From Streptomyces sp. NBC_00289 (GTDB lineage Bacteria; Actinomycetota; Actinomycetes; Streptomycetales; Streptomycetaceae), in NCBI RefSeq assembly GCF_041435115.1, contig NZ_CP108046.1, forward strand, positions 9,796,001-9,860,000: 64,000 nucleotides of DNA, read 5' to 3'. The notes beneath the pieces are model-generated. The model saw nothing but the letters and a program-made list of their open reading frames with translations. It was not told where the DNA came from and did no database searches. Shown here piece after piece: positions 1 through 64,000 of the stretch (position 1 is its first letter; each line of letters starts with the position of its first letter). The position numbers and the translations under genes were made by a program.

Positions 1-1
1 C

Positions 2-115
2 CTCACCTCGGCCTACCTGCGCACCCAGTTGCTGCCTGGCGACCACTCCTGGCAGACGGCGTGCGAGGCGCTGACGACCGGGGCCGATCCGGCCGGACGA
101 GTCGAATTCAAGTAA
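2..115 (+). CDS. C-terminal end of an unidentified protein (partial)
   Basis: An open frame enters from the left edge and stops with TAA at 113-115, giving 37 residues. It reads LTSAYLRTQLLPGDHSWQTA and ends in GRVEFK. The tail resembles the last helix of secreted alpha/beta-hydrolases of actinomycetes, but too little is visible to assign a function. No start lies in the window. Confidence 0.45.
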   Translation, partial: LTSAYLRTQLLPGDHSWQTACEALTTGADPAGRVEFK

Positions 116-437
116 GCCCCGCGGAGAAAGCCCCGAGCAGCTACGGCCTGTACGGCGGAGCTCCCGGACAGCAGCCGACCTCGCCGGCCGGTGCGAGTTC
201 GGCGGGCCGTGGCAAAACGCGGCTCGCGGGACCACGGCGTCGAACCCGGCAAGCCGCCGGCCCAGGCCGAGTCGTGAAGCGAACGAGCAACGGCTCGTGC
301 TTCGAGTTTCGCGAGCGCGCAAGGCGCCGGGCGGGATCAGCACGCAGGGCAGCGGAGACACAGTGATCTTCGGTGCCCCGCCAGCGCATAGGCCACCACC
401 CTGCGCCTTCCTGCCTGACCCGACACAACAAGTGTGA
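116..437. other. Intergenic stretch, no gene seen
   Basis: About 320 bases between the partial gene and the hairpin at 438. Open frames here on either strand lack a good ribosome site and have poor actinomycete codon bias. Nothing functional was recognised. Confidence 0.4.
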
Positions 438-471
438 GGGGCCCACGAGAGACTGATTGCTCGTGGGCCCC
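438..471 (+). terminator. Strong GC hairpin, likely terminator
   Basis: A perfect 12-bp stem (GGGGCCCACGAG against CTCGTGGGCCCC) closes a 10-nt loop. It lies 37 bases before the ATG of the next gene, so it either ends upstream transcription or sits in that gene's leader as an attenuator. No U-tract follows, as is usual in Streptomyces. Confidence 0.6.
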
Positions 472-508
472 TTGCCGCCACGACGTAACCCAATCCGGAG
501 GAACCGGC

Positions 509-1171
509 ATGAGTGACGGAATCGCCTGGATTGGCGCACACAGCACCACAGGCAGTTCAGCCGCCCTGCCCGGCATGCTCGGAGGGATATCGCTCACCTG
601 CGCCCGCGGCGTCGACGCGGACGAGTTCCTCATCGCGCTGGGCGCCGACCTCGACGAGCTCGCCGGCCGTACCCCCGGCAAGGACCTCGTCGTGCCGGCG
701 AGACGACGAGGCGACCACTCGCCTCACGTGAATCGCGCGATGTACGGGGCGTGCGGCGACTGGGTGTACGTGCTGGAGGACTGGGGCATGGCGACGTGGG
801 CCACCGGCTACCGAAAGGTGGAGTCGATGCGGCCCGCACCGGACGAGGAGATCGTCTGCGTGACGCTGAATTCATGGAGCCCGCCGCAGAGGATCATCCA
901 TGCGCCAGGTGACGGGCCCGCCTGGCAGGCCGAGTTCGGGCAGGACACCGGACAGGACTCGGCTCTGGATGCGGCACTCCACGCGGCCGGCGCAGTGTTC
1001 CCGTCCATCGGGGAGGTGGGTGAAGCCGCTGTGGTGGCGTACTACGAGGAGCACGGACCCCGGCTGCCGGCAGCGGTGTTCGGCGCCGTCGGCACCTACT
1101 GCGGCCTGTCCATCGACCAGGAAGCGGTCCGGGCCGGTGATCTTCCCGCAGTCTTGATACCCATGGTCTGA
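509..1171 (+). CDS. DUF6461-like conserved hypothetical protein
   Basis: A 220-aa soluble protein. ATG 509 is chosen because GGAGGA lies 7 bases upstream; the open frame runs back to 434 without another ribosome site. The N-terminal pattern (GISLTCARGVDADEFLIALG) followed by a central WVYVLEDWGM segment recalls the Streptomyces DUF6461 family, whose function is unknown. No signal peptide, membrane span or catalytic motif is evident. It stands alone after the hairpin at 438-471. Family assignment is from memory of the pattern, not a search. Confidence 0.6.
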   Translation: MSDGIAWIGAHSTTGSSAALPGMLGGISLTCARGVDADEFLIALGADLDELAGRTPGKDLVVPARRRGDHSPHVNRAMYGACGDWVYVLEDWGMATWATGYRKVESMRPAPDEEIVCVTLNSWSPPQRIIHAPGDGPAWQAEFGQDTGQDSALDAALHAAGAVFPSIGEVGEAAVVAYYEEHGPRLPAAVFGAVGTYCGLSIDQEAVRAGDLPAVLIPMV

Positions 1172-1309
1172 ACGCCGGCAACGGCACTGGCCCCTCTTAC
1201 CAATCGCCTCGTCGGTGACCCGCCGCGCGCTGGAGAGTGACTCGTGCGGCACGATCCGGGCCGCCAGCATCCATTGCACCGCATTGCTCAGCTCCGCACC
1301 GACCGGCGA

Positions 1310-1651
1310 TCAGCTCATCGGCCACGTGGATAAGCGACCGAGGCAGATGGCCACCGTCCAGACCCGGTCGCGGTCCTCGGAGCCTGTACCAGGAGCCAGA
1401 GTGATATCGCCGAGAGTGACTCCTGCCGTCGACAATGCTTCTTGCAGCGCACGGCGTTGGGGTCGGCAGTGCGCCTCGACCTCGGAGTCAACAATGCCGA
1501 TGCCGATCGAAGGATCAGGGTGCCCGTCAGCCCATCGCGGCCGCATCGACAGCAGCGGACGCGACTTCGCGAAGGGCATCATCTCCGGTGGTCGTGGCGG
1601 CGACCACAGCTGCGGGTTGTTCGACCCGTGCCGGCTGTACTTCACTGACAT
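1310..1651 (-). CDS. Small hypothetical protein
   Basis: 113 aa from ATG at 1651, with a purine-rich GGAAGGGG stretch about 14 bases upstream. The sequence contains PSIGIGIVDSEVEAHCRPQR and DRDRVWTVAICLGRLSTW, which look like genuine protein rather than shadow translation. The in-frame extension to 2098 overlaps the lipoprotein gene antisense and is rejected. It is divergent from that lipoprotein (starts 46 bases apart), so they may share a control region. Family not recognised. Confidence 0.4.
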   Translation of the reverse strand: MSVKYSRHGSNNPQLWSPPRPPEMMPFAKSRPLLSMRPRWADGHPDPSIGIGIVDSEVEAHCRPQRRALQEALSTAGVTLGDITLAPGTGSEDRDRVWTVAICLGRLSTWPMS

Positions 1652-1696
1652 CGGGTTGGCCGACAGCCCCTTCCCCGGAACCGTAGCGAGGTACTG

Positions 1697-2143
1697 ATGC
1701 GCCGTGCCCTTCTCACACCCTTGCCGGCGGTATTCCTGACCGGTTGTTCGCTCCTCGGCCAAGACACTCCGTGCCTCGAAGCCAGCGCCGACTCGCAGGT
1801 CTCCGCCGTGTGGCAGCCCGCTGACTTCGGCGGCCGGGACGAGGTGAAGATCCGGCTGTGCGTGGACGACACCTGCGAGGAGCGGACATCGGGCAGTCCC
1901 GACGACCCGTTCGCCTCGCTGTCGGTTCAACTCCCCGACGACGTCGGCGAGTCCACCCTGCCGGTACGGCTCATCGTGACCTCCGCGAAGAGCGGTGCCA
2001 CGGTCGTCGAGGACAGCACCCGGGCCAAGCTGACGGAGCAGCACCCCAACGCCGCGTCCTGCCCACCCACCACGTGGACGGCGACGTTCCGCGCCCACCC
2101 CGACAAGGGCCTCACCTCGCCCAAGGGCATGAGGCTTCAGTAG
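1697..2143 (+). CDS. Small secreted lipoprotein
   Basis: 148 aa. A short positively charged N-terminus (MRRALLTP) leads to the lipobox FLTGC with Cys17 as the predicted lipid anchor, so signal peptidase II processing and outward anchoring in the cytoplasmic membrane are expected. The mature part has paired cysteines (Cys24, and CVDDTCEE around 54-61) and beta-rich segments, but no enzyme motif. No close partner gene; a strong hairpin follows the stop. Function unknown. Confidence 0.7.
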   Translation: MRRALLTPLPAVFLTGCSLLGQDTPCLEASADSQVSAVWQPADFGGRDEVKIRLCVDDTCEERTSGSPDDPFASLSVQLPDDVGESTLPVRLIVTSAKSGATVVEDSTRAKLTEQHPNAASCPPTTWTATFRAHPDKGLTSPKGMRLQ

Positions 2144-2164
2144 GCCCGTAAGTCCCCTACGCGA

Positions 2165-2201
2165 GCGCCCGTCCTTCCGGCATCACCGGGAGGACGGGCG
2201 C
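2165..2201 (+). terminator. Intrinsic terminator after the lipoprotein
   Basis: A perfect 10-bp outer stem (GCGCCCGTCC / GGACGGGCGC) continues into a weaker inner stem. It begins 21 bases after the lipoprotein stop at 2143. Confidence 0.75.
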
Positions 2202-2689
2202 TGCGCGCTGTTCTTGACCGGATTTCTGGAAACAGGTCGGAGACAGCTCGAGCCCGGATCTCTGATTGCTCGGTCAGGTGCGTGGGGGAGGGGTCCTGCC
2301 GGGGCTCCAGCGCGACGGTTTCTCCGGAAACGATGCGCGATGGCGACTGCGGGATGCCGAGGCTGCGCCCAATCGCATCCACGGCCTCGGCTGGTTCGAC
2401 GAGGCACTGAAGTCGCCCCAGCCCGAGCAGGCCGGGCGCGCCGGGAGACGCCTGTACCGGCGGCGACTGCTGTGAGGAAAGTCAGGGCGGGCCTGGCCGA
2501 GCGTGATGGGAGCGTCAGCGGATTTGCGCGACGCTCTCAGCCAGACGGCCATGCGTGGCACCCTCACCGACAACAGCAGTCGCACCGGCCTGGTGCTGTA
2601 GGCCAACCGCCGGGGCCCGCATTTACCCTGCTGGTGGGTACGGGCCCCGGCGGTGCCGAAACCGTGGGCGGCGGTCGCCCACGAGCGCC
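2202..2689. other. Gene-poor stretch, possible decayed coding DNA
   Basis: About 490 bases between the terminator and the convergent hydrolase gene. A minus-strand frame around 2220-2400 (AVDAIGRSLGIPQSPSRIV) has a protein-like texture slightly reminiscent of a sulfotransferase C-terminus, but has no start or conserved core. I treat it as possible debris. Confidence 0.3.
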
Positions 2690-4297
2690 TTACGGTGCGA
2701 TCTCGAACTGCGGCGGCTGGAGTCCCGCGAGGCAGCTGGTGTCCGGCGCGGTCGGACGGGCGAAGAACGACGTGGTGATCGTCTGCGCGCACCGCGAGTC
2801 GGCGAACACCACGTGGGCGACGTAGGGGACCGTGACGGCGGTGGAGCGACTCAGCGTACGGGCGACGTACGCCCCGTTGCTCGGCGCCGTCTGGGCGTCG
2901 AACCCGCCGGACAGGGCGAGGGTCGGGATGTCGCTGCGGGTCACGTCCCGGACCCACGGTGGTGCCGGGGGGACGTCCCAGGCACGGCAGTCGTCGTGGA
3001 GCCATGCGAGTTGCGGGGCGTTGGCCAGCATCGATCGGGGGAACGACGGGAACGCGCGGTGTCCGCCCCGGATGATGTCGGCCCGGCTCTCGTAGGGGGT
3101 CCACTGGCTGCAGAAGACGCCGTAGACCAGCCCGTGGGCGACCCTTCCGATGGCCTGCGGGCTGTACTTGCCGCCCGCCAGCTGCTCGGCGATCCGCTGC
3201 GGGTTGCCGTGGGCCAGTTCGTCGATGGAACGCGGCACCCCGGCCGCCACGTGGGTGGCCGAGGTCAGCCAGGTGACCAGGTTGCCTCCGTCCAGCACGA
3301 CCTTCACCGGCTCCGGGTGGACCGGGACCGTGACGGTGGTGGTGATCGGGTCGGCCTCCAGCTTGCTGACGAGGCGGAGGAAGGTGGCCTTCAGGTTGGG
3401 GTAGCGGGTGTTGCAGGCGGGCTGCTCCTGGCAGGCCTTGAACAGGCCGTCGAAACCCTCTCGTGCGGCCTTCCAGGTCACGGCCCCGCCGGCGATGGAC
3501 GGCGGCAGGATGCCGTCGATGCCGACCGAGCGGATGCCCTTGGGGTGCAGGCGCATGTAGTTGAGCGCCAGGTGGGTGCCGTAGGAGATCCCGAAGATGT
3601 TCCACTTCTTGACACTCAGCGTCTTGCGCAGGGCGTCGTAGTCGGCCGAGCTCTCGATGTCGTTGTAGGTGCTGCGGTCGGCGCCCTGGGCGTCCACACG
3701 GTCGCGGCAGGCCCGGGTCGCCTCGACGTGCAGGCGCCCGGTGGACGGCGCGTTGGAGACCAGGCCGAGGGCGCGGGCGTTGAACTGGTCGATGTTCGGG
3801 CAGGTGAGCTCCGGGTCGGCCGAGTAGGTGCCGCGTTGGGACATGAAGATCACGTCGCGGTCGCGGTTCAGGTTGCCGGCGAGCGCCATCGGGATCTCGG
3901 AGACCGCGTCGTCGCCGGGGCCGCCGGCGAGCCACGCGATCGGGTCGGGCGAGGGACGGCTGCTCTCCGCGGGCATGATCGCGACAGCGAGGGTGATCCT
4001 GCGCCCGTCGTGGCTCCTGGGCCCCTGGGCCCTGGAACGCTTCTCGGGCACGGTGAGGGTGCCGCAGCGGGCGCGCGCGAGATCGGGGATCGGGTCCGCC
4101 GTCCTGGGGCAGGGGCCCGGTTCGAAGTGGGCGTCGCCGACCGTACGGGCGACCGTGCCGATCGGGCCGTCGGTGCCGGAACGGGCGTGTGCGGGCATCG
4201 CGGCGAGGCCGACGACGAGGGCGCCGGCCGCGGCTGCGGCCAGCGTTGCCGGACGTCGTCGCGCGGGGCGCCGACTGGGAGTCATACCAGGGGACAT
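2690..4297 (-). CDS. Secreted alpha/beta-hydrolase, TAP-like (S33 type)
   Basis: 535 aa from ATG 4297, with CCGGAG 8 bases upstream; the frame open to 4726 lies inside the neighbour and is ignored. An arginine-rich N-terminus (RRPARRRPATLAAAAAG) and AxA-like cleavage region indicate export, possibly by Tat. The fold is marked by an oxyanion-type GGPGD motif, nucleophile elbow GISYG, acid GGFDAQT and late His in VAHVVF. These fit the tripeptidyl-aminopeptidase/prolyl-peptidase-like family with a C-terminal TAP domain. It starts 14 bases after the stop of a close paralogue, so the two form an operon made by tandem duplication. GGPGD replaces the more usual GGPGG of the neighbour. Substrate not predictable. 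Confidence 0.8.
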   Translation of the reverse strand: MSPGMTPSRRPARRRPATLAAAAAGALVVGLAAMPAHARSGTDGPIGTVARTVGDAHFEPGPCPRTADPIPDLARARCGTLTVPEKRSRAQGPRSHDGRRITLAVAIMPAESSRPSPDPIAWLAGGPGDDAVSEIPMALAGNLNRDRDVIFMSQRGTYSADPELTCPNIDQFNARALGLVSNAPSTGRLHVEATRACRDRVDAQGADRSTYNDIESSADYDALRKTLSVKKWNIFGISYGTHLALNYMRLHPKGIRSVGIDGILPPSIAGGAVTWKAAREGFDGLFKACQEQPACNTRYPNLKATFLRLVSKLEADPITTTVTVPVHPEPVKVVLDGGNLVTWLTSATHVAAGVPRSIDELAHGNPQRIAEQLAGGKYSPQAIGRVAHGLVYGVFCSQWTPYESRADIIRGGHRAFPSFPRSMLANAPQLAWLHDDCRAWDVPPAPPWVRDVTRSDIPTLALSGGFDAQTAPSNGAYVARTLSRSTAVTVPYVAHVVFADSRCAQTITTSFFARPTAPDTSCLAGLQPPQFEIAP

Positions 4298-4311
4298 CGT
4301 GCGTACTCCGG

Positions 4312-5943
4312 TCAGGGGATGATGGTGAACGGTTTGGGTTCGACGTCTGGCACGCAGCCGGTGTCGGGCGCGGTCGGCCGCGCCAGGAAGGAGCGCAGGA
4401 CCGACGCGGCGCAGGGCTCCTGGGGCACGACCCAGTGGGTGATCCCGGGAATCACCACGGCGGTCGAGCGGGGCAGCGTGCGGCCGGTGAACGGCCCCCA
4501 GCTCGCGCCGGTCTTCGCGTCGAAGGTTCCGGTGATGATGAGTGCGGGCACCTTGCTGTGGGTGGCCACCCGCTGGACCGCGGTGCGGTCGGGGACGTTC
4601 CAGACGCGGCACAGGTCGTGCTCGAAGGGCAGCTGCGGTGCGTGGGCCAGCACCGTGTCCGGCCATCCGGGGAAGGCCCGGCGACCCGCCCTCAGTACGT
4701 CGCGCTTCGAGAAGCCCGGGGCCCATTCGGCGCAGGCCACCGAGTGCGTCAGCCCGTGGGCGAACTCGCCGATGGCGGGCGTCGCGCCGGCGGCCTGGGC
4801 CCGCGCGAGGCGCTCCGGATTGCCGGCGGCGAGTTCGTAGAGGGCTGCGGGGACGTCGACGGCCGGCACCAGTCGGCCGTTGGCGACCAGCAGGTTCACC
4901 AGCGTGCCCCCGTCGAGGACGACCTTCACCGGGGTTCCGCCACCGGGCGGCGGTACGGTCAGCGTCAGGGGGTTCGCCTCCAGCCGCCGGATCTGCTCGG
5001 TGAGCGTGCGGGAGAGGTGCGGGTAGCGGGACTTGCAGGCGGGCTGGGCGTTACACACCGCGAAGATGGCGTTGATCCCTTCCTGGGCGCTGTCCCAGGC
5101 CCACGGCAGGCTCACGATCTGTGGCGGCACGACCGAGTCGATCGCCAGCGAGCGGATGCCCTGGGGGTGTCGGCGCAGGTAGGTGAGGCCCAGGTCGGTG
5201 CCGTAGGAGTAGCCGTAGACGTTCCACTTGTTGATGCCCAACGCCTTGCGGAGGGCGGCGAAGTCCGCGGCGTTCTCGGTGGTGTTGTAGGCCGTGAGGT
5301 CGTTTCCCTCGGCCGTCAGGCGTTCCCGGCACTCCTTCGCCGCGCGTACCAGCCCTTGTCCGGTGGACGGCGCGTCGTAGCGCAGGCCCACGGCGGTCGC
5401 GTTGAACCGGTCCATCTCCGGGCAGGCGAGGCTCGGCTGTGAGTGGAGCGTGCCGCGCTGGGCCACGACGATCAGATCGCGGTCGCGGTTCACGCCGGAG
5501 TCGATCAGGAAGGGGATGGCTCCGAACGCGTCTCCGCCGGGCCCCCCTTCCATGAACACCACGGGGTCCGCGGCCGGCGTCTTCGACGCTGCCGGGATGA
5601 TGGCGACGGCCAGCCGGATGGTCCGTCCCGTGGGGCGCTCGCGGTTCTCGGGGACCTCCAGGAAGCCGCACCGTCCGGGAACCGGCTCGGGCGTCTGTGG
5701 GCAGGGGCCCGGCGCGAACCGTGCCGGATGCCCCGACGGTGGCCCGCCGACAGGCGGCGACTGGGCGCTGCTCGGCGCGGTCCCGATCGCACCCAGGGCG
5801 CCCACACATGCGGCGAGGAGCGCCGCCTTCGTACGCGCCCTCCGGCTGCGTCGTGGATGGATGTGTCGATCCCGACTCTGTACGGGCGTCCCGGTCCCGG
5901 AGAAGGAGGGCAGGGGGCCGGGGCCGATGTCGTGTCCCGCCAT
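4312..5943 (-). CDS. Secreted alpha/beta-hydrolase, TAP-like (upstream paralogue)
   Basis: 543 aa from ATG 5943, preceded by a weak AGAGAGACGAG ribosome site. A long basic N-region (HPRRSRRARTKAALLAACVG) followed by a hydrophobic stretch and alanine-rich cleavage site predicts secretion. Visible motifs are MEGGPGGDAFG, nucleophile elbow GYSYG, the acid in GTFDAKTGAS and the catalytic His in ITHWVV, all in the order of S33-type hydrolases with a TAP-like C-terminus. Its partner 14 bases downstream shares the architecture and many segments. They probably act together outside the cell on peptides or esters; this is inference from the family. Confidence 0.8.
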   Translation of the reverse strand: MAGHDIGPGPLPSFSGTGTPVQSRDRHIHPRRSRRARTKAALLAACVGALGAIGTAPSSAQSPPVGGPPSGHPARFAPGPCPQTPEPVPGRCGFLEVPENRERPTGRTIRLAVAIIPAASKTPAADPVVFMEGGPGGDAFGAIPFLIDSGVNRDRDLIVVAQRGTLHSQPSLACPEMDRFNATAVGLRYDAPSTGQGLVRAAKECRERLTAEGNDLTAYNTTENAADFAALRKALGINKWNVYGYSYGTDLGLTYLRRHPQGIRSLAIDSVVPPQIVSLPWAWDSAQEGINAIFAVCNAQPACKSRYPHLSRTLTEQIRRLEANPLTLTVPPPGGGTPVKVVLDGGTLVNLLVANGRLVPAVDVPAALYELAAGNPERLARAQAAGATPAIGEFAHGLTHSVACAEWAPGFSKRDVLRAGRRAFPGWPDTVLAHAPQLPFEHDLCRVWNVPDRTAVQRVATHSKVPALIITGTFDAKTGASWGPFTGRTLPRSTAVVIPGITHWVVPQEPCAASVLRSFLARPTAPDTGCVPDVEPKPFTIIP

Positions 5944-6256
5944 GTGATCTCGTCTCTCTGACGTCCCTGGCCACTCCGGTCGGGGGACGGTTGGCATGGC
6001 TGCGCCCCGCAGCATGGCCGGGCAGGGCGCGTACGCCAGCCTGCGTTCGGGCAAGGGCTTCCACCACTGGTCGCCTCCACTTGGAGCAGTCCCACCTCGG
6101 ACCGGGGCTGTCCCTGGTGCCCAGCCGACCGGGGAGGGGCGGAGCCACCCCCGCTCCGGTGGTCACTCAGCCGTAGGCCTGAGGCAGGCGGCGCGTGCTT
6201 CGTTGCCGCCACGTCGTCCGCATGTACGTCCTTGGACCACCCCGTAGCGTGGACTT
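5944..6256. other. Intergenic region, no gene seen
   Basis: About 310 bases between the hydrolase operon start and the left end of the IS630 element. It should contain the hydrolase promoter, but no convincing -10/-35 pair was identified. Open frames are overlapping shadows. Confidence 0.35.
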
Positions 6257-6317
6257 AGTGGTCTGAGTCGTAAGTCCTTCGGGGGTTGACTTCGGAGCTG
6301 GTTGTGGGTGTGCGCGG

Positions 6318-6653
6318 TCAGGTGTCGAGGGCGGTGAGGTGGAGGTGGCAGGCGGTGTCGAGGGCGTCCTCGGGGGTGCCGCTTGCGCTGCCGGTGGGCA
6401 GGAGGGCGTCCTGGTAGCGGTCGCTGGCCGGGTCGTGCGGGGCGAAGCCCCAGCGGCTCGCGGTGCCGTGGTAGCGCAGGCGCATCAGCTTGATGCACTC
6501 GCCGTCGGCCAGTTCGCCTTCCACGTAGGCGAACTGGCCCCGGTGGCGGACGTGGAGGCCGGCCAGCTGCGGCCAGGCGGCCTGGGCGCGCATATTCAGG
6601 TACAGCTCAAGCTGGAGCCGGGTATGTTCCGAGGGCGTTGGCACAGCGGACAT
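6318..6653 (-). CDS. Conserved hypothetical passenger gene of the IS630
   Basis: 111 aa from ATG 6653. The sequence (LHVRHRGQFAYVEGELADGE, then MRLRYHGTASRWGFA) is compact and soluble with a beta-strand-rich core. It lies wholly between the inverted repeats and is divergent from the transposase, with 69 bases between starts, so the element mobilises it. I recall similar small proteins annotated as hypothetical beside IS630 transposases in Streptomyces, but know no function. Regulation of transposition or a host-benefit cargo are both possible. Confidence 0.6.
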   Translation of the reverse strand: MSAVPTPSEHTRLQLELYLNMRAQAAWPQLAGLHVRHRGQFAYVEGELADGECIKLMRLRYHGTASRWGFAPHDPASDRYQDALLPTGSASGTPEDALDTACHLHLTALDT

Positions 6654-6722
6654 CCTGCCGCAGGGCCGGGGACCGGGATGCGGCAGGATGCGGCCTGTCC
6701 TGATCCACTTCTCGTGATCGGC

Positions 6723-7898
6723 ATGTCTGCCTTGCCCGTTGCCTCCGCCTGCCCGATCACTCTGACCGCCTCCGAGCGCAAGCGGCTCAAGACCATGGCC
6801 TACGGTCACAAAACCGAGCACCGGCACCGCCAGCGCGCCCAGGTCGTCCTGCACGCGGCCCGGAACCGCTCCAACGCCCGCATCGCCCGGGAGACCAGGC
6901 TGCACCTGGACACCGTCCGCACCTGGCGCGGCCGATTTGCCGGGCACCGGCTGCCCGCCCTGTCCGACCGCAAGCGCTCCGGCCGTCCGGCCTCCTTCAC
7001 GCCGCTGCAGGCCGCCCAGGTCAAGGCCCTGGCCTGTCAGCTGCCCGCCGAGAGCGGGATGCCGCTGTCGCGCTGGTCGGCCCCGGAGCTGGCCCGCGAG
7101 GTCGTCGCCCGCGCCATCGCCGGCGCGATCTCCGCCTCCACCGTGCGGCGTTGGCTCAAGCAGGACGCGCTCAAGCCCTGGCAGTACCAGTCCTGGATCT
7201 TCATCACCGACCCCGCCTTCCGCTCCAGGGCCGAGCGCGTGCTCGACCTCTATGCCCGCATCTGGAACGGCGAAGCGCTCGGCGCGGACGAGTACGTGAT
7301 CAGTGCGGATGAGAAGACCTCCGTCCAGGCCCGCTGCCGCTGCCACCCCACCCTGGCCCCTGGGCAGGCCAGGGCGATGCGGGTGAACCACACCTACGGA
7401 CGCGGTGGAGCGCTGGCCTACCTGGCCGCCTACGACGTCCACCACGCGAAGATCTTCGGCCGCTGCGAGCCGAGAACCGGCATCGCCCCGTTCATGGCCC
7501 TGGTCGACCAGGTCATGACCCAAGAGCCCTACGCCAGCGCGAAACGCGTGTTCTGGGTCGTGGACAACGGCTCCTCCCACCGCGGCAAGAAGGCCGCCGG
7601 CCGGCTCACCGCCGCCCACCCGAACGCGGTCCTCGTCCACACCCCGGTCCACGCCTCCTGGTTAAACCAGGTGGAGATCTACTTCTCCGTCGTGCAGCGC
7701 AAGGTCGTCTCGCCCAACGACTTCACCGACCTCAACGAGGTCGAGAACCGGCTCCGAGCCTTCGAAGACCGCTACAACGCCACGGCACAGCCGTTCCAAT
7801 GGAGGTGCACCACCTCCGACCTGGACGATCTGCTGGCCAGGCTCGACCGGCACACCGCCGATCACCCAGAAGAATCCTCCGCGACGCCGGAAACATGA
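6723..7898 (+). CDS. IS630-family transposase
   Basis: 391 aa from ATG 6723 (GTG 6714 is an alternative). An N-terminal helix-turn-helix (RNRSNARIARETRLHLDTVR) precedes the DDE catalytic domain. The three acidic residues are visible in ISADEKTS, VVDNGSSHRG and LNQVEIYFS. Length and order match IS630 transposases and the frame is uninterrupted. The TGA stop directly abuts the right inverted repeat. The element appears potentially active. Confidence 0.9.
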   Translation: MSALPVASACPITLTASERKRLKTMAYGHKTEHRHRQRAQVVLHAARNRSNARIARETRLHLDTVRTWRGRFAGHRLPALSDRKRSGRPASFTPLQAAQVKALACQLPAESGMPLSRWSAPELAREVVARAIAGAISASTVRRWLKQDALKPWQYQSWIFITDPAFRSRAERVLDLYARIWNGEALGADEYVISADEKTSVQARCRCHPTLAPGQARAMRVNHTYGRGGALAYLAAYDVHHAKIFGRCEPRTGIAPFMALVDQVMTQEPYASAKRVFWVVDNGSSHRGKKAAGRLTAAHPNAVLVHTPVHASWLNQVEIYFSVVQRKVVSPNDFTDLNEVENRLRAFEDRYNATAQPFQWRCTTSDLDDLLARLDRHTADHPEESSATPET

Positions 7899-7933
7899 TC
7901 AACCCCCGAAGGACTTACGACTCAGACCACTTA

Positions 7934-8536
7934 GGTTCTGTGTCTTTGGTCAGCGTCGAGTCCAGTTGAGAAATGCGGTCTCGGTGTCGAAGGCGGGCGG
8001 CCGGCCGCCTTCGACGGCCTCGCCGCAGACGGTGGCCCACCTGGTCGGATGGTTGAGGGATGACCGCTCGGATTCCGCGACGCCGCGGATGCGCCCGGAT
8101 GGCAGGGGAGGAGTAGGCCCGGTCCGCCAGCACGGCCAAGGGCCGTGTACGTGGCCTGCCCGGGCCGCTTCGGGGCACACGGATGCGGGCCATCACCGTC
8201 TCGAAGGCTGATGCGTCCCCGCCCTGGCCTGCGATGACGGTGAATGCCAGTGGCCGGGCCCGACCGTCCGCGGCCAGGTGGACTTTGGTGCTCAGCCCGC
8301 CGCGTGAGCGTCCGACTGCATGGTCGGCGGGCTCGGCGCGATCGACGGCCCCGTTATCGGTGCGCCGGCGGCGCGCTGGTGGGCCCGCACGACGGTGGAG
8401 TCCACAGATGCGGTTCCAGTCGATGTCGTCGTCGCAGTCCGATGCGGCCAGAACGGCGGTGAGGATCCGTTCCCAGGTACCGTCAACGCCCACCTGGTCA
8501 GGCGTTTGTGAGCGGTGTCGGCGTCGGCTGAACCTG
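7934..8536 (-). pseudogene. Degraded IS5-family transposase
   Basis: Minus-strand frames carry IS5 signatures: VDGTWERILTAVLAASD, SRGGLSTKVHLAADGRARPL and LADRAYSSPAIR. The 5' end is cut at the left repeat of the ISL3 element and the 3' end changes frame near 8030-8080 before meeting the IS630. The N-terminal domain and clean C-terminus are missing, so it is inactive. Nested insertion explains the order. Confidence 0.75.
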
Positions 8537-10272
8537 GGTTCTGGATCACTTTCAGTGCTGGGGCCACGGAGGGTCACCGAAACCGCGATCATGAACGGTC
8601 GTGGGTGATGTTCTCCTCCAGAACCTGTGGTTCCACCAGGTCCAAGGTGTCGTGATCGAAAACGTTGTGCCTGACGGCGAGTTGGTGGCCGTGCGGGCCC
8701 GGGCGGTTGCGGAGCGGGTCGTATGTCCAGCGTGCGGGACGCTGTCGTCTCGGGTGCACAGCCGGTACGTACGGCGGCTCGCCGACAGCTCGGTCAGAGG
8801 GCGTCCGGTGCTGATCGAGTTACAGGTGCGGCGGTTCCGCTGCGGCCAACGTTTGTGCAGACAGGCGACGTTCGCCGAGCAGGTCGACGGACTGACCGTC
8901 CGGCACGGCCGACGCAGCGCCGGGCTGCAGACAGTGCTGGAGCGTGTGGCGGTGATGCTGGCCGGCCGTGCCGGTGCCCGCCTCTCCCAGACTCTGGCCG
9001 CCGGGGTGAGCAGGTCGACACTGCTGCGGTTGATCCGTCGCCTGCCGGAGCCCGAGACCTCGACACCGCGGGTGCTCGGGGTGGACGACTTCGCGCTGCG
9101 CAAGGGCCACAAGTACGGCACGATCCTGATCGACATCGAAACCCGTCAGCCCATCGACCTGCTGCCGGACCGGACGACGTCGACGGTCGCCAAGTGGCTC
9201 GCCGACCATCCCGGCATCGAGGTGATCTGTCGGGACCGCTCCACCGCCTATGCCGAGGCCGGACGGCTCGGCGCCCCGAACGCCATCCACGTCGCGGACC
9301 GATGGCACATCTGGTCGAACCTTACTGAGGCCGTCGAGAAGACAGTCGTTCAACACCGCGCTCTGCTACGTGAGCCGCACGACGCCGCCACGGCCCAGGC
9401 CGTCGCGGACACGGAGAACACGAACCTCGATCCGCCCTCTCCCAGAGGGCCGCGGACAACCGGCCGACTCTCCGACCGCATCCGGGAACAGCACGCGGCT
9501 ATCCACGCTCTCCTCGAGCAGGGCATCGGACTGCGCGCGATCGCCCGCCAACAGGGGCTGGCCCGCAATACCGTCCGCCGCTTCGCCAACGCGGCAAGCG
9601 CGGACGAACTCCTGGTTGGCCGGTGGACCGGCCGAGCCAGCATTCTCGACCCCTACAAGCCTTACCTGCACCAGCGGTGGGCGGAGGGCTGCACCGTCGC
9701 CCGCCGCCTGTTCGAGGAAGTACGCGAACGTGGCTACCCCGGCGGCGAGAACGTGGTGAAGGTCTACGTGGCCAAACTCCGCGAGAACTTTCCGCACGAC
9801 CCGCCCCACAAGACGCCGTCCGTGCGGAATGTGACCAGCTGGCTCACCCGCCATCCCGACCGCCTCACCGAGGACCAGACCCAGCAGCTCAAAGCGATCC
9901 TGGCTCGCTGCCCCGCGCTCGACCGCACCGCCCACCACGTCCGCACGTTTGCCGAGCTCATGAACAACCGTCAGGGCCGGGACCTGAACAAGTGGATCAC
10001 GAGCGTCCGGGCCGAGGACCTGCCAGCCCTTCATACCTTCGTCACCGGTCTCGGCCAGGATCTCGATGCCGTCGTCGCCGGCCTCAGCCTTCGCTACAGC
10101 TCCGGCGCGGTCGAGGGTCAGAACAACAAGATCAAGATGTTGAAGCGGCAGATGTTCGGCCGAGCCAACTTCGACCTGCTCCGCAAACGGGTCCTCCTCA
10201 CCGCGCGATGCCGTTCATGATCGCGGTTTCGGTGACCCTCCGTGGCCCTAGCACTGAAAGTGATCCAGAACC
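8537..10272. mobile_element. ISL3-family insertion sequence, intact
   Basis: Inverted repeats of 62 bp at 8537-8598 and 10211-10272 differ at one base. They bracket one full-length transposase. No clear 8-bp target duplication was found, so the flanks may have rearranged. The left end interrupts an older IS5 transposase. Confidence 0.85.
8601..10220 (+). CDS. ISL3-family transposase
   Basis: 539 aa from GTG 8601, just inside the left repeat. The N-terminal zinc-ribbon (VCPACGTLSSRVH, then RCGQRLCRQ) is typical of ISL3. The catalytic domain shows GVDDFALRKGHKYG, VICRDRSTAY and, near the end, SGAVEGQNNKIKMLKRQM, carrying the DDE residues. A helix-turn-helix (GIGLRAIARQQGLARNTVRR) lies in the middle insertion. 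The frame is unbroken and of normal length. Its stop falls inside the right inverted repeat. Confidence 0.92.
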   Translation: MGDVLLQNLWFHQVQGVVIENVVPDGELVAVRARAVAERVVCPACGTLSSRVHSRYVRRLADSSVRGRPVLIELQVRRFRCGQRLCRQATFAEQVDGLTVRHGRRSAGLQTVLERVAVMLAGRAGARLSQTLAAGVSRSTLLRLIRRLPEPETSTPRVLGVDDFALRKGHKYGTILIDIETRQPIDLLPDRTTSTVAKWLADHPGIEVICRDRSTAYAEAGRLGAPNAIHVADRWHIWSNLTEAVEKTVVQHRALLREPHDAATAQAVADTENTNLDPPSPRGPRTTGRLSDRIREQHAAIHALLEQGIGLRAIARQQGLARNTVRRFANAASADELLVGRWTGRASILDPYKPYLHQRWAEGCTVARRLFEEVRERGYPGGENVVKVYVAKLRENFPHDPPHKTPSVRNVTSWLTRHPDRLTEDQTQQLKAILARCPALDRTAHHVRTFAELMNNRQGRDLNKWITSVRAEDLPALHTFVTGLGQDLDAVVAGLSLRYSSGAVEGQNNKIKMLKRQMFGRANFDLLRKRVLLTARCRS

Positions 10273-10723
10273 AGGATTCGGGCGACGGCGAGAAGCGGTC
10301 TGGAATGAACCGAACTCGTCGTCCCGCGCTGCCTGTGTACGGCCTCTGCACGCCCCGCCGAGGCGTAGCCCTTTTCCGCAGAGCCTGGTTTGTCACCGCC
10401 GGGTGGCTCGACGGCCTGGGGGCGGATGTCACTGCTCCTCACCCTGATGGTCACACTCACGTCCTCGCTGATGTCCGCCTTCGAAAGGAGCACTCCTCCT
10501 CGTCCCCTCCGACGAGGCACCCCGGGGCACTCGCGACCCGCACTTTCCGCTCGTCCATGTGTCCCGGGGCGTTGCCGATGTCCGAAGTGCGTCGTTGGGA
10601 CTGGAAGATGGAGGATTAGGCTTCCGGGTTGCGTGGGGGTGGCAACTTTTTCCGATGCAGCATGCAACCATACGAGTCCTTCACATGTCGTTCACTCACG
10701 TGACACAGAACCCTGGGGGGACC
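10273..10723. other. Intergenic region upstream of a lipoprotein
   Basis: About 450 bases right of the ISL3. Frames on both strands are short and inconsistent. The last 100 bases probably hold the promoter of the DUF4352 lipoprotein. Nothing else recognised. Confidence 0.35.
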
Positions 10724-11311
10724 ATGAACCAATACATGCGCATCAGACTCTCCGCCGCCGCAACGATCGCGGCCTGCGCGCTCAGCCTCACCGCCTGCAG
10801 TTCGGGCAGCACCGTCACCGACACGCCCAAGGCCGCCCCTGTCAGCAAGAGCAGTGAGAAGAAGCCTGCCGCGAAGAAGTCCAAGGCTCCGGACGTTGCC
10901 AAGATCGGCGACATCATCGCCCTCAAGGGCACCGAGGACGGCAGTAAGCTCGACGTCACCGTCGTCAAGATGGTGGACCCCGCGAAGGGCGCCGACGAGT
11001 TCACCACGCCCTCGTCGGGCAAACGCTTCGTCGGAATCCAGTTCCGGCTCGTCAACACGGGTACCGCCACCTACAGCGACAGCCCGTCCAACGGGGCACA
11101 GATCAGCGACGCCGACGGCCAGCAGTTCCAGACGACGTACGGCGAAATTTCCGCAGGGCCGGCGATGTCCTCGTCCGTGAAGCTCAAGCCCGGCGCGAAG
11201 GCGCTCGGTTGGATCGTGTTCGAGGTGCCGAAGGCGTCGAAGGCGGCTACGGTCCAGTTCGCGATGGACTCCGGGTTCGCCGATCAGTCAGGCGAATGGA
11301 AGCTGTCCTGA
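10724..11311 (+). CDS. DUF4352-type secreted lipoprotein
   Basis: 195 aa from ATG 10724 with a G-rich ribosome site (GGGGGG) 3 bases upstream. The signal peptide (MRIRLSAAATIAACALSL) ends in lipobox LTAC, with Cys25 as lipid anchor. After a charged Lys/Ala linker (about 35-57), residues 60-195 form an immunoglobulin-like domain with the DUF4352 pattern: KRFVGIQFRLVNTGTATYSD and a terminal LGWIVFEVPK segment. Such proteins sit on the outer face of the membrane and are thought to bind or protect; the role is not established. It stands alone. Confidence 0.8.
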   Translation: MNQYMRIRLSAAATIAACALSLTACSSGSTVTDTPKAAPVSKSSEKKPAAKKSKAPDVAKIGDIIALKGTEDGSKLDVTVVKMVDPAKGADEFTTPSSGKRFVGIQFRLVNTGTATYSDSPSNGAQISDADGQQFQTTYGEISAGPAMSSSVKLKPGAKALGWIVFEVPKASKAATVQFAMDSGFADQSGEWKLS

Positions 11312-11400
11312 CGCGTAAATAGCAGCAGGTCAGGGTGGGGGTAGGCAGGGCTGGGTGCCCGGTGGCTGTGGCGCTCGCCGGGTGTCTGGGTGCGGGTCGG

Positions 11401-12644
11401 TCAGGCCGCGCCTTCCAGCGGGTTGAGGGTGACGGTGTAGCCGAGCTGATTGAGCGCACTGATCGCGCGGCGGGTGGCGCGTTCGGGGTCGCGCTGGGCG
11501 AAGTAGGTGCCGCCGAGCTCGTGGTAGGTGACGTTGTCGGTGAGCATGTGCCAGATCGCGGTGATGATCGAGTGCTCGACGGCGACCAAGGCTCGCATCG
11601 GGCCGCGGCGGGCGGTGAGCCGCTTGTAACGGGCCTGCAGGTAGGTGTCCTTGGTTCTCACCGCGCCGAGTGCGGCGAGTCCGAGGGCGCCTTTGAGATA
11701 GGGATGCCGGGTCGGACTTTGGTGCTCTTGGTTCGGCCGGCGGACTCGTGGTGGCCTGGGCAGACGCCGGCCCAGGACGCGAGGTGCCTGGCGGAGGCGA
11801 ACCGGCTCATGTCCCCGCCGGTCTCCGCGATGATCACCTCGGCGACGGCCCGGTTGATCCCGGGGATGGTGTCGAGGAGGTCGAGCGAGGGACGAAAGGG
11901 AGCCATCGCCCCCTCGATCCGCTCGTCCAGCTGCCGGATCGCGTCGGTGAGCTGGTCGTAGTGGTCCAGGTGCAGCCGGGCCAGGAAGGCATGGTGGCTG
12001 CGGAAGCGTCCGGTCAGCGCCTCGGTCAGCTCGGGGATCTTGTTGCGGAGCTTGCGTTTGGCCAGCTCCGCGAGGACCTGCGGGCCGCGTTCCCCGCCGA
12101 TGAGGGCTTCGAGCATGGCCCGGCCAGAGACCCCCATGATGTCGGAGGCGACCGCGGACAGCTTGATCCCGGTGTCCTCCAGCAGCTTCTCCAGCCGCTG
12201 CACGATCTGGCCGCGCTCGCGGGTCATCTGGGTGCGAGCCCGGGTCAGGTCTCGCAGCTCGCGCACCGGCTGGGGCGGCACGAACGAGGCCCGCACCAGG
12301 CCATGCGCACCGAGCTGGGCCAGCCAGGCCGCATCCGAGACGTCCGTCTTGCGGCCGGGCAGGTTCTTGACCTGCCGCGCGTTGACCAGGATCACGTTCA
12401 ACTCCCCGGCCAGAAGGTAGTAGAAGGGCTTCCAGTAGTCCGACGTCGCCTCGATCACGACCAGGGTGACCTCGGCGGCGAGCAGGTGATCGCGCAGGGC
12501 GAGCACCGCGTTCGTCGTCGAACCCCACGTCGTGGTCTCGGTCGCGAAGGCCCCCCGCCGCTTGGTACTCGGGGTGCGGACACACGCCTTGGCATCCTTC
12601 TTGCTGATGTCCACACCGGCGCAGCGCTCGTGCAGCACATCCAC
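11401..12644 (-). pseudogene. IS110-family transposase with a frameshift
   Basis: From ATG 12644 the DEDD (RuvC-like) domain is complete: AGVDISKKD, VVIEATSDYW and KTDVSDAAW. A coiled linker follows, then the serine-containing C-terminal domain (RHLASWAGVCPGHHESAG). Near 11701-11710 the frame breaks: RTKSTKVRPG continues as PYLKGALGLAALG only one frame over, and the protein then runs to the stop at 11401. One missing base explains this. About 400 aa would be coded without it. Bases upstream to about 12950 may hold the element's non-coding end. Confidence 0.85.
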
Positions 12645-13074
12645 GTCCCTGTCCCTCCCTCAACGGCCGAGTGGTACGCCGTTCCGGGGGGACCAAGGTG
12701 AATCAGGAATTCTGACGCACGTGCTCGCAGCAACACTCCACGGTTCCCGTGGACGGCCCCCAGCACCACGCTGACCTGCGAGCTCACCGGCATCACAGAG
12801 CATTCGGTTTCGGCCGGAACGAACCCCACCAGCGTCCCGCAGCGGTATCAGCCCGCGTCAGAGGCAGACGGAAGCACCCCAGCGCGCGCCACAGGATTTA
12901 CCACGCCCCCGGCGCGCACCGACGGTGCGCTGGACCGCTGACCTGAAATGACGATTGGGCCGGCCGCACCGCACCCATCGGCGTGCGGCCGGCCCAACGC
13001 GCACGCACGGCAGAACCCTCACGCTGGATCGTCCCGGTCTACGCAGTCGATCTGCCTTACCCTCACGCCCTCAC
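12645..13074. other. IS110 non-coding end and unassigned sequence
   Basis: About 430 bases upstream of the IS110 gene. A 7-bp stem with a 3-nt loop (TCCACGG / CCGTGGA) lies at 12737-12753. In the IS110 group this side carries the structured bridge RNA, so the hairpin could be part of one; this is inference. No gene seen. Confidence 0.35.
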
Positions 13075-13240
13075 CCGGGGCTAGAGCAAGACCTGGACAC
13101 TGTGATCGTCGCGCTCGGATTCCTTACAGCAACGGCCCCACCGAGGGCGTCAACACCCAGACCAAGCTGATCGCGCGCCAGATGCACGGACGAGCGGTAT
13201 TCCCCTCCTGCGCCACTTCCCTCGTCACTCGACGGCTTCA
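13075..13240 (+). pseudogene. ISL3-type transposase C-terminal remnant
   Basis: The plus strand reads GLEQDLDTVIVAL, then after a one-base shift YSNGPTEGVNTQTKLIARQM and HGRA. That is the conserved last catalytic segment of ISL3 transposases. It differs from the intact ISL3 at 8.6-10.2 kb, so it is a relic of another element. The N-terminal part is absent. Confidence 0.7.
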
Positions 13241-13662
13241 TCGCCGGGTTGTGGGCTGAGAAGTCGACGTGCCGTGCGGTCAGTCGGGGGCCCGGCGCGG
13301 GAAGGATGTCCGGCCGCCGGGGCGAGGGCTTCCGCGCCGGGCGGGGCCTGTCCGAAAGCCCGGGTACGGGGCGTGCGGGCTTTCGTGGCAAGCGAGGAAG
13401 CAGCTCAGCCGGGATGTCCGTAGGGCAGGGGCGCTCCGGGCTGGGCAACGGGGGTTGGACGCCGTGGGTGCCGAGTCCTTGGAGGGTGCCGGTGGCTCCG
13501 TGCAGCGGTGCGCTCTGCGCCAAGTACACGGTCGTGTTGCCGTCCAGGTGTGGGCACAGGCGGGCCGCGGTGTTCACATGGCGGGCGCAGAGGGGCGGGT
13601 GATTGGTCAGCACCTCCGCCGTGCCGGGAGTGTGGTCGTGCGGCCCGGCGAGGAACACGAGT
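13219..13662. repeat. Diverged direct copy of 34699-35242
   Basis: The left boundary (CTCGTCACTCGACGGCTT) and right boundary (CGGCGAGGAACACGAGT) match the segment at 34699-35242 in the same orientation. This copy lacks about 100 bases after the conserved hairpin. It carries, on the minus strand, a partial copy of the CxxC-containing gene at 34858: LVFLAGPHDHTP, LCARHVNTAARLCPHLDG and LAQSAPLHGATGTL are recognisable. The copy is broken and probably not expressed. Confidence 0.8.
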
Positions 13663-13749
13663 CGCCGGTGATGGGACAGTCCCGGCCAGAGCCGAATCCG
13701 CTCGGATTTACGCGCGGCGGGGGCACGTTTGGCGACGTGCCGGGCGAGG

Positions 13750-14688
13750 TTACTTGGATGCGAGGTGTCCCAGCGGGTGGCCGCCCGCGAGGACCGTTTG
13801 GGCGTGGTTCCAGTCAGTGTGGTCGATTCCGGTGACGTGGCGCAGGTAGGCGAGGGTGACCTGCTGGACGAGGGTGACACGGTCGGGGTTCTCGTCGGTG
13901 GTCTCTGCTGCCTGGTAGCCGGAGATGCCGCCCAGGAAGTGCTCGCCGCCGTGGACGGTCAGGAGGCTCTTGTTGCCATGGCTGAGGGTGTAGGGGTCGG
14001 TCGTCCAGGCCGGGCCCCGGGTGGAGAGCGGGAGATCGTCCTTGTCCCCGGCGACGACGAGGCCGGGGGCGGTGATGTGGGAGAAGTCCTGATCGCGCAG
14101 CCAGGGAAGGTTGTCGTGGGCGAAGGGGGTCAGCGCGTCGCCACCCTTGCCGGCGGTGGCCAGTTGGATGCTGGCCGTGATCCGCGGGTCGGACAGGTCC
14201 TCGGTGATGCCGGTGTGCGGGTCCCTGACGCGCAGACCCACCAGGATGCCCGCGGTCTGCCCCCCGAAGGAGTGTCCGGCCGCGACGATGCGACGGTGGT
14301 CGATCCGGCCTGCCAGGCCCGGCACGGCGGCCTCCAACGGGACGAGCTCGTCCAGGATGCGCTGCATGTCCTGGACTCTGTAGCGCCATATCTGGGGCCT
14401 GCGGGGATCGTCCGTTGGAAGGTTGAGCCGCTTGGAGTCCAGGTGGGTGGTCTGGAGGACGACAAAGCCGCCGGACGCCCAGTGGTCGACCAGCGGGGCG
14501 TAGCCGTCCAGGTTGGAGCCGAAGCCGTGGGCGAAGAGGACGACGGGCAGGCTGGTGCCGGTGGTGGGGGCGGTGACGCGGACGTGCACGTGCTCACCGC
14601 GCCGTGGTGTGCTCAGCGCGAGCGGCTTGACGGACACGGTGGCAGTGGGGGAGGGGCCGGTGAGGCCGGTCGTGGGATTCGTGGTCAT
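13750..14688 (-). CDS. Alpha/beta-hydrolase (chlorophyllase/lipase-like)
   Basis: 312 aa from ATG 14688, with GAAAGG about 11 bases upstream. Motifs: oxyanion-loop HGFGSN, nucleophile elbow AAGHSFGGQTAG, acid in VVAGDKDDLP and His in VHGGEHFLGG. No signal peptide, so probably cytoplasmic. It follows a broken amidohydrolase in the same direction and may be the surviving half of an operon. The divergent MerR regulator at 15419 is a plausible controller. Substrate unknown; esters or lactones are likely from the family. Confidence 0.8.
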   Translation of the reverse strand: MTTNPTTGLTGPSPTATVSVKPLALSTPRRGEHVHVRVTAPTTGTSLPVVLFAHGFGSNLDGYAPLVDHWASGGFVVLQTTHLDSKRLNLPTDDPRRPQIWRYRVQDMQRILDELVPLEAAVPGLAGRIDHRRIVAAGHSFGGQTAGILVGLRVRDPHTGITEDLSDPRITASIQLATAGKGGDALTPFAHDNLPWLRDQDFSHITAPGLVVAGDKDDLPLSTRGPAWTTDPYTLSHGNKSLLTVHGGEHFLGGISGYQAAETTDENPDRVTLVQQVTLAYLRHVTGIDHTDWNHAQTVLAGGHPLGHLASK

Positions 14689-14710
14689 GCGTGTGTCTGC
14701 CTTTCGGTGG

Positions 14711-15277
14711 GTGACGGGCCGAGGGATGCGCACGATGCGTTCGGCGTTGAGGTGGCCAAGCTTGTCCCGGCCCCGTTCGTCGAGAGGGGGTGGTCGACGA
14801 AAGCGCAGGCGCCGCCCTTTCCGCCTAACGCGCCGCGGGAGTCGACGCCGCCGAGACCGCGATCGGCTCGCCCGTCGCCGGCTGTGGGGGCGCCGTAGGG
14901 GCAGTCCGCGCCAAACATGATCCGGTCGGGTCCCAGTACGTCCACGGCCCCACTCAGCATGCGGTGGCCGTAGAGGCCGCCGGCGGTGACGCGAGGTTGC
15001 AGGTGATGTAGTCCAGGACGCGGCGCTGCAGGTGCGGGGCAGCGGTGCTGAGCAGATCGGCCCGGTCGGCGAGAGGTACGAGCATGTCGCCCCAGTGGCC
15101 GAGGACGATCTGCAGGTCCGGGTGCCGGTCCAGGGTTTCGGCGAGGATCAGGCGGAGAGCGGCCAGGCCGGCTTCTGGGCAGCGGCTTCGAACACGGCGG
15201 CGCAGTTCCGGGGTCCAGGCGTGTTCCTCGACGCCAATCACCCACCGGGCCGGTGCGGTGTCCTCAGTCATGGACAC
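14711..15277 (-). pseudogene. Amidohydrolase_2 family gene with internal deletion
   Basis: The minus strand begins RWVIGVEEHAWTPELRRRV, then jumps to RLILAETLDRHPDLQIVLGH and, in another frame, VDVLGPDRIMFGADCPYG. These are the N-terminal metal motif (EEHAW), a late His motif and the C-terminal Asp motif of the decarboxylase-like amidohydrolases. The middle, with the Tyr/His metal site, is deleted and at least one frameshift follows. The intact gene would have been over 300 aa. It faces the MerR gene across a shared control region. Confidence 0.75.
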
Positions 15278-15325
15278 TCCGTTCGTCGTTCAACTCATCC
15301 CGATACGGGATCTAACTGGATCATT

Positions 15326-15382
15326 CGCCCACTAGTGGGCGCAGGAGCTACGGTAAAACTTGACGTTGACGTGAAAGGCAAG
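15326..15382. promoter_or_regulatory. Divergent control region with palindrome and MerR-type site
   Basis: A perfect 16-bp palindrome (CGCCCACTAGTGGGCG) spans 15326-15341. A CTTGAC...GGCAAG dyad spans 15359-15382, overlapping a TTGACG -35 candidate, as in elongated-spacer MerR promoters. The region separates the MerR gene from the divergent hydrolase genes, fitting autoregulation plus control of both. Confidence 0.5.
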
Positions 15383-15418
15383 CGCGTGTGATGCGGAACA
15401 CGCAGGAAGGGGGCGGGA

Positions 15419-15799
15419 ATGCGGATCGGGGAGCTCGCCCGTCGCACGGGGGTCACCACCCGGGCTCTGCGGTACTACGAGGAACAGAACCTGCTCACCG
15501 CCGAGCGCAGCGGCAGCGGCCAGCGCCACTACGCGGAAGATGCCGTCGACCGGATCCACCTCATCCGCCAGCTGTACGCCGCCGGACTGAGCAGCAAGAC
15601 CATCGCCGAGCTGACGCCCTGCGTCATCGACGGCCAGGCCACCCCCGAGCTCCTCCAGCGCCTGGCCGCGGAACGCGACCACCTCGACCGGAACATCGCG
15701 AACCTCGCCCGTACCCGGGACAGGCTCGACTCCGTCATCAACGGCGCCTCATCCCACATGCACACCGGCACCCCCTGCCCGCGGGATACGACCGCATAG
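15419..15799 (+). CDS. MerR-family transcriptional regulator
   Basis: 126 aa from ATG 15419, with GGAAGGGGGCGGG just upstream. The N-terminal winged helix is clear (MRIGELARRTGVTTRALRYY then EEQNLL), and the dimerisation helix contains ELLQRLAAERDHLDRNI. There are no metal-binding cysteine pairs and the ligand domain is short, so it is a small-molecule or stress-type MerR, not a heavy-metal sensor. It is divergent from the broken amidohydrolase and the alpha/beta-hydrolase, which it probably controls. Confidence 0.88.
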   Translation: MRIGELARRTGVTTRALRYYEEQNLLTAERSGSGQRHYAEDAVDRIHLIRQLYAAGLSSKTIAELTPCVIDGQATPELLQRLAAERDHLDRNIANLARTRDRLDSVINGASSHMHTGTPCPRDTTA

Positions 15800-15867
15800 G
15801 CTCGCGTCGGCTTCCTGTCGGAAACGGATGGCGAGCTCAAGCGGTCACTGCATCACCGCTGTTCAGG

Positions 15868-16040
15868 GGGTCAGCGTAGACCTCCGCCGGAGTGCGGTAA
15901 CCATGGACTTTGCGGGGACGGTGGTTGAGCTCGAGGGTGATGGCGCCGAGGTCGGCCTGGCTGAACGTGCGTAGGTCCGCGCCTATGGCAAGTAGTGCCG
16001 TAGCAGGCGGTTGGTGTTCTCGTTGGTGCCTCGCTGCCTA
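15868..16040 (-). pseudogene. IS30-family transposase C-terminal remnant
   Basis: The minus strand reads QRGTNENTNRLLRHYLP, then one frame over GADLRTFSQADLGAITLE and LNHRPRKVHGYRTPAEVY. This is the IS30 C-terminus with its Glu-containing N-E-N-T motif. A frameshift after HYLP and loss of the N-terminus make it inactive. Confidence 0.75.
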
Positions 16041-16059
16041 GAGATCGTCTTCAAGGTCA

Positions 16060-16215
16060 GATTCAGAGCAGGATTGAGGCAATGGTGACGGCGGTTTGGT
16101 AGGACTCGCGGGTCTTGTTGCAGCGAGTGGCCAGTCCGCGCCACTGCTGAGCTGGTTAAAGCAGCGCTCGACGACGTCGCAGCGACGGTAGACACATCGG
16201 TCGAAGCCGGCCGGC
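16060..16215 (-). pseudogene. IS5-family transposase C-terminal remnant
   Basis: The minus strand reads FDRCVYRRCDVVERCFNQL, matching the conserved R-x-x-V-E-R-x-F-x-x-L region around the last catalytic Glu of IS5-type transposases, then decays through frameshifts. Its edge cuts the plasmid-type gene at 16410. Confidence 0.6.
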
Positions 16216-16410
16216 CGTCCGCCGCCTGTGCCGCAGGTCAGTCGGCCCAGTCGGCTCCCGTCCCTCGGCGCGGATCTGCTTCAGGGTCCGCAGATTCCAG
16301 GGCAGCGTCTCGCTGGTGTAGACGGGCAGCGGCGGCGGCCCGGCAGGCTTCTCGCTGTAATACGAATCCCCGAACAGGTCCCAGCCCAGGGGGTACGGGG
16401 TGGGCGGCAT
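16156..16410 (-). pseudogene. Plasmid-type small zinc-binding protein, truncated
   Basis: ATG 16410 starts MPPTPYPLGWDLFGDSYYSE, followed by TLPWNLRTLKQIRAEGREPT. This resembles the N-terminus of the small RRQRL-motif zinc-binding proteins found beside transfer genes on Streptomyces plasmids and integrative elements. After about 65 residues the frame runs into an IS5 remnant, so the expected C-terminal cysteine motifs are lost. It starts 15 bases after the stop of the next upstream gene, suggesting one former operon. Confidence 0.5.
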
Positions 16411-16425
16411 GGAGACATGCGGCCG

Positions 16426-16782
16426 CTACTCCGGGTCCGGCACAGCGTTCAGGGCGGCGTCCAGTTCGTTCAGCGCCAGGCGCATCGTCTGCACGGCGGT
16501 GCCGAACGCAAGGTTGTCGATCCCCTTCGAGTACAGGTACCCCGGGTCCACGGTGAACGCCTCCGACACCCGCCGCGCGTTCGCTTCCTTGTCTGGAAAC
16601 GCGGTCGAGTGCGCCAGATCCCAGGCCGCCTGCGGCAGATTCCCAGCGCCCATGTCGGCCCAGGCACTGACATTCAGCGCCGTCTGCCTGACGTCGGCAA
16701 CCGCCTCGGCCAGCGCTTCGCGCGCTTCCGCCACCCGCATCCGTTCCGCTCCTGCCGGCGCCCGCAGTTCTTGCTTGTCCAT
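16426..16782 (-). CDS. Small hypothetical protein, plasmid-type context
   Basis: 118 aa from ATG 16782; the ribosome site is weak and upstream starts in the open frame to 16893 are possible. The protein is largely alpha-helical (RVAEAREALAEAVADVRQTA; MRLALNELDAALNAV) with no membrane span. It lies directly upstream of the truncated zinc-binding gene. The pair looks like part of a mobile-element maintenance operon. Function unknown. Confidence 0.55.
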   Translation of the reverse strand: MDKQELRAPAGAERMRVAEAREALAEAVADVRQTALNVSAWADMGAGNLPQAAWDLAHSTAFPDKEANARRVSEAFTVDPGYLYSKGIDNLAFGTAVQTMRLALNELDAALNAVPDPE

Positions 16783-17177
16783 GGCGGCAGTCTGCCGTAG
16801 CTGCGAAGCCAGTTGAGGCGGAACGGGACATCCCGACCCGGAAGACAATCTGTCTTCCGGCCCCCGGTAACCCGGTGCACCCTTCAGTCTCACCGGGATA
16901 CACGATCATGGACCCGGGCTGGTGCACCGAAACCTTCCCCCCCGGGTCCGGGCCGGCCACCAGGATCGAAGAACCAGCGATCGGCACCCCGCCACAACGT
17001 CGGGCGGGTCCTCGCCACCGGTGAGGCATACGCCCGGCCAGCCCCACCACAAGGTCGGCACCAAACCCCGCCGCGGCGCCTGAACTTCCGCCCGCGCGAA
17101 CCTCCAGGAAGCCCACGAGGTTGGATAGCTCCATGGTGCGACGAGAGCGCGTGACGAAGAGACGGCCTCCCTTCGGC

Positions 17178-17444
17178 ATGCCGAGAAGCATCGTCCTGCT
17201 GACGACGCCGGAAGGCTGGCGCCACAGTGTCCTCACCGAGGAAGGCGGGATGCCCTGCGGACGCCTTGCCGAGGTGACGGCCAACACCGACCCAGCCGAG
17301 GCGCAGGCCGCCGCGGCGGCCATGGTGGTGGGACTCGCACACGACTTCCACGAAGTACGCGTCGACGTGACCTGGGACCCGCCCCGGGCACCCGGCTCCT
17401 GGACCGCCCAGGTCACCGTTGCCACGACCCCACCGAGCGCCTGA
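17178..17444 (+). CDS. Small hypothetical protein
   Basis: 88 aa from ATG 17178; upstream GTG and ATG codons back to 17121 are alternatives and none has a strong ribosome site. The sequence PRSIVLLTTPEGWRHSVLTE followed by VEVTWDPP-like text (VRVDVTWDPPRAPGSWTAQV) has good codon bias and resembles unannotated small genes of Streptomyces plasmids. It is divergent from the 118-aa gene. No function is suggested. Confidence 0.5.
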   Translation: MPRSIVLLTTPEGWRHSVLTEEGGMPCGRLAEVTANTDPAEAQAAAAAMVVGLAHDFHEVRVDVTWDPPRAPGSWTAQVTVATTPPSA

Positions 17445-17630
17445 AGTTAAACGACAAGGAGAGAGGCTGTCTGATCCGGGGGCGGGACTCCGAACGGCCC
17501 GCTGTGCGCGGGTCCGTGTTCCCCTCCCGCGCGTCCCGGGCCGCACGACCTCAGGAGCACACCTTGTCTCTGCTGTTCCCGGGCCCCGCAGCAGACCCTT
17601 GCGAACCGCGCCGTTACTGACTTCGGCGCA

Positions 17631-18254
17631 TCAGGGTGACGCTGGGTCGTCGAAGGTCAGGCCGGTGCCTGCTATGAAGCCGTCAAGAGTGTCGGGCCGG
17701 TACTGGAGGCGTTTGAGCCGGTTGCGTACGAGGACTTCGAGCCGGTCGAGGGCGACGACGGCGAGGTTGGCCAGGCTGCGCTTGACATGTGCCCATACCC
17801 ACTCGACGGGGTTCAGGTCCGGCGAGTACGCGGGCAGCAGGAATACCGTCAGCCATTCACGCTCGGCGATCAACTCACGTATGGCGTGGGAGACATGGGT
17901 GTTCAGCCGGTCCCAGACCAGCACGATCGGGGCCTTGACGAGGTGGTGGACACCGTCGATCAGCGCGATGAAGTCCCGTTCGCCTATGCTGCGGCGTTTG
18001 CCTTTGCCCGCGGGATGGGTGCGCAGGCGGTGACACAGCCGGGTGCGGGAGCCGGGCCGCATCGCGATGAGTCCGGCCACCGACAGGCGGCCCGAGCGTC
18101 GCCCGCTCACCGTGACCTGCGGGGTGCGGCCGCGCCGGCCCCAGGTGCGTCCTTTGGGCGGTCGTCGCGTGAAGCCCGCCTCGTCCTCGAAGCAGACGTA
18201 GCCCCCGCACGCCGCCCGGACTCTTTTACCTCGGCCCAGGTCGCCTCCTTCCAC
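17631..18254 (-). CDS. IS630 transposase, catalytic part (second frame)
   Basis: 207 aa as an open frame, holding the whole DDE domain: YVCFEDEAGF, IVLVWDRLNTHVS and SPDLNPVEWVWAHVK. It is in the -1 frame relative to the upstream helix-turn-helix frame and overlaps it by about 150 bases. The apparent ATG at 18254 has no convincing ribosome site, so expression as a frameshift fusion is more likely than independent translation. A simple one-base loss cannot be excluded. Confidence 0.75.
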   Translation of the reverse strand: MEGGDLGRGKRVRAACGGYVCFEDEAGFTRRPPKGRTWGRRGRTPQVTVSGRRSGRLSVAGLIAMRPGSRTRLCHRLRTHPAGKGKRRSIGERDFIALIDGVHHLVKAPIVLVWDRLNTHVSHAIRELIAEREWLTVFLLPAYSPDLNPVEWVWAHVKRSLANLAVVALDRLEVLVRNRLKRLQYRPDTLDGFIAGTGLTFDDPASP

Positions 18255-18709
18255 ACGGTCACGGCCTGCTCATCGCGCTCGGCCACCCGCCGCGCGGGTA
18301 CTTGAGGACTGAAGCCGAGCCGGTGCATCAGCCTCGTGGCACCCGAGACGCTGTAGGAGACGTGGAACTTCCTGCCGATCAGCGTGGCCACCCGGGCAGC
18401 CGTCCACACCTGGTCCTCCACCCAGCCATGCGCGGCAGGCCCCTCATCGAGAAACGCAGCCAGCTTTTCCAGACAGCCCGGGGACAGACGGCATCGCGAT
18501 CCACTCGAGCCACGAGAGACCAGAGCCTGCACGCCACCGTCCCGCCACATCTGCTGCCACTGGTAGGCCGACTTCGGGCTCACCCTCAGGCGCCGTGCGA
18601 CTTCCGGCGGCTTGATGTCCTGCTCGAACAGCTCCGCCGCCTGCATCCGTACCGTCTCCCGGCGCTGACGTCCCACAGGGGTCAGGCCGCCCCCATCCGC
18701 ATACCTCAT
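18107..18709 (-). CDS. IS630 transposase, DNA-binding part (first frame)
   Basis: 200 aa open frame. The first 150 residues form two helix-turn-helix units (LFEQDIKPPEVARRLRVSPK; SAYQWQQMWRDGG) and the linker ending AVTVWKEATWAEVKESG. After that the reading loses sense, because the true continuation lies in the -1 frame from about 18215. The last 50 residues are probably not part of a functional product unless the frames are expressed separately. Confidence 0.7.
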   Translation of the reverse strand: MRYADGGGLTPVGRQRRETVRMQAAELFEQDIKPPEVARRLRVSPKSAYQWQQMWRDGGVQALVSRGSSGSRCRLSPGCLEKLAAFLDEGPAAHGWVEDQVWTAARVATLIGRKFHVSYSVSGATRLMHRLGFSPQVPARRVAERDEQAVTVWKEATWAEVKESGRRAGATSASRTRRASRDDRPKDAPGAGAAAPRRSR

Positions 18710-18787
18710 ACACCACGGAATACAGACAACACTCCAGACCCATCAGGGACTTCGAAGAAGATCACCCTAACGAGCCGAAGTCAGTAA

Positions 18788-19013
18788 TCACAAGGCGGGT
18801 CAGCGCGCTGAGGATCTCAAGAGAGTCGCTACTACGCTCGTCTTGCTTGCCTACAGCGAACTGGCGCGACACTTCGATCTCTCTAGAAGAGCATGCGATC
18901 CGCCGTTGTATGAAGACCGCGTGATGCGGCAGCCGCGCATCGCATACTTTGGCTGTACTCTCGCCTTACAGCCAAAGCATTCTCCACTTCTGCCGACGCT
19001 GGCGCGTCACTTC
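18788..19013. other. Lower-GC non-coding stretch
   Basis: About 225 bases between the IS630 and the amidohydrolase terminator, visibly poorer in GC than the flanks. It probably entered with the amidohydrolase. No gene recognised. Confidence 0.4.
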
Positions 19014-19033
19014 ACGGGCATCATTCTGCCCGT
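19014..19033 (-). terminator. Candidate terminator of the amidohydrolase
   Basis: A 7-bp stem (ACGGGCA / TGCCCGT) with a 6-nt loop lies 9 bases past the stop of the minus-strand gene. Moderate stability. Confidence 0.45.
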
Positions 19034-19042
19034 TGGGACGTG

Positions 19043-20169
19043 TCAGACCTTAATTCCGAACAGTTTTTCCGCATTTCGGAACGCAATTTTTTCCTTGGCT
19101 TCGCGTGGCAAAGCAACTCCCCGGAACCAGTCGGTTTGAGTTTTCATATTTGCAAACGGGTAGTCGGTTGCAAACATCACTCGATCCACACCTATGTACT
19201 TCAGCGGGAGATCGAGCAGTTCAGTCTGGGGGAATGCGCTGGTTGTGAACCAGAAATTGTCATGGAAATACTGCTCGAACGGCTTGTCCAGGCTCTTCTT
19301 GGTCACTTCGCTCATCTTCTCCACGACGCGTTTGTAGAAGAACGGAAGACCCTCTCCCATATGGCCGAGGATAATCTGGAGCTTGGGATACCTGTCGAAT
19401 ACTCCTGAGGTGATCATTCGGAGGCACTGAGTAACGACTTCCTGGTGCCATCCATATGCAGAGATGCTGAGAACCTGGTCCTGGAACTCCTTCTGATATT
19501 CCGGCCGCATATTGCTGTAGTAGATTTCGAAAACTCGTCAGGCGGCAGGCCCGGATGGATGTATATCGGCACATCAAGGGCTTCGGCGCGCGCCAGCAGG
19601 GGCTCAAAGTCGGGATGGTCGAGGAATTTCTTCCCGATGATTCCATTGGTCAAACATCCCAGGAAGCCATCTTCCCGAACTGTGCGTTCCAGTTCGTCTG
19701 CCGAAGCCTCCGGATTCTGCAGAGGCAAGGTTGCAAATGCCTTAAACCGCCCCGGATAGGTGGCCATCGGTCCGTCGACAAGCGACTTGTTGAGACGATA
19801 CGCAAAATCGATTCCCTTCTGACCTTTGACATTCTGCACACCTGGCGTATGTGCGGAGAGGATTTGAACGTTGAGCCCTGCCTCATCCATTGCACGGATG
19901 CGGCGCGGGCCGAGTTCGGCAAGACCAGTATCCTCGAGGAACAGCCTGTCGTTCAGCACCATCAACTCATGGGTGGAAAAGGTCTCTTCCGTGCCGATGA
20001 AGGGCAGGTCCTGGTCTCGCTGTGAAAAATCCGTAGTCTCGTTCGCTGCCGCGCGGGAGGCAATGGCATGCGTGGACAAGCCGGCACCAATGCCAAGTGC
20101 TGCCGTGCCGGCTAGAAAGCCGCGGCGTCCCGTCGTGAGGTGCTTCAGAGGGTTTGCGTTGGACTGCAT
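19043..20169 (-). pseudogene. Tat-exported amidohydrolase, foreign, one frameshift
   Basis: From ATG 20169 (GAGGAGAAAC upstream) the protein starts with a twin-arginine signal (TTGRRGFLAGTAALGIGAG) and an A-rich cleavage region. Amidohydrolase_2 features follow: EETFSTHE, the IYIHPGLPP metal/substrate loop, then after a frame change LQIILGHMGEGLPFF and VMFATDYPF. Near 19535 one base is missing: PPDEF should run on as FEIYYSNMRPEYQKEF, found one frame over. The repaired protein would be about 375 aa, related to resorcylate-type decarboxylases. Base composition is much lower than the neighbours (32 of 60 G+C in 19201-19260), indicating recent transfer from a non-actinomycete. Residues after the break include its own ATG at 19510, but a separate function is unlikely. 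Confidence 0.8.
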
Positions 20170-20240
20170 GTCAGTTTCTCCTCAGGTGTTTGTGTGGCGC
20201 GGTATCCGTGCGGCATCCGTCTGCAAGACGCGACGGGCTA

Positions 20241-20518
20241 TCTCGCTTATCCGGATGCTTACTTCCTACCAAGCGAACCTGAGACGAACGTTAATACGGC
20301 CGCTCAGGCCGGTTGGCCGAACCAGGTGCCCAGCGCACGCACCAGCGTGGTGGCGTCGAGGTCCTGCCCGGTGGGCAAGGCCCAGGCGACACAGCCGTCG
20401 GGCCGGATCAGCAAGGCGTCGACGTCCACCCGGTCCGTGCGTGTTGACCCGTCCGGTCCACGCGGCCGCGGCGTCGCGGACCTCCGCGCGGTCGACGAGG
20501 TCCAGCAGGAGTCCGCAG
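20241..20518. repeat. Direct repeat copy A (monooxygenase tail plus leader)
   Basis: About 280 bases match 26981-27268 at high identity in the same orientation, apart from an 11-bp deletion near 20443. The repeat covers a leader shared by the downstream minus-strand gene in both places and the end of a flavin monooxygenase gene. It joins an IS110 fragment at its right edge. Confidence 0.85.
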
Positions 20519-20530
20519 CCAGGTGCAGGC
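20304..20530 (-). pseudogene. FAD-dependent monooxygenase C-terminal remnant (copy A)
   Basis: The minus strand ends RVDVDALLIRPDGCVAWALP then TGQDLDATTLVRALGTWFG. This thioredoxin-like C-terminal segment is typical of phenol-hydroxylase/rifampicin-monooxygenase-type flavoproteins. The 5' part is replaced by an IS110 fragment, with which it forms one chimeric open frame. Confidence 0.7.
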
Positions 20531-20945
20531 GACGCGAGGTGAGAAACCGCAGGTCGACCGCAATGTCGTCGCCGCGGTGAACCGGCTGAAGGTCACATCG
20601 CCTGCGGGCCTGATCCGCAATGACGAAGGCATCCTTCGCGTCCGTCTTCCCATCGCCCCGGTAGGATCCGGAGGCGTGATGGACGGTGCGGCCGGGGATG
20701 CAGAGGACCTTTTGCCCGTGGTCGGTCAGCAGCGCGATCATCAGGGCAGCCCCGCCGGCGTTGAGGTCGATCGCCCACGTCACCGTCTCACCGCCGCTCA
20801 ACTCCAGCACATCGCTGATCAGTTTGAGCAATGCATTCTCGTCGTTGACCACACGCTGCGACAGCTCCCGCGTGCCGTCAGCACCGAGCACCACGCAGTG
20901 GTGCTCGGCCTTGCCTGCATCCATACCAGCCCACAGTTGGGGCAC
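20531..20945 (-). pseudogene. IS110-family transposase N-terminal fragment
   Basis: GTG 20945 opens AGMDAGKAEHHCVVLGADG, followed by VTWAIDLNAGGAALMIALLT and DGKTDAKDAFVIADQAR. These are the first three acidic sites of the DEDD domain. The gene is cut after about 138 residues at the monooxygenase remnant. It is close in type to the IS110 at 55 kb but not identical. Confidence 0.8.
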
Positions 20946-21184
20946 GGCCGCTTCCGAAGTCGTTCCTCTATCTGTCGCAGGACGACCTCGCCAGTGTCCT
21001 TACCAAGCGATCTTTGCCGCGCACCCCAATGAGTGGCCGGGTCGTCGCGGGATGCCGGGCGGCCAATCGATTGAAGCCACCACTGGGCTGGAGACACGCA
21101 GCCACACCCAGCATCCCTGGGCCTTCCGATCCTACGAGTGACCGGAATCAGCCCCAGGAACAACGTAAGGAGACACGACCCTCA

Positions 21185-21478
21185 CCGCGGCCGGTACTTC
21201 AAGCCCCAGCGCCTACACGCAGACAAAGCCTACGACCGCGCCGACCTGCGCAGATGGCTCCGATGGAAACGTATCGGAGTTCGCATCGCCCGGTAAGGCA
21301 TCGAATCCAGCGAGCGATTAGGGCGTCGGAGGTGGGTGATCGAGCGCACGATGTCATGGCTGTCCGGTTACCGCAGACTCAGTCCCCGCTACGAGCGCCA
21401 GCCCCGCAACTACCTGGCATTTCTCGGACTTGCCGCCGCCCTCTGCTGCTACAAGCGCCTCGTCCGCCTCACCACGTA
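21185..21478 (+). pseudogene. IS5-family transposase C-terminal fragment
   Basis: The plus strand reads LHADKAYDRADLRRWLRWKR, an in-frame TAA at 21297, then GRRRWVIERTMSWLSGYRRL and LAFLGLAAALCCYKRL. This is the end of an IS427-type transposase including its last catalytic Glu. Its right repeat abuts the TTA that flanks the next IS5 copy. Confidence 0.8.
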
Positions 21479-21491
21479 GGACACGATCTTA

Positions 21492-22353
21492 GACCGTGTC
21501 CTACATGGTCAGTTGGCAGTTGTGCTGCGCACGGGGAGTGGACGGTGGGGATGGATCGTTCCGGACGGCTTGTGGGAGTTGGCAAGGCCGTTGCTGCCGG
21601 CGGCGCGAGTTCGTCCGCAGGGTGGCGGGGTCGCGAACATCGATGATGAGGCCGTGTTTGCCGCGATCATCTACGTGCAGGTCAGCGGCTGCGCCTGGCG
21701 GGCGTTGCCGCCGTGCTTCGGAGCGTCGAAGTCGACCGTGCATCGCCGCTTCGCCATCTGGTCCCGTGTCGGAGTCTGGGGCCGACTGCATCAGAAGGTT
21801 CTCCAACTCCTAGAGAGCAGGACCTGGTCGACCTGTCACGTGCGGTCCTCGATTCCGCCCATGTGAGGGCTAAAAAGGGGGCGACCTTGCAGGTCCGAGC
21901 CCCGTGGACCGGGGTAAGCCAGGATCCAAGATGCATGTCCTGTCCGACGCGAACGGACTGCCCTTACGAGTCGGGCTCTCCGCGGCCAACCCCCACGACA
22001 GTCTCGCGCTGAAGCCGATGCTGTCCCATTTCCACATGGGACACGAATCCCACGCGGCCGACTCCAAACCCGTGCGTCTTCATGCAGACAAGGCGTACGA
22101 CATCCCCCACCTGCGGCGATGGCTGTGGGGCAAACGCATTGGCGTCCGTATCGCCCGCAAGGGCATCGACTCCAGCGAGCGGCTCGGCCGTCGCAGGTGG
22201 GTCATCGAGCGCACCATGTCCTGGCTGACGGGCTACCGCCGTCTCAACCACCGCTACGAGCGGAAGCCAGGCACCTACCTGGCCTTTCTCGGCCTGGCAT
22301 CCGCTCTCTGCTGCAACAAGCGGTTCCTCAAACTGACCATGTAGGACACTGTC
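21492..22353. mobile_element. IS5-family (IS427-type) element
   Basis: Inverted ends GACCGTGTCCTACATGGTCA and the matching right end differ at few bases. Both are flanked by TTA (21489-21491 and 22354-22356), the usual IS427 target duplication. The single transposase inside is broken. Confidence 0.82.
21513..22344 (+). pseudogene. IS5-family transposase, frameshifted
   Basis: The first frame gives IVPDGLWELARPLLPAARVR and ASKSTVHRRFAIWSRVG, then loses register near 21815, where one base is missing. The second frame reads LVDLSRAVLDSAHVRAKKG. At the AAAAAGGGGGC tract near 21872 the product moves to a third frame, KPGSKMHVLSDANGLPLRVG through GRRRWVIERTMSWLTGYRR. The last shift resembles the programmed -1 shift of IS427 elements; the first is a true mutation. 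Confidence 0.82.
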
Positions 22354-22470
22354 TTAGGCATCCGTAAGAGCACGGCCCGCGGGCACCACAGCGGCGACGC
22401 TCTAATCCTGGCCTCAGGTTGATCGGGGACAATGAGCGGCAAAAGCATCGACTGGAGGGGGCGGGCCGGC

Positions 22471-23154
22471 GTGCGGATCATGATCGCGGACGACGAGGCG
22501 GCCATCCGTGAGTCGCTGGAGCGGGTGCTCCAGGTCGAGGGTTACGACACCAGCACCGTCGCCAACGGTTTCGCCGTGCTCGACGGGGTCGGTGGCGACG
22601 CGCCGGATCTGCTGCTCCTCGACGTGATGATGCCCCGCCTCGGCGGGTTGGAGACCTGTCGGCGGTTGCGGGCCGCGGGCCGAGATCTGCCGGTGCTGAT
22701 GCTGACCGCCCGTGACCAGGTCTCCGACCGGGTCGCGGGGCTGGACGCGGGCGCCGACGACTACCTGCCCAAGCCGTTCGCCACCGAGGAGTTACTGGCC
22801 CGGGTGCGGGCCCTGCTGCGCCGGCGCACGCCGACCGACGAGGAGTCGCAGATCCTGTCGTTCGCCGACGTCCGGCTCGATCCGGACAGGTTCGAGGCGT
22901 GGCGGGGCGGGCGGCCGCTGCACCTGACCCGGACCGAGTTCTCCCTCCTGCAGGTCCTCGTGAGCAACGCGACCCGGGTCTTGACCCGCGACGCGCTGTT
23001 CGAGGCGATCTGGGGCTTCGGCATGAGCTCCACCGCCAACAACCTCCAGGTATACGTGAGCTACCTGCGCCGCAAGATGGAGGCCGAGGGTGAGCCGCGA
23101 TTGATCTACACGCTGCGCGGCCTGGGATACACGTTGCGGGAGACTCCTCCGTGA
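22471..23154 (+). CDS. OmpR/PhoB-type response regulator (MprA-like)
   Basis: 227 aa from GTG 22471, chosen for the GGAGGGGGC site 8 bases upstream; ATG 22432 in the same frame is less likely. The receiver domain (1-118) has the acidic pocket IADDE, phospho-acceptor Asp in LLLLDVMMP, the Thr of MLTARD and Lys in LPKPF. The C-terminal winged helix (about 130-225) carries [15 protein letters not shown] and [17 protein letters not shown]. It overlaps the kinase gene by 4 bases (GTGA), so the two are translationally coupled. The convergent MmpL-type exporter is a likely target from context, but no binding site was identified. Confidence 0.92.
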
Positions 23155-24587
23155 GCAGGCCCGCCGGCCGGGAACCGCGCCGGCTGACCCGATGGTGGCG
23201 TCGGCGGTCCCTGCGGACCAGGCTGACGGTGATCGCGGCGACGGCCATCGCGGTCAGCGTGTTCGTGGCCTTCCAGGTGGCCAGCCAGCTACTGGACTGG
23301 GAGCTGCAGGACACCGCCGAGAATCAGCTACGCGCCGACTCCCGCGTCCTGGCGACGAACGCGGAGCGCGCCGGTCTGGCGCAGGTCCAGCTACCGCCGT
23401 ATCCCGGATCCGGTCGGCTGGTGCGGGTCATCCTGCCCGACGGCTCGATCCGGACGCCGGCCGGCCAACCCGCGCTGCCCCCGGTCAGCGAGGACGCCGG
23501 GCGCGTGGCGCAGGGCGTGTCGGCCGACCTGATGGAGTCGAACGACAGCGACGACGGCGGCTACATCATCTACACGCTGCGGGCGGGCGACGGCGCGGTC
23601 CAGGTGGCCCGCGTCGTTGACGACAGCCCGATCAACCGGTTCGGGTTCGGCATGCTGCTGATCGGGCTGCTCTGCGTGGTCGGCGGTGCCTTTGTCGGGC
23701 GGACCGTGGCGCGGACCGGGCTGGCACCGATCGACCGGCTGACCGCCGCCGCGGTACATGTCGCGCACACCCGGGATCTCAACGCCGACATCCCGGACGA
23801 GGGCGGTGGGGAGATCCGGCGGCTGATCCAGTCGATCAACGACATGCTCGCCGCGCTCCGGGACTCCCGGCGGGCCCAGCGGCTGCTCGCCGAGGACGCC
23901 GCCCACGAGCTCAAGACCCCGCTCACCAGCCTGCGCCTCAACGCCGAGCTGCTGATCCGGCTCGATCGGCGCGGCACCCTGGACAGCGCACTGCCGGCGG
24001 AGAGCCGGACCCGGTTGCTCAACGACCTCGGCGCCCAGGTGGCCGAGTTGAGCACCCTTGCCGCCGAGCTGACCGACCTGGCGCGCGGTGACGTCAGCGA
24101 CGAGAGCACCGAGGTGCTCGACCTCGCCGACGTGGTGGTGGCCGCCGCGACCCGGGCGGATTCCCGCATGCCCGACATCGAGGTGGCGCTGGATGTGACC
24201 TCTGTGTGGGTGAGCGGGCGTCCCGCTGCGCTCGAGCGGGCGGTGCTCAACCTCATCGACAACGCCGGCAAGTGGTCCCCCGCGGACCAGCCGGTCCAGG
24301 TCCGGCTCCGTGCCGAGGGCGCGTCGGCGATGCTCGAGGTCGACGACGCCGGGCCGGGCATCGACGCCGTCGACGTACCGCGGGTGTTCGACCGGTTCTA
24401 CCGTGCCGACAGCGCCCGGGCGTTGCCGGGATCCGGTCTGGGGCTGTCGATCGTGCAGCGGGTCGTCGACGCCCACGGCGGCCTGGCCACCGTCGCCCGC
24501 TCCGCACGCGGTGGCGCGCTGCTTCGGGTCGACCTTCCGGCCGCGGCCCCGCCCGCCCCCGATCGCGCGGCTCACCGCCGGGGATGA
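23151..24587 (+). CDS. Sensor histidine kinase (MprB-like)
   Basis: 478 aa from GTG 23151. A cytoplasmic Arg-rich start leads to TM1 ([20 protein letters not shown]), an extracytoplasmic sensor of about 120 residues, TM2 ([18 protein letters not shown]) and a HAMP linker. HisKA has the phospho-His in [15 protein letters not shown]. The ATPase domain shows the N box ([12 protein letters not shown]), G1 (VDDAGPGID) and G2 ([13 protein letters not shown]). It forms an operon with the response regulator and ends at an imperfect tandem repeat followed by a bidirectional terminator. The stimulus is probably envelope stress, by analogy with MprAB; inference only. Confidence 0.92.
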
Positions 24588-24747
24588 CACCGCGGTGCGC
24601 CGACCCGCCCCGGCGGCGCGGCGCAGGACAAGGGACGGCGGCCCTCGGGCATGGCCCGCGCGGCTCACCGTCGGGGCAGGACACGGTGCGCCGACCCCAG
24701 CCCCGGCGCACGGCGCAGGGCCAAAGGGCGGCGACCGTCGGGTCCAT
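24565..24747. repeat. Two imperfect tandem copies, about 92 bp each
   Basis: A unit beginning GCGCGGCTCACCG and ending near TCGGG...ATG occurs at about 24565-24655 and again at 24657-24747 with scattered differences. The first copy includes the last codons of the kinase gene, so the C-terminus may have been altered by the duplication. No function is evident. Confidence 0.6.
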
Positions 24748-24753
24748 GAAAAA

Positions 24754-24787
24754 GATCCGGGACGGGCCTGGGGGCCCGTCCCGGATC
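24754..24787. terminator. Bidirectional terminator
   Basis: A perfect 15-bp stem (GATCCGGGACGGGCC and its complement) with a 4-nt loop sits between the convergent kinase and exporter genes. An AAAAA run precedes it on the plus strand, giving a U-tract on the minus-strand transcript, so it serves the exporter best. Confidence 0.85.
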
Positions 24788-24805
24788 TCGTCCGTGCCGC
24801 CGCGC

Positions 24806-26956
24806 TCACCGTTGCAGCGCGGGCTCCTCGTCGTCGGCGAGCGGCTGTTGACCGTCCGGCAGCTCCGCCGCTGGACGGGACAGCCGGCTCGGCCACCAGA
24901 TCCGCCGGCCGATCAGCAGGGTGAGGGCGGGCACCAGGACCGACCGCACCAGCAGGGCGTCGAGCAGCACGCCGAAGGCGACCAGGAACCCGACCTCGAT
25001 CAGCATCACCAGCGGAAGTGTGGCGAGGACCGCGAACGTGGCCGCCAGGACCAGGCCTGCCGAGGTGATGACGCCACCGGTGGCGGAGAGGGCTTTGAGC
25101 ATGCCCTCTCTGGTGCCGAGACGCACGGTCTCCTCCCGGGCCCGGCTGGTCAGGAAGATGTTGTAGTCGACGCCGAGCGCCACCAGGAACAGGAATGCCA
25201 GCAGCGGCACCGAATAGTCGATGCCCTTGAACCCGAGGATCGTGTCGAAGACGAACACGCTGCCGCCGAAGGCTGCGGCGAATGAGACGATCACGGTGGC
25301 CATCAGGACCAGCGGGGCGAGGATCGCGCGCAGCAGCAGCCCGAGGACGATCAGGACGACGGCGAGCACCAGCGGGATCACCAGCTTCTCGTCGCGCTTG
25401 GTGGTCACCTCGGTGTCGAGGTTCTCCGCACTCGGCCCGCCGACGATCGCCTCCGCCCCGCTCACCGCGTGCACGGCGGTGCGCACCCGCTTGATCGTGT
25501 CGTACTCTGCGGCGGTGTCCGGCGCGTCCTTCGGGAACACGGAGATGTTGGCCCAGCCACCGCTGGTCTGCTCCGGGATGGCCAGGGCCACACCGCGAGT
25601 GTCCTTGACGATGTCGAGCACCCGCTCCTGGTGCGCCGGCCGCGTGAAGATCGTCATCGGCTGGCCGCCGAGCTCCGGGAAGTGCTGGCGGAGAACGGTG
25701 AAGCCGGTGACCGACTCCGGCGCGGACAGGAACTGGTCCTGCTCCCGCAGGGCGCCGGTGTTGCCCGCCAGCCCGAGGGCGAGCACGCCGAGGACTCCGA
25801 GCGAGCCGAGTGTCGCCAGCCACCGGCGGCGGCTGATGGCGGTGCCGAGCCGTCCCCACAGCCCCGGCTTCTCCTCCACGGCCGTGCTGAACCGGGGGAT
25901 GGCCGGCCAGAAGATCCGCCTGCCGAGCACCACGAGCACCGCCGGGAACAGCGTCAGCATGGCCACCAGCGCGCACAGGATGCCGGCCGCACCGATCGGG
26001 CCCAGCCCGCTGGTGCTGTTCAGGTCCGCGACGAGCAGGCAGAGCAGGCCGGCGACCACGGTGGCCGCGGACGCGACGATGGCCGGCGCCGCGCCGCGTA
26101 GCGCGTGGACCATCGCGACCCGGACGTTCTCATGGTGGTGCAGTGCCTCCCGATATCGAGCGATGAGCAACAGCGCGTAGTCCGTGCCGACGCCGAATAC
26201 CAGGATCGTCAGCAGCGCCGAGTTCTGGTCGTTGACCACGATGCCGAAGCCCTTGACGAGCAGGTAGACGGTCGCCATCGCGGTCAGTGCGGCCGCGCCC
26301 ACGGCCATCAGCGGGATGATCCACAACACCGGGCTGCGGTAGGTGAGGATGAGCAGGAGCGTGACGACGACGATGGTGGTGAGGAGGACCTGCACGTCGA
26401 TGCCGTCGAAGACGGCCTCCATGTCGCCGTCGATCGCGCCCGGTCCGGTCACGTCGAGTTCCAGGCCGGAGGGGCGGTCCTTCGCGGCGTCACGCAACAG
26501 GCCGACAATGTCCTCCGGTGCGCCGTAGTCCGTGCTCACATCGAGGGTGAACATCATCGCCTTGCGGTCGGTGGAGGGGCTCGTCGGTGAGCCCTCGTCG
26601 TCCTCGCCGGCCGCCGCCTTCCCCTTCGGCGGGTACCGCTTGGCAAGGGTGTTGTAGTGGCGCTCGACCGTCGCGCGGTCGGCGTCGGTCATGTCGCCGG
26701 CGCGGTGGTACACGAAGACGAACGTGTTGTTGTCACCGCCGGGGAGACTGTCGTCCAGCACCGCCACCTTGGTGGACTCGGCACTGGCCGGCAGGGTGTC
26801 CACGGCGCTGTCGGTGGTGACCGAGCTCAACTTTCCGCTCAGCGGCACCATGCCCGCCGCCAGCACCAGCCACAAGCCAATCACCAACCATGGCACCCAC
26901 CGGCCTGCCAACCGACCGGCCGGCGCTTCCCCGGACGGCGCTGCGTTGACTGCCAT
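24806..26956 (-). CDS. MmpL-family RND transporter
   Basis: 716 aa from ATG 26956, chosen because GTAGGAGG lies 6 bases upstream (an upstream ATG at 26983 has none). TM1 is WVPWLVIGLWLVLAAGMVPL. A large extracellular loop follows, with a charged insert (KAAAGEDDEGSPTSP), then a TM bundle with the family signature FGVGTDYALLLIARYREA. The second half repeats this after residue 370, with VALGVDYNIFLTSRAREE. The two Asp-Tyr pairs form the proton relay typical of MmpL pumps. It convergently faces the two-component system. Its leader lies in a 280-bp sequence repeated upstream of the foreign amidohydrolase. Likely cargo is a lipid or hydrophobic compound. Confidence 0.92.
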   Translation of the reverse strand: MAVNAAPSGEAPAGRLAGRWVPWLVIGLWLVLAAGMVPLSGKLSSVTTDSAVDTLPASAESTKVAVLDDSLPGGDNNTFVFVYHRAGDMTDADRATVERHYNTLAKRYPPKGKAAAGEDDEGSPTSPSTDRKAMMFTLDVSTDYGAPEDIVGLLRDAAKDRPSGLELDVTGPGAIDGDMEAVFDGIDVQVLLTTIVVVTLLLILTYRSPVLWIIPLMAVGAAALTAMATVYLLVKGFGIVVNDQNSALLTILVFGVGTDYALLLIARYREALHHHENVRVAMVHALRGAAPAIVASAATVVAGLLCLLVADLNSTSGLGPIGAAGILCALVAMLTLFPAVLVVLGRRIFWPAIPRFSTAVEEKPGLWGRLGTAISRRRWLATLGSLGVLGVLALGLAGNTGALREQDQFLSAPESVTGFTVLRQHFPELGGQPMTIFTRPAHQERVLDIVKDTRGVALAIPEQTSGGWANISVFPKDAPDTAAEYDTIKRVRTAVHAVSGAEAIVGGPSAENLDTEVTTKRDEKLVIPLVLAVVLIVLGLLLRAILAPLVLMATVIVSFAAAFGGSVFVFDTILGFKGIDYSVPLLAFLFLVALGVDYNIFLTSRAREETVRLGTREGMLKALSATGGVITSAGLVLAATFAVLATLPLVMLIEVGFLVAFGVLLDALLVRSVLVPALTLLIGRRIWWPSRLSRPAAELPDGQQPLADDEEPALQR

Positions 26957-26980
26957 CACTAGCCTCCTACATACGGGTTG

Positions 26981-27268
26981 CATCGCTTATCTGGATGCCT
27001 ACTTCTTACGGAGCGAACCTGAGACGACTGTTAAAGCGGTGCTCAGGCCGGTTGGCCGAACCAGGTGCCCAGCGCACGCACCAGCGTGGTGCCGTCGAGG
27101 TCCTGCCCGGTCGGCAAGGCCCAGGCGACACAGCCGTCGGGCCGGATGAGCAACGCGTCGACATCCACCCGGTCCGTGCGGGCGGTGACGGTGTTGACCC
27201 GTCCGGTCCACGCGGCCGCGGCGTCGCGGACCTCCGCGCGGTCGACGAGGTCGAGCAGGAGCCCACGA
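26981..27268. repeat. Direct repeat copy B (monooxygenase tail plus leader)
   Basis: Matches 20241-20518. The shared leader (CGCTTATCTGGATGCCTACT and onward) sits between the monooxygenase end and the MmpL start. This copy keeps the 11 bases missing from copy A and is therefore probably the original. Confidence 0.85.
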
Positions 27269-27363
27269 CCCTCACGCAGCAGGTCCGCCGACCGGGTCAC
27301 CGCGGTGACGACGTCCGGGTCGGGCCGCTCCAGCGTCAACTTCAGGCCAGCGAGGGCATTCAA
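27043..27363 (-). pseudogene. FAD-dependent monooxygenase C-terminal remnant (copy B)
   Basis: The minus strand reads LLREGRGLLLDLVDRAEVRD, AAAWTGRVNTVTARTDRVDV and ALPTGQDLDGTTLVRALGTW to the stop at 27043. It is the last ~100 residues of a TfdB/PheA-type flavin hydroxylase. The catalytic FAD-binding N-terminus is gone, cut near 27370-27460 by the next IS630. It lies just upstream of, and in line with, the MmpL gene, suggesting a former resistance or biosynthetic operon. Confidence 0.75.
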
Positions 27364-27476
27364 GGAGATGAGTGGGACGCCTAACCCGCGCTAGAACGTA
27401 CAGGCAGAGACGAACGTGGGATCGCCTACGGGACGCGAGTTCTAGGCGACGGAGGCCCGGTAGTACTGATCTTTGA

Positions 27477-28088
27477 TTACGGGCTTGATGCGGGTGGGGC
27501 GAGTTCGAGGCCGGTCCCGGCCAGGAATCCGATGAGGAGTTCGGGGTGACGCTGGATGTAGCGCAGGGTGTTCTTCGTGGCCTGGTGGAGCTCGTCAATC
27601 GAACGGAACGCCCGGTTCGCGATCTTCTCCTTGGCGTGCGCCCAGAGTAACTCGACGGGGTTCAACTCCGGTGCGTAGGAGGGCATTTGGATGATCGTGA
27701 GCCAGTCCTGCCGCTGTGCGTACTGTTTCACGTGCTTGCTGATGTGGCTGGAGTAGTTGTCCCAGACGATGGTGACCGGGCCGTCCAGGCGGCGGTGCAG
27801 CATGGCGAGGAAGCGGGGGAAGTCCTTCTTCGTGTAGCCGCCCGACGGCTTGACCGCATAGATCATCCGGGGTTTCTCGCCGTCCTTGAAGCAGGCCCAT
27901 GCCACCATGCTGATCTTGTCGTTGCGTTTCCCGGACAGTCGCAGCACCGGGGTCTGCCCGGCCTTGCCCCAGGTGCGGCGGACCGGCCCGTTCAGCCAGG
28001 CCCCGGCCTCGTCCTCGAAGCAGACCCACCCGCCGACGGCGGTGACCTGCGCGGATGGGAAGCCGCCGGCCACGTCTCCGTGCGCCAT
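27477..28088 (-). CDS. IS630 transposase, catalytic part (second frame)
   Basis: 203 aa open frame with the complete DDE domain: GGWVCFEDEAGAW, VTIVWDNYSSHISK and YAPELNPVELLWAHAKEK. It lies in the -1 frame of the upstream DNA-binding frame and overlaps it by 97 bases. The split falls at the same domain boundary as in the IS630 at 17.6 kb, although the proteins differ clearly. A programmed frameshift fusion is therefore plausible. Confidence 0.78.
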   Translation of the reverse strand: MAHGDVAGGFPSAQVTAVGGWVCFEDEAGAWLNGPVRRTWGKAGQTPVLRLSGKRNDKISMVAWACFKDGEKPRMIYAVKPSGGYTKKDFPRFLAMLHRRLDGPVTIVWDNYSSHISKHVKQYAQRQDWLTIIQMPSYAPELNPVELLWAHAKEKIANRAFRSIDELHQATKNTLRYIQRHPELLIGFLAGTGLELAPPASSP

Positions 28089-28528
28089 GCGGCAATCGCC
28101 TCCTCATTGCGCTCCACGGCCCGCACCTTCGGCACCTGCCACGACCAGCCCAGGCGATCCAGCAACCGCCACACCCCGGAGATCTCGTACCTGACCTCGA
28201 ACCGCTCCTCGATCAGCACCCCGACCCGGGCCAGCGTCCACCGCTGGTCCTCCCACCCGTACGCCGTCGGCCCTGCCCGCAGAAGACCCTCCAGCTCCCG
28301 CTCCTGCTCCGCGCTCAGATACGAGTTACCGCCCGGCCCCTTGGACAGCAGAGCCGCCCGGCCGCCCTCCGCCCAGGCCCGACGCCACAGGCTGACCGCC
28401 TGCGGCGTCACCCCGAGCACCTCCGCGACCCTGCTCTGCCGCATCCCTTGTTCGAATAAATCAGCCGCCTGCATGCGCCGCCGCTCCAGCTCAACTGGGC
28501 TCAACAGCCTGCGAGTTCGAGTCCCCAT
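27992..28528 (-). CDS. IS630 transposase, DNA-binding part (first frame)
   Basis: 178 aa open frame from ATG 28528, close inside the right repeat. Residues 1-150 carry a helix-turn-helix (GMRQSRVAEVLGVTPQAVSL) and a second winged region (LARVGVLIEERFEVRYEISG), ending AIAAWRTETW. The remaining ~28 residues are out of register with the transposase family. The product probably functions only when fused to the following frame. Confidence 0.72.
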   Translation of the reverse strand: MGTRTRRLLSPVELERRRMQAADLFEQGMRQSRVAEVLGVTPQAVSLWRRAWAEGGRAALLSKGPGGNSYLSAEQERELEGLLRAGPTAYGWEDQRWTLARVGVLIEERFEVRYEISGVWRLLDRLGWSWQVPKVRAVERNEEAIAAWRTETWPAASHPRRSPPSAGGSASRTRPGPG

Positions 28529-28750
28529 ACACCCGGTATGCCGAACATGACCAGATCATCAAACGCAGCATCAAAGATCAGTAGTCGCCGGATTAACGAC
28601 CGGCCAGGGAGGACGGGAAAGCCGTCCGCAGGGCGAAGGGGGCCAGGTGACTCGGACACACCAGACTCGGGAGGTATGCGAATTGCAATCGCCGCAACAG
28701 AGTTGTGTGTCCTGCGAGAGCACTCTGACCGGCTCACACTGTAGTCACTG

Positions 28751-28842
28751 GAGAGGCGGATGACGGGGAAACCGTCACGTCCGGTTCGGCGGGAGGCCGC
28801 GCGGAACAGGACCTGCCACGGCAGACACCTCACCGCGCGGCC
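28751..28842 (+). ncRNA. Group II intron 3' remnant (domains V and VI)
   Basis: 28751-28787 matches the catalytic domain V pattern of bacterial group II introns: a GAGxxGGATGACGG arm, GGAAAC-type tetraloop, then CCGTCACGTCCGGTTC. It is followed by a domain VI hairpin with a perfect 10-bp base (GGCCGCGCGG / CCGCGCGGCC, 28795-28842). The rest of the intron, including any reverse transcriptase, is missing; the left side ends at the IS630 insertion. The downstream exon is the C-terminus of an IS5 transposase. Not self-splicing as it stands. Confidence 0.65.
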
Positions 28843-28847
28843 GACCC

Positions 28848-28988
28848 ATCTGGCTGGTGCACGAACGCCCGCCGCAACGCACGCGACTACGAACGGCTGC
28901 CCCAGCACTCCGAAGCACACTGAACTGGGCACTCATCACCATGATGACCCGACGCCTCACCCGCAAAAGCGCCCGCACCAGCCACTGA
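28848..28988 (+). pseudogene. IS5-family transposase C-terminal fragment (3' exon)
   Basis: After the intron tail the plus strand reads RRNARDYERLPQHSEAH, then after one missing base NWALITMMTRRLTRKSARTS and a stop. This is a common IS5-type transposase C-terminus in Streptomyces. It suggests the intron had inserted into a transposase gene. Confidence 0.7.
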
Positions 28989-29016
28989 ACGAAGGAGACG
29001 CCCTGATCATGCGACG

Positions 29017-29409
29017 TCAGCAATCGCGGACGGGTTCGAGGAACTCGAGCCGATTGCCCAGCTTGTCGAACGCATAGAAGCGATCGTGGCCAGGAAAGTT
29101 GTCATCCCAGGTGACGCTCACTCCTTTGTCTTCCAACCGCTTGGCGAGCGCCTGGAGCGAGGTCACAAGGATGCCCGGATGCGCCTTCCTGTTCGGGCGG
29201 AAGTCCTCTTCAACCCCCAAGTGGACCTCCAGGCCACCACCTCGGAACCAGCACCCACCACGAGCCGCCAGCACCGGCGGCTTCTCGAGCTCCGTCATGC
29301 CGAGAACGTCTCCCCAGAACTCGCGGCAGACGGTTTCAGCGCCTGGAGGGATCGCAAGCTGCACGTGATGCAGGCCGTCCAAGGAGTATCCGAGCGTTCC
29401 CAGAGCCAC
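29017..29409 (-). CDS. VOC-superfamily (glyoxalase/dioxygenase-fold) protein
   Basis: 130 aa from GTG 29409, chosen for GGAGGAGAAG 3 bases upstream. Two beta-alpha-beta-beta-beta modules are visible: the N-terminal half begins DGLHHVQLAIPPGAE with a metal-type His, the second contains HLGVEEDFRPNRKAHP, and the end has DRFYAFDKLGNRLEFLEP with the usual late Glu. His, His and Glu at these positions suggest metal binding. No neighbour gives a substrate; small-molecule detoxification is the usual guess. Confidence 0.82.
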   Translation of the reverse strand: MALGTLGYSLDGLHHVQLAIPPGAETVCREFWGDVLGMTELEKPPVLAARGGCWFRGGGLEVHLGVEEDFRPNRKAHPGILVTSLQALAKRLEDKGVSVTWDDNFPGHDRFYAFDKLGNRLEFLEPVRDC

Positions 29410-29652
29410 AACTTCTCCTCCACCAAGGAATCTCGACGTCAAGATAATGAGAGCTGAGCGGTCCTGGCAAGGGCGCGGACTCGGCAGAGGGCGCGGCAAG
29501 TTGAGAGGACGACGTGCAAAAACACCTACTTTCAGCCCGTTCCTTATGGTCGCTGCTGGCTGACCGCGGCAGTTCGCGGGGTTGAGTGTGCATGGCTGCC
29601 CCAGTTGCTGCGCCTGTGTGGCTTTGTGCTTCGGCGTCCGCCGTTGTGGGTC

Positions 29653-29910
29653 CTACCGGTCGGTCACGTGGTTCGAAGGCGGCATCCCGGCCCTCATGGG
29701 TGGCGGAGGTGGGTGGGCACGCTCGTACTGGTCGTGCCAAGCAGCGATCGTGAAAAACAGTGCAACGGCTGCCACGAGCAGTTGGACCGCTCCTGCGAAC
29801 GGATGTGCCGAGTACAGGAAGGTAACGGCGATCACGAGCACGCCCAGTGTGAACCCGCCGAGCCAGAGGATCGCGGGGGTGCCGCGGTGTGCTCGTCCGC
29901 ACCGCCCCAT
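29653..29910 (-). CDS. Small membrane protein or second half of one
   Basis: 85 aa from ATG 29910 with two predicted spans (ILWLGGFTLGVLVIAVTFLY and AVQLLVAAVALFFTIAAW) and a polar, proline-rich C-terminus. It overlaps the upstream frame by 79 bases in the -1 frame. It could be a separate coupled gene, or the continuation of the upstream protein after a frameshift. No family recognised. Confidence 0.5.
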   Translation of the reverse strand: MGRCGRAHRGTPAILWLGGFTLGVLVIAVTFLYSAHPFAGAVQLLVAAVALFFTIAAWHDQYERAHPPPPPMRAGMPPSNHVTDR

Positions 29911-30083
29911 CCACGGATGACCGACGTCAGCCCCAGCAGAAAGACGACCGGGATTTCAATGAGCAGCACGATCAGGCTTATGCAGCCACCCGCGAACCCG
30001 TCGCCTCGCGATTCTGAAGGCTTTCCAGGGCGGAAATCGTTCCCCGGCAAGCGCGGTATACGCGAACTCGGCTCGAAGGGCAT
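29832..30083 (-). CDS. Small membrane protein
   Basis: 83 aa from ATG 30083 with GAGGG 8 bases upstream. It starts MPFEPSSRIPRLPGNDFRPG, then one strong span (GGCISLIVLLIEIPVVFLLG) and a polar tail that seems to lose sense after IRGWGG. A following frame carries two more spans. An original three-span protein broken by a frameshift near 29890 is one reading. Function unknown. Confidence 0.5.
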   Translation of the reverse strand: MPFEPSSRIPRLPGNDFRPGKPSESRGDGFAGGCISLIVLLIEIPVVFLLGLTSVIRGWGGADEHTAAPPRSSGSAGSHWACS

Positions 30084-30303
30084 GGTCACACCCTCGTACG
30101 TCACGCCGTGCGCTGCATCACGGTTCACCAGGCCGAGACCGAGGCGCGGCCGAGCTGAGCACCCCGCCGGGCCTCCCCCTGGCCTCGAACTGCAAAGTGA
30201 ACACACGCGCTCGTACGAGGGCTCCGGGGACGTGACCACGGCCTCCGTCTGATCCTGCGCTCCGACCAAAGAGGCACTTGACCAGTACGAAGGCCGTGGG
30301 GGA
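30084..30303. other. Intergenic region, no gene seen
   Basis: About 220 bases upstream of the membrane protein genes. It should include their promoter; no clear elements identified. Confidence 0.3.
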
Positions 30304-30605
30304 ATGAGTCTGCTGCATCACGATGCCGGCCGGGAGCCGTTCGCGCTGGCGTCACGCTTCCGCGAAGGCTTCCTCGACTGCCTGACCGCGCGCGGGGACA
30401 CGTTGTTCGAGCTGACCGATGCACTGTTGGGTGCGGACGGGCCGGTGACCACGCCGGTGGACCTCACACTGACGGCAGAACACCGGCGCGGGCACGGCGC
30501 GATGTATGAGGCGCTCAACTGCGGGAAGGTCGAGGTGCCGCGACTGCGGCAGGTGCTGGCCGGGCTGCCGCAACCCGGGGCCTCCGCCGGACGCCTGGTC
30601 CTGGC
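30304..30605 (+). pseudogene. Transposase N-terminal fragment (IS701-like putative transposase)
   Basis: ATG 30304 begins HHDAGREPFALASRFREGFL and continues DALLGADGPVTTPVDLTLTA and YEALNCGKVEVPRLRQVLAG. This matches the start of a large putative transposase family widespread in Streptomyces. After about 100 residues the sequence changes to an antisense integrase fragment. The catalytic region is absent. Confidence 0.65.
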
Positions 30606-30900
30606 GGGAGAAGGTCGGCGAGGTACGCCTCCAGATCTGGCAGATAGGAGACGTCCGTGCTGAAGTGTTCGCAGCCCCGACAGCGGAACCGCAGTGGGCA
30701 GCTCTGCCCGCCTGCGGCCACGTTCGACGGCTCCACGCAGATGCCGTACGCCGTGGCGACTTCGCCAATCTCGCGCCGAACGTGCTCCGAGTCCAGGAGC
30801 CGCTTGACCTTGCGCCACACCCGGTTGCCGTGCCGGTCGAACTGCAGAACGGTGACTCATTCGATGGCCTCGCGGCGGCGCTCTTGACCGATGCGTAATG
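30600..30900 (-). pseudogene. Tyrosine-recombinase-type integrase fragment
   Basis: The minus strand carries VTVLQFDRHGNRVWRKVKRL, GEVATAYGICVEPSNVAAGG and CPLRFRCRGCEHFSTDVSYL. The CxxC-type cluster followed by SYLPDLEAYLADLL is characteristic of a Streptomyces integrase-like family. An in-frame stop precedes VTVLQ and both ends are missing, so it is dead. Confidence 0.65.
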
Positions 30901-30937
30901 GTGGAGTCGGGTATGGGAACTCTCGGAATGAGTGGGA

Positions 30938-31303
30938 CTACTCGTCGAGGTACCCGAGTCTGATGTCGGCTGGTGTGATGAAGAGTTGGCCTTCGCGGAC
31001 CTGCCATTCGGTCGTCCCATCAGCTTCGTGGCTGGCAAGTAACAGACCCTGGACGAGGTCTCCGTCGTCGTCGGAAGCGGGGAGCCGAGCGATCTCTCTG
31101 ATCTGGTCGGTGAACCAGTCCAGGGCCGATTCGCGGATGTCGGCGCCGTAGAAGATGTAGTGGATCCAGTTGACGTGCTGGCGGGGTGAGCTCCATCCGT
31201 TGGTGTAGTGGTTGTCTTCGTGTGAGGAGATGATCTCTTGGAGTGCGGCGAGTTGTGTCTCGTCGCACTCCAGCCACCCTCTGATCGACACGTAAGCGCC
31301 CAT
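30938..31303 (-). CDS. Conserved hypothetical, immunity-protein-like
   Basis: 121 aa from ATG 31303 with GAGGA 7 bases upstream. The start MGAYVSIRGWLECDETQLAA and the Trp/Tyr-rich middle (NGWSSPRQHVNWIHYIFYG) give a compact acidic soluble protein. The compact size and solitary position amid gene debris recall immunity proteins of contact-dependent toxins, but no toxin is nearby. I recall similar unannotated Streptomyces proteins. Function unknown. Confidence 0.6.
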   Translation of the reverse strand: MGAYVSIRGWLECDETQLAALQEIISSHEDNHYTNGWSSPRQHVNWIHYIFYGADIRESALDWFTDQIREIARLPASDDDGDLVQGLLLASHEADGTTEWQVREGQLFITPADIRLGYLDE

Positions 31304-31373
31304 TGGCGTGTCCTCTCTCGTCGTCAGTTCTGGCGGACTACGAACCCGATCGAGCGCAGCCGGATCTCGCAAC

Positions 31374-31922
31374 TTGCCGTTGAGTACCTGGCTGGAACGG
31401 GACATCGCCCCCCTGCCCGCCGATGGCAGTGATCCCGTCGGACAGCAACTGCTGCACCGCTACCTCGCCGCGTACGGGCCCGCCGCCAGCACGGACCTCC
31501 GTGCCTGGTGCGGCCTCACTGGCCTTCCCGCCGCCATCAAAGCCGCCCGAGAAGAACTCGTCGTCTTCCGTGACAAACGCGGCCGCGAACTGCTCGACCT
31601 GCCCGACGCACCCCGCCCCCACGCCGACACCCCCGCCCCCGTCCGGTTCCTCCCGGCCTTCGACAACGCCATACTCGGCTACCACGACCGTAGCCGCATC
31701 ATCGACGCCCCCCACCTCGGTCTGTCCGTCGCAGGCCACCGCACTGTCCTTGTTGACGGACGCGTCACCGCCACCTGGACCGTCCGCAACCACCGACTCC
31801 ACATCAGCTCCCTGCGCCCCCTCACTGCCCTGGAACAGGAAGCCGTTTGCACCGAAGCCCAGGACCTGACCACCTTCCTGGACAACGACATCGAGCACAT
31901 CCAACTCGACACGAAAAACTGA
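31374..31922 (+). pseudogene. Winged-helix DNA-binding (HTH_42/YcaQ-like) protein, 5' truncated
   Basis: From about LSTWLERDIAPLP the frame runs to 31922 with the pattern of the winged-helix family related to crosslink-repair glycosylase YcaQ: LLHRYLAAYGPAASTDLRAW, VRFLPAFDNAILGYHDRSRI and a terminal FLDNDIEHIQLD. The N-terminal half is missing. The upstream 66 bases (from ATG 31308) are unrelated, so the remaining 180 residues are probably not functional, though the frame is open. Confidence 0.65.
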
Positions 31923-32254
31923 CGATCACCCCACTCCCGGTGATCCGTCGTCGTACTCATCAGGTGACTCCTTCGGGGAAGATCACACCTGATTCGTGAC
32001 AATCCCCGTGTGCGTGAGTCGATCACTGCTGCCACCGGGTGCGGGGCGGTTCCCATCCTTTGATCTTCGCAGGGGATCCCGGTCTTCAGGCCGGGCGGGA
32101 ATGTGATCCTCGGTCCGGAGGCGCGCAGGAGAGGTCTACCCCGCGTTGGTCGTTGCACGTCGTGCCGGGTGGGAAGCGGCCAGGGCCCTGGCCGCCGGTG
32201 ACGGGAGCCCGTGCCCAGGATGGGAGTTCCGCGCCCGCGGTGGGGGTTGGCCGT
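31923..32254. other. Non-coding stretch with a relic IS200/IS605-type end
   Basis: About 330 bases downstream of tgmC and the winged-helix remnant. At 32073-32105 a GGGATCCCGGTCTTCAGGCC hairpin motif followed by a GGGCGGGAATGTGA tail resembles the right end of Streptomyces TnpB-carrying IS elements, where the omega RNA ends. No TnpB frame is adjacent. The remainder is featureless. Confidence 0.35.
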
Positions 32255-33370
32255 CTACCAGTGGATGGTTTGGTTGTGGGGGGTGATGTGGAGGGTGGAT
32301 TCGCGGAGTGTGGGGGTGCCGGCGGTGTGCCAGCGGGCGAGGTGGTCCTCGGCGGTGTCCCAGAGCATGCGGGTGCCGTGTTGGCGGATGATGCAGTGGC
32401 CGTTTTCTTCGTGGAGGGCGGCGAAGGATCCGGTGGTGGTGTCGATCAGAACGTCTTCGGTGTGCCCGTTGTGGTGCAGGGTGAGGCGTTGGGTGTGGGG
32501 GAGGGCGAGCTGGATGATGAAGCGGGCCGTCCAGTCGTCGAGAATCTTGGGCGGGAGGGGTGTTTGGTGTTCCTGGCCGGTGGTGAGGTCGGGCAGGAGA
32601 CCGGCTGGGGGTGGCTGGTGGGGGCGGGCGAGCATGAAGGCCACCTGTCCGCCCAGGAGTTTTCCGGTTGCGGTGCCGTCCTCGTGGACGGTGAGGCAGG
32701 CCAGTTCGGAGGAGCCGAGCCAGCCGCTGATGGTGGCCAGGATCAGTCCGCCGGGCCGGGTCTGTTCCAACCAGGTTGCCGGGATGGTGCGGACGGCGCA
32801 GGTGGCGATGATCCTGTCGTAGGGTGCGCCCTCGGGGTGGCCGAGGAGGCCGTCACCGGTGACGAGGGCGGGATGCATCCCCAACCCGGCAAGGGCGGTG
32901 TGTGCCCGCGCGGCGACATCGTGGTCGTACTCGACCGAGGTGAGGTGCTGTGCGCCCAGACGCGTGCACAGCAGCGCGGTCGAGTAGCCGGTGCCGGTTC
33001 CGATCTCCAGCACCCTATCGTCCGGTTGAACGTGGAGATCCTCCAGCATGCGCAGCACGAGGGAGGGCAGTGTGCTGGAGGATGTGGGCTCGCGCATGAT
33101 GTGCCCGCGGACATCGGCGGGCACGATGGTGCCGGCGATCTGCGTGACCAGGGACTCGTCGGTGTAGCAGCCCTCCAGCCAGCCCTCCTCGCCTTCCAGG
33201 ACGGGAGCCCACGCCGACGGTGCGCCGGGCACGCGGCGGAAGTATCCGCCGCGCAGGAACTCGTGCCGGCGCACCGTGCGTGCGGCATGACGCCATGCGG
33301 CCGTGCGCGGGTAACCGTCGGCCGTCAGGCGGTCGATGAGCTGCTGGTGCAGTCGTTCTTCGTCGCTCAC
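32255..33370 (-). CDS. tgmC: Graspetide-associated O-methyltransferase (isoaspartyl MT-like)
   Basis: 371 aa from GTG 33370, overlapping tgmB by 4 bases (GTGA). Residues about 1-70 form an N-terminal segment with LRGGYFRRVPGAPSAWAPV. The SAM-binding Rossmann domain starts near 120 with DDRVLEIGTGTGYSTALL, then TSVEYDHDVA and YDRIIATCAV, the order found in protein-L-isoaspartate methyltransferases. A C-terminal extension of about 160 residues is typical of the methyltransferases paired with ATP-grasp peptide ligases. In related imiditide systems this enzyme methylates an Asp of the cyclised peptide, leading to an aspartimide. Here that is inferred from family and gene order. Confidence 0.88.
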   Translation of the reverse strand: MSDEERLHQQLIDRLTADGYPRTAAWRHAARTVRRHEFLRGGYFRRVPGAPSAWAPVLEGEEGWLEGCYTDESLVTQIAGTIVPADVRGHIMREPTSSSTLPSLVLRMLEDLHVQPDDRVLEIGTGTGYSTALLCTRLGAQHLTSVEYDHDVAARAHTALAGLGMHPALVTGDGLLGHPEGAPYDRIIATCAVRTIPATWLEQTRPGGLILATISGWLGSSELACLTVHEDGTATGKLLGGQVAFMLARPHQPPPAGLLPDLTTGQEHQTPLPPKILDDWTARFIIQLALPHTQRLTLHHNGHTEDVLIDTTTGSFAALHEENGHCIIRQHGTRMLWDTAEDHLARWHTAGTPTLRESTLHITPHNQTIHW

Positions 33371-34314
33371 GTTCGTCTCTCCAAAAGGTCGGCCAGGGCT
33401 GCGCACATCGGCAGACCGGTTTCGGGTTCCAGCCAGTACCACTGGCCGCAGGGGTTGCACTCCAAGAACCACCATCTGCCGTCCTGGCTGATGCAGAAGT
33501 CGAAAGCCCCAAAGACGAGCCCGAAGTGATTCACATAGTTGTGGAGCGCTGACTCGATAGCGGCCGGTGGCGTTATGGGGGTGTAGCGCAGCCGTGTGTA
33601 GTCGCTGCGCCAGTCCAGGAGGTCGGAGTCGATCCGCACGCAGTAGATGCGGGAGCCGATGACGGTGACCCGTACGTCGGCCGTCTTGGCCACGCGGACC
33701 TGGAACAGGTGCGCGGTGCCCGCGACACCGTCGTCAATGTCTTCAGCGGCCACCTCGGCGATTTCGACCACGGACGCGACGCCGTCGAGGCGGTAGACCG
33801 GGTTGTGCAGCGGTTTGTAGATGACGTGCTCGTACCGTTCGACGAATGCCCTGGCGGCCTCAGGGCGGGAGGTGATGAGAGTGGGCGGGACCAGGAAGCC
33901 GGCCTGGACTGCGGCGGCCAGACCGGACGGCTTGAATTCGGCGTCTCCGATGCGGTGCGGGTGGTTGACGTAGAGGTAGCCGGGCAGCGACGCCAGGACC
34001 CCGCCCAGGCCATACCGTGCCTGTGTGACGGCGAACCGCGCGTCCTGATCGGCGAGGTGGGGGAAGGCGAACCCGGTCGGCCTGCGGTAGTACACCGCAC
34101 GGACCTGGTCCAGCTCTGCCGTGCGGGACGCGGTACGCACATGGCCTCGTAGCCCGTCCTGGGTGATCTCGGCCTGAACGGACAGGGAGGCGGGGAAGTC
34201 GCCTGAGTCGAACCGTAGGACGGGGACGTCCCGCTCGTTGAGCTCGCCGATCACCACGTCGGCGGTGGGGTCGTGGAGGCTGGTGACGACCAGCACCGGG
34301 CGGGAGTCTGTCAC
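33367..34314 (-). CDS. tgmB: ATP-grasp ribosomal peptide maturase (graspetide ligase)
   Basis: 315 aa from GTG 34314; start and stop each overlap a neighbour by 4 bases, fixing the start. An N-terminal pre-ATP-grasp domain (VLVVTSLHDPTADVVIGELN) is followed by YRRPTGFAFPHLADQDARFA. The ATP-grasp core has the nucleotide Lys in YEHVIYKPLHNP and metal ligands in GAFDFCISQDGRWWFLECNP then CGQWYW. This matches the actinobacterial SAV_5884-type maturases, which join Thr/Ser or Lys side chains to Asp/Glu side chains of a precursor by ATP-driven ester or amide formation. The substrate is the adjacent tgmA product. Confidence 0.92.
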   Translation of the reverse strand: MTDSRPVLVVTSLHDPTADVVIGELNERDVPVLRFDSGDFPASLSVQAEITQDGLRGHVRTASRTAELDQVRAVYYRRPTGFAFPHLADQDARFAVTQARYGLGGVLASLPGYLYVNHPHRIGDAEFKPSGLAAAVQAGFLVPPTLITSRPEAARAFVERYEHVIYKPLHNPVYRLDGVASVVEIAEVAAEDIDDGVAGTAHLFQVRVAKTADVRVTVIGSRIYCVRIDSDLLDWRSDYTRLRYTPITPPAAIESALHNYVNHFGLVFGAFDFCISQDGRWWFLECNPCGQWYWLEPETGLPMCAALADLLERRT

Positions 34315-34601
34315 TGGTCGCTGTCGCTGCCCGTGTCGCTGTCCTGGGTGCTGCCGTTGCCGTCCGGGCTGGTACCGGTGGCTGGGCTGGTGCCCGTGCT
34401 CGTACCGTGGCCGGGCATGTCCATCACCTGGCCGTCGACGTCGAGGAACACGGCGGTCTGCGTGAGCGGATCCAGACGCGTGGCGGCGTACGGGGCTGCC
34501 GTGGGATACGGCGCCATCCGGCCGATCCCCCAGGGCAGCGGGGTGAGCGCTCCCTGCGGGACGGCTGTGTCTGTGGGCAGACGGTCGGAATGCACGAACA
34601 T
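34311..34601 (-). CDS. tgmA: Graspetide (ATP-grasp-modified RiPP) precursor peptide
   Basis: 96 aa from ATG 34601 with GAAGGA 7 bases upstream. The leader has the family signature TPLPWGIGRMAPYPTAAPY and TRLDPLTQTAVFLDVDGQ, used for maturase recognition. The core from about residue 64 is Gly/Thr/Ser-rich then acidic: hydroxyl donors in HGTSTGTSPATGTSPDGNG and acceptor Asp residues at 80, 87, 89, 93 and 95 near the C-terminus. No Cys or Lys lies in the core, so side-chain esters are expected rather than amides. The stop overlaps tgmB by 4 bases, coupling substrate and enzyme synthesis. No protease or exporter gene is linked. Confidence 0.9.
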   Translation of the reverse strand: MFVHSDRLPTDTAVPQGALTPLPWGIGRMAPYPTAAPYAATRLDPLTQTAVFLDVDGQVMDMPGHGTSTGTSPATGTSPDGNGSTQDSDTGSDSDQ

Positions 34602-34623
34602 GGCATCGTCCTTCGAATTGTCG

Positions 34624-34650
34624 GCAGTCCCGCCGGCCTGGCGGGACTGC
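34624..34650 (-). promoter_or_regulatory. Perfect hairpin in the tgmA leader
   Basis: An 11-bp perfect stem (GCAGTCCCGCC / GGCGGGACTGC) with a 5-nt loop lies 22 bases before the tgmA ATG, just upstream of its ribosome site. It could terminate or attenuate transcription entering from the upstream genes, or protect the tgm transcript. Confidence 0.6.
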
Positions 34651-34698
34651 GGATCTGTCGGACCCGGAGCCGAAGATCCGCGAACGAGCAAGAACTCC

Positions 34699-35242
34699 CC
34701 TCGTCACTCGACGGCTTATTGCTGGGTTGCGGGTCGAGAAGTCGACGTGCGGTGCGGTGAGTTGGGTGCCCGGCGCGGGAAGGATGGCCGGCCGTCGGGG
34801 GAGGCGGCCGGGGCGGGGTCCTCCCGCGCCGGGCGGGGGGCCTGCCCGAAAGCCCGGCTACGGGGGCGTGCGGGCTTTCGGGCAGGGGCTCATGAGGTGT
34901 GTGCGGAGCTGGTGGAGGAGTTCGTCGAGGGCCAGGATGCGGAAGGCGCTGAGGCGGCGGATCTGCTGCGAGGCGAGGAAGCAGGTCATGCCGGGATGCC
35001 CGTAGGGCGGGGGCGCTTCGGGCTGCGCCACGGGCTGGACACCGTGGGCGCCGAGTCCGTAGAGGGTGCCGGTGGCTCCGTACAGTGGCGCGCTCTGCGC
35101 CAAAAACATGGTCGGGCTACCGTCCAGGTGCGGGCAAAGCCGGGCGGCGGTGCGCACATGGCGGGCGCAGACGGGCGGCTGGTTGGTCAGCACCTGCGCC
35201 GCGTTGGGAGTGTGGTCGTGGGGCCCGGCGAGGAACACGAGT
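34699..35242. repeat. Original copy of the segment duplicated at 13219-13662
   Basis: Covers the tgm-proximal intergenic region and the 3' half of the 231-aa gene. The 13-kb copy is in the same orientation and shorter by about 100 bases. The duplicated edge lies only 98 bases upstream of tgmA, so this junction was once a recombination endpoint. Confidence 0.8.
34842..34885 (-). terminator. Terminator overlapping the end of the 231-aa gene
   Basis: A perfect 15-bp stem (CTGCCCGAAAGCCCG and complement) has a 14-nt loop that contains the stop codon of the gene at 34858. Conserved in the 13-kb copy. It would largely separate the upstream operon from tgmA. Confidence 0.75.
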
Positions 35243-35553
35243 CCGAGAGGGGTGCGGGCGGGGGCGGTGCAGATCTGGCAGCGCAGGGCCTGCATGGTCA
35301 TCATCTGCCGGTAGGGGTGCACGAGTTTCCACTGCGGCCGGCCGGCTGGCTGGCCCTGCGCATCGAGAGGGTTGAAGGAGCAGCGTGCCCGTAGGACGCC
35401 GCGTAGGTCGCGGTCGCGGGGGTCTTCGTCGGCGTAGTGCAGGCGGAGGCGGCCGCCGGGGTGGGGGAGGAGGATGAGGTTGTCGGGGGCCGCGTCCTCG
35501 CCTTCGTGCTGGGTGATGAACGGGACGAGGCCGTAAACAGCCGGGGTGGGCAC
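34858..35553 (-). CDS. Conserved hypothetical with CxxC zinc-like motif
   Basis: 231 aa from GTG 35553, with AGGAAG about 10 bases upstream; the longer open frame is antisense to nothing convincing and lacks a ribosome site. Mid-protein residues RCQICTAPARTPLGLVF and PVCARHVRTAARLCPHLDG give Cys/Cys ... Cys/His ... Cys/His spacing that could bind zinc. FLAGPHDHTPNAAQVLTNQP lies between. No HNH catalytic pattern is certain. It is the third gene of the minus-strand unit above tgmA and exists as a broken copy at 13.2-13.7 kb. Function unknown; DNA or RNA binding is possible. Confidence 0.7.
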   Translation of the reverse strand: MPTPAVYGLVPFITQHEGEDAAPDNLILLPHPGGRLRLHYADEDPRDRDLRGVLRARCSFNPLDAQGQPAGRPQWKLVHPYRQMMTMQALRCQICTAPARTPLGLVFLAGPHDHTPNAAQVLTNQPPVCARHVRTAARLCPHLDGSPTMFLAQSAPLYGATGTLYGLGAHGVQPVAQPEAPPPYGHPGMTCFLASQQIRRLSAFRILALDELLHQLRTHLMSPCPKARTPP

Positions 35554-35747
35554 GGAACGCTGCTTCCTGGGTTGTCGGGGATGGACAGAAGGGGGAGCGG
35601 GGGGACGAGCACCCCGCTTTCTGCAGGCAGTTGAGAGCAGGCGAGGTGCTCGGCGACCTCGTTGACCGTCCAGGCCGTCCGGCGTACGTGCCCGACTGCC
35701 TGCCCCCGTCCGGTATCTCCTGTGAGCGCACCTTGCGGCTCGCCTCA

Positions 35748-36023
35748 TCAGGGCTGTCCGCTCGCCGTGCTGGGCGGCTTGGGCGCGGCCGCGCCGGTCT
35801 CGGCGAGCCGGATGGGGATGGCCGCGCTGCCGGGAGGCGAGTGTGCCGAGGCCGTCCGGGGTGGTGCTGCCTCGTCTGGGACCTGGCAGGCGTCCTCGAG
35901 GAGAGCGTCTGCATTCAGCGGCTTCCTGCGCCGGAATGTAGCCGAGGCGCCTCGTCGCCCAAGGGCGGCGTCCAGGGTTCGGAACCGGCCGGGCGGGCCG
36001 GGGGCGGCGGTTGGAGAGGTCAT
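35748..36023 (-). CDS. Small hypothetical protein
   Basis: 91 aa from ATG 36023, overlapping the stop of the ATPase-domain gene by 4 bases (ATGA), which fixes the start. The sequence (FRTLDAALGRRGASATFRRR; LNADALLEDACQVPDE) is low-complexity and proline/alanine-rich, probably disordered. Translational coupling suggests it works with the ATPase protein, perhaps as a small partner. A gap of about 195 bases follows before the next gene. Confidence 0.6.
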   Translation of the reverse strand: MTSPTAAPGPPGRFRTLDAALGRRGASATFRRRKPLNADALLEDACQVPDEAAPPRTASAHSPPGSAAIPIRLAETGAAAPKPPSTASGQP

Positions 36024-36598
36024 GTGCCCTCCGTGGGCGGGATGGTGAGGCGGCACCAGGCGGCGGCACCGTCGTTGTTGATCCCGAAGGTGCCGCCGTT
36101 CTCCTTGGCCAGTGCGGCGACCAGCGCAAGGCCCCGCCCGGACTCGGCGTCCTCGTCGGCCGGCGCGTGCGGGATGCAGGCCGGCATCCCGTCGTGGACG
36201 GTGATGTGCAGGATGCCGTTTCCGACGGCCAGCTTCAGGTGGATCTCCGTCGTCCCGCTGTGCACGAGCGCGTTGGTGACCAGTTCGGAGACGATCAGCA
36301 TCACGTCGGCGGTCATTGCTTCCAGGCCGCAGTGCCTCAGCCGTGCGGCAGCGATCCGGCGCATGGCCCCGACCCGCAGCGCGTCCTCTGCACTGGGCGG
36401 AGTCTGACCTCGGCTGGCGACGATCTTGAACCGCTCGTTCATCACCGTGCCGTTCTGGCGCGGGCGCAAGGGGAGGGGCGGTGTCGACGCAGTGGTCACG
36501 ACGTCTGTCGCATGGATGCGCGAGCCCGGCGGGGCAGTCGGTGCAGCACCTGCCCGGGTGGGCCACTGTCGCGGGGACGGTACGTCGGTCGCGGTCAC
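36020..36598 (-). CDS. Anti-sigma-type ATP-binding protein (HATPase_c_2, RsbW-like)
   Basis: 192 aa from GTG 36598, chosen because AGGAGG lies 8 bases upstream; a later ATG at 36442 has none. The first 50 residues are a low-complexity leader. The GHKL fold has its N box in VMLIVSELVTNALVHSG and G1 in DEDAESGRGLALVAALA, as in Streptomyces regulatory kinases of the RsbW/AbaA-orfD group. Such proteins bind sigma factors or anti-anti-sigma proteins. Divergent Scr1-type HTH and DUF397 genes complete the classic developmental regulatory set. Confidence 0.85.
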   Translation of the reverse strand: MTATDVPSPRQWPTRAGAAPTAPPGSRIHATDVVTTASTPPLPLRPRQNGTVMNERFKIVASRGQTPPSAEDALRVGAMRRIAAARLRHCGLEAMTADVMLIVSELVTNALVHSGTTEIHLKLAVGNGILHITVHDGMPACIPHAPADEDAESGRGLALVAALAKENGGTFGINNDGAAAWCRLTIPPTEGT

Positions 36599-36620
36599 GG
36601 TGCGTCCTCCTGCCTGTGGT

Positions 36621-36652
36621 GCCCGGCCCTGACGGGGGAGACAGGGCCGGGC
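36621..36652 (-). promoter_or_regulatory. Perfect hairpin just before the ATPase gene ribosome site
   Basis: An 11-bp stem (GCCCGGCCCTG / CAGGGCCGGGC) with a 10-nt loop lies about 10 bases upstream of the AGGAGG site on the minus strand. The position suits attenuation or translational control. Confidence 0.5.
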
Positions 36653-36753
36653 ACGTCTCGACGTCACCGGGATGAGGGCCGGCCTCGTGGGGGAGCTGCG
36701 GTTGCCCCGGTGACTGACGACGACCGTAGAGTGGCAGCCGCTCAACTCCCAAG

Positions 36754-36839
36754 GAGCTTGCGCGAGTTTGCAGCAAGCAAGTTGACGGGCACTTATGGCC
36801 GGTGGACCATCGAGGTGTCACGCAAACTTGCGCAAGGTC
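36754..36839. promoter_or_regulatory. Inverted operator-like repeat pair in divergent promoter region
   Basis: Site 1 (36754-36772, GAGCTTGCGCGAGTTTGCA) and site 2 (36821-36839, CGCAAACTTGCGCAAGGTC) are inverted copies matching at 16 of 19 positions. Site 2 contains the perfect palindrome CTTGCGCAAG. They lie 48 bases apart between divergent operons, a natural place for the Scr1-type HTH at 37769 to bind. Confidence 0.6.
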
Positions 36840-36857
36840 GATGACAGGAGACCGGCC

Positions 36858-37259
36858 ATGAAGTTACGGTTCCTTGGCACCAACTCCACGGGCGGCGACT
36901 GCCCGACGCTGTATGCGACCGACCGGGACAGCTACATCGTCCAGGGATGGCAGCTGTTCGCGAACGAACTGTTGACGCAACTCGACGTACCCGACGGGGA
37001 GACCGCGGTGGAGGTGCCGACCGAGCTGTTCGAGCACCTGCGGGAGGACGGCCTGCCGGCCTGGGAGGTGGACCGCGTCCAGTCCCCGATCATGATCATC
37101 ACGCCGCAGGGCACCTGCGTCGTCCAGGGCGAGGCAGTGACCGACCCCGAAGCCCTTTCCCAGATGTCGATCCCGCACTATGAGACCTGCGTCGAGGTAC
37201 CGAAGGAGGTCCTCACCGCAGTGCTGGAGGAATCATATGGAGCTGCTCTCGGGCGCTGA
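36858..37259 (+). CDS. Small conserved hypothetical protein
   Basis: 133 aa from ATG 36858 with GGAG 8 bases upstream. It starts MKLRFLGTNSTGGDCPTLYA and shows two similar halves: LDVPDGETAVEVPTELFEHL near 43-62 and SIPHYETCVEVPKEVLTAVL near 105-124, suggesting an internal duplication. No signal or membrane span. It is the first gene of the rightward operon and overlaps the DUF6879 gene by 23 bases. I recall this type beside Scr1/DUF397 pairs in Streptomyces; function unknown. Confidence 0.72.
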   Translation: MKLRFLGTNSTGGDCPTLYATDRDSYIVQGWQLFANELLTQLDVPDGETAVEVPTELFEHLREDGLPAWEVDRVQSPIMIITPQGTCVVQGEAVTDPEALSQMSIPHYETCVEVPKEVLTAVLEESYGAALGR

Positions 37260-37761
37260 GCGCAACCAGCTCTTCGAGCGCTTCCAGCACGACGCGTTCC
37301 ACCTGGAACTGCGCGACGACTACTCCGTCCCCGAGGAGAACGGCCCGTTCCAGAACTGGCTGACAGGCGCAACCACCGACACCGCCTTCCTCGCTCCGTG
37401 GACCCGGCTCGTGTACCAGGCCACCTCACGCGGCATGACCGTCCGCCGCGTGAGGGTCGTCACCGAGCCGGCAACCCCCTACCTCCAGTGGGAGCACACC
37501 GTCACGCCGCTGAACCAGGAGGCCGGTGAGGACATCCGCTGGCTGCCCCGCCGCCTCCTGCCCGACGGCCTGAGCTTCCCTTTCGCCGGCAGGGACTGGT
37601 GGCTGTTCGACGACCGCCTCCTGGCAGTGGGCCACTTCGACCCGGACGGCCGAGTCCTCGGATCTCAGATCATGGAAGCCCCTGACATCGTCACCGCATG
37701 CGTCCGCCTGCGCGACCAGCTCTGGCATCTCGCCATCCCCCACGCCGAGTACACACTCTGA
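37237..37761 (+). CDS. DUF6879-family protein
   Basis: 174 aa from ATG 37237; CTGGAGGA upstream fixes the start inside the end of the previous gene. The family pattern is clear: FERFQHDAFHLELRDDYSVP, VRRVRVVTEPATPYLQWEH, EDIRWLPRR and GRDWWLFDDRLLAVGHFDPD. DUF6879 proteins are regularly encoded directly before an Scr1-type HTH regulator in actinomycetes, as here. They may act as modulators or toxin-like partners; this is not established. Confidence 0.85.
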   Translation: MELLSGAERNQLFERFQHDAFHLELRDDYSVPEENGPFQNWLTGATTDTAFLAPWTRLVYQATSRGMTVRRVRVVTEPATPYLQWEHTVTPLNQEAGEDIRWLPRRLLPDGLSFPFAGRDWWLFDDRLLAVGHFDPDGRVLGSQIMEAPDIVTACVRLRDQLWHLAIPHAEYTL

Positions 37762-37768
37762 ACCATCC

Positions 37769-38623
37769 GTGACCACCCAGACAGATGAGGCACTGCAGGC
37801 GCTCGGCGCCCGGCTGCGCAGCTTCCGCAAGGACGCTGGTTTCCCAAGCGGCCGGGCCTTCGCCCACGCCACCGCATGGCACGAATCGAAGATCTCCCGC
37901 ATCGAGCACGGCAAACAACGCCCGAGCGAGGACGACCTGCGCACCTGGTGCCAGATCACCGGCCAGGCAGAGCAGATCGGCGACCTGATCGCCATCGTCC
38001 GCCACGTAGACGAACTCTGGCTCGAATGGCGCCGCCAACTCCAGGCCGGCGCCGAAAGCAGACAGCACAAAGCCATCCCCGTCTACGCGAAAACCAAAGT
38101 CTTCCGCATCTGGCACCCCACCGTCATCTGGGGAACCCTCCAGACAACCGAGTACGCCGCCAAAGTCTTCGAACAGGTTGTCAACTACTACGAGATCCCC
38201 GACGACTCCGAAGCAGCCGTCGGCAAACGGCTGGAACGTCAGCAGTACCTCTACCAGGGCGAGCGGATCTTCAACGTCCTGCTCGGCGAACAAGCCCTCT
38301 ACACCAACTTCGGCGGCACAGACGTGATGAAGGGCCAGCTCGACCGCCTCCTGGCAGTGATGCGTCTGCCCAGACTCAGCCTCGGCATCGTCCCCCGCTC
38401 CGCACCAGCAGCAATCTGGCCAGGCAACTCCTTCTCGATGTTCGACGACAAACTCGTCCTCGTCGAAACATATTCCGCGGAGCTGTCCGTCTCCCAGCCC
38501 CGCGAAATCGAGCTGTATGCCAAGGCGTTCGCCCTGCTGCAACGGTCAGCTGTCTACGGCACAGCCGTCCGGGACCTCATCTTCACTGCAATCCAGCACT
38601 TCGACCGAATGCCGACAGACTAG
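37769..38623 (+). CDS. Scr1-family HTH regulator (WhiJ-like, DUF5753)
   Basis: 284 aa from GTG 37769, 7 bases after the DUF6879 stop. An N-terminal XRE helix-turn-helix (LGARLRSFRKDAGF; FAHATAWHESKISRIEHGKQ) occupies residues 8-65. The C-terminal DUF5753 domain shows LERQQYLYQGERIFNVLLGE, then LSLGIVPRSAPAAIWPGNSF and LYAKAFALLQRSAVYG. In Streptomyces these DNA-binding proteins work with a small DUF397 partner, encoded 13 bases downstream here, in control of development. Likely operator: the inverted repeats at 36754-36839. Confidence 0.92.
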   Translation: MTTQTDEALQALGARLRSFRKDAGFPSGRAFAHATAWHESKISRIEHGKQRPSEDDLRTWCQITGQAEQIGDLIAIVRHVDELWLEWRRQLQAGAESRQHKAIPVYAKTKVFRIWHPTVIWGTLQTTEYAAKVFEQVVNYYEIPDDSEAAVGKRLERQQYLYQGERIFNVLLGEQALYTNFGGTDVMKGQLDRLLAVMRLPRLSLGIVPRSAPAAIWPGNSFSMFDDKLVLVETYSAELSVSQPREIELYAKAFALLQRSAVYGTAVRDLIFTAIQHFDRMPTD

Positions 38624-38636
38624 GAGAACCACTGCC

Positions 38637-38816
38637 TTGCCCGAGCAGCTCAACTGGCGCACCAGCACCTACACCTCACAAGACTCCTGTGTGGAGGTCG
38701 CCGACAGCAACCCGCACACCGTCATGGTGCGCGACACCAAAGACCGCAACCGTGCCATCGTCTCCTTCACACCTGCTGCCTGGCTTGCCTTCGTGCAGCA
38801 TGCCAAGAGCCGATAG
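38637..38816 (+). CDS. DUF397 protein (BldB/WhiJ-partner type)
   Basis: 59 aa from TTG 38637, supported by TAGGAGAACC upstream; the longer open frame is inside the HTH gene. The family pattern is evident: NWRTSTYTSQDSCVEVAD, MVRDTKDRNRA and FTPAAWLAFVQHAK. DUF397 proteins pair with Scr1-type regulators, in some reports as the toxin-like half or as a specificity factor. It closes the rightward operon. Confidence 0.9.
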   Translation: MPEQLNWRTSTYTSQDSCVEVADSNPHTVMVRDTKDRNRAIVSFTPAAWLAFVQHAKSR

Positions 38817-38832
38817 AGTCCACCCCCGACCG

Positions 38833-38960
38833 GACACCTGGGCATCTCGAAGAACACCGTCAAGCGGGCCCTGGCGAGCGACCGGCCGCCGCAGTACCGG
38901 TGGCCGGCCTCGGCCGTCGACGCGGTCGAGGTGCAGATCAAACCGCACGCCCGACGGTGC
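38833..38960 (+). pseudogene. IS21-type transposase (IstA) fragment
   Basis: The plus strand reads LGISKNTVKRALASDRPPQY, the helix-turn-helix of IstA, then YRWPASAVDAVEVQIKPH before losing identity. About 40 residues remain. Confidence 0.6.
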
Positions 38961-39538
38961 CCCGGTACGCCGCACCCCGGAAGCCGTCCTCGAGGGGGAG
39001 CGGCAGGCCGCACTCCACGCCGCCGCGGAGCACCGGGCTCATTGAACAGGCAGCGCGCCGCCACGCGGTGCTCGTATCAGCCGTACACCGCCTGGTCTAG
39101 GCGGCGGTCCGTGAGATCCCCAATGCCAAGCGCACAGCCGCCCATCTCGCAGGCGCAATGACGGAGGCGCGAAGTGCATACGCGCTCGCGCCCATCGTCT
39201 CCGGTGAGCGGTGGCTGGTCGCCGAGTCCCGCATCACCGTCGGGATGCCGGCAGTGATGCGGAGCGGGTTGGGGAGAGCAGCTACCTATGGCCTACCTGA
39301 CAAATGATCATCTGGCGGGTTCGTGGGACCAGGAGTGCGGCCAGGCGTGCGACGCACAACCGCCGGCTCGCTCAAATACGGAGAGCGAGGCGGTCGGCGG
39401 TTGCCCGGCTGTCGATGTACTCGTCTCTGATCGTGCGGAGGTCGTGAGTTCGAGCTCTGAGCAGGTAGACGGTCGGCTTGCCTGGCGAAGAGTCGTGTCC
39501 TGCCGGCTCGAGGCGCGGCCAACCGCCCCCGCTACGTC
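38961..39538. other. Unassigned decayed coding DNA
   Basis: About 580 bases. A plus-strand reading gives EAVLEGERQAALHAAAEHRA and, after a frame change and stop, AAVREIPNAKRTAAHLAGAM and IVSGERWLVAESRITVG up to about 39265. These look like real protein text but belong to no family I recognise. The rest up to the isomerase stop is featureless. Confidence 0.3.
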
Positions 39539-40339
39539 CTACTTCTCCTCCGGCTCCCAGGCGCGGAGCAGGTCGAGCAGCCCTGCGTCTCCGTCAACGT
39601 GCAAGGAGTCGGCCTGGATCCGGTCGTACAAGTAGAGGACCAGCTCACTGGCCGTGCCGTGGACGGAGGCGCCGGCTGCGTCCGAGTCTTCGCCGGTCGC
39701 GGCGGTGGGCGCGGGGATGCGGGTGGAGCGTGCGCCGTCGCCGTCGACGGTGAGGCGCCAGGAGCGGCCCTCGGCGGCGTGGAAGTCGAAGGCCGTCGGC
39801 TTGTGCGGCCAGGCACTCGGCGTTGCGCAGACGGTGAACAGGAACTCCTCCACACCGTCGAGTGCCACCTCGACCGGCAGCGGCTGCGAGGCGCCCCCGG
39901 CGAGCTGGGCGTCGTACGTGTGCACCGCGGTCTCCTGGACCCGGTGCCGGGCGATACCGCCAGCGGTCTGCGGTGACTGCGACGCAGGCCACCACGTCCA
40001 GCAACCGCTCTCCGGTCCCGCCGCGCGCAGGGCGCCCAGCAGAAGCTGCGTCGACGCGTCCAGCCAGGCCAGCAGGGCCTCACGCTCCCGCGGCACTTCC
40101 AGCGCGGCGCGCGCGGCGACGGCCTCGGCCGGGGGAGCGTCGGCAGACCCCGCGCCGACGATGGCGGCCCAGAAACGGTCTCCCCCACCCAGATGCTTCC
40201 CCAGATCGAACAGCGTCCACCCGGGGCAGGTCGGCACCTGCGCGTCGAGACCGGGCGCGGCGGCGACCACGGCGCGGAAGGCGGTCGACCGTTCATCGAT
40301 CAGTCGCAACAGGTCAGGGAACTCAAGATTCTTTTGCAC
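39539..40339 (-). CDS. Mycothiol-dependent maleylpyruvate isomerase-family protein
   Basis: 266 aa from GTG 40339; the ribosome site is weak. The N-terminal DinB/MDMPI fold has the first metal His region PTCPGWTLFDLGKHLGGGDR, and the second metal motif RHRVQETAVHTYDAQLAGG (His-x3-Glu-x3-His), both typical of mycothiol-dependent enzymes. The C-terminal SCP-like domain includes LTVDGDGARSTRIP and ASELVLYLYDRIQADSL. Substrate unknown; thiol-dependent isomerisation or transfer is expected. It stands alone. Confidence 0.85.
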   Translation of the reverse strand: MQKNLEFPDLLRLIDERSTAFRAVVAAAPGLDAQVPTCPGWTLFDLGKHLGGGDRFWAAIVGAGSADAPPAEAVAARAALEVPREREALLAWLDASTQLLLGALRAAGPESGCWTWWPASQSPQTAGGIARHRVQETAVHTYDAQLAGGASQPLPVEVALDGVEEFLFTVCATPSAWPHKPTAFDFHAAEGRSWRLTVDGDGARSTRIPAPTAATGEDSDAAGASVHGTASELVLYLYDRIQADSLHVDGDAGLLDLLRAWEPEEK

Positions 40340-40735
40340 GCCGGATGTCTATCACCGTGCTCCGGTGATCGGACAGCGTTTTTCACAGTCGCCGCCGGTT
40401 GGTCACTGCGGACTGGTGGGGAGCGGGTTCGTGCATCACGGTCTGGGCCGCGCCCTGGCCGGGGCACGACCAACCCGTGCGGCTGCCAGGGCAGTTCGGG
40501 ACGGAGACAGTAGGGCACCCCTCGCGCGGCTCGGGCTGACACCGTGCCGTCGCCGACTCCCTTGCGAGCGAGCCCCGTTTCACGAGTACCACTGAGCTGC
40601 GGAGGGGGCTGGAGCTGATGCACTGCGCCATCATGCATGCCGCGCATGCGATCGCGGTCGGTGGAGTCTTACTGATCGTTTCAGAATGGGTTGCGGGTCT
40701 TGGGCTCGACGATCTTGGTTGTCAGGGTGTCTCGC
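40340..40735. other. Intergenic region, no gene seen
   Basis: About 395 bases between the isomerase start and an IS5 remnant. Frames are short shadows. It should contain the isomerase promoter. Confidence 0.35.
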
Positions 40736-41000
40736 GTGCGTTCTGATCTTGTCCCTGACGACTTGAGGAAGCGGGTAGCTCCGCTTCTGCCGCCTGCACC
40801 CGAACGGCGCCATCGCCACCCCGGCCGGATACGCGTTCCGAACAGAGTGGCACTGGCTGGTGTGATGTACGTGCTGTGGACCGGTGTCGCGTGGCGTGAT
40901 GTCCCGGCGGAGACGGGGAGCTGCTCCGGAGTGACGGCCTGGCGTCGACTGCGGGACTGGACCGAGGCTGGCGTGTGGCCGCACCTGCACGGTCGAACCC
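40736..41000 (+). pseudogene. IS5-family transposase N-terminal fragment
   Basis: Reads VRSDLVPDDLRKRVAPLLPP, ERRHRHPGRIRVPNRVALAG and YVLWTGVAWRDVPAETG, then WRRLRDWTEAGVWPHLH. This is a standard IS5 N-terminal DNA-binding domain. The catalytic domain is missing; the right edge meets another gene fragment near 41000. Confidence 0.75.
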
Positions 41001-41009
41001 GACGGCACC

Positions 41010-41190
41010 GCACCCCATGACGTTCTGGTCCTGCAGGGTCAGCAGCGCCGCGAAGCGGAACTCCCAGTCCTGGGAGGCGAGATCGGACACGGCCAGCATC
41101 AGCACGTCGATGAACACCGCGGTGGCGCCATGGGACAGGTCCAGGTCGTGGCTACCGCGGGAGAAGATGTTGCACCGGCCTATGATGCGA
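41010..41190 (-). pseudogene. DUF6183-like protein fragment
   Basis: The minus strand reads CNIFSRGSHDLDLSHGATAV, FIDVLMLAVSDLASQDWEFR and FAALLTLQDQNVMG, ending at the IS5 fragment. The texture resembles the middle of DUF6183 proteins; the assignment is tentative. Both ends are missing. Confidence 0.4.
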
Positions 41191-41221
41191 TCCCGGCCCT
41201 CCACCTGCTTGGAGAAGACGC

Positions 41222-41758
41222 ATGACGGATGCGAGCACCGGCAAAGTGGTCGTAAACAGGGTGATGTCCCTCGATGGGTTCATCGCCGGTCCCGGCCACA
41301 CGATGGACTGGATCTTCGATCACATGACGTCGGTGACGTTCCCGGAGGTCATGGCGGCCACGGGCGCCATGCTCATCGGCCGGGGCACGTACGAGGTCGG
41401 CAAGCGCATGTCCGACGAGAACACCGACTACGACGGCGGGGCGCAGTTCGTCCTCACTCACCGCCCGCCCGACGAGCCGGACCTCAACGTCACCTTCCTC
41501 ACCTGCGACATCGAGGAAGCCGTGGCCACGGCACGCCGCGCCGCCGGCGACAAGAACCTGGAGATCCTCGGCGCCGATGTGGCCGCCCAGTGCCTGCAGC
41601 GCGGCCTCGTCGACGAGATCCTGGTGTACGTGCTGCCGGTGCTGCTCGGCGACGGAGTCCGCTTCGCGCCGCCGGGCCTCGACCGGATCGACCTGGAACC
41701 GTTCAGCAACGTCCAGTCGGGCGGGGTCACCATGCTGCGCTTCCACGTGCGCAAGTAG
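41222..41758 (+). CDS. Dihydrofolate reductase-family protein (RibD C-terminal fold)
   Basis: 178 aa from ATG 41222 with GGAGAAG upstream. The N-terminus VVVNRVMSLDGFIAGPGHTM is the family signature. ATGAMLIGRGTYEVG, VLTHRPP and LEILGADVAAQCLQRGLVDE mark the NADPH-binding Rossmann-like core, and EILVYVLPVLLGDGVRF completes it. Such proteins are probable NADPH-dependent reductases of unknown substrate, distinct from true FolA. It stands alone between IS and integrase debris. Confidence 0.88.
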   Translation: MTDASTGKVVVNRVMSLDGFIAGPGHTMDWIFDHMTSVTFPEVMAATGAMLIGRGTYEVGKRMSDENTDYDGGAQFVLTHRPPDEPDLNVTFLTCDIEEAVATARRAAGDKNLEILGADVAAQCLQRGLVDEILVYVLPVLLGDGVRFAPPGLDRIDLEPFSNVQSGGVTMLRFHVRK

Positions 41759-41786
41759 GCACGGTCGCAACTACTAGCCTGCTGTC

Positions 41787-41920
41787 ATGGGCCCCATCCC
41801 GTGGGGCAAGTTCCCCACTCTCGCTGAACATCAACTGGCCCGACGGTGGCTGCAGTTCATGGCGAATGTCGGTCGGGCTTCCAACACGATCGACGCGTAC
41901 GGGCGGGCGGTCGAGGACCA
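41787..41920 (+). pseudogene. Tyrosine integrase N-terminal fragment cut by IS5 remnant
   Basis: ATG 41787 begins MGPIPWGKFPTLAEHQLARR, then NVGRASNTIDAYGRAVEDH, the core-binding domain start of a phage-type integrase. After 44 residues it meets an antisense IS5 start (RRYPSDMTDTEW on the minus strand, about 41912-41993). No catalytic domain remains. Confidence 0.65.
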
Positions 41921-41993
41921 CTCCGTGTCCGTCATGTCCGAGGGATACCGCCGAACATGTTCCGGGTGATCGGCCGCATTCCCTGACCGGTGA

Positions 41994-42396
41994 GCGACAC
42001 CATCACACGACGGTGCAGCCGCATTGAACTCCACCGATGCGAACACGTATAACGGCGGCAACAGGGTCTCCTGGATCTCGGTTGGCTATGCAACCCCGAG
42101 CTACCAAGAGGCTCTGTCTTCATGCCTGTGACCAGCCGCGGTCACCCGATCGAGACTCCCGTTCGACGCAGACCCCTCCACTTCAATACGACAACAGCCA
42201 CTCAATGGATCTGGTCACATCCCCAACGGTGAACTGCGGCTGCCAGGTCGATGGGGACGGGCGGACAGCCGGTTTCCCCGGTCGGTCGGGTCCCATGCGT
42301 CGGGATGCTGCTGGTCATCTCCATCGGTGTGGTCTGCCGGGACTGTTTCGGATCGGGCCGAGTCGCTCACGTGCGGCTTTCCCGGTCGTCGGGCGG
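41994..42396. other. Gene-poor stretch
   Basis: About 400 bases after the IS5 fragment. Frames on both strands are short and lack ribosome sites. Nothing was recognised. Confidence 0.35.
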
Positions 42397-43212
42397 TTAC
42401 CGTCGCCCGGTGCCTGTCGCGGCTGCTTCGGTGATGACTTCGGCGATCTGCTGGGGTTGTTGCACCAGTGCTGCGTGTCCGGCGTCCGGCACGGTAACCA
42501 TCGTTACCCGGGGGCAGGCCCGCAGCCCTTGATGCTCCTGCTGGGTGAGCCCGATCTCGTCCCGGTCTCCTCGCACGACCCAGGCCGGCGCTCCTGACTG
42601 GCACAGCCGGGCGACCAGCGATCCATGCCGGTCCAGGTACTCGTAGTAGCGCCGGACGATCTGGCGGCAGAGCTGTGGATCGTTTTTGCCCATGTCCGCC
42701 GCCAGCACCTCTGCTCGTCCCGGCGGCAGCTGGCTCCTCATCGCCCTCGGCAGTGCTTTCATCATCACCGTCCATGCCAGGCTCCCCACGCCGGGCACCC
42801 GGCCCAGCCGGTCCATCAGCCCCAGAAACATCGCTTCGTCTTCACGGGAGAACGTCGGTGACAGCAGCACGACGGGTCCCGGGAACATGCCGGCCGCCAC
42901 CATTTCGAGCGCCACGTTCGCTCCCAGGCTGTGTCCCACCAGCACGTCACAGCCCGTCTCGGCGGCGAACTCCGCCATCGTCCTGGCGTAGTTCTCGATC
43001 GTCATATCCGTGGGCGGCGGTGTGCCACCGAATCCCGGTAGCGTCGCCGCCACCATGCCGAGCCCAGCTTCCGCCAGCGCCGGTTCGGCCATCACGTCCG
43101 CGTAGAACTCTGTCGTGCACATTCCGCCCGGGAGCATCAGCAGTCTGTGCTCAGCATCATCCGGGCCGGCCTTGCGGACATCCCAGCCCGCGTACGCGCT
43201 TTCCCTGCTCAT
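42397..43212 (-). CDS. Alpha/beta-hydrolase
   Basis: 271 aa from ATG 43212; upstream in-frame codons exist but the sequence before MSRESAYAGWDV is poor. Motifs: oxyanion loop LLMLPGGMC, nucleophile elbow DVLVGHSLGANVALEM, acid in VVRGDRDEIGLT and catalytic His in VPDAGHAALVQQP. No signal peptide. This is a standard cytoplasmic hydrolase, esterase or haloperoxidase-like. No operon partners. Confidence 0.85.
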   Translation of the reverse strand: MSRESAYAGWDVRKAGPDDAEHRLLMLPGGMCTTEFYADVMAEPALAEAGLGMVAATLPGFGGTPPPTDMTIENYARTMAEFAAETGCDVLVGHSLGANVALEMVAAGMFPGPVVLLSPTFSREDEAMFLGLMDRLGRVPGVGSLAWTVMMKALPRAMRSQLPPGRAEVLAADMGKNDPQLCRQIVRRYYEYLDRHGSLVARLCQSGAPAWVVRGDRDEIGLTQQEHQGLRACPRVTMVTVPDAGHAALVQQPQQIAEVITEAAATGTGRR

Positions 43213-43776
43213 GGGCCACAGCCTGAGACCCCCGCCCGGTCCGGGCAACGACCATGCTCCGAGCGCGGCGTGTTGCCGAGCCCATCCGGTATCCCCCACG
43301 CGACCGTGCCGGGCGTGCCCACTGCGCCCTCGGCACCCGGCAACTGGGCCCCACCCGGACCCGTCCGCTGAAGACGCCAAGCACATCTGGTGTCGTTCAC
43401 GGGAAGGGGTTTTGGATCGAGTTTTTGTGGTGACGCTCCGACGCTCGGTGTATCAAGCCTGCGAACGCGGGGACGGCCAGGTCAACGGTTTGGTCGAGCG
43501 CGGACACGAGCGCGCACGGAACAGCGCCACGGAAGTTGAGCCACAGCCCGGGAAGGGGCGGCAGATGTTCTCCATTTCCGGGGGCGTCACGGCATGCCGG
43601 GAGTTCGAGCACTGGGTGTGTCGCCTGCCGTGGTCAGAGGTGGCGGCTGGCTCGTGTCCGCGCTGTATTGGTACTCCGCGGTGGTGGCAGGGGCTGTTCC
43701 GGCAAGGGATGGGAAAACGTGTTGGCCGGCTGTCGGCGAGCTGCGATGATGCGGCTGTTTCCCAGGCGGGGGGCAT
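43213..43776. other. Intergenic region with unclear remnants
   Basis: About 560 bases. A plus-strand frame around 43440-43600 (VYQACERGDGQVNGLVERGH) looks partly protein-like but is not assignable. It may hold promoters for the flanking divergent genes. Confidence 0.3.
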
Positions 43777-44883
43777 TTGTTCGTTTTCGTGTGTGCGGGA
43801 TGCGGCGCGGAGTTGACCATCCCGCTGTCCCGGGTCTCACTGCCGGTCCATGCTCGTCAGAAGTACGGGAACGGGGTCCAGCTTCCGGTGCTCATGGAGT
43901 CCGGGACGTTTGCCGTGGATCCGGACCCGTGGGGAGGGCCGTGGCGGATGGGGGACGAGATCGGTCCGGGCGAGGCGCAGGCGCGCGGCATCTACGCGCC
44001 GGTGTACGCCCTGTCCGACGGCACGCCCGGGGCGAGTGTCATCGCGCCCGGTGATATCCGTGGAACCCGGCTGATTCCTGAGAAGCGCGGCGGTGCCTGC
44101 TGCGGCCTCGACGGAGCCGATGGGCCCAACATGGCCTGCGAGGCATGCGACCTGCCCGTGGCAACCAGGGTCGACGACTGCTCGCTGTGGCAGGCAGTGC
44201 GGCTCAGCTCGGAGGCCGTGCACCGCGTCCCGGTTGACGGTGTCCACGCTGCGCCCCTGTCCTGGGCGGAGCTGGCACAGAAGGGGGAAAAAACGCCCCC
44301 GTTCGGGCCGATTGCCACGTGGGGCGGACGGTTGGGGTCGAACCACTACTGGTCGTGGAGCCCGCAGTGGGAGGCGGCAGCCGGCCAGGCGCTCGCCCAC
44401 CTGCTGGCTGCCTCCCAGGGGCAGCCGGTGAAGGTCCCGGGCGGTCTGACCGCGGACGTGTTCCAGCGTGCGCTCGACGCCCTGCTGCCGGCGGGTCCCC
44501 CCAAGCGGCGCGCCGTCCTGGCTGGACCGGGACGGCCCTGCCCTGACGCGGGCATCGACATCATCCTCGTACCGGTCCATCCCCAGACAGGCCAGACCTG
44601 GACCCCCGTCGGCCCGACTGCGTCGCCGTACCTGGTGCCCCTGCCGCTGGGGGTGTGGCTGCGGCTGGTCTCTCCCCAGCCGTACCTGCCGGTTCCCTCA
44701 TCGGGCCGCATACCCCACGACGTACTGCGCGACGACCCGCTCCCGCTGCTCCCCAACTACCTGTTCCGGGCCGACCGTGGAACGTTCCAGCACACCGTGG
44801 TCCGGCTGCCGGCCGTGCGCAGCCCGTGGCTGCGCACGATCCTCGAGAACCTCACGCAGGGCACCCCGGCCGGCCTCTTCTAG
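43777..44883 (+). CDS. Large conserved hypothetical protein
   Basis: 368 aa from TTG 43777, with GGGGGG just upstream. It begins FVCAGCGAELTIPLSRVSLP, a zinc-ribbon-like CxxC, and has further Cys in CCGLDGADGPNMACEACDLP. A Trp-rich middle (WGGRLGSNHYWSWSPQWEAA) and a proline-rich C-terminal half (YLVPLPLGVWLRLVSPQPYL) follow. I recall it as an unannotated Streptomyces family. Part of it (44090-44285) recurs as a fragment at 46470-46690. Function unknown. Confidence 0.7.
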   Translation: MFVFVCAGCGAELTIPLSRVSLPVHARQKYGNGVQLPVLMESGTFAVDPDPWGGPWRMGDEIGPGEAQARGIYAPVYALSDGTPGASVIAPGDIRGTRLIPEKRGGACCGLDGADGPNMACEACDLPVATRVDDCSLWQAVRLSSEAVHRVPVDGVHAAPLSWAELAQKGEKTPPFGPIATWGGRLGSNHYWSWSPQWEAAAGQALAHLLAASQGQPVKVPGGLTADVFQRALDALLPAGPPKRRAVLAGPGRPCPDAGIDIILVPVHPQTGQTWTPVGPTASPYLVPLPLGVWLRLVSPQPYLPVPSSGRIPHDVLRDDPLPLLPNYLFRADRGTFQHTVVRLPAVRSPWLRTILENLTQGTPAGLF

Positions 44884-44946
44884 TGCTGTGACCGCGTAGG
44901 TTCACCGGCTTGGTGAAGCGTCGGTGGGGCGGGCTATGTTCTCGGC

Positions 44947-45218
44947 ATGAACGATGCTGAAGTCGCCTCGCTCTTGGCCGGATGTGCTCGCTCCAAACCG
45001 GTCTCGACTGGCACCCAGGATCTGACTCTTCGTGGCCACTGCACGAAGTCGAGCCAGAACCCCATCTTGGGCTCTGGCTCAGTTTCCGTGATCGCGTGGC
45101 TGTGAGGGATACCGGCTGTGCAGGCGGCGAGGGTTTTTCCGTATGCGCGTGTTGCCCGGATGTCGGCCGAGAGCTGCTGATGAACGAGTCTCAGTCGGCA
45201 AGGTCTCTCGCTTGGTAG
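44947..45218 (+). pseudogene. Small broken gene, unidentified
   Basis: ATG 44947 opens MNDAEVASLLAG, then after a probable shift the next frame reads TGLDWHPGSDSSWPLHEVEP and PHLGLWLSFRDRVAV before losing sense. The two halves fit one protein better than two. No family recognised. Confidence 0.3.
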
Positions 45219-45386
45219 CCGGCCAGCCCCAGGGCAAGCAGGGGCGGCACCAGTGCGTTGAGATACCAGGCCATGTCCGTGAGGGCTGGTGCTCCGCAGA
45301 GGCTCCGCCGGTCGATCGTCGGGATGAAGGCACAGTGGGATCGGACGTAGCGAGTGGTGGCGCCGGTTCGCCGAGCCCGCATGCGG

Positions 45387-45671
45387 CTACAGAGCGCGTA
45401 GTGCCTGGTATAGGTCGCCGTAGGCTGACCAACAGTCGACGCTGCCGTAGTCGTACAGGCTGCCCATGTACCAGTCGTCGTCTTGGACAGACTTCACGAG
45501 ACACAGACTGTGGAACCCGAGAATGATCGCTGGGTGCAGCACTTCGGGGGCTCCGGTGCCGGCTACCCACTGCACCTTCCGGTTTGGATCCAGCGCGACA
45601 GCCTCCTGGTCCCCGGATACGTCGCGGATCCGCTGGAGGGTCCAGCCTGGGGGTAGTTGCGCGCCTGTCAT
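45387..45671 (-). CDS. Small hypothetical protein
   Basis: 94 aa from ATG 45671 with CGAGG immediately before it. It contains QEAVALDPNRKVQWVAGTGA and MGSLYDYGSVDCWSAYGDLY, an aromatic, acidic sequence like small immunity or SMI1-type proteins. No partner toxin nearby. Function unknown. Confidence 0.55.
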   Translation of the reverse strand: MTGAQLPPGWTLQRIRDVSGDQEAVALDPNRKVQWVAGTGAPEVLHPAIILGFHSLCLVKSVQDDDWYMGSLYDYGSVDCWSAYGDLYQALRAL

Positions 45672-45887
45672 CCTCGAATGATCTCACCCGCAGGTGCGGA
45701 CGACCGCTTTAGGAGAGCGGCGGGGGAGTGAGGGTGCTGACCTGGAGCTTCGATATCTGGTCAGGTCACCGAGAACTCGACAGCGGGACACCCCCGTTGA
45801 CCGTGGCTGACCCTTGTATCTGGCACGTCTGTGGCACGTGGCGAGCAGACGGCTCGGAACCTGGCCGGCTCCGCCGGTGCCCGGTGC

Positions 45888-46346
45888 TCAATTGCCGTAG
45901 CGGCTGCGCAAATCCTCGGTGATCCGCGACATCAACCCAATCGAACCTTCCGGTGGCGTCTCCACCAGCGGACGTTCTGTCTGGGGATCGTAGGCAGTCA
46001 GCCCAGTCTCCTTCTCAACGATGGCCGCCAGGGCGAAGACCTGCCCGAGCACGACTGCAGCGTCATCCCCCGCATGCCAGTAGGGCACAGTGAGGCTCAC
46101 CTCGTCACCGAAGACGGACAGGTCGATACCGGTGCCCGAGTGGCTCAGGTCCCGCGATTCCTGCTCGTACTCCGTGATCTCTACTTCGCCCAGCGCGGTC
46201 CGAGCCTGCGGCACTATTCGGTCCCAAGCTTCGAGGAGGTGGGTGGGAATCGGCTCGCTGTCCTCGGCTGCGTCCTCCATCGCCTCCAGGACCTCCTCCC
46301 AGGACTGCCCGTCGCGTCGGTTCAAGAAGTAGATGTCGTAGCTCAC
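45888..46346 (-). CDS. Conserved hypothetical protein
   Basis: 152 aa from ATG 46346. It starts MSYDIYFLNRRDGQSWEEVL and contains an acidic helix (EAMEDAAEDSEPIPTHLLEA) and a beta-rich part (DLSVFGDEVSLTVPYWHAG). I recall this MSYDIYFL-type family as stand-alone hypothetical proteins in Streptomyces. Intact and soluble; function unknown. Confidence 0.65.
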   Translation of the reverse strand: MSYDIYFLNRRDGQSWEEVLEAMEDAAEDSEPIPTHLLEAWDRIVPQARTALGEVEITEYEQESRDLSHSGTGIDLSVFGDEVSLTVPYWHAGDDAAVVLGQVFALAAIVEKETGLTAYDPQTERPLVETPPEGSIGLMSRITEDLRSRYGN

Positions 46347-46469
46347 GGGGCGATTGTAGGTGTGCGAACGCGAGGGCAGGGCTGAGGCCGCTGGCCCGTG
46401 CTGACTCCGTTGGCGGCATCAGCTTGGGAAGCTGTGAGCATTTGGGGCTGGTTGTGGCGCTGGCCTGGA

Positions 46470-46690
46470 TGAACGGCCGAGGCGCGGCGGTGCCTGCTGC
46501 GGCCTCGGCGGAGCCGATGGGCCCAGCACGGCCTGCGAGGCATGTGAGCTGCCGGTGGCGGCCAGGGTCGTCGACTGTTCGCTGTGGCAGGCAGTGCGGC
46601 TCAGCTCGGATGCCGTGCACCGCGTCCCCGTTGACGGTGTCCACGCTGCGCCGCTGTCCTGGGCGGAGCTGGCAGATGAAGGGGGGACCC
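46470..46690 (+). pseudogene. Partial copy of the 43777-44883 gene
   Basis: The sequence at 46480-46680 closely matches 44090-44285 (for example WQAVRLSSDAVHRVPVDGVH and AAPLSWAELAD). It lacks both ends and changes frame, so it is a dead duplicate in the same orientation. Confidence 0.75.
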
Positions 46691-46766
46691 GGACCAATCC
46701 CGGCCGCCGGACACCCCGCCGGCGGCCTCAAGCCCAGCCCCTGAAACGGCGATATTCAGCGGCCTC

Positions 46767-47159
46767 CTAGCGGCGATGTGGCCAGGTGAGATGGATGACC
46801 CGCCGGGAAATGCGCCAGCCGTCATCGGTGCGTCGCAGGTCGTCGGCGTAGACGACGCTGGCGACAGCGCCGCCCTCCAGCAGGCTCAGACCTTTGGATC
46901 GGGCCCGCACCTGGTCGCCTGGGCCCTCCGACACGACGATGTTCGTCGTGTGGTGGGCTTTCGCGTGTCCGGGGGCGTTCATGTAGGTCGCGATCGCGTC
47001 CAGCCCGACGACCGGGTCGCCGCCGAAGACGCTGGCGTCCCACACCGCGTCTTCGGTGAGGCATTCGCCGAGACGGTCCAGTTCATGGTCGTCCATGATG
47101 TGTGCCCACAGCGCCAGGGCCTTGCTGATTTCGACGGTGTCTTCATTCGTGGGTTTCAC
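46767..47159 (-). CDS. NTF2-like/SnoaL-like protein
   Basis: 130 aa from GTG 47159, chosen for GGAGAG 6 bases upstream. The NTF2-like pattern is clear: an N-terminal helix pair ALWAHIMDDHELDRLGECLT, EDAVWDASVFGGDPVVGLDA on the cone, HHTTNIVVSEGPGDQVRARS and a final RRTDDGWRISRRVIHL. Such proteins are small cyclases, isomerases or ligand binders. It is divergent from the SDR at 47576, and a decayed inverted copy lies beyond that gene. Confidence 0.8.
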   Translation of the reverse strand: MKPTNEDTVEISKALALWAHIMDDHELDRLGECLTEDAVWDASVFGGDPVVGLDAIATYMNAPGHAKAHHTTNIVVSEGPGDQVRARSKGLSLLEGGAVASVVYADDLRRTDDGWRISRRVIHLTWPHRR

Positions 47160-47335
47160 GTTCGGCTCTCCATTTTGTGCGTTGCCGGACCGGGCCTTGG
47201 CGCCGCTCAGCACGGGCAGCACCTGTGGTAGGCGCCGTTGGCCTCGGCGCTTCTCTTCTTCGCCGCAGGGGCCGCGGGCGCCCGGCAGCCTCGACTCTGG
47301 GGGCGTATCGGCAAGGGCGGGAGAGGATCACATAT

Positions 47336-47351
47336 CCATGGACCGACGATC
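47336..47351. promoter_or_regulatory. 16-bp motif, copy 1
   Basis: CCATGGACCGACGATC, in the intergenic region between the NTF2-like gene and the SDR. It matches copies 2 and 3 at 13 of 16 positions and is oriented like copy 3. Confidence 0.5.
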
Positions 47352-47467
47352 CTCCCAGCCGGCCACGGTGGAGATCGTGCACAAGAAGGAGCTGCGGACG
47401 CTGGCGGGAGTGTCCCCGGCTTCTGCAGGACCCAGCCCGGCGGCCGGCGATCTCTACACGAGGCAGA

Positions 47468-47483
47468 GACCGCCGATCCATGG
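47468..47483. promoter_or_regulatory. 16-bp motif, copy 2 (upstream of SDR)
   Basis: GACCGCCGATCCATGG, the exact inverse of copy 3 at 48745. It lies 92 bases before the SDR start, a suitable operator position. Confidence 0.55.
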
Positions 47484-47575
47484 ATAAACCTTCCTCTGCC
47501 GCCCCTGTGCGGGCGCTCCTACGGTCGAGGCTGCGGGCGCTCACCGGCCTGCCGTACCGAAGGAGTAAGACCCTC

Positions 47576-48325
47576 ATGAAGATGACCGGCAACACGATCC
47601 TGATCACCGGCGGAACCTCGGGCATCGGGCTGGGTCTGGCCCTGCGGCTGCAGGAGGCCGGCAACAAGGTGGTCGTCGCCGGCCGGCGCAAGGAACTCCT
47701 CGACGAGATCACGACCGAGCACCCGGGCATCGACGCGCTCGTCCTCGATGTCGCGGATCCCGACTCGATTGCCCGGGCTCGTGAGAGCGTGGCGGCGAGC
47801 CACCCGGGGCTGAACGTCCTGGTCAACAACGCCGGCATCATGCTGCGGGAGAACCTCCTCGACCCGGCCGGTCTCCCGGTCGCCGAGGATCAGGTCACGG
47901 TCAATCTGCTCGGCACGATCCGGATGACGTATGCCTTCCTACCGCTGCTGGTGGGCAAGGACGACGCGGTCGTCGTGAATGTCACCTCCGCGCTGGCGTT
48001 CGTACCGTTCCCGAGCACCCCGACCTACTCTGCGACCAAGGCGGCGCTGCACTCCTTCTCCGTGAGCCTGCGCATCCAGCTCGCCGGTGCTGACGCCGGC
48101 GTCCAGGTGATCGAGGTGGTCCCGCCGGCTGTGCGCACGACCCTGCTCGGCCAGCAGGACAACGAACAGTCCATGCCGTTGGACGACTTCCTCACCCAGA
48201 CCCTCGACCTGCTGCGCGAGACGCCCGGCGCGAAGGAGCTTGTCGTCGAGCGCGCCGGGTTCCTCCGCGACGCGCAGGCCAACGGCTCCTACGACGACGT
48301 CCTCGCCATGATCAGCAGCAGCTGA
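47576..48325 (+). CDS. Short-chain dehydrogenase/reductase (DltE-like)
   Basis: 249 aa from ATG 47576 with AAGGAG 10 bases upstream. The NAD(P)-binding motif is ILITGGTSGIGLGLALRLQE, followed by VLDVADPDS and LNVLVNNAGIM. The catalytic Ser lies in VVNVTSALAFVP and the Tyr/Lys pair in PTYSATKAALHSFS. VAGRRKEL after the second strand suggests NADP(H) preference. Flanking NTF2-like genes and an MmyB-type regulator suggest a small redox module controlled through the repeated 16-bp motif. Confidence 0.92.
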   Translation: MKMTGNTILITGGTSGIGLGLALRLQEAGNKVVVAGRRKELLDEITTEHPGIDALVLDVADPDSIARARESVAASHPGLNVLVNNAGIMLRENLLDPAGLPVAEDQVTVNLLGTIRMTYAFLPLLVGKDDAVVVNVTSALAFVPFPSTPTYSATKAALHSFSVSLRIQLAGADAGVQVIEVVPPAVRTTLLGQQDNEQSMPLDDFLTQTLDLLRETPGAKELVVERAGFLRDAQANGSYDDVLAMISSS

Positions 48326-48367
48326 CCGGCCTGACATGCTCGACGGGCAACAACAGCACACAGGCGG

Positions 48368-48690
48368 CTCCCGTTGGGCCACATCATGGACGAACGCGAG
48401 CTTGACCCGCCTCGGGGAGGTCCTCGCCCAAAACGCACAATGTTCAGGAAGCGTTTGGGCTTCGCCCCGATCGTCGCACTGGAGACGACCGGCTTCGTCC
48501 TGAGTGCCGACGGCACGTCGAGTGCCCGTCACACGAAGGACATCGCCGTGTCGGCCAGGGCGAGCGGCGAGGCCCGCCGGTCCGAAGCGTCGGGCGCCTC
48601 GACGCAGAACCGGCGCCGCGGGCCGTCCCAGGCCGACGGCCTGCGGCGCACCGCCGACAGCCGGCGAATTTCCCAGCGGCTCATGCAGCG
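48368..48690 (+). pseudogene. Decayed inverted copy of the NTF2-like gene
   Basis: The plus strand reads GHIMDERELDPPRGG and, later, SSARHTKDIAVSARASGEAR and GLRRTADSRRISQRLM. These align in order with HIMDDHELDRLGE, HHTTNIVVSEGPGDQ and DLRRTDDGWRISRRVI of the intact gene at 46767, but the core between is deleted and frames are scrambled. It lies in opposite orientation on the other side of the SDR. Confidence 0.6.
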
Positions 48691-48744
48691 CCGTCGGCGT
48701 CGGCGGTATGAGCGGCTTCTCGCGGGCAGAAGAGGAGTGCTCAG

Positions 48745-48760
48745 CCATGGATCGGCGGTC
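48745..48760. promoter_or_regulatory. 16-bp motif, copy 3 (upstream of MmyB-type regulator)
   Basis: CCATGGATCGGCGGTC, 37 bases before the regulator ATG, inverse of copy 2. The position suggests autoregulation. Confidence 0.55.
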
Positions 48761-48797
48761 TCTGGATAGCCGGGCGGGATGCGGCCAGGATGGGTGC

Positions 48798-49634
48798 ATG
48801 GACAAGAAGGAAGTGGCGGAATTCCTGCGCCGTCGGCGTGAGATGTTGCGCCCCCGCGACGTCGGGCTGGCCGAGGGGCCACGCAGGCGTACGCAGGGGC
48901 TGCGCCGCGAGGAGGTCGCCCAGCTCGCCGGCATGTCCACCGACTACTACGCCCGGCTGGAACAGCAGCGTGCTCCGCAGCCCTCCGTCCAGATCACGGC
49001 GGCTCTCGCCCGGACACTGCGGCTGACCCTGGACGAACGCGACCATCTCTTCGTCCTCATCGGCCATAACGCCCCGGCCCGCTTCCACCGCTGCGAACAT
49101 GTGAGCCCGACGCTGATGCGGGTCCTGGACCGCCTGGACGACTCCCCGGCCCTGGTAACGACCGACCTGGTCGACACCCTCGCGATGAACCCCTTGGCCG
49201 TCGCCCTCCTCGGCGACCAGACCCGCCACACCGGCCTGGCCCGCAGCGGCTACTACCGCTGGTTCATGGACCCAGCCGAACGTCTGGTGTATCCCGAGGA
49301 GACCCACGAACGCCACGGCCGCGCCCAGGCAGCGCGCCTGCGGGCCGCGCTGACAGCCGGAAGCGACACCCCCCGAGCCGCCCAGATCCTCGCCGAACTC
49401 CAGGAACACAGCCCCGAGTTCGTCCGCATGTGGGAACTTCAGGAGGTCGCCCGTTACGGTGACTGCAAGACTATCCTCCACCCCGAACTCGGCCGCATCG
49501 ACGTCGACGCCCAGCTCCTGTACACCGAAAACCGCGCCCAAACCCTGGTGGTACTGACCACCCGCCCCGGCACGGAGAGCCACAGCAAACTCCAACTGCT
49601 CTCCGTCATAGGACACCAACAGCTCACCCTCTGA
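48798..49634 (+). CDS. XRE-type regulator with MmyB ligand-binding domain
   Basis: 278 aa from ATG 48798. The N-terminal HTH spans about 1-75 (VAEFLRRRREMLRPRDVGLA; LRREEVAQLAGMSTDYYARL). The C-terminal MmyB domain (about 100-275) has MRVLDRLDDSPALVTTDLVD, ALLGDQTRHTGLARSGYYRW and a closing IDVDAQLLYTENRAQTLVVL. Such regulators usually repress an adjacent oxidoreductase gene in response to a small molecule or fatty acid. The SDR at 47576 fits, and both carry the same 16-bp motif upstream. Confidence 0.9.
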   Translation: MDKKEVAEFLRRRREMLRPRDVGLAEGPRRRTQGLRREEVAQLAGMSTDYYARLEQQRAPQPSVQITAALARTLRLTLDERDHLFVLIGHNAPARFHRCEHVSPTLMRVLDRLDDSPALVTTDLVDTLAMNPLAVALLGDQTRHTGLARSGYYRWFMDPAERLVYPEETHERHGRAQAARLRAALTAGSDTPRAAQILAELQEHSPEFVRMWELQEVARYGDCKTILHPELGRIDVDAQLLYTENRAQTLVVLTTRPGTESHSKLQLLSVIGHQQLTL

Positions 49635-50212
49635 CGTCCTGGACCGGGGGCCCGAGCAGGGCTCGGCACGGGAGGGGCCGGACAAGAGCAGCCCGGAATG
49701 GTGCAGCCTGCACGGCTTCTGCCTTGTGCTCGAGGGCCATATATGTCGGCCCCCTGCGATGTTCCGGGCTCCGCGCTCAGTCCGCCCCGGTGAACGGTCT
49801 TCGACGACAGGTGCGCATTCTCACGATGTTCGCGGACCGGGCTCGGCTCCATCAAGGGCCGCTGACCTGCCAGGAGATGGCCGCGGCGTTCGGGAGTGCG
49901 GGTCGGGTGGGGGAGTGGTGAGCATCGGTTTTGGCGGCGTCCACCTCACACGCCATACCTTCCACCGGGCCAGCCGCCGCCCGCATCCGGGCGGGCGGAT
50001 CCACACGCCAGCGGGCCGCCGGCGTCGCCTCCGCGGCGCGGGAACATGTGCGCGGCCGGCGCTGGTGTGAGGGGTGTGGTGGGGGAGGGGACAGTGTCCC
50101 CAGGCCTCATCTATAGCCCATGAGGACGATCGTTCGGCTGAAGCCTCATGTGTCGGTATAAAACTGCCGATCATCGTTGACACCTGGGTCTCCGATCACT
50201 ACGGAGATCTGC
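49635..50212. other. Non-coding stretch left of an IS481 relic
   Basis: About 580 bases. Frames are short with no ribosome sites or family resemblance. The last 90 bases, with a lower-GC patch (GGTATAAAACTGCCGATC), may be the left end of the IS481 element. Confidence 0.35.
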
Positions 50213-50410
50213 ATGTCGGAGCTCAATCCCGCCCCGCCGCTTGACCGTGAGGGCAAGCGGCGCCTGGCCGTCATACGCCACGTCGAAGAGGTCAGCGGAA
50301 ACGTCGCGATGGCCTGCCGCTATTTCGGCATCTCGCGGCAGGCCTACTACACCTGGTACCGGCGCTACCAGACCGAGGGCATCGAAGGCCTGCGCACCCG
50401 CTCCAAGGCG
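50213..50410 (+). pseudogene. IS481-type transposase N-terminal fragment
   Basis: ATG 50213 begins MSELNPAPPLDREGKRRLAV and contains the HTH VAMACRYFGISRQAYYTWYR with EGLRTRSKAP, the IS481 start. At KAPG it joins unrelated sequence. The DDE domain is absent. Confidence 0.75.
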
Positions 50411-50620
50411 CCCGGCGCGGCCGAGGCAGCCGGGGCGTTCAGGAGCGCCCCGGTCGCCGGCGCGGCCGTGGAGGCGGCGGCCACGGGCGCGGCCGGCCGC
50501 AGCACGGTCGCCCTGCGCGACGGCTGGCGTTTCGCGCTGGTCGACCCGGGCGGGATCACCGACCCGACCGGTGCGTACGCCGACGCCGCGAGCCCCGGCC
50601 ACGAAAATTCCGACGGGTGC
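50411..50620 (+). pseudogene. Glycoside hydrolase family 2 N-terminal fragment
   Basis: In frame with the IS481 piece, the sequence continues STVALRDGWRFALVDPGGIT and DPTGAYADAASPGHENSDG. This is the sugar-binding domain start of family 2 beta-galactosidase-type enzymes. It ends abruptly near 50620. The mosaic frame remains open to 51601 but the rest is antisense to an ABC gene and is not real. Confidence 0.6.
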
Positions 50621-51019
50621 TGCCACAAGGTACGCCTCGGTACGTCCTCGCGTGCGCCGGGGTCCTGCTGCTCGCGGGGACCCTGTGGCGCCTGGGCTGC
50701 ACTGCCTGAACCGGCTCGACGCGCGCGGCATCAGGCACCTGTACGTGATCGGCAGGGACGAACTGTGCGCCAAGGACGCCGCGCATGCGCAGCCCTCCCC
50801 CTCTCGCACGGCACACCGCCCCGCGTACCTCCGCGCGCGATCGGTCCCGGGCGGATTGGTCTCCGCGGGCCGCGCCGCGATTCGGGAGTACCGGGCTCGG
50901 AGCCGGACGCTCACGCGGTCACTCCAGGATGTCGGCTCGACGCAGCACGGGCGAGGTGCCGTCCCGTCCGCAATCCGGGAGCCGGGGGAGCGAAGTTCGA
51001 CCGTTGGACCGGACCACGC
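50621..51019. other. Unassigned debris
   Basis: About 400 bases. A plus-strand piece LNRLDARGIRHLYVIGRDEL looks protein-like but cannot be assigned. Otherwise nothing was seen. Confidence 0.3.
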
Positions 51020-51721
51020 CTACTCGTGGCGTGCGATCACCGCGGAGTATCCGCCGGCGGCGCGCAGGTCCTCCAGGCTTCCGTGGAAGATCTTGCGGGC
51101 CGAGTGGAGGATGACGGCGCTGTCGCAGCAGGAGCGCACGTCCTCCATGAGGTGGGTGGCCAGGACCACCGTGGTGGAGTCGGCCAGGTGCCGCAGGAGC
51201 GTCTGGAAGCGCTCCCGCTCGGCGGGATCCAGTCCCGTGGTGGGCTCGTCGAGCAGGAGCATCCGTGGCCTGTTGACCAGGGCCTGGGCGATCCCGACCC
51301 GTCGCTGCATTCCCCCGGACAAGGTGCCGTACTTGTCGTCGATACGCCGGGTCAGACCCACCTGGCGTACGGCGCGTTCGACGGCCTCGGGGGCGGTCCG
51401 GCCGGGCATGTCCTTCAGCCAGGCCGCGTAACTCACGCATTCCCGGACGGTGAAGCCGCGGAACATGCCGAACGTCTGGGGCAGGTACCCCAGTCGGCGC
51501 CGGATCTCCAGCCGCTCGGCGGGGCGCCGTGGATCACGCTCCAGCAGCTTGAGTTCGCCCTCCACCGCTCCGTCCGCCGTCGCCAGGACCCGCAGCAGTG
51601 AACTCTTCCCCGCGCCGTTCGGGCCGAGCAACGCGTGTACACCGAGGCCGAGTTCGAGATGGAGACTGTCGACTGCCGTGGTACGGCGGTGGCGTACGGT
51701 CAGCCGGGCGGCACTGATCAT
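51020..51721 (-). CDS. ABC transporter ATP-binding protein
   Basis: 233 aa from ATG 51721, overlapping the permease stop by 4 bases. Walker A is LLGPNGAGKSSLLRVL, the Q-loop YLPQTFGMFRG, the signature LSGGMQRRVGIAQALV, Walker B MLLLDEPTTGLDP and the H-loop VLATHLMED. The single ABC domain fits exporters of the two-subunit CcmA/NatA type. It is the last gene of a three-gene minus-strand operon. Substrate unknown. Confidence 0.93.
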   Translation of the reverse strand: MISAARLTVRHRRTTAVDSLHLELGLGVHALLGPNGAGKSSLLRVLATADGAVEGELKLLERDPRRPAERLEIRRRLGYLPQTFGMFRGFTVRECVSYAAWLKDMPGRTAPEAVERAVRQVGLTRRIDDKYGTLSGGMQRRVGIAQALVNRPRMLLLDEPTTGLDPAERERFQTLLRHLADSTTVVLATHLMEDVRSCCDSAVILHSARKIFHGSLEDLRAAGGYSAVIARHE

Positions 51722-52365
51722 TGGGACCTCAGGTCGTTGAAGGAGTGGCGACGGAGCATCAACAGGGCGGCGAGCACGCCGGCGGCGGCACCCCAGACCA
51801 TCTGCGCTCCACCGTCCAGGAGGCTCTTGAGCACCTTGAGCAGGGCCGTCTCCGGAGAGTGGATCCTGCCGTCCTGCCGCATCGACAGCTGGAAGACCGA
51901 CACGACCAGCAGGAACCAGCCGGTCCCGGTCACCGCCGAGCCGAGCAGGCAGCCCATGTAGGAGCCGAGGACGAGCGTGGCGAGCGTCAGCGTCAGACAG
52001 GGCACCAGCCAGGCCGCCGCCCACATCGAGACGCCCGTGCCGGCCAGTCCCGCGCACAGGAGCAGCGGAAGGCTGTAGGCGAGTACGACACCGGTGCGCA
52101 GGAGCAGCAGACGCAGGCCCCCGGAGGGCATGCTCCGGACGACGGGAGCGAAGGGGTCGGCCTTGCCGCCGTAGCTGGTCGCCACCCACAGGAGGGGCAG
52201 CAGCGGAGCGAGGAGGAGCAGGAACGGCAGGAACCTCTCCTCGCCGGCGCGCGTGCCGATCGCCGCGGCCGTGGCGCACACTCCGGTGACGGAGAGCAGC
52301 CAGGGCCACCGAAGGCCGGGTACCGCCCGTAGCCAGGTGGGCAGGCGGAACTGGGGTGGGGACAT
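51718..52365 (-). CDS. ABC transporter permease-like membrane protein
   Basis: 215 aa from ATG 52365 with GAAAGGTG upstream. About six hydrophobic spans are visible, including WPWLLSVTGVCATAAAIG, FLPFLLLLAPLLPLLWVA, LLLLRTGVVLAYSLPLLLCA and MVWGAAAGVLAALLML. It lies between the 425-aa membrane protein (2-base gap) and the ATPase (4-base overlap), so the three are translationally coupled and form one complex. No enzymatic motif. Confidence 0.82.
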   Translation of the reverse strand: MSPPQFRLPTWLRAVPGLRWPWLLSVTGVCATAAAIGTRAGEERFLPFLLLLAPLLPLLWVATSYGGKADPFAPVVRSMPSGGLRLLLLRTGVVLAYSLPLLLCAGLAGTGVSMWAAAWLVPCLTLTLATLVLGSYMGCLLGSAVTGTGWFLLVVSVFQLSMRQDGRIHSPETALLKVLKSLLDGGAQMVWGAAAGVLAALLMLRRHSFNDLRSQ

Positions 52366-52367
52366 GG

Positions 52368-53645
52368 TCACCTTTCGCGGGGGCGGGAGCCGGGGCGGAC
52401 ATCGGGCAGGGGCGGCAGGGGAGTTCCCCGTCTCATCGCGGTGAAGGTCCGGTTCAGCCACTCGACGCGTTCGCGGACGGGGAGGGCCGCCGGCCCGTAC
52501 TCGGCTGCGTCCTTCCTGGAACCTTCGCCGCGGCCCATGAGCCACGTGTACAGAGCGAGGGTCTCCGCCGAATAGAAGGAGTCGCAGGAACTGGTGACAG
52601 CGACGGAGATCGCCAGGTGACTCCGGTCGGGTTCACTCCCTGAGACCCCGACCGCCCAGGGGGCGCCGACGTCGTCGATGCCGCCGCAGGAAGTGTCGTC
52701 CGTCCAGATGTAGTGGGTCGGCGCCTCGCGGACGCCCGCCAGCCGCTCCGACACCTGCGCGACCAGTCGTTCCAGGTGCTTGCGGCGGCTTTCGTGGTCG
52801 GCCGACACGCACACGACGGGCGCGTGCCCGCTGCAGCGGATCTCCATTGGGTTGAACGCCGAAGCGGTCGTGCCGTTCGGTTGCGTCATTCCGAGCCCCA
52901 GTGCCGTCAGGACCGAGGCCGCGGCCAGGACGGTCCCCGGCCTCCGGTGGCGGGCGCACACCAGCACGGCGGCCACCCCCACTGCGGTGACCAGGACGGC
53001 CCGACACCAAGGCAGCCACACGGGGGGAGTGGCTGGGGCCCAGGCAACCGCCTTCGGCGGAAGCGGGTCACCGGAGTAGGTGATGTCGAGGGGCACGAAC
53101 GTCTGCCATGAGGCGCCGAGTAGCGCGGCGCCCAAGGCGAGGGCGAGCGGCGTGACCCGGAAAGGGAGTGTCTGGCCCAGCAGGTACGCGACGCACGACA
53201 CGGCGACGACGAGGGCCGCGTCGACCGTTATCGCGTCGAGCGGCGCGCGGTTCACCTGCTGGCCCGGGCGAGGCCACACGAGTACCGCAGCGACGGCCAC
53301 CAAGTAGCCGGTCAGGGGCCACACCACGCCGGACGCCAGCCCGATCAGCCGGTGCGCGAGAGGGCTTCGGGCGGATGTCTCGCGCATCCAGCGGGCACCG
53401 ACGCGGTCCTCCGCGCCGCCCTGCCACCCCGCCAGCAGCCCCGCGGCGGCTCCGGCGATCCCTCTGGCGGCGGAGCCCGTGTCGTCACCCGCCGCGACCC
53501 AGTCGGGCGGCTCGTACGCAGACATCTGTTCGTTGCAGACCAAGGTCACCGCGACGGCCACGGCGAGGGCGACCAAGGGTCCCGCGTGGCGGCGCAGGTT
53601 CGCGTTCAGTACGAGAGCGAACGGCGCCCGGCGGTTCAGTGACAC
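52368..53645 (-). CDS. Large membrane protein of the ABC operon
   Basis: 425 aa from GTG 53645 (GAAGG upstream); the open frame to 54224 lacks ribosome sites. The first ~230 residues hold about six spans (PLVALAVAVAVTLVCN; HRLIGLASGVVWPLTGYLVA; AALVVAVSCVAYLLGQ). The C-terminal ~190 residues are polar and extracytoplasmic, with Cys-containing CSGHAPVVCVSADHESRRKH and WTDDTSCGGIDDVGAPWAVG, possibly disulfide-bonded. It is probably the second permease-like subunit with an external domain. I do not recognise the exact family; it recalls ABC loci next to extracytoplasmic sigma factors, but none is here. Confidence 0.75.
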   Translation of the reverse strand: MSLNRRAPFALVLNANLRRHAGPLVALAVAVAVTLVCNEQMSAYEPPDWVAAGDDTGSAARGIAGAAAGLLAGWQGGAEDRVGARWMRETSARSPLAHRLIGLASGVVWPLTGYLVAVAAVLVWPRPGQQVNRAPLDAITVDAALVVAVSCVAYLLGQTLPFRVTPLALALGAALLGASWQTFVPLDITYSGDPLPPKAVAWAPATPPVWLPWCRAVLVTAVGVAAVLVCARHRRPGTVLAAASVLTALGLGMTQPNGTTASAFNPMEIRCSGHAPVVCVSADHESRRKHLERLVAQVSERLAGVREAPTHYIWTDDTSCGGIDDVGAPWAVGVSGSEPDRSHLAISVAVTSSCDSFYSAETLALYTWLMGRGEGSRKDAAEYGPAALPVRERVEWLNRTFTAMRRGTPLPPLPDVRPGSRPRER

Positions 53646-54129
53646 GCCTTCACAGAGGCCCCGGGGGTGTATCCGGGTTCCTTGCGCCGCCGGGCGTGAG
53701 GAGGGACGGGAAGGGCGTGCGGCCCGGATGAGCGCCCCTCGAACGATCCCTGTAGCGATACGGTCGGAGACCGGGGATGCGGAGCGGCCGGACTGTCGGG
53801 CAGGTGGGAGAGAGGATCGAACTGACCCAGCATCAGGTTCACCCGGGCCCGGGTCCTGCATGCGCCGACGCGCTGCCCGCCGCAGCTGTGTCAGCACCCG
53901 TGATCTGTGACGTTCTGTAGCAGACGGAGAGGCAAGTGGCCCACGGGTGGGCGCGGCCATGGTCAGGGTTTGAACTCTGGCCGTGAGGCGCGTACGGCTG
54001 GGTGATCTGGCTCGTGGCGAATGGCGGCCAGTTGCTGGAGGAGTCTTGCAGTCGGCCCCTGCGACTGAACGCCCTCCGCGCGGCCGGCGTAACCGACTGC
54101 GCTGACCGCCTGCAGAGCAGGCGGCCGGT
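53646..54129. other. Promoter region of the ABC operon, otherwise empty
   Basis: About 480 bases between the operon start and the TetR gene stop. No gene was seen. A promoter for the minus-strand operon is expected near the left end. Confidence 0.35.
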
Positions 54130-54837
54130 TCAGCCTGCCAGCTGCTGCAGCCATTCGCGCAGCAGAGCCGCCTCCGTGTCTCGCAGAGGTACCCCGGTGC
54201 TGAGCCCGGTTTCCAGTGCGGCATCGAGGGCGAGTGCGCGCGAGGCCAGGTCCGACCCGGACGAGGCGGGCGGGTCCGTGGTGATCGATGCGATGACCGT
54301 GTCCCGCAGCCGTGCCGAAGTGGTCAGGTCCCGCTCCGCGGGCTCTTCGCCGATCAGCGCCAGCGTGGCACCGGTCGTCGCCGCGTGGATGACGCGGGTC
54401 GCCTGCGCCACCGGAACCCGAAGGCGCCCGGCCTCGGCCACCCGGCCCAGCAGTGTCACCAGCAGGGCGTGCGCCTCGTTCGCGGCCGGGGGCCGCCGTC
54501 CGGGCTGCACAGTGCCGTACATGAGCATGTAGAACGCCGGGTGCCGCACTCCGAAGTCGACGTGCAGGTCCCAGCCGCGGTAGAGGTCGGCCACCGGGTC
54601 GTCGGGGGTCAGCGCCAGCGCTTCGCGTTTCTCGGCCAGGTACATCTCGAACCCGTAGGCGGCCAGCTCGGCCAGGAGCCCGTCCTTGTCGTCGAACATC
54701 CGGTACAGCGCGGGGGCCGTGATGCCCGCGGCTGCGGCGACAGCGCGCGTGGAGACCGCCTCACTGCCGCCCTCTTCCAAAAGCTTGGCGGCCGCCTGCA
54801 GCACCTGGCGCCGCGCGGCGCGTCGTCCCTCGTTCAT
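54130..54837 (-). CDS. TetR-family transcriptional regulator
   Basis: 235 aa from ATG 54837. The N-terminal HTH (about 8-55) reads RRQVLQAAAKLLEEGGSEAV, STRAVAAAAGITAPALYRMF and DDKDGLLAELAAYG. The C-terminal ligand domain includes DFGVRHPAFYMLMYGTVQPG and VIHAATTGATLALIGEEP. An AT-richer ATGATATCTCATTTTGCG stretch directly upstream (54843-54860) probably holds its promoter and operator. Originally divergent to the flavodoxin-type gene at 56501, from which an IS110 now separates it. Confidence 0.9.
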   Translation of the reverse strand: MNEGRRAARRQVLQAAAKLLEEGGSEAVSTRAVAAAAGITAPALYRMFDDKDGLLAELAAYGFEMYLAEKREALALTPDDPVADLYRGWDLHVDFGVRHPAFYMLMYGTVQPGRRPPAANEAHALLVTLLGRVAEAGRLRVPVAQATRVIHAATTGATLALIGEEPAERDLTTSARLRDTVIASITTDPPASSGSDLASRALALDAALETGLSTGVPLRDTEAALLREWLQQLAG

Positions 54838-55084
54838 GGAGCAATGATATCTCATTTTGCGTATCGTCGCCTTATCGGTGCTACTGTTTCGACCGGAACG
54901 ACGATCCATGCTGATGATGGCCGGCGCCGGCCCGCGACACCTGGGCATGCGCCGCACCCCGGCCGGGGCCTCGGCCCCACTCGTGGAGCCGTGCGGCCGA
55001 CCGCCGCAGCGGGCAACGCGTCGTCCGCCGGACCACCACCGAACACGCCGCCATCGCGGCAGGAGAGGAATCTCAATGATCGTG

Positions 55085-56290
55085 TCAAGCCGACTGCGTG
55101 ACGGGCGGGGCGGAGGTGAAGAGCCTCTTGTCACGCAGCATCGCCCAGAGGACATCAACCCGTCGGCGGGCGAGCGCGAGCAGGGCCTGGGTGTGCAACA
55201 GCCCTTCGGCCCGCTTCTTGAGGTAGTAGTCCCGGGACGGCCCCGACCGCATCATCGCGGACTGCGCCGACATGTAGAACAGCCAGCGCAGGCGCCGGTT
55301 GTAGCGCTTGGGCCGGTGATAGTTGCCGGTGCGGCGACCGGAGTCCCGGGCGACCGGGGCGAGGCTGGCGTGCGAGGCCAGACGTCCGGCGTCGCGGTAG
55401 CCGGACAGGTCGCCGACGATGGCGACGAACTCCGCACCGAGGATCGGGCCCATGCCGGGCATGGACTCGATGATCTCGGCGCGTTCGTCGGTGCGGAAGG
55501 TCTCGCGGATCTCCCGGTCGTTGTCCTTGATCCGCTCGTCCAGGGCCAGCAGCTGGTGGGCGAGGTCGCAGACCAGCTCCGCGGCCCGCTTCTCGCCAGG
55601 CAACGCGATCTGCTGGGTCTGCGCGGCCTCCACGGCTTTCGCCGCGACGTCGGCGGCGTTGCGGACTTTGCGGCGCTCCAACCAGGTCGTCAGCCGCTTG
55701 ACGCCGATCCGGCGCAGGGCGGCCGGGGTCTGGTACTCGGTCAGCATGACGACCGGGCCCTTGGCCGCGGAATAGTCGAAGGCTCGCTCCAGAGCGGGGC
55801 AGATGCCGACCAGCAGGTCACGGAGTCGGTTGATCAGCCTGACGCGGTCGGCGATGAGGTCGGCCCGGTAGTTGGTCAGGACCCGGAGTGTGGTGACCAA
55901 CTCAGGGGGTGTGACCAGCAGGGCGAAGTCCTTCGGGCGCATGCGCGCTTGGTCGGCGATGACGCGGGCGTCCCGAGCGTCGGTCTTGCCCTCGCCCTTG
56001 TAGGCCGCGGACATGCGGTTCACGGTGCGGCCGGGCACGTAGGCCACGTGCTGGCCGTGGGCCATCAGCAGGGCCAGCAGCAGCGTGGAGGCTCTGCCGG
56101 GTATGTCCACCGCCCACCGCACCTCGTTGGCCCGCTCGCGGGCGGTCTCGATGAGGGCGAGGATCTGGGCCTCGTCGTTGATCACCTTCGTCGAGAACAG
56201 CGTCTCGCCGTCCCCGTCGAGGGCCGCCGCCCAGTGGTGTCCCTTGCCAGCGTCGATGCCGGCCCATATCCGGGCTTGAGACGAGCTCAC
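55085..56290 (-). CDS. IS110-family transposase (DEDD recombinase), intact
   Basis: 401 aa from GTG 56290; ATG 56341 in the same frame is an alternative. The RuvC-like domain shows WAGIDAGKGHHWAAALDGDG, EVRWAVDIPG and EGKTDARDARVIADQARMRP. A coiled linker follows, then the Tnp domain with SMPGMGPILGAEFVAIVGDL and the catalytic-Ser region LASHASLAPVARDSGRRTG. The frame is uninterrupted. The element has landed between the TetR gene and its likely target. The ~200 bases upstream are the place for a bridge RNA. Confidence 0.92.
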   Translation of the reverse strand: MSSSQARIWAGIDAGKGHHWAAALDGDGETLFSTKVINDEAQILALIETARERANEVRWAVDIPGRASTLLLALLMAHGQHVAYVPGRTVNRMSAAYKGEGKTDARDARVIADQARMRPKDFALLVTPPELVTTLRVLTNYRADLIADRVRLINRLRDLLVGICPALERAFDYSAAKGPVVMLTEYQTPAALRRIGVKRLTTWLERRKVRNAADVAAKAVEAAQTQQIALPGEKRAAELVCDLAHQLLALDERIKDNDREIRETFRTDERAEIIESMPGMGPILGAEFVAIVGDLSGYRDAGRLASHASLAPVARDSGRRTGNYHRPKRYNRRLRWLFYMSAQSAMMRSGPSRDYYLKKRAEGLLHTQALLALARRRVDVLWAMLRDKRLFTSAPPVTQSA

Positions 56291-56397
56291 CCCCGTTGCT
56301 CCGTTCCACCGTGACCAGCACTTCCGTGGTCGGAAGAACACTCCGCCGACAGGTCCCTAACCAGCGATGACCACAGTGCTCAATCAGTGGTCGGAGC

Positions 56398-56475
56398 GTC
56401 CCGGAGGACCGGGCGGCCATTCCTCTCGAGCCATCAACGGCAACCACTCATCAGCCACACCCGGTCCTCCCGGAC
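56398..56475. repeat. Inverted repeat between IS110 and the flavodoxin gene
   Basis: GGAGGACCGGG (56403-56413) pairs perfectly with CCCGGTCCTCC (56460-56470) and the flanks extend the match past one mismatch on each side. It could be a structured part of the IS110 non-coding end or a native operator of the downstream gene. Confidence 0.5.
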
Positions 56476-56500
56476 CGCCAACCATTCTTAGGGAACACCC

Positions 56501-57088
56501 ATGTCCGACATCTCGATCGTCATCGCGTCGCATTCCGGCTACGGCCACACCGCGCAGATCGCCATGGCCGTGGCCGACGGCGCGCGCTCCCTCGCCGGGA
56601 CGCACGTCCACCGCGTCGACGTCGCCTCCCTCACTGACGCCGACTGGGAACTGATGGACAACGCGGACGCCATCATCTTCGGCACCCCCACCTACATGGG
56701 CACCGCGTCCGGGGCGTTCCACGCCTTCGCCGAGGCCAGCAGCAAGCGGTGGATGACCCGCGCCTGGAGCGACAAGCTCGCGGCGGGATTCACTAACTCC
56801 GGCTCCATGAGCGGCGACAAGCTGCACACTCTGCAGTACCTCTCGCTCTTGGCGGCCCAGCACGGAATGCTCTGGGTGAGCCTGAACCTTCTGCCGGGCT
56901 GGAACACCACCACCTCCAGCCCCCAGGACGACAACCGTCTCGGCTTCTACCTCGGCGCCGGCGCGCAGAGCTTCAACGACACCCCCGCGGTCCATGACGC
57001 AGACCTGAACACCGCCCGCCACCTCGGCCGGCGCGTCGCCGAGCACACCCGCATCCACCGCGCCGGCCTGACCGCCGCAGCCCACTGA
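56501..57088 (+). CDS. Flavodoxin-family NAD(P)H:quinone oxidoreductase (WrbA-like)
   Basis: 195 aa from ATG 56501. The FMN phosphate loop is ASHSGYGHTAQIAMAVADGA. The second flavin loop contains DAIIFGTPTYMGTASGAFHA, and the isoalloxazine-side loop AAGFTNSGSMSGDKLHTLQY is close to the WrbA pattern. WrbA-type enzymes reduce quinones by two electrons and protect against redox stress. A truncated aldo-keto reductase follows by 50 bases. The TetR regulator beyond the IS110 is the probable controller. Confidence 0.88.
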   Translation: MSDISIVIASHSGYGHTAQIAMAVADGARSLAGTHVHRVDVASLTDADWELMDNADAIIFGTPTYMGTASGAFHAFAEASSKRWMTRAWSDKLAAGFTNSGSMSGDKLHTLQYLSLLAAQHGMLWVSLNLLPGWNTTTSSPQDDNRLGFYLGAGAQSFNDTPAVHDADLNTARHLGRRVAEHTRIHRAGLTAAAH

Positions 57089-57138
57089 CACCACGACCCG
57101 GCAAAAAGACCATTCAGCTTCTTTCAGAGGAGTGCGCC

Positions 57139-57400
57139 ATGCAGCACCGGACACTGGGAAGCCAGGGCCTTGAGGTCTCGGCCATCGGCTACGGCGCGAT
57201 GGGCCTGACGATGGCCTACGGACCCACCGATGAGGAGGCCAGCGTCGCCGCCATCCACCGCGCCCACGACCTGGGCGTCACCTTCTTCGACACCGCCGAG
57301 ATGTACGGCTGGGGCACCGGATCCAACGAGATCCTGGTCGGCAAGGCAGTCAGGGACTTCCGCGACGACGCGGTCCTGGCCACCAAGTGCGGCTCTTGCG
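57139..57400 (+). pseudogene. Aldo/keto reductase, truncated after ~88 residues
   Basis: ATG 57139 (AGAGGAG upstream) starts the typical LGSQGLEVSAIGYGAMGLTM. Catalytic Asp and Tyr lie in VTFFDTAEMYGWG and Lys in VLATKCG. Just after this the sequence switches to an antisense serine-hydrolase tail near 57400. Most of the barrel is lost, so it is not functional. Confidence 0.8.
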
Positions 57401-57424
57401 GTCCGCGCTCCACGAGGGCAGCGT

Positions 57425-57814
57425 CTACTGGCTGCTCACCGTTCCGTCGTCCAGTGACTTCCGTACTGCGTCGACCAGCAAAGTTGCACGCATGTCGTCG
57501 GCCCCTCCGATGATGTTGTTCATCGCGTAGCCGAAGGCGATGCCGTGCTCAGGATCGGCGAAGCCGAGTGAGCCACCTCGTCCGGTGTGGCCGAAGGAGC
57601 TCGGGCCGGTCATGGGGTTTGTCTCGGTAGGCAGCATGTACCCCGAGCTGAATCGGCTCGGGATCAGCATCACTTGGTCCTTCCCGCCAGCTTGCTCCTT
57701 GGTCGCCGCCTCCAGGGTTTCTGGCGTAAGCGGGCGCACCCCATCCACCTCGCCGATCAGTGCGGCGTACATGCGCGCCAGTCCGCGTGCGGTGCGAACC
57801 TCTGCACCTCCCAC
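57425..57814 (-). pseudogene. Serine hydrolase (beta-lactamase-like) C-terminal fragment
   Basis: The minus strand reads RTARGLARMYAALIGEVDG, RFSSGYMLPTETNPMTGPSS and FGHTGRGGSLGFADPEHGIA. The HTG motif and following strand are the third catalytic element of EstB/class C-type serine hydrolases. The Ser-x-x-Lys and Tyr motifs are missing at the 5' side, which joins an integrase fragment. Confidence 0.78.
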
Positions 57815-57960
57815 AACGTCATCCCGCGCTCGTAGTTGTGGGTCGCGCAGGCGCGGCGCAGCAGGTGCGGAAACAGGTCGGTGACCGGACCGGTCAGGTA
57901 GGCATCGGCTGCGGTGTGCAGGGTCTTGCGGACTGCGGAGGGGCCGATCGCCGGCGCGAT
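57808..57960 (-). pseudogene. Tyrosine integrase C-terminal fragment
   Basis: The minus strand reads SAVRKTLHTAADAYLTGPVT and LFPHLLRRACATHNYERGMT then LWEVQR. This is the HxxR catalytic box and following helix of a tyrosine recombinase, cut before the final Tyr. The third integrase remnant in the window. Confidence 0.65.
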
Positions 57961-58248
57961 CGGCTTTCGGCGAACTGTTGCTGGGCGTGCCCGAACTGCT
58001 GTTGTTCCAGTTGATGTTTCTTGTGGGTGTAGTCGCTCGCGGAGTACCAGTGGGGGCGGGACGCGGCCGGGCTGATGCCAGCGTCGATCGACCAGCTGGG
58101 CAAGCCGGTGATCGGGCCGGAGGAGAGCGGAACGGGCCCGCCCGGGAGTACCGGGCGGGTCTACCGGTGCGTCTGGCTCAACCCCAGGCACGGCTCGTTC
58201 AGAGTTCGTGGCTTGTTGCGCGAACGGGCCGGCTGGGGCAGGGGGTGA

Positions 58249-59349
58249 TCAGCAGTGGTCCCACCACCAGGAGATGCTCGGGTACGGCAGGGGGCCGGTG
58301 TCGGCGGTCGACAGCGACGGCGCCCAGTAGGCGGGTGTCTTGATGACATCTTCAAGGGCAATGCGGTGCGCGTCTGAGGGGTTGTAGCGCGGGGCGCACA
58401 GGGCCATTTCGGTACCGTTGATGATGAGCTCACCGAGTCGGTCGATGAGGTACTGCAGTGGCGTCCCGGCCGACTGCATCAAGCGCTCGCGCAGACGGAG
58501 GAAGAGAAGCATCAGGCGGTCACGCGTCTCGGCTGCCACGGCGACGGCCTCGTCGAAGGAGAGCCCGCGAGTCGCCTGCAGGACACCCACAAAATTCAGA
58601 TGAGCTTGGCCTTCTGCCTTCTCCTTGTGGTAGGAGCGGACGTCGTTCTCCAGTCCGATAATGAGGCACATGCATCCCATGAGGGCCTGGACTGCCGGTG
58701 CGTTCCAGTCCTCGTCCGTGATGGGTGCAGGTCCGCACACGTCGATCCACGCCCCGTAGAGGAAGCCGCCGACGTCATGAATCCGAAGGGCCAGGTATTC
58801 GTCTTCGTTGGGTTCGTCCAGGTGGAGCTTGTGCACGGCGCTGGCGAGAAAGGCCCTGAGTCCGGCGCTCAGGCGGCCCGCCTGTGTCGGTGTGCACTCT
58901 GCGCGCAGTTGCTCCATCACGTCGTGCCCGGCTGCGACGTAGGGGTTCTCATTCTTCTGTACTTGGTATCCCGGAGATTCCAGCGCATGCGTGATCCGGC
59001 CCACGAGACGAATGACTTCGCCGGTCCGGTTGCGGGCTTCTGCGTGATCGAGCACATCGTCGTCGAGAGCGAGCAGCCACTCCACCGTGCAGCCAACGCC
59101 GTGGAGCGCTGCCTTGCTGGTCTCCGGAGTCGAAACCCTCGCAAGGAACCAGGCCAGGACAGTTCCGGGAACGTAGCCGACGGGGTTCAGCTCGGGAAAC
59201 CGGTACGACTCCTTCCATGCAGTGACCTGGGCCGTGACGTCTGTGGGGATGTGGGAGGGCTCCGGCATCGGCAAGGGGTAGTGGAAGCGCGGCGCGCCTC
59301 CCCGCTCGGCCGGGATTGCCGTCTGGTCCACTGCTGATGTGCTGCTCAT
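58249..59349 (-). CDS. Class I terpene synthase (cyclase)
   Basis: 366 aa from ATG 59349; AAGGAG 5 bases upstream fixes the start. The aspartate-rich metal motif is LLALDDDVLDHAEAR near residue 95, the pyrophosphate sensor Arg is likely in ALRIHDVGG, and the NSE triad is clear in IGLENDVRSYHKEKAEGQ near 235. The C-terminal APRYNPSDAHR replaces the usual RY pair with ARG-TYR in PRY. Length and order match bacterial sesqui-/diterpene cyclases that ionise a prenyl diphosphate. No prenyltransferase or P450 is linked, so the product cannot be predicted. Confidence 0.9.
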   Translation of the reverse strand: MSSTSAVDQTAIPAERGGAPRFHYPLPMPEPSHIPTDVTAQVTAWKESYRFPELNPVGYVPGTVLAWFLARVSTPETSKAALHGVGCTVEWLLALDDDVLDHAEARNRTGEVIRLVGRITHALESPGYQVQKNENPYVAAGHDVMEQLRAECTPTQAGRLSAGLRAFLASAVHKLHLDEPNEDEYLALRIHDVGGFLYGAWIDVCGPAPITDEDWNAPAVQALMGCMCLIIGLENDVRSYHKEKAEGQAHLNFVGVLQATRGLSFDEAVAVAAETRDRLMLLFLRLRERLMQSAGTPLQYLIDRLGELIINGTEMALCAPRYNPSDAHRIALEDVIKTPAYWAPSLSTADTGPLPYPSISWWWDHC

Positions 59350-59632
59350 GCATGCTCCTTCGTCGGTGCGGAGTTCCAGGGTCAAAATGCGTGCCGTATT
59401 GCGATCGGCCGGCTTGAGCTCTGATGCCGCCCGGTCGGGGAATGCGGCGGACACCAGGTACCGGAGGGAGCGGTGAAGAGGTCCAGGTGGGAGGAGTGCT
59501 GTCGCTCAGGCGATCGGACCCTCGGGTATGCCTCGCGCGGACGGGCGTTGTGGATGCCTGCCCCGGCGTAGACGGAGGGGATCGTGAGCTCCCTGGAGGG
59601 ACGGGGTGCGGGGCTGTGGTGGGTGCCCGGTG

Positions 59633-60232
59633 TCACCGCTGGGACTTGAGCGTTCCCGCGGCGGACAGGGTGAGCAGTCCCTTGACGATGCAGCCGCTGA
59701 CGTCGCTGGTCGGTGTGGCGCTCTCCATGATGCGGGTTTCGTTCAGCGGACCTGACGTCACGGTCCCGGCGAGCAGGGCGTCGCCGGGGTTGTAGCTGGT
59801 GACGGAACGCCGGGTGGGGCGGACGGTGGAGGTTCCGGCCCGGTGTCCCGTGGCGTCGTACCAGGTGATGCTCGGGCACCGCCAGCAGTTGACCCACTCC
59901 CCGCCGCCAGTAGCCGCCCGTGCCGACGCCTGTATGGCCCGCTCGTAGACGCCATCCCCGCGGCGTAACTGCCGGGAGGAGAAGGCAAGGACAACCTGTT
60001 CGTCCCCCAACTGCGGCATGCGGTCCGCAACAAGACGCGCAGCGCGCTGCGAGGAGCCGCCTTCCGGCACCGGCAAGCCGGTGTTGCGCATATGACCGAA
60101 ACCGACAGGAATGGGGACCAGTGCAGCTACGGCGGCAACCGACCAAACGACCCTGCTCAACCTGCCGAAACGCCCCCCGCCCGCCGGGACCGCACTGGTT
60201 GCCGCATGATCACTCTGTCTGGTCACGCCCAT
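59633..60232 (-). CDS. Membrane-anchored hypothetical protein
   Basis: 199 aa from ATG 60232 with GGTGGAG about 9 bases upstream. One N-terminal span (VVWSVAAVAALVPIPVGFG) precedes an extracytoplasmic part. GLPVPEGGSSQRAARLVADR and DEQVVLAFSSRQLRRGDGVY recall the outer loop of MmpL pumps, while the rest (VTSYNPGDALLAGTVTSGP; SDVSGCIVKGLLTLS) does not. Same strand as the terpene synthase, about 280 bases upstream. Function unknown. Confidence 0.5.
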   Translation of the reverse strand: MGVTRQSDHAATSAVPAGGGRFGRLSRVVWSVAAVAALVPIPVGFGHMRNTGLPVPEGGSSQRAARLVADRMPQLGDEQVVLAFSSRQLRRGDGVYERAIQASARAATGGGEWVNCWRCPSITWYDATGHRAGTSTVRPTRRSVTSYNPGDALLAGTVTSGPLNETRIMESATPTSDVSGCIVKGLLTLSAAGTLKSQR

Positions 60233-60378
60233 CCAACGACTACTCCACCTGGGGGTAACGTGCGGCGAAGAGGTGAGCGCTTTAGGTGCCGCTGCAGAAG
60301 CTACGTCGAGCTGCTGCCGCCAGCCGAGTTCGCGTTCCCCGACCGCGTCCGACATGAGCGTGATGCGGGCGCGGGGTG

Positions 60379-60724
60379 CGGCGGCGCGGATGGCGTCGGC
60401 GAGGACGGCGGTGGTGGCGTACGAGGCCTGGCAAACCTACGCACGGACCGGGCCGAGGCGCGCGCCTTGGCCGAGGCGACCGGCGTGTACGCGTACCCGC
60501 TGCTTGCCGCTGGGTACCGGGCCCTCGACGACGAGTTCAAGGACGGCCCTTTCGATCTGGAGGGGGCGGTGACTGCTGTGGCGCTCAAAATCGAGGACGA
60601 GGACGAAGGTCGGTGGCTCGTCAACTGCCTCGAGGCTCTTCAGATGTTCGACCGCGAGGACACCCAATTGCGCCTATTGCCGCTGTTGCGTCAGTGTAGG
60701 CGCTGCGCCTGTGACGGTGCGTGA
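60379..60724 (+). CDS. Hypothetical protein, start uncertain
   Basis: A plus-strand frame ending at 60724 reads RTDRAEARALAEATGVYAYP, AGYRALDDEFKDGPFDLEGA and EDEDEGRWLVNCLEALQMFD. It has good codon bias in its last ~100 residues, but no clear start or ribosome site, so it may be a 5'-truncated gene. Family not recognised. Confidence 0.35.
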
Positions 60725-60891
60725 TACCGGTCCGGCCGCCCGCATGTCCGGGCGCCGGTCGCCTTTACGGTCACCTTGCTAGTAAACGACCAGACACGGC
60801 GAGGTACATGCCGGCGAGGGCCGTCCCATGACGGGCCGCGTACGGCTGACGCCGGGCCCGGCGTACGTATCCCGGCGGCGCGCTGTCCTGT

Positions 60892-61542
60892 TCAGGCCGC
60901 CTTCCCTGCGGCCGAGACCCTGGAGGCCAGGCTCATTGGGGCGCACGAGGGATGACCCCAGTTGGTCACCCGCCCCGCTGGGGCCGGCGTTTGCCCGGCG
61001 TGCTCGGCGCCCGTGAGGTTCGACTGGAGGTCCTCGCGCTCGAAGCGGCCGCGGGCGTGGCGGCGGCCGAACTCCTCAAGCTCGGCATTGGTCCAGCGGC
61101 GCGAGGCTGCGAACACGTCGATCAGATCACGGGGTGCTCCGCGGTCGGCCAGAGCGCGGACCTTGGTCCCGATCACGTCCTCCTCCGCGAGGACGGGCCC
61201 GTACGGGCTCTGAGCGACCGGCCGCCAGAAGATCTCCTTGAGGATGTCGACTTCGCAGTCTTGCCCGGTGACCGGATCAGTCACGGTGAAGCGAGCAGAC
61301 AGTGGGGCGGTCTCCAGCGCGTGCACATGCCAACCGCGGGCTTCCAGGCCCGCGCGGAGCGTGGCCGCGATGTCGGCCATGGGCGCCGGGTTCTCGGTGG
61401 CGACGTCCAGGTCCTGGCTGGGGCGGTTCACGAGGTGGTGCGCCCGCACGGCGTACCCGCCGGTCAGAACCAGGGGGTACGCGGAGCCGAGGGCGATCAC
61501 GTCCGCCAGGAGCCGCCTGTGCAGCTCCGGCATGTCCGTCAC
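60892..61542 (-). CDS. AbiEii-type nucleotidyltransferase (toxin-like)
   Basis: 216 aa from GTG 61542, overlapping the upstream gene by 4 bases (GTGA). The nucleotidyltransferase core is YPLVLTGGYAVRAHHLVNRP followed by SQDLDVATEN, giving the GG and DxD motifs, and a third acidic position lies in DCEVDILKEI. LAEEDVIGTKVRALADRGAP RDLIDVF is the typical AbiEii helix with Lys and Asp. These enzymes are the toxin side of AbiE/MenT-like abortive-infection or toxin-antitoxin systems, some acting on tRNA. The upstream 130-aa protein is the natural partner. Confidence 0.82.
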   Translation of the reverse strand: MTDMPELHRRLLADVIALGSAYPLVLTGGYAVRAHHLVNRPSQDLDVATENPAPMADIAATLRAGLEARGWHVHALETAPLSARFTVTDPVTGQDCEVDILKEIFWRPVAQSPYGPVLAEEDVIGTKVRALADRGAPRDLIDVFAASRRWTNAELEEFGRRHARGRFEREDLQSNLTGAEHAGQTPAPAGRVTNWGHPSCAPMSLASRVSAAGKAA

Positions 61543-61931
61543 GCGACTGCCTGGGTGCGGGAGGCGAGCTGGGGGAAGGCGTCTTCCCAGACGGTGCGCA
61601 CGGTGCGGCCGACGAGGGTGCGCAGTACCGGCCACAGCTGAAGGAGCAGGTCCCGGTTGAGATACCGGGGCAGGTCATCACGTAGGCCCTCGTGCAGGAC
61701 GGTGCGGTACAGGCCCATGCGCTGACGAGGCTTGCTCATGTCGTACGAGGTCATCCCCGACCAGGCCAGGTGCAGCGGCAGCTCTACGACTCCCTGAGTC
61801 GGGCCGTGCAACTCGTCCAGCGACTCCGGCAGACGCAGCCGGAACTTCTCCCGATAGAGCGCGAGGTCCTCGGCGACCGCGCCCGAGAGATCGCTCGCTG
61901 TGGGTGCGGGGTGCTGGGGGCTCGAGGGCAT
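61539..61931 (-). CDS. Partner protein of the AbiEii-type gene
   Basis: 130 aa from ATG 61931. A helical, soluble protein: SGAVAEDLALYREKFRLRLP, MSKPRQRMGLYRTVLHEGLR and LQLWPVLRTLVGRTVRTVWE. It has no clear HTH, unlike classical AbiEi antitoxins. The 4-base overlap with the nucleotidyltransferase gene implies equal synthesis, and an antitoxin role is inferred from position only. Confidence 0.65.
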   Translation of the reverse strand: MPSSPQHPAPTASDLSGAVAEDLALYREKFRLRLPESLDELHGPTQGVVELPLHLAWSGMTSYDMSKPRQRMGLYRTVLHEGLRDDLPRYLNRDLLLQLWPVLRTLVGRTVRTVWEDAFPQLASRTQAVA

Positions 61932-62919
61932 GAGTCCATTATGGCGGCCGGAAAAGTGGTGCGGGGCATGCTGAGCCAGCTGGCGTCTGGAGTGAGCGGG
62001 ATGGAGGCTGCTGGAGGGCGGGTCGCGCCTGCTCGGTCTGTCCCGAGCAGGCGCGACGGGCTATCGCCCGTGACGCTCTGGGTGCCCTCACGCTGGGCGG
62101 CGAGCCGAGACTGGCTCTGACCTTGTCTTTTCCGCGCCGCCCGGGCCGACACCTTCCCGATGACGCATCATGTGGAGTGCGTGGCGATCCTTGAACCGGC
62201 CGTAAAGGGATCCTGACCTGCGGTTTCACTGACGCGCATTATGTGCGGTGTGGGCGTTACGGGCGATATCGTCCTACCCCGTGCCGGGGCCGGTCAGCGT
62301 GGGGATCACCCGTAGCGTCCGCCAGCCGATCGGCACGGTCGAACGCGTCACACACAGCCGGGGCCCGCAGCGGGCGGACGAGGCAAGGACCACTGTGCAG
62401 CGCAGCCGGCTCGTTGCTGCGATCGGAAGCCGGATCGCGAGGAACTCTGGTTAGGCGACGACGGCTTGTGTAAGGGCGGGCACTTGAGCATCGACGAACT
62501 TCCGTTGCCTGCTGCCGGAGCGGCCAGCGTCTGCACACAGCCCCAGTCCTAAGAGGTGACCACGGGCAGGTGCGCCCCACGCCGTCGAGCAGTAGCGTCT
62601 CCTGCAGCCTTCACTGCTGTCGCTGCAGACCCGCGCTGTCAGTGCTGCGAGCACGCCTGCAGGGGTGGGCGCGGCCGTGGACCGATGATCCGATCCTGGC
62701 CAGGCATGCCGAGGCCGGCGAGGCTGGCTGTGCGCCGTGACCGATGAGGGTCGAAGGTGTCGATGCTGGTCATGGCGGGGTCCGACACGCGGGCAGCCAC
62801 CACGATGCGGTCCTGCCGCTCGACCCCCAGGGCCATGTGCCCCTGGATCCGCTCGGGATCGTAGGGCACCGCACACGCCGTCACCGGAATTTCCCGGCTG
62901 CCCGGCTGCCCGTGGTGCG
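61932..62919. other. Long stretch without a convincing gene
   Basis: About 990 bases. A minus-strand frame at 62639-62971 (PYDPERIQGHMALGVERQDR) has some protein-like texture but overlaps the phosphotransferase end and has no ribosome site. The region right of 61932 should contain the promoter of the nucleotidyltransferase pair. Inverted GAGCAGGCGCGAC / CTGCTCGGTCTG-like sequences near 62025-62055 could form a terminator. Nothing else recognised. Confidence 0.35.
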
Positions 62920-63867
62920 TCACCGGTGTAGGGACTCGGCGACGGCCGGGTCCTCGAGCACGGTGACGCACCAGGCGAAGTGCTCGTCACCGCCGCCCGG
63001 CGCGAAGGCGTCGCTCGTGGCCATCGCATAGGCGGCCCGGTACAGCAGGAGGTCGTCGACCGCGTAGCCGAACTCGTCGGCGAACCGCGTGGTGAGCTGC
63101 CGGGTGATCTCCGGGGCGTGCTCGGTGCCCGCCGGGAAGATGGCCGCGGCCACGGCGGCGTCGAACCGGGGGTCCCCGCCCGTGGACAGGAAGCCGTAGT
63201 CCACGAGGGCGAGCGGCCGCAGGTCGTCGTCCACCAGCACGGTCTCCGGGAAGACGTCACCGTGGACGACCGCCTCGTCGGTACGGGGCAGCGAGCGCAG
63301 CTTCCGAAGCAGCCGGGCGCGCGTGTCGTCGAAGTCGCGCACATGCGTGGAGAGCCGGTCCGCGCACCGGCTGACCCGCCGGTCCACCAGGTCCGCCAGG
63401 GCGGATCCGAAAGTGGTGTGGCCTTCCCACAGCGAGCGTTCCTCGTCCAGCACAGAAAGGTGCTTGACCTCGTCGACGTCATGGGCGTCCGCGAGGGCGC
63501 GCAGCACGCCGACCAGGCAGTCGACCGCTTCGGGCAGCACCTCGTCCGGGTCGTCGGTGCGGATCCTGCCCGCCAAGGGCTCGCCGGTCAGCTCCCGCTC
63601 CACGGTCATCGGGACACCGTCGATGTCCTCGACGGCGAGGATCTCCGGGGCGCCGAACGGCAGGTGCGCCGCGGCATCGGCGTAGAAACGCTGCATCCGC
63701 CGCAGTTCGGATCCCCGTCGGCGCTCCCACACCTTGGCCACCGTTCCGTCCCCGAGTCGGTAGACGGCTCCCTCCACCGCCGCCTCGACGGGCCCGGCGT
63801 CGGGATATCCGGCGTCGACGAAATGTCGTACGCGCCGGGCCGTGGTGTCCCGTATCGCATCGGACAT
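62920..63867 (-). CDS. Aminoglycoside-phosphotransferase-fold protein
   Basis: 315 aa from ATG 63867, fixed by AAGGAGG 6 bases upstream. The APH fold is visible: N-lobe AVYRLGDGTVAKVWERRRGS with the ATP Lys, hinge MTVERELTGEPLAG, Brenner motif VVHGDVFPETVLVDDDLRPL and metal Asp in ALVDYGFLSTGGDPRFD. In the Brenner motif the usual Asn (HGDxxxxN) is Thr, so catalysis may be altered. Small-molecule kinase is the family role; an antibiotic target is not implied. It stands alone. Confidence 0.82.
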   Translation of the reverse strand: MSDAIRDTTARRVRHFVDAGYPDAGPVEAAVEGAVYRLGDGTVAKVWERRRGSELRRMQRFYADAAAHLPFGAPEILAVEDIDGVPMTVERELTGEPLAGRIRTDDPDEVLPEAVDCLVGVLRALADAHDVDEVKHLSVLDEERSLWEGHTTFGSALADLVDRRVSRCADRLSTHVRDFDDTRARLLRKLRSLPRTDEAVVHGDVFPETVLVDDDLRPLALVDYGFLSTGGDPRFDAAVAAAIFPAGTEHAPEITRQLTTRFADEFGYAVDDLLLYRAAYAMATSDAFAPGGGDEHFAWCVTVLEDPAVAESLHR

Positions 63868-64000
63868 CTCGTGCCTCCTTCCGCCCCCGGCGTGAACGAC
63901 CGGCCGGTCGGCGGGGCCGACGCCGGGACCATCTCCCACGGTAGGCCCCTCGCCCGCGCGACACCCGGTGACGGAGCGCTGCCGGGCGCCGTGCGGTCCG
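63868..64000. other. Right edge, upstream region of the phosphotransferase
   Basis: The last 133 bases contain the leader of the minus-strand phosphotransferase gene. No other feature seen. Confidence 0.4.

Follow-up and report, generated by a model that had tools for sequence, protein, structure and literature searches.

Three separable units at a graspetide locus of Streptomyces sp. NBC_00289, with a regulator operon and shared promoter region that suggest a plug-in control unit

The locus studied here lies in a window of 64,000 nucleotides from a chromosome arm of Streptomyces sp. NBC_00289 (9.83 of 10.63 Mb). It consists of three separable units: a rightward regulator operon (Unit A), a leftward module headed by an anti-sigma-type ATPase (Unit B), and a graspetide cassette, tgmABC, as the cargo behind Unit B. 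An earlier note on this DNA had described the four genes of Unit A, and we found them at 36858-38816 (+). The first (36858-37259, +) encodes a 133-aa protein with two tandem copies of a ~50-residue repeat and no known family or fold. Profile comparison gave no kinship with DUF397, a search of a phage collection gave no match, and the structure model (pLDDT 73) found no matching fold (best Foldseek E 0.05, TM 0.2). It is followed by a DUF6879 protein (37225-37761, +; PF21806, 199.9 bits), an XRE regulator with HTH_31 and DUF5753 (37769-38623, +; PF13560, 39.8 bits; PF19054, 103.6 bits) and a BldB-type DUF397 protein (38595-38816, +; PF04149, 59 bits). With an N-terminal XRE HTH, a DUF5753 domain and a DUF397 gene directly downstream, this is a pair of the WhiJ/Scr1 type; to the Sco1979-family equivalog the regulator is related only (NF058600, 77.8 bits against a cut-off of 350). 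We read 30 of the 31 close loci of the 133-aa gene, leaving out G011. In the 29 other close loci, the DUF6879 gene was always present (29/29), the DUF5753 regulator nearly always (28/29), and a detectable DUF397 gene in 21.

Unit B begins with the ATPase gene (HATPase_c_2; 36020-36598, -; PF13581, 45-46 bits), which encodes 192 aa from GTG 36598 or 142 aa from 36448; the former, behind AGGAGG, is probably the start. The gene lies next to the XRE-DUF397 pair, as an AbaA-type ATPase does, and is divergent, ~0.3 kb from the 133-aa gene. Its leader hairpin (36619-36654, -; z -2.9) has a similar counterpart at the same place in locus L170. The earlier note placed a 91-aa gene next. In fact, this ORF (35748-36023) corresponds to the front portion of a DUF6415 gene that is interrupted by two in-frame stops (35640-36023, -; tblastn 7.4e-11 to L152), so that no intact frame is present, and the homology resumes past the stops (HMM 2e-5 for that frame). 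Since the DUF6415 gene is broken, Unit B may be decaying here. No DUF6415 match exceeded the cut-off among the 150 of 232 candidates scored in the same genome, two lying just below it. The NCBI name of this family is 'DUF6415 family natural product biosynthesis protein'. A 123-aa gene opposite Unit A was also considered as DUF6415 and found unsupported (hhalign probability 2.5). The last gene encodes a CxxC protein of 231 aa (34858-35553, -) with conserved C92/C95, C129, H132, C140 and H142, and a scan from residue 22 on matched no Pfam or NCBIfam family. Across its stop codon lies a perfect 15-bp inverted repeat (34842-34885, -; -34.2 kcal/mol; z -6.5 against a simple two-base-block shuffle), which is terminator- or attenuator-like and has no T run; L152 carries a like repeat after its CxxC gene. 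Thus, read-through from the CxxC gene to tgmA is not assured.

The set of ATPase, DUF6415 and CxxC genes also stands ahead of a graspetide in L074, L160 and L164. It is the other module that recurs among strains, and at least five of the cassette types of Unit A were found behind it. Among the 20 CxxC loci analysed, L171 (genome G186) was picked for its nearby tgmB and L164 (G324) had been seen near tgmB before it was fetched. In addition, Unit B was found on Streptomyces plasmids (nine of 20 plasmid records with CxxC matches were opened). Before the ATPase gene, no 8-mer was shared above background by 17 CxxC loci (8 vs 9), and one was just above background in 17 loci with tgm genes and the ATPase (12 vs 11).

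The cassette itself was confirmed as a SAV_5884-type ATP-grasp system coupled by 4-base overlaps, with GTGA at both junctions. All three genes scored above the NCBIfam cut-offs: the precursor gene tgmA (34311-34601, -; 96 aa; TIGR04186, 75.7 bits against 25; PF14408, 63.5 bits), the maturase gene tgmB (33367-34314, -; 315 aa; TIGR04187, 430 bits against 350) and tgmC (32255-33370, -; 371 aa; TIGR04188, 428 bits against 380; PF01135), which encodes the PIMT-like methyltransferase of this ATP-grasp maturase system. The tgmA core is HGTSTGTSPATGTSPDGNGSTQDSDTGSDSDQ, with its start placed at HGTS by our choice. Precursor, SAV_5884-type maturase and PIMT-like methyltransferase together correspond to a group 13 graspetide by their NCBIfam matches, and the product is probably a graspimiditide, a chemically cross-linked peptide, judging from the genes. 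The maturase exceeded its cut-off in 279 of 392 genomes of the genus, and the present genome has a second tgmB (L052) with no tgmA or tgmC match nearby. A gap of 256 bp precedes tgmA; given this gap and the hairpin behind the CxxC gene, tgmABC may have its own promoter. No 8-mer before tgmA was shared above background (10 vs 15). In PADLOC, the only match of eight proteins was tgmC to mad2, which we took as a shared methyltransferase fold. The note's statement that exporter and protease are absent holds insofar as no gene of the 6.5-kb locus matched such a family, but the CxxC and 133-aa proteins match no family at all. The scanned neighbours include an MMPL transporter gene (24806-26884) and a transposase gene (27477-28088, PF13358), and further transposase genes were seen in the window by eye.

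Units A and B share a conserved bidirectional promoter region, in which TTGCGCRAGTTTGC occurs twice, the copies being inverted relative to each other. One copy, TTGCGCGAGTTTGC, lies at 36758-36771 (+), and the other, TTGCGCAAGTTTGC, which is conserved across close loci, at 36822-36835 (-). These are the only two exact copies in the 11.0-Mb genome. Within the window there was no further site with up to 2 mismatches, and thus none at tgmA. Between the two copies lies the probable, conserved promoter of the 133-aa operon (36782-36810, +; TTGACG, 17 bases, GACCAT), although a sigma-70 consensus scan reported no promoter there. Conserved blocks at 36726-36753 (-; TAG and CCAAG as read on the + strand; at least 90% column conservation over 21 loci whose cargo differs) are probably the promoter of the divergent ATPase side. 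In the first 20 loci, a same-strand site with at most one mismatch was found 98-110 bp before the 133-aa start in 18; L146 had the inverted site only and L144 neither. In a held-out test, all 11 further close loci had the site at -100 (10 with at most one mismatch, one with 3). The inverted match at -36 had 0-4 mismatches in these loci, the weaker ones being near background and the position always the same. The site was absent from 120 CxxC, tgm and control loci and was not found in the distant Unit A forms L181, L182 and L037 (best 3-6 mismatches).

Across strains, at least eight cassette types were found opposite Unit A, including graspetide, FxLD lanthipeptide, radical-SAM/CxC-peptide, PIMT-only and transporter types. 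At 30 loci (L181, L182 and L037 left out), the nearest cargo was '163'-type in six, radical SAM plus CYTH in five, DUF397-like plus JmjC in four, FxLD lanthipeptide in three, graspetide in two, radical SAM plus CxC peptide in two, a 337/transporter/GS-like set in one and PIMT plus a 44-aa peptide in one. Three loci had an ATPase without a recognised cassette, and three had other cargo or none. We assigned the cargo labels ourselves, as well as the XRE or TPR names of other divergent regulators (that of L160 matched no Pfam family, that of L164 weakly TPR_12). Only one of 40 control loci contained a cassette family, and that one was a tgm locus. The cassettes are not all unrelated: a PIMT-like enzyme occurs in the graspetide, FxLD and PIMT-only types, and a radical SAM enzyme in two others. 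The CxC peptides of 55 and 70 aa that accompany radical SAM enzymes matched no NCBIfam model. On the Unit A tree (L148 and L149 dropped out), the cargo label changed 19 times against a shuffled mean of 21.6 (minimum 17), a count inflated by fine labels, and close relatives often had the same cargo (L132/133/137; L134/136; L138/143).

The note would have taken the association for chance if tgm loci showed no enrichment for the regulators or if the halves were never co-regulated. For the first condition, we compared 60 tgm loci (hand-picked from the best-scoring listed matches with long contigs preferred, plus L052, the second tgmB of the same genome) with 40 controls taken 200 kb away on contigs of tgm loci (five contigs used twice, one control from the window's contig); control L113 contained a tgm locus and was dropped, leaving 39. 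DUF5753 lay within 5 kb of tgmB in 11/60 loci versus 0/39 controls (10/50 after clustering tgmB at 90%, Fisher p=0.002), and DUF397 in 10/60 versus 0/39 (9/50 clustered, p=0.004). The ATPase on the same strand within 3 kb upstream was found in 17/60 versus 2/39, the control value being a mean over both orientations (14/50 clustered, p=0.0055); anywhere within 5 kb, it was not significant (23/60 versus 8/39; p=0.1 on 19/50). These p values are uncorrected for seven comparisons. DUF6879, the 133-aa gene and CxxC were rejected as general tgm partners (1/60, 1/60 and 2/60 versus 1/39, 0/39 and 0/39). A first XRE profile (23/60 versus 1/39) had drifted to general XRE proteins, and the DUF5753-only count was used instead. 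Most tgm loci lack Unit A, which was found at 1/60, in a distant form (L037). The association thus survived the comparison, though unevenly across the genes: the link of tgm to XRE-DUF5753/DUF397 is above chance. Its outline has been published before, in two papers that report DUF397/DUF5753 for group 11/13 graspetides (PMC13097080), and HATPase and HTH-DUF5753 for actinobacterial ATP-grasp loci (PMC8939145). To call the two halves wired, as was done earlier, is an overstatement, because in genome G009 they are 1.5 Mb apart.

The reading that we hold somewhat more probable than its alternatives taken together is that regulator unit, ATPase module and cargo are swapped as blocks, that the DUF5753 protein acting on the two sites controls both sides, and that the peptide is an interchangeable output. 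The XRE-DUF5753 protein is predicted to bind the inverted TTGCGCRAGTTTGC pair. The two sites lie on either side of the Unit A promoter, and the upstream one would lie between the two divergent promoters; with this placement, one protein would govern both its own operon and the leftward genes. The regulator would be tuned by DUF397, and possibly also by DUF6879 and the 133-aa protein, on the model of BldB paralogues, which are proposed to tune WhiJ paralogues. Several observations speak against this reading: the hairpin and the gap before tgmA, the broken DUF6415 gene, the lack of a further site at tgmA, the rarity of Unit A among tgm loci, the cargo shared by close relatives on the tree, the different sequence of the published WhiJ9 site and the enzymes common to several cassettes. 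The comparisons establish the gene content, the separability of the units, the conservation of the sites and their uniqueness in the genome, and the variety of cargo; from these patterns we infer the binder of the sites, the sign of regulation, the response of the cargo, the action of the peptide and any developmental role.

Three other explanations were weighed. It is unlikely that tgmABC and the regulator unit drifted together in the chromosome arm as neighbours under no common control. The arm position, the transposase genes, the broken DUF6415, the hairpin ahead of tgmA, the separated halves in G009 and the rarity of Unit A next to tgm would fit such drift. However, the frequency of DUF5753 and DUF397 at tgm loci exceeds that in controls, the ATPase-DUF6415-CxxC set recurs before graspetides, and, although this genome has only 19 DUF5753 matches, one of them lies close to each of its two tgmB loci (at most ~4.6 kb between centres). 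Furthermore, Unit A stands beside tgmB/tgmC again in L140, and its distant form is collinear with tgmABC in L037.

The modified peptide could also be the ligand of the DUF5753 regulator in an autoinducing switch. No exporter gene was recognised in the locus, no input is known for the C-terminal domain DUF5753, and autoinduction would be compatible with the divergent layout. We consider this improbable, since the related regulators (median 71% identity to that of the window; 26 loci, L037 included) face different cassettes. In addition, cores 94% identical to that of the window occur with no DUF5753, ATPase or XRE match nearby (L049) or with the ATPase (L074), and one 88% identical occurs with a DUF5753 regulator (L037). 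We give as little credence to a mobile toxin-antitoxin-like XRE-DUF397 module that stabilises neighbouring cassettes and does not regulate them. XRE/DUF397 pairs were proposed as type II systems in three papers (PMC2701414, PMC7159879, PMC4239341), and mobility would fit the occurrence of Unit B on plasmids of Streptomyces and of a distant Unit A form on one of Nocardia. Against this, Scr1/Scr2 of S. coelicolor and other pairs are reported as regulators, in PMC10364602 among other papers, and the conserved site layout resembles a transcriptional switch, although toxin-antitoxin operons are autoregulated too.

Of the earlier wording that the peptide is controlled by, or signals to, a developmental switch, the first half is favoured because of the conserved operator-like sites in the shared divergent promoter region, and the second is disfavoured because Unit A is combined with different cassettes, while cores that are nearly the same have different regulators. 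Regulator and product look decoupled, and the switch probably has the peptide as an output rather than as its specific ligand. Unit A together with the shared promoter region suggests a plug-in control unit. More tentatively, and with slightly more doubt than belief, Streptomyces might use combinatorial control, in which a few constant front ends (Unit A, ATPase-DUF6415-CxxC, and a TPR-like protein with a GNAT enzyme) would be joined by recombination at recurring boundaries to interchangeable small cassettes (graspetides, FxLD lanthipeptides, radical-SAM peptides, PIMT-only peptides, transporter/GS-like sets and others). One signal would then give different peptide outputs per strain, perhaps comparable to cassette exchange in phase-variable or immunity loci.

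A 2026 review considers the assignment of biological functions to aspartimidylated RiPPs the bigger challenge (PMC13001092). The conserved site pair and the conserved regulator offer a handle on this function, and searches that start from the front ends could turn up short peptide cassettes that may be overlooked when searching by core enzyme. On comparative grounds alone, the decoupling speaks against viewing such peptides as ligands for regulators encoded next to them.

In the portions of the literature available to us, we did not find the wider architecture of constant module, site pair and varied cassettes, and its parts resemble three known systems. Group 13 graspetides or graspimiditides (TIGR04186-4187-4188; fuscimiditide, amycolimiditide, albusimiditide, SsfA) likewise combine a precursor gene with ATP-grasp and PIMT-like genes in a single operon and have a T/D-rich core with a DG site; as a member, the product here would carry Thr-Asp ester cross-links and an aspartimide. 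Their neighbours in the accessible published text are DUF397/DUF5753 and HATPase, and not DUF6879, the 133-aa gene, DUF6415 or CxxC. FxLD lanthipeptide clusters share the ATP-binding protein, DUF6415 and CxxC before the cassette (three Streptomyces plasmids, two of them near-identical), but their cargo is a lanthipeptide and another gene is divergent. The whiJ-bldB-abaA paralogue loci and Scr1/Scr2 of Streptomyces share the adjoining XRE-DUF5753, DUF397 and HATPase genes, whereas the present operon adds DUF6879 and the 133-aa gene upstream and faces small biosynthetic cassettes. The published WhiJ9 site, CGXXCTCAAC, differs in sequence from TTGCGCRAGTTTGC, but at iosA-whiJ9-bldB9, as here, the operator lies within the divergent intergenic region.

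All genes listed in the earlier note were recovered, except that its "91-aa gene" is a remnant of a DUF6415 gene. It aligns with the first part of DUF6415 proteins placed at the same position in relatives, its frame hits two stops, and DUF6415 homology picks up again beyond them (tblastn 7.4e-11; HMM 2e-5). tgmA, tgmB and tgmC matched TIGR04186, TIGR04187 and TIGR04188, each exceeding the curated cut-off, and both the tgmA/tgmB and tgmB/tgmC junctions have a GTGA overlap. The CxxC protein and the PF13581 ATPase are encoded upstream on the same strand (with DUF6415, Unit B), and the 133-aa gene, DUF6879, HTH_31-DUF5753 and DUF397 run divergently (Unit A). Simple co-transcription from the CxxC gene into tgmA is disfavoured, because there is a perfect hairpin at the CxxC gene end and a 256-bp gap ahead of tgmA. 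The window lies at 9.80-9.86 Mb on a 10.63-Mb contig (genome total 11.0 Mb), and close matches are Streptomyces, going by names. In addition, this genome has a second damaged ATPase/DUF6415/CxxC fragment set (L185:1258-1841), some 47 kb past the ATPase gene. It shows about 90-91% identity to the window in the two longer pieces, its DUF6415 is also in pieces in different frames, and an adjoining frame resembles a transposase. A CxxC fragment at window 13410-13661 has 75% identity over residues 105-187, and window 60892-61931 holds an AbiEii-type nucleotidyltransferase (PF08843, 54 bits) that may form a type IV TA pair with the 130-aa protein encoded next to it.

TIGR04187 was found above cut-off in 279 of 392 genomes of the genus. 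We compared 20 kb around 60 tgmB loci with 40 control stretches at 200 kb distance, taken from contigs of the same locus set or of the window; one control with a second tgm locus inside was dropped, leaving 39. The p values below come from sets clustered on tgmB at 90% (50 loci) and are uncorrected for seven comparisons. Within 5 kb of tgmB, DUF5753 was found at 11/60 loci versus 0/39 controls (clustered 10/50, p = 0.002) and DUF397 at 10/60 versus 0/39 (clustered 9/50, p = 0.004). The ATPase on the same strand, at most 3 kb upstream of tgmB, was found at 17/60 versus 2/39, the control figure being a mean over both orientations (clustered 14/50, p = 0.0055). However, the ATPase anywhere within 5 kb was not significant (23/60 versus 8/39, p = 0.1). 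As general tgm partners, DUF6879 (1/60 versus 1/39), the 133-aa gene (1/60 versus 0/39) and the CxxC gene (2/60 versus 0/39) were rejected. Thus, the enrichment of the regulator set asked about in the earlier note holds for DUF5753, DUF397 and the same-strand upstream ATPase, but not for these three or for the ATPase at large. In the 11.0 Mb of this genome there are 19 DUF5753 matches, and each of the two tgmB loci lies no more than about 4.6 kb from one of them, measured between centres; neither tgmA nor tgmC was seen at the second tgmB locus. Furthermore, when genes were clustered in an unbiased way, other divergent genes emerged upstream of tgm. Among them, a weakly TPR-like protein and the GNAT enzyme adjoining it lie there at 12 and 14 of 61 loci, and in no control.

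The pairing of graspetide genes with regulators is real, and its published part is ordinary. DUF397 and DUF5753 have been named as possible neighbours of graspetides of groups 11 and 13 (PMC13097080), and HATPase (pfam13581) and HTH-DUF5753 are listed as mostly linked to ATP-grasp in the actinobacterial branch (PMC8939145). What is of interest goes beyond this: a bidirectional regulatory front end that stays constant while the peptide cassettes are exchanged, and two sites that occur as exact copies only here in the genome, all of it directly testable. Our literature search, with most subscription papers outside its scope, returned no paper on DUF6879, DUF5999 or DUF6302 and met DUF6415 in a single paper, on spiders. 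Among the listed literature joining DUF397, FxLD, whiJ, radical SAM, lanthipeptide and graspetide, no title or passage described this architecture.

Unit A is the constant part. The 133-aa protein was searched in the 392 genomes, and 29 of 30 further close loci were read. DUF6879 follows the 133-aa gene in all 29, the DUF5753 regulator is present in 28 (the remaining locus is cut off by a contig end), and DUF397 was detected in 21. The region ahead of the operon is conserved as well (21 loci, median pairwise identity 58%; capitals are at least 90% conserved), with TAG and CCAAG blocks, TTGCGcgaGTTTGC, TTGACg, gACcaT and an inverted site copy. The window carries an exact copy of this operator-like site at 36758 and, 64 bp from it, an inverted exact copy at 36822. 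No other exact copy exists anywhere in the genome, where two further places have one mismatch. Among the first 20 Unit A loci, a same-strand site within one mismatch lies at about -100 in 18; L146 has the inverted site alone and L144 neither. In further close loci kept as a held-out test, site 1 is at -100 in 11/11 (10 within one mismatch, one with 3), and an opposite-strand match, 0-4 mismatches away from the site, is at -36 in 11/11. Among 2000 random control stretches of 200 bp, scanned on one strand, none gave fewer than 3 mismatches and 110 gave 3 or 4, so it is their constant position that speaks for the weaker second sites. The sites were not found in the distant Unit A forms L181, L182 and L037. 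In L037 (8357-13442), a distant form (single-repeat 63-aa protein, DUF6879, XRE-DUF5753) runs collinear into tgmABC, and the core encoded there is 88% identical to that of the window.

What Unit A faces varies. Across 30 loci, window included, we found a graspetide in 2, radical SAM + CYTH in 5 (one behind ATPase-CxxC), FxLD lanthipeptide in 3, radical SAM + CxC peptide in 2, DUF397-like + JmjC in 4, a "163-aa" family in 6, a 337-aa/transporter/GS-like set in 1, PIMT + 44-aa peptide in 1, an ATPase without recognised cassette in 3, and other or none in 3; most labels were assigned by similarity to one representative, and CYTH, transporter and GS are our own names rather than family-scan results. 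A PIMT-like or radical SAM enzyme is common to several cassette types. On a tree of 133-aa + DUF6879 (28 loci, 14 labels), cargo changed 19 times; shuffled labels gave a mean of 21.6 and a minimum of 17, so cargo appears to track the regulator tree only weakly, a reading tempered by the fine grain of our labels and by closest pairs that often agree. The relatives L183 and L184 (76% identity) have Unit A with cargo that is other or outside view, and a DUF6415 gene lies opposite Unit A in L183. Opposite Unit A in L144 (7402-9141), L146, L178 and L179 are a 77-79-aa DUF397-like protein and a JmjC/cupin enzyme, and here DUF397 may be substrate or partner of a hydroxylase. In L140 (4566-6569), opposite Unit A, a 73-aa candidate precursor is followed by a single 667-aa frame that joins tgmB and tgmC, by fusion or sequencing error. 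The start of a radical SAM protein (L133:8586-9803) resembles that of a 123-aa gene (L134:10592-10963), a possible recombination joint inside the latter.

Unit B also carries different cargo. At 20 CxxC loci, the ATPase lies upstream on the same strand in 17 and DUF6415 likewise in 12. Behind CxxC are a graspetide (L160, L164, also L074 and the window), radical SAM + CxC peptide + 272-aa family (L157, L159, L165, L169), transporter/GS-like sets (L153-L155), a radical SAM of the other kind (L161) and further types. The ATPase-DUF6415-CxxC front end also occurs on linear and circular Streptomyces plasmids (L186-L194). Of 20 plasmid loci found, nine annotated ones were examined: 7 name an ATP-binding protein and 6 name DUF6415, and as cargo 3 have an FxLD lanthipeptide cassette (two near-identical), 1 has radical SAM + PIMT and 1 has AAA + aldo/keto reductase. 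Six of the 20 plasmid records are typed mobilizable and 2 conjugative, and some plasmid front ends are accompanied by DUF6302 and DUF5999 genes. The NCBI name for DUF6415 is already "natural product biosynthesis protein". Units A and B thus have five cassette types in common: graspetide, FxLD, radical SAM + CxC peptide, the other radical SAM and transporter/GS-like. Short peptides lie directly behind the radical SAM gene in L138 (7718-9009), L157 (4362-5689), L159, L165 and L169, and L143 has a like-sized gene. Their Cys/Asp-rich C-terminal tails are GCSCAAGDDNPN, GCSCSAGDDQPY, GCGDDNPYN, GCNDDNPYK and KCSCNAGDDNPY; no NCBIfam model matched the two scanned (L138 and L157). These peptides are possibly an undescribed RiPP type common to Units A and B.

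From these comparisons, product and regulator look decoupled. Among the 51 precursors, out of 54, that have an HGTS core, core identity ranges from 36 to 94%. The 32-residue tgmA core of the window is 94% identical to the L049 and L074 cores and 88% to that of L037, and near these lie no DUF5753, XRE or ATPase match (L049), an ATPase (L074) and DUF5753 (L037). Conversely, the XRE-DUF5753 regulator of the window shares a median of 71% identity with the corresponding proteins of 26 loci whose cargo differs. In G009, another genome, the two halves of the locus are separate; DNA similarity ends at window 34602 (tgmA start) and 36722 (divergent promoter), edges that coding conservation alone could place at a gene start. 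Separate halves, similar cores with different regulators and similar regulators with different cargo are predicted by block exchange, but not by a peptide-specific receptor.

For the switch itself, the WhiJ9 system offers a comparison. There, WhiJ9 activates iosA and binds repeats that lie in the iosA-whiJ9 interval, and BldB paralogues are proposed as partners (PMC10294661). By analogy with WhiJ9, the XRE-DUF5753 protein would be expected to bind both sites and so to control the left-hand side together with its own operon. The anti-sigma-type ATPase might target a sigma factor that reads the cargo.
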